In this document: positions 1 to 21,248 of the stretch, piece after piece | Numbering within the stretch: position 1 is the stretch's first letter | Layout: each line of letters starts with the position of its first letter | Made by a program: the position numbers and the translations under genes | From: a virus | Reading direction: 5' to 3' (one strand) | DNA length: 21,248 bases | Virus record (IMG/VR): IMGVR_UViG_3300020424_000041 | Coordinates: 1 to 21,248 of that record | The notes under the pieces: model-generated | Told to the model about the DNA's origin: nothing | Database searches by the model: none | What the model saw: only the letters and a program-made list of their open reading frames with translations

Positions 1-2
1 TA

Positions 3-179
3 GCCAAAGAAGAACTAGACAAGCAAGTGCATGATAAACAGCTAGTTCGTGTTTTGAAATGTAGTCAGCTTCACGCATCAGGCTACATGATAAACCCTGA
101 GTCTAAGTTCGCATATATCTGTAGTGATGTAATCAATATACGAAGTTATGTAAAAGCCAACTCTGAAAAATTTAAGTAG
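3..179 (+). CDS. Partial hypothetical protein, C-terminal end, convergent gene
   Basis: A plus-strand reading frame is open from the window edge for 58 codons and stops with TAG; its start lies outside. The translation is soluble in character, begins AKEELDKQVHDK and ends VKANSEKFK, with no membrane segment and no motif I recognise. Two Cys residues lie in the middle. It is the only plausible plus-strand gene here and converges on the late module, with only 35 bases between the two stops. Support is the uninterrupted frame in AT-rich DNA, the protein-like Lys/Glu-rich composition and the stop falling at the edge of an inverted repeat. A shorter minus-strand frame over the same bases is the alternative. 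Function is unknown. Confidence 0.5.
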   Translation, partial: AKEELDKQVHDKQLVRVLKCSQLHASGYMINPESKFAYICSDVINIRSYVKANSEKFK

Positions 180-222
180 CTAGTTTAGACGCCACACGTA
201 CAGGTATGTGAACTCTAGCTAC
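176..222. terminator. Inverted repeat between convergent genes, possible bidirectional terminator
   Basis: GTAGCTAG at 176-183 is the exact reverse complement of CTAGCTAC at 215-222, giving an 8-bp stem around a 31-base loop. The loop contains a second small CACA/TGTG pairing. The arms include the stop codon of the plus-strand frame (177-179) and the stop of the minus-strand gene (215-217). T-runs after the stem are weak on both sides (CTTTATTATTA on plus, TTAAATTTTTC on minus), so termination is inferred from position and symmetry and is not certain. Confidence 0.4.
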
Positions 223-715
223 CTTTATTATTATCCATCTTTTCCTTTACATTTGCGACTTCTTTTTTCAAAACTTTAGTAAAGATTTTTTTAAATGTTT
301 TCTTGATAAAAGCTAATACTGATTGCATAGCAATACCACCAACCACGCTAGCAACTGAAGCTGTACCTGCTGCTATTACACTAGAAGCTATGACCTCTGG
401 AGCAGGTATTGGCATCTCCCCGAAAAATGGTAAATTAAACGTAGCTATAGCTTCTTCAGTTGATAAAATTTCTTTGGGTACTAGCTGGTTCTGCGGTATT
501 GTTTCTGGTGTTATCTGTAACTCTTCCTCCTTTGAAGATGCTTTTTCTTCTTCAGCAGAAGATCCCTGATCTCCCAAACCCGACTCTACCTGTTCCAGAC
601 TTGGAAGAAGAACTGGATCTAGATATGGAATCTCTGCCACAGGTGGATAAAAAATTGTTGAAGGTGGAACAAGAATATGATCTGTATCTGGCAAGTTAGG
701 CAGATTTATTTCCAT
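215..715 (-). CDS. Proline-rich protein with C-terminal hydrophobic segment, unknown function
   Basis: This is a 166-aa protein. Its N-terminal third (residues 5-40) is rich in Pro and hydrophobic residues, with repeated LP/PP steps. Residues 42-70 are acidic and low in complexity. Residues about 107-137 form a long Ala/Ser/Val/Ile-rich hydrophobic stretch that could cross a membrane. This is followed by an amphipathic Lys-rich tail (FIKKTFKKIFTKVLKK type). The layout recalls uncharacterised proteins found downstream of tail-fibre genes in marine phages, from memory and not from a search. It starts 7 bases after the glycine-rich gene with no clear Shine-Dalgarno sequence, so it is probably co-translated from the same late message. 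The position, after the fibre genes where T7 has its lysis genes, and the hydrophobic segment allow a membrane or lysis role, but nothing in the sequence proves it. Confidence 0.75.
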   Translation of the reverse strand: MEINLPNLPDTDHILVPPSTIFYPPVAEIPYLDPVLLPSLEQVESGLGDQGSSAEEEKASSKEEELQITPETIPQNQLVPKEILSTEEAIATFNLPFFGEMPIPAPEVIASSVIAAGTASVASVVGGIAMQSVLAFIKKTFKKIFTKVLKKEVANVKEKMDNNKGS

Positions 716-722
716 TTAAAAT

Positions 723-1613
723 TTATGGAGCATTACCTTGTAAAGTTCCAGAGTTACTTAATGTATAACTAACACCTGATAATTGAATGTATTTTCCAGC
801 AGAACCTCCAGAACCTCCACCAGAAGGACTCCCACCAGCATTACCATAAGTACCGCCGTTACCACCAGTGCCTCCTCCTGTAGATTGGTTATAGCCACCA
901 GCACCAAAAACGTTAAAACATACAGGATGTCCACCACCATTTCCAGCAGCAGTTCCAGCAGAACCGTTTGATTGAGATTGATCATAGCCTTGTCCGTTAC
1001 CACCAGCACCACCTACACCAGGACTACCAGAAGTACAGATTATACCACCACCAAACAGATTTATAGCACCTCCCTGTGTTCCTGCTGCGCCTCCGCCTCC
1101 GCCTCCGCCGCCTCCACGAATAGTTCCAGTGTTAGTAACGGTTACATTTGAAGAAGCAATATAAAGAGCAGTTCCGCCATCTGTAGCATTTCCACCATTT
1201 TGTGATCCACCATCTCCACCTGCACCCGATATAGTACCAGCGTTTTGAATATTTAAAGTACCACTCATTCCAGAAGGTACTTGTAGTGCATAATTAGATA
1301 AAGATGTAGCACCTAATTCAACACCACTGTTAATAACTAAAATTTTATTAATAGCAGAACTAAAGTTAGAACCAAATAAACTTGATACGTTTTGGTTAGT
1401 AGCACCAGAACTTAATGTAACAGTAACTTGATTAGCAGCACTATAAAAATCATCAAAAGATATTTCACCACTTGAGGGTACGTTAGGCGCACCTCCTGAT
1501 GTTACCCCTGCACTACCGCCAGCATAAAACTCAGATAAAGAATGAGGTTGAGAATCTCCAAATTCTGAAGCAATTTGAGAAAGAGAAATTGAACCAGAGC
1601 TTTGTAAAGGCAT
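723..1613 (-). CDS. Glycine-rich adhesin-like virion protein
   Basis: This 296-aa protein opens with a short module (MPLQSSGSISLSQIASEFG, about residues 1-33) common at the start of phage receptor-binding or tail-fibre accessory proteins. A second short motif of the same type (SGEISFDDFYSA) follows at about 48-59. Residues about 65-125 look like a beta-rich segment. Residues about 128-275 are dominated by Gly with Ala, Ser and Asn, including a run of nine Gly. Such glycine-rich regions form polyglycine-II-type sandwiches in T-even gp38-type adhesins; assigning that fold here is inference. The start overlaps the stop of the fibre gene as TAATG, so the two are translationally coupled. I infer a tip adhesin or fibre partner used for host recognition. 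A virion structural protein of other function is possible. Confidence 0.75.
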   Translation of the reverse strand: MPLQSSGSISLSQIASEFGDSQPHSLSEFYAGGSAGVTSGGAPNVPSSGEISFDDFYSAANQVTVTLSSGATNQNVSSLFGSNFSSAINKILVINSGVELGATSLSNYALQVPSGMSGTLNIQNAGTISGAGGDGGSQNGGNATDGGTALYIASSNVTVTNTGTIRGGGGGGGGGAAGTQGGAINLFGGGIICTSGSPGVGGAGGNGQGYDQSQSNGSAGTAAGNGGGHPVCFNVFGAGGYNQSTGGGTGGNGGTYGNAGGSPSGGGSGGSAGKYIQLSGVSYTLSNSGTLQGNAP

Positions 1614-4600
1614 TATTTAGCTCCTTTTAATTCTTCTACTTCTGCTTTTAATTCTTTAATAGCTTCTATAAGAACACCCACCATTTTTCCGTAATCAACA
1701 GATTTTACTTCTTTACCATTATGCTCACTTGTATGTACAACTTCTGGAATTACTTGCTCTACTTCTTGTGCGATAACACCAATAGAAGGCTCGTTGTTTT
1801 CTTTCCATTTGTATGAAACACCTCTTAATTTACCAACAGTACCAAGAGCATCATTAATAGTGTTTATATCTGTTTTAAGTGTTTTATCAGAGAAAGCAGT
1901 GATATTACCTGTAGCTGTTAAAGCACCTGTAACTGTAACTCCCGAAGAGGTTGTCTCAAATTTTTTAATGCTGTTGTGATATAGCTCTACTTGTCCACCA
2001 CCTATAGCTTTAATTATATTTGCATTACCAGCATCATTTAAAAAACGAATATTATCACCTTGTAAATAAAGAACTCCTGTATCGTTTTTTACATAACTAT
2101 TTGTTCCATCGTGATAGATTTGCAGGTCAGAGCCAGCACCAAATATTGCTTTCTTATTATCTTCAAACTTTACATTACCAGCACTACTTACTGTAAAGAA
2201 ATCAGTACCATCGCCACCTTCAACCAACAAGTTACCATTTCCGCTTCCAGCATTATCACCAATAACTAATTTAGATGTATGTGCTGAAGATCCTCCTAAA
2301 GTTAAAGTCCCACCAGCAGCACCATCAAAAGTTACATCTCCTGTAAAAGTACCGCCAGCTAAAGGCATTTTTGTTGCTATAGAGTTAGTAACTGTTGTTG
2401 AGAACGAAGCATCATCACCTAATGCTGCTGCAAGTTCATTAAGTGTATTTAATGTACCAGGGGCAGAATCAACTAAATTTGATATTGCTGTATCTGTATA
2501 AGCAGTTGTTGCTACTTTTGTACTGTTATCTCCAGCAGATTGCGTTGTTGCAGTTACTCCGTTATTTATATTTGCAGTGCTTGCTACTACACTACGCATT
2601 AATGTATCTGAAGTAGCTATATCAACTCCGTCAACTGTTCCTGATACTGTGATGTTTCCTGTTACGTCAACACCAGCACCTACATCTAAGTTGCCAGCTA
2701 CATCAACAGTTCCATTTGAATCTATTGTAAATCTAGTTGCACCAGCTTTTTGGTCAACTATCCTTAGATTACAATCATTACCAGAATCGTTAGACATTTT
2801 AAATTGGTATTCACCATTTGCTGTACCTGTACGAGCAAGTTTTAAAATACCTCCTGTACTTGTTTGAGATGCAGAAAGTAAAGTACTATGTATAGTTCCA
2901 GTTGCAGTAATAGTTCCTGTTGTTGCTATATTTTGCGATCCAAAATCAGGAGATACTTTTGTTCCAGCTATTGCAGCAGACGCATTTATATCTGCATTTA
3001 CGATACTTCCATCAACTATAGAGGCCGATACCACAGAATTGCTTGCCAGTTGATCCGCACCCACAGCATCATCAGCAATGTTAGCTCCTGCAATAAGAGC
3101 AAAACTTGTATTACCACTACCGTCTGTTTTTAAAACTCCATTAGTAACAATACTATTTGGAAGTGTAAGAGTATATGAGGCAGCAGCACTATGAGGTGGT
3201 CCTTTTAAAATTATTCCATGTGAGTTTTGCTCACAATTTAATTTTATTTGACCTGATCCTTTTGTTGAGTTACCTACTAAAGTAACAACATTAGAACCAC
3301 TTGGATTAAAATTTAAAGCTCCATTAGATGTAATATTTAAACTACCACTAACTTCTTCAATAGTCGATTGATTACTTGAATGATGTATTTTTAGATCCTG
3401 TCCTGTTCCAAAGATTGCTTTAGCATTATCAGCATAAACATTATCTCCAGTAAAATTATTACCAGTAGTTGAAGCAAAGTTACCCGCAGCAGTAACTCCA
3501 CCTTGCCAAGCTGTACCGTTATATACTTTTAATTCGTTAGCTGTTGTATTGAAATATAAATCACCTGCTGCGAGTGAATTACCCCCTCCATCTGTTGATG
3601 GGTTAGAAGATGCTACCTGGTATTGATCTCCAAAGTTTGCTATTGAACCTATATTTGAAGATGCTGTATTTACACTAGATATAGAACCAGCAACAGTATT
3701 TACGTTTGATATAGAACCAGCAACAGTAGTTATGTTAGTTGCATTGGAAACTGCACTATTAATATTAGTTTCATTACCAGCAACAGAGTTTATATTGCTT
3801 GCATTGGAAACTGCTGCATTTATATTTGACGCGTTACCAGCAACAGAGGTTACGTTAGATGATATACCAGCAACTGTAGTTACATTTGCACTAATACCAG
3901 CAACCGTAGTTACGTTACTAGCAATACCAGCAACAGTACTAACTTCAGTTGCTTTAGGAACAAGTCTATGAAAATTATAAGTATGTAAAGTTGATGTAGA
4001 CTCTACGATAAGACCAAAACCTTGAGGAATTGTACTTGGTGTAACTCCATTTATTGTTACAGTATTTCCTGTACCTGCTCCATTTGCAATAGTTATTACG
4101 TTTGAACTAGGAGTAAGAGTTGTTGATACCGCAGCTATAGATAGCAATGCAGCTTGCCCAGCAGCTCCTTGTGGGTTTGTTGTAGGAAAACTGGTTTCAT
4201 TTGCTATAGCATTAAAACCACCAACATCATCTACAAAGTCAATAATACGAGCATCTATAGCAGCAGTTGTAGCTACTTTGTCATCTGTACTGCTCCAAGT
4301 TTCACCTGATTGAATTTCTGCTACAGTTCCTTTTCCGTAAAATATTTCACCTGCACGTTTAGCAGAATACACTTTAGTATCACTTGTAGAAGTGCCAGAA
4401 GTAATAACAGCACCACCAGTAACATCAGCAAGTGTTGATGTTCCAGTTACTCCAAGAGTTCCGCTTAATGTTGAGTTGCCACTTACTGTTAAATTATCAT
4501 CAATAGTTGTTGTACCACCAGCAGAATCAATAGTTAAGTTGCCAGAAGCAGTATCTATTTCATTATCATTTGTTATTCCTATTCGTATATTATCAATAAC

Positions 4601-5332
4601 AGCACCACCATTAGCATCAATAGCACCTGTAACAGTTAACGTACCTGATAAAGTAGTATTGCCTGTAACTCCTAAAGTGCCTCCTACAGTTGCGTTGCCA
4701 GTTGTTGTTATATTTTGACTACCGAAATCAGGAGAAATCTTGGTTCCTTGTATAGCTGCATTTGCATTAATATCAGCATTAATAATAGTTCCGTCATTTA
4801 TCATTGCTGACGTTACTGTTCCTGTATCTCCTGTTGTGACAACTGTTCCTGTAATATCGGGGAAAGTGATTGTTCTGTCAGTAGTAGGATCTGTTATTGA
4901 TAAAGTTGTTTCATTATCGTTATTAGTAGAGCCTTCAAACACAAGGCTAGTATTTATAGTTTGCGAACCATCTCTTTTGACATAATCATCTACAAGTTCT
5001 TGTATTGAATGTAATAGCTGTTTATTAACATTATTTAACTCGGTAGCTGATAAAACACTTCCATCTGAAAAGAAGTGAGTTAGCCCATTTACTTGAGTAT
5101 TTCTTTGAATTAATATTGTTGCTCCATTGCTAGGTGCGCTAGTAAAAGTTATTTGAGTTGCACTTGTAAATGTATAATCTGTTGTTCTAGTTTTTAATAC
5201 TCCGTCTACAAAAACTTCAACATCAAATACAGTTGAATATTGAAAATCTAAAGAATAAGGACCAGTTGTTCCATTAGATGTAAGCGTAGTGGCTGTAGAA
5301 GCTGTGACGTTATTTACGGTATTAGTAGCCAT
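1613..5332 (-). CDS. Tail fibre protein with T7-type N-terminus and S74 self-cleaving chaperone
   Basis: This is a 1239-aa fibre. Residues about 1-120 match the T7 gp17 N-terminal attachment domain (FVDGVLKTRTTDY, then IQRNTQ and HFFSDGSVL), which anchors the fibre to the tail. The long shaft is Thr/Ser/Gly/Asn-rich and modular: a GTxxNADINAxAAI module occurs twice (about 180-212 and 775-806), a decapeptide repeat spans 464-563, and FGxGxDLxIxH modules occur at about 641 and 1064. The C-terminus is an Intramolecular chaperone (peptidase S74) domain with the SDKTLK motif; Ser1148 and Lys1153 fit the Ser/Lys pair used for autocleavage, followed by IGVIAQEVEQVIPEVV and a C-terminal coiled coil. 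In known members this domain trimerises the fibre and is then cut off. T7 gp17 is 553 aa, so this fibre is more than twice as long. No obvious Shine-Dalgarno sequence precedes the ATG, which lies 6 bases after the previous stop. Confidence 0.93.
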   Translation of the reverse strand: MATNTVNNVTASTATTLTSNGTTGPYSLDFQYSTVFDVEVFVDGVLKTRTTDYTFTSATQITFTSAPSNGATILIQRNTQVNGLTHFFSDGSVLSATELNNVNKQLLHSIQELVDDYVKRDGSQTINTSLVFEGSTNNDNETTLSITDPTTDRTITFPDITGTVVTTGDTGTVTSAMINDGTIINADINANAAIQGTKISPDFGSQNITTTGNATVGGTLGVTGNTTLSGTLTVTGAIDANGGAVIDNIRIGITNDNEIDTASGNLTIDSAGGTTTIDDNLTVSGNSTLSGTLGVTGTSTLADVTGGAVITSGTSTSDTKVYSAKRAGEIFYGKGTVAEIQSGETWSSTDDKVATTAAIDARIIDFVDDVGGFNAIANETSFPTTNPQGAAGQAALLSIAAVSTTLTPSSNVITIANGAGTGNTVTINGVTPSTIPQGFGLIVESTSTLHTYNFHRLVPKATEVSTVAGIASNVTTVAGISANVTTVAGISSNVTSVAGNASNINAAVSNASNINSVAGNETNINSAVSNATNITTVAGSISNVNTVAGSISSVNTASSNIGSIANFGDQYQVASSNPSTDGGGNSLAAGDLYFNTTANELKVYNGTAWQGGVTAAGNFASTTGNNFTGDNVYADNAKAIFGTGQDLKIHHSSNQSTIEEVSGSLNITSNGALNFNPSGSNVVTLVGNSTKGSGQIKLNCEQNSHGIILKGPPHSAAASYTLTLPNSIVTNGVLKTDGSGNTSFALIAGANIADDAVGADQLASNSVVSASIVDGSIVNADINASAAIAGTKVSPDFGSQNIATTGTITATGTIHSTLLSASQTSTGGILKLARTGTANGEYQFKMSNDSGNDCNLRIVDQKAGATRFTIDSNGTVDVAGNLDVGAGVDVTGNITVSGTVDGVDIATSDTLMRSVVASTANINNGVTATTQSAGDNSTKVATTAYTDTAISNLVDSAPGTLNTLNELAAALGDDASFSTTVTNSIATKMPLAGGTFTGDVTFDGAAGGTLTLGGSSAHTSKLVIGDNAGSGNGNLLVEGGDGTDFFTVSSAGNVKFEDNKKAIFGAGSDLQIYHDGTNSYVKNDTGVLYLQGDNIRFLNDAGNANIIKAIGGGQVELYHNSIKKFETTSSGVTVTGALTATGNITAFSDKTLKTDINTINDALGTVGKLRGVSYKWKENNEPSIGVIAQEVEQVIPEVVHTSEHNGKEVKSVDYGKMVGVLIEAIKELKAEVEELKGAK
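3644..3943 (-). repeat. Ten tandem 30-bp units encoding a decapeptide repeat in the tail fibre
   Basis: Codons 464-563 of the fibre form ten consecutive ten-residue units. Examples are VSTVAGIASN, VTTVAGISAN, VTSVAGNASN, INSAVSNATN and VNTVAGSISN, with the consensus [VI]-x-[ST]-V-A-G-x-x-[ST]-N. The underlying DNA is repeated with a 30-base period, seen on the plus strand as recurring accagcaacagt blocks. The units are degenerate, so the array is old or selected at protein level, and it probably forms a regular beta or coiled shaft section. Confidence 0.85.
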
Positions 5333-5338
5333 GATTAG

Positions 5339-8300
5339 TTAGTTTGAAGATGAGGAAGTGATGTTAAACAAAGGATTACTTAAAAAATCCTCACTTGCTT
5401 GTTTTTTCATTGCTGCATTAGCTCTATCATATTCTATTTTACGTTGAGGATTTTTATTTAACCAAACTTGTTTCCCTGCTTTTTTATATTTATTAATTTC
5501 ATCTCTTAAAGCATCTTCAGCAGAAGCTCTAGCATATTCAGATGCTCCTACAGAAACATCCATATTGGTTTGAGTTATATATTCTCCTCTCGCTTGTTTC
5601 AATAACTGTTGAAACTGTGGAGTTTGAATAATCTTGTTTAATGATTGAACCATAGTGACACCATTAATTTTTACAAAAGCAGTCTCTTCAATCAAGTCAA
5701 GATGCTCATCATAAGTTAACTTTATCCCACTATCTATTGGTTGACCACTAGGTAATCGTCCTAAAGACAAAGTATCAGAAGGTTGTGTTACTTTTGCTCC
5801 TAATTCTGACAAGGTAGTTAGAACAGTATTGTTAACGCTATTAGTTTCTTTTATTGGATTTAAAATGTCCATATTATCTGAACCATAACCAGCAGGATAT
5901 TCAATAAATGAGCCAGTGACCCAATTTCTCATTGGTCTTAAATTATTATTGTACCCAGGAACAGTTGCAGCTAACTCATTCCAAAATTTCTTTAATACAA
6001 CCATTCCATCATCACCTGCCCTTACTTTCTTGTCATATATTCTTCTATCACCTTCTATCATTTGTCCAAAAGGTTCATTAGCAACAGGTGTCTTTAAACC
6101 AAATTTCTTAACAGATCTTCCTAATGCACTATAAGGATTTACTGTAGATGCTAATCTTCGTGCAACCCATCGTTCTAGTTTATAAGGTTTTTGCAGCAAG
6201 TCTGACAATTCAGTAATACCTTGCAAATAAGTTTTGTTAGTTATATTACGACCTAATGCAACACTAGCAGCAACAGCCCAATCATCACGATCTTGTTTAG
6301 TTAACCCACCCATAATAGCTGCCCCATCAGCAGCCATCATAAGAAAAGAAGACCAAGGATCTAATCTTTTATAGCTTACATATTTATATCTAGGTTTTCC
6401 ATCTTTACCCATCCGAACATTTCCATCTTTATCTTTTAAAAGAAATCTAAAACTATAAGGCTGCCAACCTGTAGCACGTTTTTGATTTAATAAATCTAAA
6501 TTAGAAGGCCCACCACCTGTAATAGTTAATTCAGAAAGTGGATTGTTTTGACCAAATGCAACCACAGTAGCAGTACCCCATATCGCTGCACCTGTAACCA
6601 TTTCACCTCTAGCTTTAGCAGCGATAGAAGGATCTGGACTTCTTAATGCTTGTCTGTACTCTTCGATAAAAATGTTAAGCCCAGGAGTTCTTCTTGCTTG
6701 TGCTTTAAAAATATTTACTGGTGTTCTTACAAATGGTAAAAACACTCTGCCAACAGGATGTTGTGCTATATTTTGTACTCGACCTCCAATTCCATCAGGA
6801 TCTAGATTTTTTGTAAAAGTAGTTTCAGCAGCATATTCTTGTGCTTTTTCATATAATTCTGTAATTTGTGTATCTTTAACATTTTTAAAGCTATTAGTGT
6901 TAACTATTTCAATAGTGCCATCAAATTGTTTTTGTATATGGTCTGTTAAGTCTTGTCCTTTCAATCCTTTTCGTACTCCATCTTCCCAAGCAGTAGCTTT
7001 AACATAAGATCTAAAATTTAAACTTTTAAAAAATTCATCTTCTGCTAATAAAAAACGGCTTGGTAATCTAATAGCTGTTCCAAAAAGATTTACCATTGAA
7101 GCAAGTAGATTATCTCCTTCCATCCTTATCGTAAATCTATCAGAATCTTGTATCATCGCTCCTGGATTGATAATATTATCCTCTATCTCAAAAGCTAATT
7201 TAGCTGCTTTTAATGATTCACTAATTGATTCCCCTAAGTAATACAGTTCTTTAGCTCCTCTCAAAGCACCTGTAAGATCACCTGTAACAGCCGAACCTAA
7301 TGTTTGTTCCAAAGGTCTTGCAACACTATTTAAAGCTGTAGATAAGATGTTGACAGCATGAGTTTCTGGTCCTGATAATATTGAATTTATAAAAATTTCA
7401 TTTTGACCTTTTAAGACAGCAGAACTAACTTTTGCTATAGCATCATATTTACCCATTTTTTGTAACGCAGCAGGGTTGCCTTTAGCTGCTTGTAATCTTT
7501 TTGTTATTATTCTTAATTGTTTTAAAGATTTTTTATCACCTTTTTCAGCAAGGTCAATTATTTCTTTCATACTAAACTTAGGCAAAGAGTCTTCTCCTTC
7601 TTTTACTACACTTCTTAAGTTTGTCGCTTGATCAATCGCTTTCTCTGTAGGTGTTCGACCTTTTAAGTCTTGTATAGTTGCACCTACCCTACTGACACCA
7701 CCAGCAGCCCTATTAGCTGCTAATGTTTGTGCTGGTATTGTTTTTAGGGGTTTATTTAAAAGAATAAGACCATCTAACACTTCAGCCTCTTTAATAAAGT
7801 CTGCTTTGATATTTTTCAAACCTTCTAAATTACCACTAGCTAAACTTTCATCCATAGTTTTAGATAATCGTGCTAATTTAATAGCATTTTCATTCATCAA
7901 CTGGTTCATAGATATTAAAATTGCTGGTAAATCCTCTTCACCACCTCTTCCATATCTTGCATTAAATCTTACTGCTGCTTCTATTGTTTCTCTTGGTAAA
8001 AGTTTATTAGCATTATCAACCATATCGCCAAATGTTCTTTTATAAGGCCAAGAATTATTAGCATCAAGATCTCTTAATTTTGTAGCTCTATCAATAATTA
8101 GCCTTGCTGCTTCATCATTCCCACCACCTGTAAGAGTTTCAGTTTTATAGTACTTACCTTTTGTATTAGTTTTTGTGTTAAATGTGGTTTCTATTTTTTG
8201 TTTTTTCTTTCTTGCCATACCAGTAACTCCTTCTACATTTTCTAAATCCAAAGGAACATTTCTGTATTTTTTTACATTTTTTCTTTTTACATAGTCATTA

Positions 8301-10069
8301 AATATTTTTCTTGTTTGACTACCACCTAATTTAGCTTTCAAACTAACAAATAAATCTTCAACAAATAAAGCAAGTTCTTGTGTAATTCTTTTAAAAGTTC
8401 CTTGAGGAGCAAAATCTAAAGGGCTACCTGCAATACGATTTTCACCCCTATAAAAATCAAAAAACTCATCAGTAATGTTTTCTGCAAAATATTCATCTAT
8501 ATTCATAAATCTATAATTTTCATTTTTAAATTTACCTTGATCAAAATAAGCATTAGCTTTTCTTACAAAATTTTTATCTGTAATAACTGGTTTTCTATTT
8601 GTTAAAGAACCAGATCTCTCGAAAATAAGATCTGCCAATTTTTCTTTAGATGTAGTACGGATAAAAGTCTGTCTTTCTTTTTCAAATTTCTTTAAATATT
8701 TATTTTGAGCAGATTTAAATTCTTTTGTATATTTTGCTAAATCTTCTTTTGGCAAATATCTTGATAAACCATGAGAAAGTTCATGGATCATAACGTGTCC
8801 AAACCCACCACCTGCACCTTGTTCAACACCTTCTACAATTTGTTTTCTAATTTTTATAAGGTTATTAGCAAAGTTATACTGTCCTCCTTGACTAAGTTTT
8901 GTTGTTATAGATAAAGATTCTTGATCGAACATTCTATCGCCAATAGTGTCAATAAATGTTTCTATTGCTTCTACTTCATTAGGATCAGCACCTTTGGTAT
9001 TAACTTCTAATCTAAGTCTTTTCTTTAAATTATCTGCACCTCTACTTAAACCACGTTTTGCTTCCAAGTTTGTTTTAAATGGCTTTACTGGAGGTCTTTC
9101 TACTGGTTTAAAAAAGTCATCAAACTGCTCATCTGTTTGTATATCAAAAAACCCTTCTGGATCAATAAAGTCACCATCTTCACTTCTCGGTGGCAATGTA
9201 TCTCTACCATCTTTAAGTTGTTTTTTAAATTGACCAACCCCATCAAGATCAATAATTTCATCACCAAGATTATCAACAACATCATCTGTCATTAAAATTT
9301 CATCTCTTCTAGATAATCTTTTTGTTATTCGTTCGTATACATCAGGTACTTTTTTAATACCTTTAATACCAAGTCCTAAAACTGTCAAAGCTTCACCAGC
9401 AATAAACCCACCACCAGCTTGTCTTAGCCGTGCTTCTGCAACACTTATTTCGTCTTCTGTTTTAGATTTAAGTAATTCACTTATAGGAGAAGCAAGTCCT
9501 GGATGCTTATCAATCATATTAAATAAGTTTTCTTCAAACGGATCTTGTACAACTGCATCAGTAATAAAACCTGCTAAAGCATTTCTTGTCCAAGCATTAT
9601 TCATCCCTGCTAATTTTGTAGCCTTTAAACCTTTACCTATAAGTCCTTGTGGTAATAAAAACTGACTTACTGCTTGAGGTAAGGTGTAAGCCCAATCTTC
9701 TTTATCACCTTGAACTTCAAGACCTAATGCTTTTAAATCTATAATCTCGTTATTATCGTATGGATTACCAGCAGCGTAATCATAAATATCATCTACAAAT
9801 TCAACAGTTTCATTTATAGCTTTTAAAGGGCCAGATATAGTTCCTCTTAAAACTTTAGAAGTTTTTGTTTTTTTTAGCTTTGAATCTATTTCTTTTCTTT
9901 TTGCTATACCTTCATCTCTTATTCTTTGTCTGTTTTCTTTAATTTCTTCTAAAGTTCTTTTGTCACCTCCAAAAGCGTTGTCAAAAAAATCTACAGTTTT
10001 AGCTTGTGTATCTTGTATGGTTTGATCAAGATTTTCAAAGAAACCTTTTTTATTAGGTGTTTCGGTCAT
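5339..10069 (-). CDS. gp16-like internal virion (ejection) protein with metallopeptidase-like domain
   Basis: This 1576-aa protein occupies the T7 gene 16 position, between the gp15-like protein and the fibre; T7 gp16 is about 1318 aa. In T7 this inner-core protein is ejected and helps form the channel for genome entry. The N-terminus (1-75) is charged and partly coiled, with no transglycosylase signature. Residues about 365-545 carry HELSH at 429-433 inside VMIHELSHGLSRYL, then NIDEYFAEN at 523-531. H429, E430 and H433 with E526 as a possible third ligand fit a gluzincin-type zinc peptidase. Residues about 894-1240 contain the INSILSG...HAVNILS and ITGGGP...RLDPW blocks that I associate with large ejection proteins of marine podoviruses, and include hydrophobic stretches (about 1159-1173). 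The C-terminus ends in a Ser run. No clear Shine-Dalgarno sequence precedes the start, which lies 2 bases after the previous stop. The core-protein role rests mainly on gene order. Confidence 0.88.
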   Translation of the reverse strand: MTETPNKKGFFENLDQTIQDTQAKTVDFFDNAFGGDKRTLEEIKENRQRIRDEGIAKRKEIDSKLKKTKTSKVLRGTISGPLKAINETVEFVDDIYDYAAGNPYDNNEIIDLKALGLEVQGDKEDWAYTLPQAVSQFLLPQGLIGKGLKATKLAGMNNAWTRNALAGFITDAVVQDPFEENLFNMIDKHPGLASPISELLKSKTEDEISVAEARLRQAGGGFIAGEALTVLGLGIKGIKKVPDVYERITKRLSRRDEILMTDDVVDNLGDEIIDLDGVGQFKKQLKDGRDTLPPRSEDGDFIDPEGFFDIQTDEQFDDFFKPVERPPVKPFKTNLEAKRGLSRGADNLKKRLRLEVNTKGADPNEVEAIETFIDTIGDRMFDQESLSITTKLSQGGQYNFANNLIKIRKQIVEGVEQGAGGGFGHVMIHELSHGLSRYLPKEDLAKYTKEFKSAQNKYLKKFEKERQTFIRTTSKEKLADLIFERSGSLTNRKPVITDKNFVRKANAYFDQGKFKNENYRFMNIDEYFAENITDEFFDFYRGENRIAGSPLDFAPQGTFKRITQELALFVEDLFVSLKAKLGGSQTRKIFNDYVKRKNVKKYRNVPLDLENVEGVTGMARKKKQKIETTFNTKTNTKGKYYKTETLTGGGNDEAARLIIDRATKLRDLDANNSWPYKRTFGDMVDNANKLLPRETIEAAVRFNARYGRGGEEDLPAILISMNQLMNENAIKLARLSKTMDESLASGNLEGLKNIKADFIKEAEVLDGLILLNKPLKTIPAQTLAANRAAGGVSRVGATIQDLKGRTPTEKAIDQATNLRSVVKEGEDSLPKFSMKEIIDLAEKGDKKSLKQLRIITKRLQAAKGNPAALQKMGKYDAIAKVSSAVLKGQNEIFINSILSGPETHAVNILSTALNSVARPLEQTLGSAVTGDLTGALRGAKELYYLGESISESLKAAKLAFEIEDNIINPGAMIQDSDRFTIRMEGDNLLASMVNLFGTAIRLPSRFLLAEDEFFKSLNFRSYVKATAWEDGVRKGLKGQDLTDHIQKQFDGTIEIVNTNSFKNVKDTQITELYEKAQEYAAETTFTKNLDPDGIGGRVQNIAQHPVGRVFLPFVRTPVNIFKAQARRTPGLNIFIEEYRQALRSPDPSIAAKARGEMVTGAAIWGTATVVAFGQNNPLSELTITGGGPSNLDLLNQKRATGWQPYSFRFLLKDKDGNVRMGKDGKPRYKYVSYKRLDPWSSFLMMAADGAAIMGGLTKQDRDDWAVAASVALGRNITNKTYLQGITELSDLLQKPYKLERWVARRLASTVNPYSALGRSVKKFGLKTPVANEPFGQMIEGDRRIYDKKVRAGDDGMVVLKKFWNELAATVPGYNNNLRPMRNWVTGSFIEYPAGYGSDNMDILNPIKETNSVNNTVLTTLSELGAKVTQPSDTLSLGRLPSGQPIDSGIKLTYDEHLDLIEETAFVKINGVTMVQSLNKIIQTPQFQQLLKQARGEYITQTNMDVSVGASEYARASAEDALRDEINKYKKAGKQVWLNKNPQRKIEYDRANAAMKKQASEDFLSNPLFNITSSSSN

Positions 10070-10071
10070 TG

Positions 10072-12189
10072 TTAGTCAGTTAAAAACTTTTTGTAAGAGT
10101 CATTTTTGTATGCACTCCAAGCACCAAATCCTTGTTGATCAAACAATCTCTTTGCTGCTATTACATTAACAGTAGGATCATATAATTCATCTGTCGATTC
10201 TATTCCAAATAATTTCAATCTTTCTTCTAAAAACGCATCAATCATATTTAATTGGAAAAGACCTATAGAAAATTCATTTTTCTTTTCTGGATCTAAACCA
10301 GATTTTACAGTATCAATCATAGGATTACCTGCTGATTCTGCCATAGCTATAGCAGCCATTATTTTTGCTTCTTCTGGTTTGAAACCTACACCTAATAACA
10401 TTTGATTTATTTTGCTTTGTGGTATTTTTTTTGTTTTATCAGTATCTTTTAAAATCTCATTAAGTTTTTCTGTTTGATCTAGTTTGCGTTCTCTTGCTAT
10501 ATCTTCTGGGGTAGATGGTGTAAATGCACCACCTTCAAGATTAGTGTTAGCATCTCCTTGTATATCGCTCATATCTTGTTCTTGTCGCTCAGATTTCTTT
10601 CCTTCAGTTTCTCCTGTATTACCTACTCCACTTGTTATCTCAAATGTTGGAACTTTTTCTCTAGCTTGCTTGACGTACTTATCTATAATATCTAATCCCT
10701 TTCTTTCTTTCTCAAGGTCTGTTGATTTGCTTCCCTCTTCTGTTTCTGTCCAATCAAAAAATTCTCTAGATGCTTCTATCAAAAGATCATTTTTAATCTT
10801 AGTTCCATCAGCATTTAATTGACCTGTAAAATCACTCCAAAATCCACTGTTAGGTTTCTTTAACTCGCCTGATAATCTTGATTCTAATGTTCTTAAAGAT
10901 CTGTTAACAATGTCATATTGACCATCAAATGTTTTATCAACATAATTTAATAGTTTTGTTGAAAGATCTCGATTTTGCACTGAATTTTCAACTGTCCCCA
11001 ACCAATCAAATATTGCAACTATTGCTTCATTTTTAGTGCTATATTGATTAGTTTGAATATCTCTTCTTAAATCTAAATAAGATGTTCTACCTTTAAAGTC
11101 TATAACGTTTGCAGTTGTAAGAATACTTTTTGCTTTTGTAGGATATCTTTGAGCTAAATCTTCAATAATACTAGCATCACCTGTTTCATTGAAATCTTTA
11201 AGACCCTGTTCTATTTCATTATCTATAGCTAGTTCTTTTTGTATTTGATATTTTTTTGCGTTTTGATATTCATAAGCACTAACTTGTCTTTTTATGGTAT
11301 TAAATTTTTTTTGAAAATCAGGATGATCCATAAGACTTAAACTGCCATTTGGTCCATACGGAAATTTACCTGCAATAGCTAAAATGTCATTAACACCTTC
11401 TGTGTCACCAAGTAATGCCCTACCTTCGGCCTCTTCCATAATTGAAGATACAATAGATTTATAAATATCACTTCTATCTTTACCAGTTATTCCTAATTGA
11501 TTTACTGTAGTTTCATAATCTATTATTAGTTTTTCATCTAAACTGTCTGGGCTAATCATTAAATTTTGTACCAACGGAATGGCTAGTGTTTTAATATTCT
11601 CTAATTTTAAATTTTTATTTTCTTTAATATGATGAGAGGCTATTGATTCAGTTGCTGCTGCCAACTTTGGCATGAAGTGTTCTGTTACATAAAGAGATCT
11701 AATCCCATCTAATTTTTCTACAACTTTATCTCTTTCTGTACTTAACCAGTTTTGGTATTCCTCAGAATCTAAAGAATATTCACCTAAAGATTTACCATTA
11801 ATTAAAGTAGTTGAATAGCTATTAGTTAAAATACTTTCAACATTATTACCCAATAATTGAGCTTTAGTTTTTTGAAAAGCTCTGTCAGCAAAAATACTAC
11901 CACCAATTAGTTGTCTAGTAGCTTCTTCTCCATTTATGCTTTTAAATTCTTTTGTAACATCTTTAAATCCATCTAAAGACTCTTCAATAGCAATATCCAT
12001 ACCTTTAGCTTGTTCATCTTCAATAGTTTTTTTAGTATAAAAATCAAGAACTGGATTAACGGCTGACAAAGCTTTTGCTAATTCATCAAAGCCATCATCT
12101 TTCATTAAAGGAACAGTGCTTTGCCTAACAAAGGTATCAACAGGTCTTGCTGAAGATTGAAAAGAAGTACTTTGATAACTTGATGTCAT
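10072..12189 (-). CDS. gp15-like internal virion protein with C-terminal lytic transglycosylase domain
   Basis: This is a 705-aa protein in the T7 gene 15 position; T7 gp15 is 747 aa. Residues about 30-500 are mostly helical, Lys/Glu/Ile-rich sequence expected of a gp15-type core and tube protein. Residues about 521-587 form a hydrophilic Gly/Glu/Thr linker. Residues about 588-705 read as a lytic-transglycosylase fold: AIAMAESAGNP with likely catalytic Glu618, SIGLFQLN at about 641-648, LYDPTVNVIAAKRLF at about 669-683, and GFGAWSAY at about 687-694. These are the usual blocks of SLT/goose-lysozyme-like peptidoglycan-cleaving domains in phage virions. In T7 this activity is the N-terminal domain of gp16, so its location here is a domain shift. 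The start overlaps the previous stop as ATGA. Cleavage of peptidoglycan during genome ejection is inferred from the family. Confidence 0.88.
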   Translation of the reverse strand: MTSSYQSTSFQSSARPVDTFVRQSTVPLMKDDGFDELAKALSAVNPVLDFYTKKTIEDEQAKGMDIAIEESLDGFKDVTKEFKSINGEEATRQLIGGSIFADRAFQKTKAQLLGNNVESILTNSYSTTLINGKSLGEYSLDSEEYQNWLSTERDKVVEKLDGIRSLYVTEHFMPKLAAATESIASHHIKENKNLKLENIKTLAIPLVQNLMISPDSLDEKLIIDYETTVNQLGITGKDRSDIYKSIVSSIMEEAEGRALLGDTEGVNDILAIAGKFPYGPNGSLSLMDHPDFQKKFNTIKRQVSAYEYQNAKKYQIQKELAIDNEIEQGLKDFNETGDASIIEDLAQRYPTKAKSILTTANVIDFKGRTSYLDLRRDIQTNQYSTKNEAIVAIFDWLGTVENSVQNRDLSTKLLNYVDKTFDGQYDIVNRSLRTLESRLSGELKKPNSGFWSDFTGQLNADGTKIKNDLLIEASREFFDWTETEEGSKSTDLEKERKGLDIIDKYVKQAREKVPTFEITSGVGNTGETEGKKSERQEQDMSDIQGDANTNLEGGAFTPSTPEDIARERKLDQTEKLNEILKDTDKTKKIPQSKINQMLLGVGFKPEEAKIMAAIAMAESAGNPMIDTVKSGLDPEKKNEFSIGLFQLNMIDAFLEERLKLFGIESTDELYDPTVNVIAAKRLFDQQGFGAWSAYKNDSYKKFLTD

Positions 12190-12743
12190 GCTTGTCCTAG
12201 TAACCCTGTATAAGTATTAACTCCAGCACCTAAGAAATCAAATAACCCGCTAGTATTTCTTTTAGCAGTATTGTAAGCTTGGTTTTGCATATCAGTTGCG
12301 GCATTTAGTCTACTATCTCTTTGTGCTGCAAGACCAAGTGTTTGTCTTCTAAATTGACCTTCTGCTGATGCTACCGATTGATTTATTGAATTTCTTAAAT
12401 TAGCAGCTTGTCTACCCGCATCCATTGACAATAAATTTGCCACGTTACCAGAAATACCTTCTGAAGCTGCAACAGCACCTCTAGCCTGTAAGCCTTTTAT
12501 AGATGCCGCCAATCTTTCTTGTGCTTTTGCCGCTTTAGTTTCTTTTAGATTTGCTGCTAATCCTTCTTGTTGTTGTGCAAAAGCTTTCTCTGCTGATTCT
12601 GCTGATCTTCTTGCTGCTTCGTATTGATAATTAGCTGCTCGTGCTGCTTGTCTATTTTGTGCAACCATTTGTGCGCCTTGAATTGCTAGGCTTCCAAAAA
12701 ACAATGGAGTAACTGCTCCTAAAGCTGGTAATGCTGCACACAT
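12186..12743 (-). CDS. gp14-like internal virion protein
   Basis: This 185-aa protein matches T7 gp14 (196 aa) in position and character. A hydrophobic N-terminal stretch (about residues 3-27) is followed by a long Ala/Gln/Arg-rich helical region (about 30-150) and a Gly-rich hydrophobic end (LFDFLGAGVNTYTGLLGQA). In T7, gp14 leaves the head and inserts in the outer membrane as part of the genome-ejection channel. The start directly abuts the upstream gene's stop and has AGGA about ten bases ahead. The stop overlaps the gp15-like start (ATGA). The identification rests on gene order and composition. Confidence 0.85.
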   Translation of the reverse strand: MCAALPALGAVTPLFFGSLAIQGAQMVAQNRQAARAANYQYEAARRSAESAEKAFAQQQEGLAANLKETKAAKAQERLAASIKGLQARGAVAASEGISGNVANLLSMDAGRQAANLRNSINQSVASAEGQFRRQTLGLAAQRDSRLNAATDMQNQAYNTAKRNTSGLFDFLGAGVNTYTGLLGQA

Positions 12744-13196
12744 TTAGGCAATCCTCATAAATTCATAGAATGGTTTGCTATGCTCTCCATATTCTGCGTG
12801 GTAATTAATAAATGTAAAGCCTAAACACCTTAACCACTTTATAGCAGAATCATTTTCTGCATATACCATATTGTATAACAAATTATATTTTTTCAACAAA
12901 CTATCTACCCATTGTTTGCCTTGTCTTATAAGTTGTATTCTATATTTTTTATTTACAAACAAATCATCTGTTGCAACCATCCATATACAACCATCAGAAA
13001 CAACACCACATAGACCTATAGGGTTGTCGTCATCATCAGCTATTGCCATATTTTCTTTGGTGTATAGATAAGAAAGTCGTATCGCATTTTCTGGTTTTTG
13101 TCCTGTTTGATAAAAAACTTCAATTTTATCCATAACCCTTAAGTTTTTTACTACATAATCAAGATCTTTTAATTTTGCTTTTCTTAAATATCCCAT
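12744..13196 (-). CDS. T7 gp13-like protein with GNAT-type fold
   Basis: This 150-aa protein lies between tail tubular B and the gp14-like protein, where T7 has gene 13. The C-terminal half resembles what I recall of T7 gp13: an IWMVATDDL block, a KKY..L...VYAEN segment and a W.KxLGF-like block (IKWLRCLGFTFINYHAEYG at about 120-138), then a final FYEFM strand. This is also the layout of GNAT acetyltransferases (a beta strand, then N-x-x-A-I-x-x-L-x-x-x-G-F). The usual Q/R-x-x-G-x-G/A acetyl-CoA loop is only weakly visible (LIRQGKQW at about 89-96), so catalysis is doubtful. T7 gp13 is needed for assembly of infective particles. The start overlaps the upstream stop as TAATG. Confidence 0.75.
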   Translation of the reverse strand: MGYLRKAKLKDLDYVVKNLRVMDKIEVFYQTGQKPENAIRLSYLYTKENMAIADDDDNPIGLCGVVSDGCIWMVATDDLFVNKKYRIQLIRQGKQWVDSLLKKYNLLYNMVYAENDSAIKWLRCLGFTFINYHAEYGEHSKPFYEFMRIA

Positions 13197-16189
13197 TATC
13201 TTCTAGCTGACCTCATGTGAAAATTAGCTTCATATTCAGCACTTGTTAAATTTGTAGGCAAGTAAGTTAAATTTTTTACATCTATCGTAACTCTGTCTGC
13301 TCTACTCATTACCGGAACTTTAAAAGTACCAGTATCTAAAGAGGTTGATCCAATGATACTATCATCTGTACCTAATATTGTAGTAAATTCATATGTTGAA
13401 GTTGTATTGTTATCAGGAGTAACTTCAACTTTCATAAATCCAGTATCTTCAAATTTAATATAAAAATGTTTTAATTGTAATCTTCCGCTAATTAATTCAG
13501 AACCTTGAGTAGGAGATTCAGTAAGACGTTGTTGTGCAAACCTATAGTGCATTTCATAAGGTTCACCAATTATAAATTTAGCGTGTCTAACATCACCAAC
13601 AACTGTTATATTTTTATTACCGCCAACAAGATTGAAAGAAATAATTTCTTGACCAGGAGATGTAGTAGTTTTTACACCTTCAAAAGTAGTTATATAACTA
13701 GATTCTCTTACTGTGCATATAAGATTTGTATTGTTTCCTAAATTAGATGGACTAACAAGAGTAAACGTATTGTTATCAACTTTAGTTATATAAAACAAAC
13801 CTGTAATACCTCTATCTCCCCCTAGTGCTACATATTCAGCAATTCTTTCTACAGTTAAATCTGCAAAGCTAGTAATACCTGATGATGGTAAGACAACCTC
13901 AACTTGGTCATCAGTAACAAAACCATGATTAGTTTTTGTTATTGTAACTGTATTGTTAGAAGTCGTAGTGGTATAAGTTGCGTGTTCGGCTGGTGCTAAA
14001 TCTCTTGTTATCATGTTCATTTCTTCATCAAGCCTGTAAGGCATTGTTACTGTTGATAAAGAAGTAGAAGCATCAAATGTAATAGATACTCCAGTACTTG
14101 ATTCTGTTAACTTTCTATCTAGTCGGTATTCATAATCAGAATTTGGTTCTCTGTAGTTTGGTTCAAAAGGTAATTTTTCTAAATTATATTCTGACGCAGT
14201 ACCAGCTTCAGGTGCATCTTCAGTAACTACAAATAAATCTGTTCCTATAAAATCTATATTTTTGATATGTCTGTCAGAGGCAAAAGTATAAGTAAACCAT
14301 GAGTTAAGTATTTTTCCTCCGTCATTACCATACAACCATTTGTTTACATATAACTTATTAGGATTTGTTGTTCCTAATAAAATTAATACATCTTCATTAG
14401 TAGAAACAGCAATTTTATAAATATCGCTAGGAATTAATTTTGGAACATGAATTGTAATGTTTGCAGCTTCTTTAACTTGCGCTCCTGTTTGAGTTATATA
14501 TTCTCTTACACCAGCAAAACCACCTTTATTAGTTAAATAGTAAATAGAATTACCAGCACCAACAGGAGTTGCACTATCACTACTTTCAAATTCTGTTGCA
14601 ACAAGCACGTTTGCTGTCTTAGGTGTTAAAGAATCTGATGAACTGCTTAAAACAAATTGCGTTTGCTCTGAAAATAATATTAATTTTTCGCCCATGTTTA
14701 CAGCATTTTTTAAAATAGCAACTTTCGTGTGAGATGCTGCCACATCAATAGGATCACTATCAATAACTGTTAATACTGTCTCTGGGAAAAAAGTAAAAAA
14801 CTTAGAAACAGTAGAAAGAATTACATTGTCATTAGCAAGAAAACCTAATCTATTTCTAAAGAAAAATACATTATTAATCTTGTTACCAATAAAAGAAGGA
14901 TTTAAAGAAGAATCTAAATCTCCACAAATTCTTTCACCCCATATTGGCAGCGTATAGTTTGGCACAGCATAACTAACGCTACCGCTAGTTGTTAAAGTAT
15001 CTACCGCAGTATATACAAAGGTATTTGTAGTAACGCTTGTTATAGCAAAAGTACCATCAACACCTAATCCTGATGTAATCTTTACATCTACAAGACTACC
15101 AACAGCTAAACCATGACCATTAGAAGTAACTGTTACAGTAGTACCCGATTGAGAATAAGTACCTGATGTTGAATGAGTTATTGCATACGACCTACCATCT
15201 ACTCTTGCAAATCTAAAATTACCATCAGCTTGCCTTATTAAAACATGAGGCATTGTATCGTAGTCAAATTTAAAATTTATTCCTGGTGCAACTGTTTCTT
15301 CCCATTGGCCTTCTTCAAATGCTCCTCCATTATTAGTCGTAAATCTTACATAATAATTATCAAAGTTAGTAGACTCATCACCTTTAATTTCTACAACCAT
15401 ACCGTTAGGAGAAACTGTAGGTAAGTCAGTAAATTGTTGTACAGAATTTTTTACAGTTGTTATTTGTGAGTTACCTCGTGTATCAGTAGAATCTATTGAA
15501 AAATCAGAACCGTCATTTTTTTTTATATGAAGAACAGGACCATTTACAGCAATAGTAAATCCAGTAAGGCTGCTATCTAAACTTGTTTTTATTGCTGTTG
15601 CTACGGTAGATGTACTAAGGGGGTTATCTGAAGACGTATCTTTGGTTGCTGTTGTTCCATCTACTGTTACTGAATATGTAGTGGCATCAGATACTTGGTT
15701 AAAAAATACTATTGCTTGTGTTTCTGTTCCAGGAGATAAAGTTGAATCCATTGCAGCAGTAACACTTGTATTCACAACAAAAGTAAAATCTGCAATAGTT
15801 ATTGTTTTAATTTGTGATTGTGGACTTGTGCAAGATAAATATCTGTAGTCTTCTTTTACGGTTCCAGAATCGCTGTCATAATATTTATTAGTAACAACAG
15901 TTTTTTCTGTACCATCTAATTCAAAAACTCTTACTTTTGTAGAACTAAAAATAACAACATATCTTTCTGTTGCATCTCTATTTATCATATGTACCTTTAT
16001 GTCACCTAAACTTGTTTCACCACTAATTAAATTAGATACAAATTGAGTACCAGAACGTTTTGTAAGACCCAATACTGGATCACTATCAGCATTGTCCTGT
16101 ATCAAAGCATGGTCGGCTTTTTTTGTAGCATCAGAAGATTGTGATATACCTCTGAGTAAAGTGGGTATTGACCTAGAAATTAGAGCCAT
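13196..16189 (-). CDS. Tail tubular protein B (gp12-like nozzle)
   Basis: This is a 997-aa homologue of T7 gp12 (794 aa), the tail nozzle below the gp11 ring. The recognisable core is LPIWGERICGDLDSSLNPSF (about 414-433), then INNVFFFRNRLGF at 438-450, SKFFTFFPETV at 462-472, DPIDVAASHTKVAILK at 479-494, and FSEQTQFVLSSSSDSLTPK at 506-524. These follow the T7 gp12 core closely. The N-terminus (LISRSIPTLLRGISQSSD) is the usual gp12 start. The extra length comes partly from two beta-rich inserts, about residues 343-408 and 738-825, which share an HG...V.V...G..G.F.IT.V..NTF pattern. It starts 2 bases after tail tubular A and its stop overlaps the next start (TAATG). Confidence 0.95.
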   Translation of the reverse strand: MALISRSIPTLLRGISQSSDATKKADHALIQDNADSDPVLGLTKRSGTQFVSNLISGETSLGDIKVHMINRDATERYVVIFSSTKVRVFELDGTEKTVVTNKYYDSDSGTVKEDYRYLSCTSPQSQIKTITIADFTFVVNTSVTAAMDSTLSPGTETQAIVFFNQVSDATTYSVTVDGTTATKDTSSDNPLSTSTVATAIKTSLDSSLTGFTIAVNGPVLHIKKNDGSDFSIDSTDTRGNSQITTVKNSVQQFTDLPTVSPNGMVVEIKGDESTNFDNYYVRFTTNNGGAFEEGQWEETVAPGINFKFDYDTMPHVLIRQADGNFRFARVDGRSYAITHSTSGTYSQSGTTVTVTSNGHGLAVGSLVDVKITSGLGVDGTFAITSVTTNTFVYTAVDTLTTSGSVSYAVPNYTLPIWGERICGDLDSSLNPSFIGNKINNVFFFRNRLGFLANDNVILSTVSKFFTFFPETVLTVIDSDPIDVAASHTKVAILKNAVNMGEKLILFSEQTQFVLSSSSDSLTPKTANVLVATEFESSDSATPVGAGNSIYYLTNKGGFAGVREYITQTGAQVKEAANITIHVPKLIPSDIYKIAVSTNEDVLILLGTTNPNKLYVNKWLYGNDGGKILNSWFTYTFASDRHIKNIDFIGTDLFVVTEDAPEAGTASEYNLEKLPFEPNYREPNSDYEYRLDRKLTESSTGVSITFDASTSLSTVTMPYRLDEEMNMITRDLAPAEHATYTTTTSNNTVTITKTNHGFVTDDQVEVVLPSSGITSFADLTVERIAEYVALGGDRGITGLFYITKVDNNTFTLVSPSNLGNNTNLICTVRESSYITTFEGVKTTTSPGQEIISFNLVGGNKNITVVGDVRHAKFIIGEPYEMHYRFAQQRLTESPTQGSELISGRLQLKHFYIKFEDTGFMKVEVTPDNNTTSTYEFTTILGTDDSIIGSTSLDTGTFKVPVMSRADRVTIDVKNLTYLPTNLTSAEYEANFHMRSARR

Positions 16190-16191
16190 AG

Positions 16192-16830
16192 CTACCTAAT
16201 TAATACGTTTGCTGGAGAATAAGTATCAAAGACATTAGTGAGAGAAGGATCACCTCTTAGTACGTTATGATCTGCATTAGCTAAATCTGTTTCCATTAAT
16301 ACTGCTCTAGCTCTGCCTTCATCTTGCTGCGTAAAACCTCTTAAACCACCGTCACTTACCAATCTATCAACAAAAACACGAGCAGCTTTTACAGTTATGT
16401 AATATCTTGCTGGTTCTGGTATTTCATTAAACTCTCTAAAATAAACTATTGTACAAATTAAATCATTATCAAATAAGAAAGTATTATTTAATCTGTCATA
16501 CATTTTTAATCCACGTTGTATTGCATCTACTGAAGGGTGTTGATGAATATTAGGGTCAACTCTTAAAACATCAGTTGGCACAATAACTTCTTTAGTTACA
16601 TTATTTCTATGTAAAGTTACATCAATTTCTGTATTAAAACTCCAACCTTCACTTTGCACCGCTCTGTTTTGTTCTTGTAAAACATCAAGAGCCATTTGAG
16701 CATCTACAGGTAAAACTGTATCATTAATAATTGAACCAGTTGTTTCAGATAATGTGTTAATAGGAGATTCTCCTATTGCAGACAACATTACATTTACACT
16801 TTCAAGTTTAGTAGAAGCAGCTACAGCCAT
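16192..16830 (-). CDS. Tail tubular protein A (gp11-like adaptor)
   Basis: This 212-aa protein matches T7 gp11 (196 aa), the ring that joins portal and nozzle and holds the fibre N-termini. Visible family blocks are the N-terminal LESVNVMLSAIGESPINTL (about 8-26), VLQEQNRAVQSEGWSFNTE (about 50-68), and the FDxDLxxxIVYFREFNEIPEPARYYI region (about 115-145) followed by AARVFVDRLV. A strong Shine-Dalgarno sequence (AAGGAGG, about ten bases upstream) supports the start. The ATG overlaps the stop of the 65-aa gene as TAATG, and tail tubular B follows after 2 bases. Confidence 0.95.
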   Translation of the reverse strand: MAVAASTKLESVNVMLSAIGESPINTLSETTGSIINDTVLPVDAQMALDVLQEQNRAVQSEGWSFNTEIDVTLHRNNVTKEVIVPTDVLRVDPNIHQHPSVDAIQRGLKMYDRLNNTFLFDNDLICTIVYFREFNEIPEPARYYITVKAARVFVDRLVSDGGLRGFTQQDEGRARAVLMETDLANADHNVLRGDPSLTNVFDTYSPANVLIR

Positions 16831-17027
16831 TAGTTACCAGCCTCCTTTTCAGCTATTCTTCTTAATTTTTGAGTTTCTTTAAAAAACCTAGCTTTTTCAG
16901 CAAGAGTGCTTTTTCCTGTTTCTCTCATTTGCTTATTGTAAGCATCAAGATAAGCTTGACCGCTTAAATCAATTAATTTGGTTTTTTTGTTTTTATTTTT
17001 ACTTTGACCAAGTAATTTTTTTAACAT
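16830..17027 (-). CDS. Small basic hypothetical protein
   Basis: This 65-aa, strongly Lys-rich protein has a KNKNKKTKL run at about residues 10-18 and otherwise helix-prone sequence (AYLDAYNKQMRETGK, then AEKARFFKETQKLRRIAEK). AAAGGG lies eight bases before the ATG. It is translationally coupled to tail tubular A by a TAATG overlap, and the first gene after the capsid terminator with good initiation signals. The basic charge could suit contact with DNA or an acidic partner, but no family is recognised. Confidence 0.75.
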   Translation of the reverse strand: MLKKLLGQSKNKNKKTKLIDLSGQAYLDAYNKQMRETGKSTLAEKARFFKETQKLRRIAEKEAGN

Positions 17028-17032
17028 AATGA

Positions 17033-17113
17033 TTACCCTTTATCTTTAAGTTTTAGTGTGTCTCTGGCACTTTTCTTTTTTTTCTTTTTAGATGAATGAG
17101 ATGAATGATACAT
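17033..17113 (-). CDS. Possible 26-aa basic micro-protein after the capsid terminator
   Basis: A short frame begins just past the capsid terminator's T-run and reads MYHSSHSS, six Lys, then SARDTLKLKDKG. No Shine-Dalgarno sequence is visible ahead of it, only the T-rich terminator tail. Its end lies 5 bases before the next gene and supplies that gene's AAAGGG. Small, Lys-rich and in the right strand, it resembles its neighbours in style, but the length alone could be chance. It may simply be leader sequence. Confidence 0.3.
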   Translation of the reverse strand: MYHSSHSSKKKKKKSARDTLKLKDKG

Positions 17114-17114
17114 A

Positions 17115-17147
17115 ATAAAAAAAAGGTATCTAATAATAAGATACCTT
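17115..17147 (-). terminator. Rho-independent terminator after the capsid gene
   Basis: On the minus strand AAGGTATCT pairs perfectly with AGATACCTT (nine base pairs, plus-strand 17123-17131 and 17139-17147) around a 7-base AT loop, followed by a run of eight T. It starts 21 bases past the capsid stop codon. This is the position of the T7 terminator after gene 10, and it would raise capsid mRNA relative to downstream tail genes. Confidence 0.88.
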
Positions 17148-17168
17148 ATAAATTGAAATTAAGAAGTG

Positions 17169-18155
17169 TTAAGAAGCAGATAACTTAATAGTAGCTGCAC
17201 ACTCTGGTCTTAGGATTCCATGCCCAAGTGCGTACTTCGCAACAAGCAATGTTCCTTGGTACATCGTGGCGTACTCATTTCCTGTAATCTCAGTTGTCAT
17301 GTCCATTAATTTGACAGTACCAACTGCTGATTTGTGGAAAACAAGTCCGATAGTTTTACTATCGTCACCTGAGTAGGTGTTATTTGCACCGCTTGGATTG
17401 CTGCTGACGTTTGATTGAGGTACGTTGTTGCTCATCATCACAGGAATACCTGCAACTTGCTGGATTTTACCAGAAGCAAACGAACCATTACCACCAGGGT
17501 TGAAGTCAACATCTACTGTTCTTGTAGCAGACTCAGCAAGTTTGTAATACTCAGCAGGTGGTAATACACAGAAGCGATCTGTTGGAGGAATGTCACGCTC
17601 GTCAAATGCTTGAGCTATGTCATAGATAGCTGCTGCTATTTCATCACCAGATACGTTTGCTGAAGCAGTATTACCAGAACCAAGAGTTAAGGTAAGTCCA
17701 CCTGCAATACCTGTAAGTGTTGAAGATGCACGACTCGCATTTGCAATCATTTTTGCGACATTAGAATCGTATGTTTTAGCTAGAGCCTTGCCGAGTTCAT
17801 CAGCGTAAGCTGCCCTAACGTCATAGTGATTCTTTAATTCTTCTAATCTGCTGACAAAAACGTCTGCTATTAGTAGATCGTCTATTGAAATCAAACGCTC
17901 ACCGTGTCTGATTTGGTTGCCTCCAGTAAGTAAATTTCCAGGCGTATGATAGGAGGCAGTGGCAGTGCCTAAAACTGGAAATTGTGCCGATTTGCCTGAG
18001 GTTATAGTACGAGTAGAATGAAGTTGATCGTTGAAGATGTTATTGCGTGTGAACGCAGTTAGCACCTCTCCACTGAACACTTTCAGAAACAGAGCGTCAA
18101 AGTCTGTTCCTGTATTATCGACCAAACCAAGGCGAGATACCGTAGCATTACTCAT
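17169..18155 (-). CDS. Major capsid protein (gp10-like)
   Basis: This 328-aa protein is similar in length to T7 gp10A (345 aa) and fits the podovirus HK97-fold capsid family. Visible blocks are FDALFLKVFSGEVLTAF (about 19-35), SGKSAQFPVLGTATASYH (about 53-70), LISIDDLLIADVFV (about 88-101), DVRAAYADELGKALAKTYD (about 112-130), RFCVLPPAEYYKLAES (about 195-210) and GIPVMMSNNVPQ (about 236-247). AAAGG lies about nine bases before the ATG. It is set apart from its neighbours by a non-coding leader of about 120 bases and a strong terminator, as expected for the most expressed gene. Codon use includes more C- and G-ending codons than the tail genes, consistent with high expression. No frameshift signal for a second capsid form was identified. 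Confidence 0.95.
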   Translation of the reverse strand: MSNATVSRLGLVDNTGTDFDALFLKVFSGEVLTAFTRNNIFNDQLHSTRTITSGKSAQFPVLGTATASYHTPGNLLTGGNQIRHGERLISIDDLLIADVFVSRLEELKNHYDVRAAYADELGKALAKTYDSNVAKMIANASRASSTLTGIAGGLTLTLGSGNTASANVSGDEIAAAIYDIAQAFDERDIPPTDRFCVLPPAEYYKLAESATRTVDVDFNPGGNGSFASGKIQQVAGIPVMMSNNVPQSNVSSNPSGANNTYSGDDSKTIGLVFHKSAVGTVKLMDMTTEITGNEYATMYQGTLLVAKYALGHGILRPECAATIKLSAS

Positions 18156-18204
18156 TTTTTAAAAACCTTTGGATTGAATGAATTAAATTTTAGAAACTTA
18201 CTTC

Positions 18205-18247
18205 GCTACTGTCTGTTCTCTAAAGTGGTATCTGACGCATCAGGCAC
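18205..18247 (-). promoter_or_regulatory. Candidate phage-RNA-polymerase promoter and dyad in the capsid leader
   Basis: The non-coding leader 18156-18276 contains, on the minus strand, CACTTTAGAGAAC (18215-18227). It matches 9 of 13 positions of the T7-family promoter core CACTATAGGGAGA, but bases further upstream do not match T7. Next to it lies a small dyad, CTGA-TGCG-TCAG (18232-18243). T7 has a strong promoter directly upstream of its capsid gene, and the position is the main argument. Similar cores occur by chance inside coding DNA in this window, so confidence is low. Confidence 0.27.
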
Positions 18248-18276
18248 TTTTGATATTAAGATTTTCGCTTTTCTGT

Positions 18277-18522
18277 TTATACTGATCCGCAATTCCACTT
18301 GCGTAGTGCAAGAGCTTTGCGAGTTAGCTTGCCATCTTTTTTTAATGGTCCTTTTACCTTCGACATTCTTGCACAAAAAGATTTTCTTCTTGCTTTTTGT
18401 CTAGGAGAAAGACCTGTCTTTTTAGTAACAGGAGCTTGCAAGTTTCCACCTGTTGCTCGGTTGTATTTTCTCCGACCTCTAGCAGTAAGACCACCTGTGG
18501 GGTCTTTATCTGCCTTAGTCAT
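18277..18522 (-). CDS. Small basic conserved phage protein (GGLTARGRRKYN / FCARM family)
   Basis: This 81-aa protein has ordered blocks GGLTARGRRKYNRATG, LQAPVTKK, RRKSFCARM and TRKALALRKWNC. I recognise these as a conserved phage family of unknown function (I believe DUF6321; the number is from memory). It is very basic and has two Cys in conserved blocks. I place the start at 18522 because AAGGG lies seven bases ahead of that ATG. An in-frame ATG at 18540 would add six residues but has no Shine-Dalgarno sequence. It is the last gene of the small-protein block and lies just upstream of the capsid leader. It may be a virion-associated or assembly factor, but no activity is known to me. Confidence 0.85.
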   Translation of the reverse strand: MTKADKDPTGGLTARGRRKYNRATGGNLQAPVTKKTGLSPRQKARRKSFCARMSKVKGPLKKDGKLTRKALALRKWNCGSV

Positions 18523-18572
18523 TGATACACCCTTAGACATAAAAAATGTAAGCTACTTAAAATATAACACCT

Positions 18573-18833
18573 TTATGCAAGTCTTAACTTTTTTCTTTCA
18601 TTATCTTTTTTTCTGTGTTGGTAGGTAATATTTTTTGGACCTGTCTTTTCTCTTTTAAATCTTTCTTTTTCTTCTTTACTCATTTCACTTGTAGTTTTTG
18701 GTGTCTTCTTACTAACTTTTACGGATGGCCTGCAAGCAGGGTATGGTCTGCCCTTTTCATTTTTACCTCGGCCACATTTCTTGCCTGTTTTGACATCAAC
18801 CCACTTTTCTTTAAACCATCTATCAAGACTCAT
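18573..18833 (-). CDS. Small basic conserved protein (EKWVD..TGK.CGR / YPACRP family)
   Basis: This 86-aa, highly charged protein has blocks LDRWFKEKWVDVKTGKKCGR (2-21), YPACRPSVKV (31-40), SKKTPKTTSEMSKEEKERF (41-59) and a Lys-rich tail. The WVDxxTGKxCGR...YPACRP...KTPKT arrangement is familiar from uncharacterised proteins of marine phages and large algal viruses, possibly DUF5872 (from memory, unchecked). Two Cys (20 and 34) lie in the conserved blocks and might bind metal or form a disulfide. The start overlaps the upstream stop as ATGA, so translation is coupled. The absence of hydrophobic segments argues for a soluble protein. Function is unknown. Confidence 0.82.
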   Translation of the reverse strand: MSLDRWFKEKWVDVKTGKKCGRGKNEKGRPYPACRPSVKVSKKTPKTTSEMSKEEKERFKREKTGPKNITYQHRKKDNERKKLRLA

Positions 18834-18982
18834 TTGCCTACATCTTTTTGTGCTTTGTTATGTGCAGCTTTGAATGAAGAACCCTCACGCATTAGCTTCT
18901 TCATCATATCCATATGTTTTTTTGAATGATGCTCTGAATGTTTCTTCAGAGTTCTCATTTGATTAAGTGTAAGTTTTGCCAT
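18830..18982 (-). CDS. 50-aa His/Lys/Met-rich small protein
   Basis: This short protein begins MAKLTLNQMRTLKKHSEHHS, continues with KKHMDMMKKLMREGSSF, and ends KAAHNKAQKDVGK. It is rich in Lys (about one residue in five), His and Met and should be a helical hairpin or long helix. It overlaps the previous gene by 20 bases in another frame, and its stop overlaps the next start as ATGA, which supports it as a real member of the block. Similar 'LT..Q..TLKKHS.HHS.KHM' peptides occur beside capsid genes of marine phages as far as I recall. Function is unknown. Confidence 0.65.
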   Translation of the reverse strand: MAKLTLNQMRTLKKHSEHHSKKHMDMMKKLMREGSSFKAAHNKAQKDVGK

Positions 18983-19085
18983 TCTTCTTTTTCTTTTTTG
19001 CACGAAGAATCATAAGGTCTTCTCTAGTGATTTTACCATCACCAGTTTTATCGAGATTCTTTTTTTGTTTGTCAGATAAAGCCAT
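18963..19085 (-). CDS. 40-aa protein with a single EF-hand-like loop
   Basis: This small protein starts MALSDKQKKNLDKTGDGKIT. Residues 12-23 (DKTGDGKITRED) fit a canonical EF-hand loop: Asp at 1 and 5, Thr at 3, Gly at 6, Ile at 8 and an acidic residue (Asp) at 12. A short helix (LMILRAKKKKK) follows, so it is about one helix-loop-helix unit. A GGAGGAGG Shine-Dalgarno sequence lies about 12 bases upstream in the end of the preceding gene. It lies 2 bases after that gene and overlaps the following one by 20 bases. Calcium binding is inferred from the motif. A single hand would normally need to dimerise. Confidence 0.68.
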   Translation of the reverse strand: MALSDKQKKNLDKTGDGKITREDLMILRAKKKKKNGKTYT

Positions 19086-19087
19086 AA

Positions 19088-19225
19088 TTACGAGTAGCCT
19101 CCTCCAGCAGCTTTATATTGCCTTACAAGCTGTCCACTTGCGTAGGCACTAGGCCATTTTTTGACCTTTGCTTTTACTTTAGCTTTAATTCTTGCGTAAA
19201 GCTTTGGATTTGTAGGTGTTGCCAT
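19088..19225 (-). CDS. 45-aa basic protein with WPSAYASGQLVRQYK motif
   Basis: This small protein starts MATPTNPKLYARIKAKVKAK, then carries WPSAYASGQLVRQYK and ends AAGGGYS. The pattern P.LY..IK...K.K...WPSAYAS..LV..YK..GG.Y is conserved in short phage and giant-virus proteins that I recognise by sight, of unknown function. The basic N-terminal helix could touch DNA or an acidic surface. The start overlaps the scaffold stop as TAATG, so it is coupled to scaffold translation. It opens the five-gene small-protein block. Confidence 0.78.
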   Translation of the reverse strand: MATPTNPKLYARIKAKVKAKVKKWPSAYASGQLVRQYKAAGGGYS

Positions 19226-20025
19226 TATCTAGATCTTCTAAAGACATCGCTTTCACGCAACTTTTCTTGAACTGTTCCTGTGTAAGTCATATCTTTTCCA
19301 TAGCGAGGATCACTCATGGCAGCAGTAACTTCTGCTGCTGATCTGTATGGAGCTAATCCATTACTTGATGGTCTTCCTGAGACTAAATCTGGTTCGATAC
19401 CCATAGCATTACTGTATTGTGAATAAAGTCCTTGCACTGCTAGTCTAATAGCTGGTGCTGATGCTGTTGCAGTTAAATTATCAAAAGCAACAATTTCCTC
19501 TTGAGATAAATTTTCATTAGCCCAGGATTTCATCTGTTCATAACCTTGTTCGCCACCTGCAATTTGTTTAATACCTGATATTTCACCTTTAGCAATTTCT
19601 TCAACATTACCTTGGGATCTAACACCATCTAAATAAGTATCAATAACCTGTCGAGAAAATCCACCTTCCGCTAGTTTTGTATAATCGTCATCACTTATAT
19701 TTCCATTTTCTATAAATCTGTTTGTAATATCTTCTGGATCAATACCGACTTCATCTAATACTTCAGCCAACCCATCACCGTAGATTTGATGGTAATCTGT
19801 TTCGCTTTCATTTTGCTCTGTAACTTCTTCTTCTCCTTCTTCTTCCGAAGTGTCGGTGCTACCAAGTTTGCCTTCAAGCTCTTTATAACTTGCAGCTAAA
19901 TCTTCAACAGTTTTAAACTTACCTAGTATCAGGCCATTTTCATCTGTCTCATTTTTAGCTAAAGTCTCCAAGTCTTCTTGAGACATTGGCGGTGTTTCAG
20001 ATACGTTTAGTTGTGATGAAGTCAT
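19225..20025 (-). CDS. Capsid assembly scaffolding protein (gp9-like)
   Basis: This is a 266-aa acidic protein between portal and capsid, like T7 gp9 (307 aa). It carries the typical LGKFKTVEDLAASYKELEGKL motif (about 34-54) found near the N-terminus of podovirus scaffolds, then an acidic run EEEGEEE (61-67). A helical body follows, and the C-terminal part is Arg-containing and positively charged at the end (LRESDVFRRSR), as expected for a capsid-binding tail. Scaffolds direct procapsid assembly and leave before DNA packaging. No clear Shine-Dalgarno sequence precedes the ATG, which lies 10 bases after the previous stop. Five small genes separate it from the capsid gene, unlike T7, where 9 and 10 are adjacent. 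Confidence 0.92.
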   Translation of the reverse strand: MTSSQLNVSETPPMSQEDLETLAKNETDENGLILGKFKTVEDLAASYKELEGKLGSTDTSEEEGEEEVTEQNESETDYHQIYGDGLAEVLDEVGIDPEDITNRFIENGNISDDDYTKLAEGGFSRQVIDTYLDGVRSQGNVEEIAKGEISGIKQIAGGEQGYEQMKSWANENLSQEEIVAFDNLTATASAPAIRLAVQGLYSQYSNAMGIEPDLVSGRPSSNGLAPYRSAAEVTAAMSDPRYGKDMTYTGTVQEKLRESDVFRRSR

Positions 20026-20035
20026 AAATGATTAA

Positions 20036-20212
20036 CTAACTTGTATGTAGTGTACTGCCATGTCTAGTAATTACATCTTTAGAATTTGTTTCTACTGATG
20101 TTTCTTTAGCCACAGCAGGTTCTTTTACTACAGGTTTTACCACAGGTTCTTGTGGTTTGGCAACAAACTTACCGTTCTCATCCCTGTTTCTAGGCTGCTT
20201 CTTGGTTGGCAT
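20036..20212 (-). CDS. 58-aa hypothetical protein between portal and scaffold
   Basis: The protein starts MPTKKQPRNRDENGKFVAKP, has a PVVKPVVKEPAV repeat-like middle and ends DVITRHGSTLHTS. A strong GGAGGAG Shine-Dalgarno sequence four bases before the ATG supports expression. The gene overlaps the portal 3' end by 23 bases in another frame. The sequence is Lys/Pro/Val-rich and probably disordered. The 'RNRDENGKFVAK' start resembles DNA-contacting or linker peptides in other phage proteins, but no family is assigned. Confidence 0.75.
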   Translation of the reverse strand: MPTKKQPRNRDENGKFVAKPQEPVVKPVVKEPAVAKETSVETNSKDVITRHGSTLHTS

Positions 20213-21248
20213 TTAGCTCCTCCGTTAGTTGTTGTGCTTGAGCATTATTTTTTGGATCAAGTAATTTAGATCCTAAAGCAGCAGGTCCAAGAGATTGTAT
20301 AAGCTGTTGTTGTTGAGCTTGCTGTTGCTCTGCTGCAATTTGCTCTTGTGTTTTAATTAAATTAGTAGTGTCAATTCCTATGGAAGTAGCAAGACGTTTA
20401 ACTGCTTCATCCACATTAACAAACTGACGCATAACATCTGGTCCAAGTGCTTGAGCTACAGTACCGATAAACTCAATGAGTTTATTTCTGTCGTTACCTC
20501 TGCCAAGACCTTGAATCCCTGTCACTATCTTAGGCTTTACTAATTTTTCTGGCAAGGCTTTAACTTTTCCAGACCTTACCATCATGTGCATCCTACGTTT
20601 GAGGTATGGTAATTGAAACTCCTGGGAAAGAATAGAGTACGTTCCACCTAAAGAGTTCTCAAGTTCTTGAGCTAGTAGATTTACCTCTGCTGCTGTTACT
20701 CTTTCCGCCTGTCTTTGTACAGAACTAGCCATAAGAAAAGCATCAGATAGTCTTTGTGATATTTGTTGTATTGTTTGTTGTGCTACAGCAAAGTCCCCTT
20801 GTTTTCCTACTTGCATTACACTCACATCAGCAGCAGATCCTTCTCGTATTGCACCATTGGGAGCTTTTGCTAATGTTGCTGCCCTTGTTTGGCCGTTTGG
20901 ATTTACAAGAAATAAAACTTTTGCAGAGGCAGCAGCACCTTCTATTACCGCTTGAGTTAAAGCTTCTAAAGATATAAGGTCGCCTCGGTACTCTTCAACG
21001 TATCCACGACCATAATCTTCTCCATCAATCCGAATCCATCTGAGCAGAATCCAGGGAGAGACATCAACTTTAGATCTTCCATCAGTGCCAGGTATCTTTT
21101 CTCCTTGACATTCTTGATGCCACATAAAATCGTCACCGATTCTTTTAATAGAGGTATATATATCAATCTCATCACCCATTGTTTTCTCATCATAATTATC
21201 TTTCTCTTTAATTTGATTGAGAAAATCGGGAGGTAAAGCTTGAGGATT
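20190..21248 (-). CDS. Portal (head-tail connector) protein, C-terminal part, gp8-like
   Basis: The frame is open to the window edge, so the 5' end is missing; 352 residues are visible of a family usually about 520-550 aa. Blocks include SPWILLRWIRIDGEDYGRGY, then VEEYRGDLISLEALTQAVIEGAAASAK, FLVNPNGQT, QRLSDAFLM with QRQAERVTAAEV, LEN..GGTYSILSQEFQLP, and IQGLGRGNDRNKLIEFI. These are characteristic of T7-type connectors that form the dodecameric DNA channel at the capsid vertex. A Gln-rich stretch (AAEQQQAQQQQ) lies in the tail. An internal Met at 21179 is not the start, because in-frame coding continues upstream without a stop. Confidence 0.95.
   Translation of the reverse strand, partial: NPQALPPDFLNQIKEKDNYDEKTMGDEIDIYTSIKRIGDDFMWHQECQGEKIPGTDGRSKVDVSPWILLRWIRIDGEDYGRGYVEEYRGDLISLEALTQAVIEGAAASAKVLFLVNPNGQTRAATLAKAPNGAIREGSAADVSVMQVGKQGDFAVAQQTIQQISQRLSDAFLMASSVQRQAERVTAAEVNLLAQELENSLGGTYSILSQEFQLPYLKRRMHMMVRSGKVKALPEKLVKPKIVTGIQGLGRGNDRNKLIEFIGTVAQALGPDVMRQFVNVDEAVKRLATSIGIDTTNLIKTQEQIAAEQQQAQQQQLIQSLGPAALGSKLLDPKNNAQAQQLTEELNANQEAA

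Follow-up and report, generated by a model that had tools for sequence, protein, structure and literature searches.

The DNA analysed here (the window) comprises the 21,248 nucleotides of the virus record IMGVR_UViG_3300020424_000041 of IMG/VR, and its minus strand carries an intact reading frame for a protein of 1576 amino acids (5339-10069). The C-terminal body of this protein matches the internal virion protein family phrog_6651 (E=3.4e-53), and tblastn aligned it at 21-32% identity with proteins annotated as internal virion protein D in Pelagibacter, Roseobacter and cyanobacterial Autographiviridae. The genes for the gp14-, gp15- and gp16-like proteins and the tail fibre are arranged in T7 order (Table 1); the 1576-residue protein shares a homologous C-terminal body, the gene order and the phrog_6651 match with T7 gp16 and with internal virion protein D of the marine Autographiviridae. 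Profile searches found no SLT domain in it, this domain being located in the gp15-like reading frame, where both SLT_3 (E=1e-10) and SLT (E=1.5e-5) exceed the Pfam cut-offs. The locus is a T7 ejection operon in which the muralytic domain has moved from gp16 to gp15, a swap previously described for K1E-type phages (PMC8954989). An earlier note on this DNA had remarked that T7 gp16 has a transglycosylase instead of a peptidase signature, which fits this arrangement: T7 gp16 bears SLT at its N-terminus, whereas the window protein has a putative peptidase cassette, with SLT on its gp15-like neighbour. A further gene within the ejection operon, at 12744-13196 on the minus strand, is GNAT-like and matches phrog_308 ('internal virion protein') as well as acetyltransferase PHROGs. 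The tail fibre (1613-5332, minus strand, 1239 amino acids) has a T7-type N-terminus and a C-terminal S74 intramolecular chaperone, and the annotated record closest to the reading frame 13196-16189 comes from Prochlorococcus phage P-SCSP2 (62%).

Table 1. Features of the ejection operon and of the gp16-like protein in the window
Feature	Position	Strand	Basis
gp16-like ejection protein (internal virion protein D), 1576 aa	5339..10069	-	ORF; phrog_6651; tblastn
N-terminal backbone, residues 1-275	9246..10069	-	common to cassette-less relatives
Exchangeable cassette, residues about 277-622	8201..9245	-	blastn and protein alignment
Conserved core of the probable peptidase, residues 344-603	8261..9040	-	alignment of 21 homologues
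HExxH motif HELSH, residues 429-433; H429 and H433 predicted as zinc ligands, E430 as general base	8771..8785	-	
EYFAE, residues 526-530; E526 predicted third zinc ligand, E530 also invariant	8480..8494	-	
C-terminal backbone with the conserved gp16-like region, residues 624-1576	5339..8200	-	alignments with relatives
Internal virion protein region of highest conservation, residues 1001-1318	6116..7069	-	phrog_6651 match
gp15-like internal virion protein; SLT lysozyme/transglycosylase domain at C-terminus, residues 600-692	10072..12189	-	Pfam
gp14-like internal virion protein	12186..12743	-	Pfam T7_gp14, E=1.5e-10

The gp16-like protein contains a single HExxH motif, for which a chance expectation of 0.0027 was calculated from its composition, and the motif is absent from every other main reading frame of the window. 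It lies in a segment (residues 365-545) that corresponds exactly to positions 8435-8977; for the core alignment and the structure prediction, residues 344-603 were used. H429, E430, H433, E526 and E530 are invariant in all 37 distinct homologues with full coverage, a count that is partly circular, because part of these homologues was fetched with patterns containing HExxH; the same five residues are, however, also invariant in 23 of 23 full-coverage sequences fetched via other regions of the protein, with the motif unused. Altogether, 49 of the 272 columns are invariant in the alignment of the 37 homologues, and position 432, one of the 'x' positions of the motif, is occupied by either Ser or Trp. 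Since dN/dS of the cassette ranges from 0.06 to 0.34, it is under purifying selection, and this as well as the conservation can be read directly from the alignments. The spacing between HExxH and the downstream Glu (92 residues) is long. As in the ATLF (lethal-factor-type, peptidase M34) and M90 families, HExxH is followed by E-[FY]-F-A-E, and weak ATLF matches (E 0.1-2) extend over the motif, but the window domain differs from these families in spacing and flanks and scores 12.6 bits with the ATLF Pfam model, below the gathering threshold of 27.4. The pattern HExxH plus E[FY]FAE, applied to viral contigs, also fetched many unrelated proteins, some of them genuine ATLF/M90 peptidases that, unlike the window domain, score above the ATLF or M90 cut-offs. 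The motif pair is thus a mark of zincins, but alone it is no evidence of kinship.

Comparison with relatives delimits the cassette sharply. Five IMG/VR relatives have flanks 90-96% identical to those of the window protein. In L001, L003 and L004, residues ~277-622 are missing and a linker of 9 residues is found instead (cassette-less close relatives keep 9-13 residues at this slot), while in L002 and L005 an ART-like domain takes the place of this stretch. In blastn against L001, the flanks are 93.7% identical at the DNA level, the alignment halting at 9246 and resuming at 8200. The reverse situation is found in L006, L007 and L008, which contain the cassette of the window at 82-88% protein and 83-86% DNA identity, but outside it are just 17-39% identical to the window protein; with L006, the sole blastn alignment inside the gp16-like gene covers 8198-9229 (85.9%). 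Judged from these breakpoints, the cassette is a defined internal block moved by recombination, and its borders, its exchange and its replacement by ART-like domains are evident from the sequence comparisons themselves. Searches by tblastn against annotated phages gave no match for the window cassette and chance matches only for the cassette type of a second lineage (see below), and two scans of bacterial genome contigs yielded no homologue of the cassette. The domain appears to be confined to phage contigs at the sensitivity of these bacterial-contig scans.

How often the slot is filled was counted in 71 distinct proteins with the window-type backbone and their nearest relatives, in which both flanks were resolved, the window itself being excluded. 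The slot is empty in 46, holds an ART in 19 and other short inserts in 3; HExxH domains were found in a further 3, two of which (L020, L021) had been found via the peptidase. In 14 annotated phage relatives, nearly all of them cultured isolates, none of the cargos is present. The inserts of the L002/L005 type have FYHG, G-[FL]-Y and HQGG motifs that are invariant in 17 sequences, and they match DUF3990 (E=1e-4) and ART-PolyVal (E=0.13), both below cut-off; YHG and G-[FL]-Y would contain the His and Tyr of an ART active site, and the inserts of L002 and L005 are probably ADP-ribosyltransferases.

A motif pattern led to homologues about 46-48% identical to the window cassette on a second backbone. 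This second lineage, collected by a scan with that backbone and without use of the motif, comprises 34 full-length proteins and one fragment of a split gene. HExxH is present in 31 of the full-length proteins and absent from three; 16 proteins have the window type, whereas 15 have one of two other HExxH types, namely HE[GAS]TH (type B) or HE[IML]LH and similar (type C). Different HExxH types occur even in pairs whose backbone proteins are up to 100% identical, and L202 and L203 share ~99% identical DNA on both sides, while their middles differ. The slot of this lineage also contains domains above Pfam cut-offs: ART-PolyVal was found in L245 and L153, and LPD37 (large polyvalent protein associated domain 37) in L246 (2118-4346), L241 (453-2108) and L232 (453-1988). 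GYF_2 and HTH repeats occur there as well. Cargos can be combined, as in L153 (ART-PolyVal and window-type peptidase) and L246 (LPD37 and type B), and in most cases the HExxH domain separates the gp16 body from the other cargo, such as HTH repeats, ART or LPD37.

Searches of Pfam, NCBIfam and PHROG assigned no peptidase family at cut-off to the window domain, and sequence searches of the PDB returned nothing credible. Pfam matches of single cassette members to M13, ATLF, Memo and DUF4241 were below cut-off and inconsistent, and were rejected. AlphaFold2 models of the cassette are of low confidence (pLDDT 50 with 10 sequences, 64.5 with 21 sequences) and contain no predicted strands; a helix is placed at the HExxH site in such a model, for which Foldseek against the PDB gave no match at E<=0.001, but helical-bundle coincidences only. 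In profile comparisons using hhalign, the window type aligned with type C at a probability of 78.9%, with HExxH and the downstream Glu collinear, whereas none of 30 controls, shuffled or reversed, exceeded 1.2%; in hhalign, E526 lay opposite the conserved Glu in two further HExxH families. Types B and C aligned with each other at 97.8%, and both match phrog_2206 (virion RNA polymerase) in the profile region 2014-2249 (E 6e-6 to 4.7e-10), which is where the vRNAP of N4 bears its HExxH-containing C1 domain (PMC12633501). Alignments of the window type with the N4 vRNAP alone (6.7%), type B alone (0.2%) or B and C combined (6.9%) were not significant, and the chain of profiles leading from the window type over type C to the phrog_2206 vRNAP can thus be called good but not direct. 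E526 probably is the third zinc ligand, and the cassette domain is probably a gluzincin-type peptidase, for which we infer a zincin fold. On these points the earlier note is borne out: it had recognised HELSH (residues 429-433) and EYFAE (526-530) of the reading frame 5339-10069 (-) as a gluzincin-like signature within a gp16-type ejection protein, had taken E526 as the probable further ligand, now found collinear with the Glu of other HExxH families, and had turned to the conservation of all four residues, which holds both in the complete set of homologues and in that collected without the motif.

T7 gp16 is packaged in the head and enters the cell together with the genome, and its homology suggests that the gp16-like protein of the window is ejected likewise. 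We consider it likely that the gluzincin-type HExxH peptidase is an optional, exchangeable cargo of this protein, which is ejected into the host cytoplasm and cleaves a protein. An optional cargo slot between the N-terminal block and the gp16 body would, in the window phage, be filled by the peptidase; this domain would be packaged in the head within the ejection protein, thread the tail with the other ejection proteins, reach the host cytoplasm as infection starts and there cleave a protein, and recombination at the edges of the slot would swap the cargo for nothing, for an ADP-ribosyltransferase or for one of at least three HExxH types. ART domains need NAD+, a cytoplasmic substrate, so the slot likely faces or reaches the cytoplasm, and since it is used by ART cargos, the HExxH peptidase, presumably binding zinc and proteolytically active, would be cytoplasmic too. 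As most close relatives have an empty slot, the peptidase seems dispensable for assembly or entry. Most simply, it would be an early effector acting on a host protein; a host protein is the favoured substrate, and the ejection protein itself a distinctly less probable one.

Cleavage of the ejection protein itself is the main rival to a host-protein effector, even though we regard it as unlikely. The peptidase would cut its own ejection protein after ejection or inside the head, thereby releasing the N-terminal part or the channel body. Self-processing is among the roles proposed for the metallopeptidases of polyvalent proteins, where it is backed by the cleavage of P1 DdrB (PMC5512222), and the usual position of the HExxH domain in the second lineage, between other cargo and the gp16 body, is as expected of a releasing enzyme. 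The window cassette, however, has no other recognised cargo to release, 19 relatives contain ART cargo without a peptidase, which argues that release is not generally needed, and proteins with an empty slot function without it; moreover, the vRNAP of N4 is packaged uncut (PMC5512222). A non-proteolytic or structural domain, in which the motif is a relic or part of a metal-binding scaffold, seems improbable. For many HExxH-like domains protease activity is unproven, the accessible part of PMC12633501 reports no proteolysis for the N4 C1 domain, and the models of the cassette are of low confidence with no Foldseek match, but a relic would lose the four catalytic positions, which are invariant among homologues down to about 47% identity, and three different HExxH types substitute for each other at one site. 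To about the same small degree we would credit an envelope-acting protease, located in the periplasm or at the membrane and cutting envelope proteins to aid genome entry: the ejection proteins of T7 span the envelope and the lysozyme domain of its gp16 acts in the periplasm (PMC8954989), yet the muralytic domain here belongs to gp15 and the slot, empty in most close relatives and thus not needed for entry, also takes up ART domains; because of their need for NAD+, periplasmic action is disfavoured. An assembly protease processing core proteins inside the head, a task known for other phage proteases, is very improbable and was rejected as a required role, because the whole domain is missing from most close relatives, among them phages that share the core genes and have flanks 92-96% identical to those of the window protein. 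The overall interpretation of the earlier note therefore stands with respect to signature, third ligand and conservation, but of its proposals a required role in assembly is not supported and a periplasmic site is disfavoured, and it had overlooked the nature of the domain as a cassette that can be exchanged for several others.

The general kind of such proteins is already known. Polyvalent proteins, as described by Iyer et al. (2017, PMC5512222), are large, predicted to be injected with phage DNA, and contain ART domains and zincin-like metallopeptidase (MPTase) domains, and the HExxH peptidase, the ART and the LPD domains found here, with ART-PolyVal and LPD37 above Pfam cut-off in second-lineage relatives, resemble their repertoire. 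Unlike in polyvalent proteins (PMC5512222), the carrier here is the T7-type gp16 ejection protein itself, and the terms gp16, ejection and internal virion are absent from that paper. The slot, in addition, frequently contains no cargo or just one, the window type of peptidase matches no Pfam model, and the window protein combines one recognised cargo domain with the gp16 body, as opposed to the several disparate domains of polyvalent proteins. The C1 domain of N4-like vRNAPs (Schitoviridae; PMC12633501) is likewise a zincin-like HExxH domain of a giant virion protein ejected by a short-tailed phage, but is fused to an RNA polymerase, unlike the domain of the window protein. T4 Alt and MuF-linked toxins are comparable as head-packaged injected enzymes or as virion-protein fusions with exchangeable ends (PMC9503650); T4 Alt, however, is a separate protein and MuF a different carrier with exchange at the C-terminus, whereas the cargo of the window protein is exchanged internally, between two conserved blocks. 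Internal virion proteins have also been listed among the genes of metaviromic islands (PMC3909814), which fits an exchange at the slot. In the literature searched, no paper places such cargo in a T7-type gp16 ejection protein or calls the slot exchangeable. The best reading of the window protein would be that of a T7-like counterpart of the "polyvalent" effector proteins.

Podovirus ejection proteins are usually studied as an entry channel. Here, one such protein bears, at a defined position in its interior, an optional enzymatic cargo that is rapidly exchanged, which links T7-like phages to the polyvalent effectors of N4-like phages and plasmids. By scanning this one slot, effectors that abundant marine phages deploy in the first minute could be found, and the empty-slot relatives with 92-96% identical flanks are natural controls for testing the effect of the cargo. 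As a tentative generalisation, on which we would hesitate to insist, the gp16 ejection protein might serve T7-like marine phages as an injector for general purposes, the cargo slot of which recombines; near-identical phages would exchange ADP-ribosyltransferases, different zinc peptidases and further enzymes, probably tracking the defences or targets of the host, and the peptidase, once injected, would cut a specific host protein as infection begins.

Several further features were observed in individual relatives. In L090 (gp16-like reading frame 2326-5856) the slot consists of 'QIDINKVDLDALADP' only, the tail end of the ART cassette, left as a deletion scar, while the cassettes of L087 and L085 contain extra domains beside ART (a RQKILPGT...GYDGRWVTKKHF module and a second domain), extending the slot to 433-630 amino acids. 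Tandem HTH-like repeats (HTH_40 above cut-off) precede the HExxH domain N-terminally in L154 (4515-6218, minus strand) and L145 (5770-7419, minus strand) and recur in L160, on a different backbone. By eye, a methyltransferase-like stretch (VDIGGGKFDNAVDML...) can be discerned after the type C HExxH domain in L203 (2082-4334) and L236 (2646-4346); that of L203 matches phrog_14016, a family of unknown function. Finally, in L151 / L237 the gp16-like gene is split by one in-frame stop within the C-terminal body, representing either a sequencing error or a nonsense mutation.
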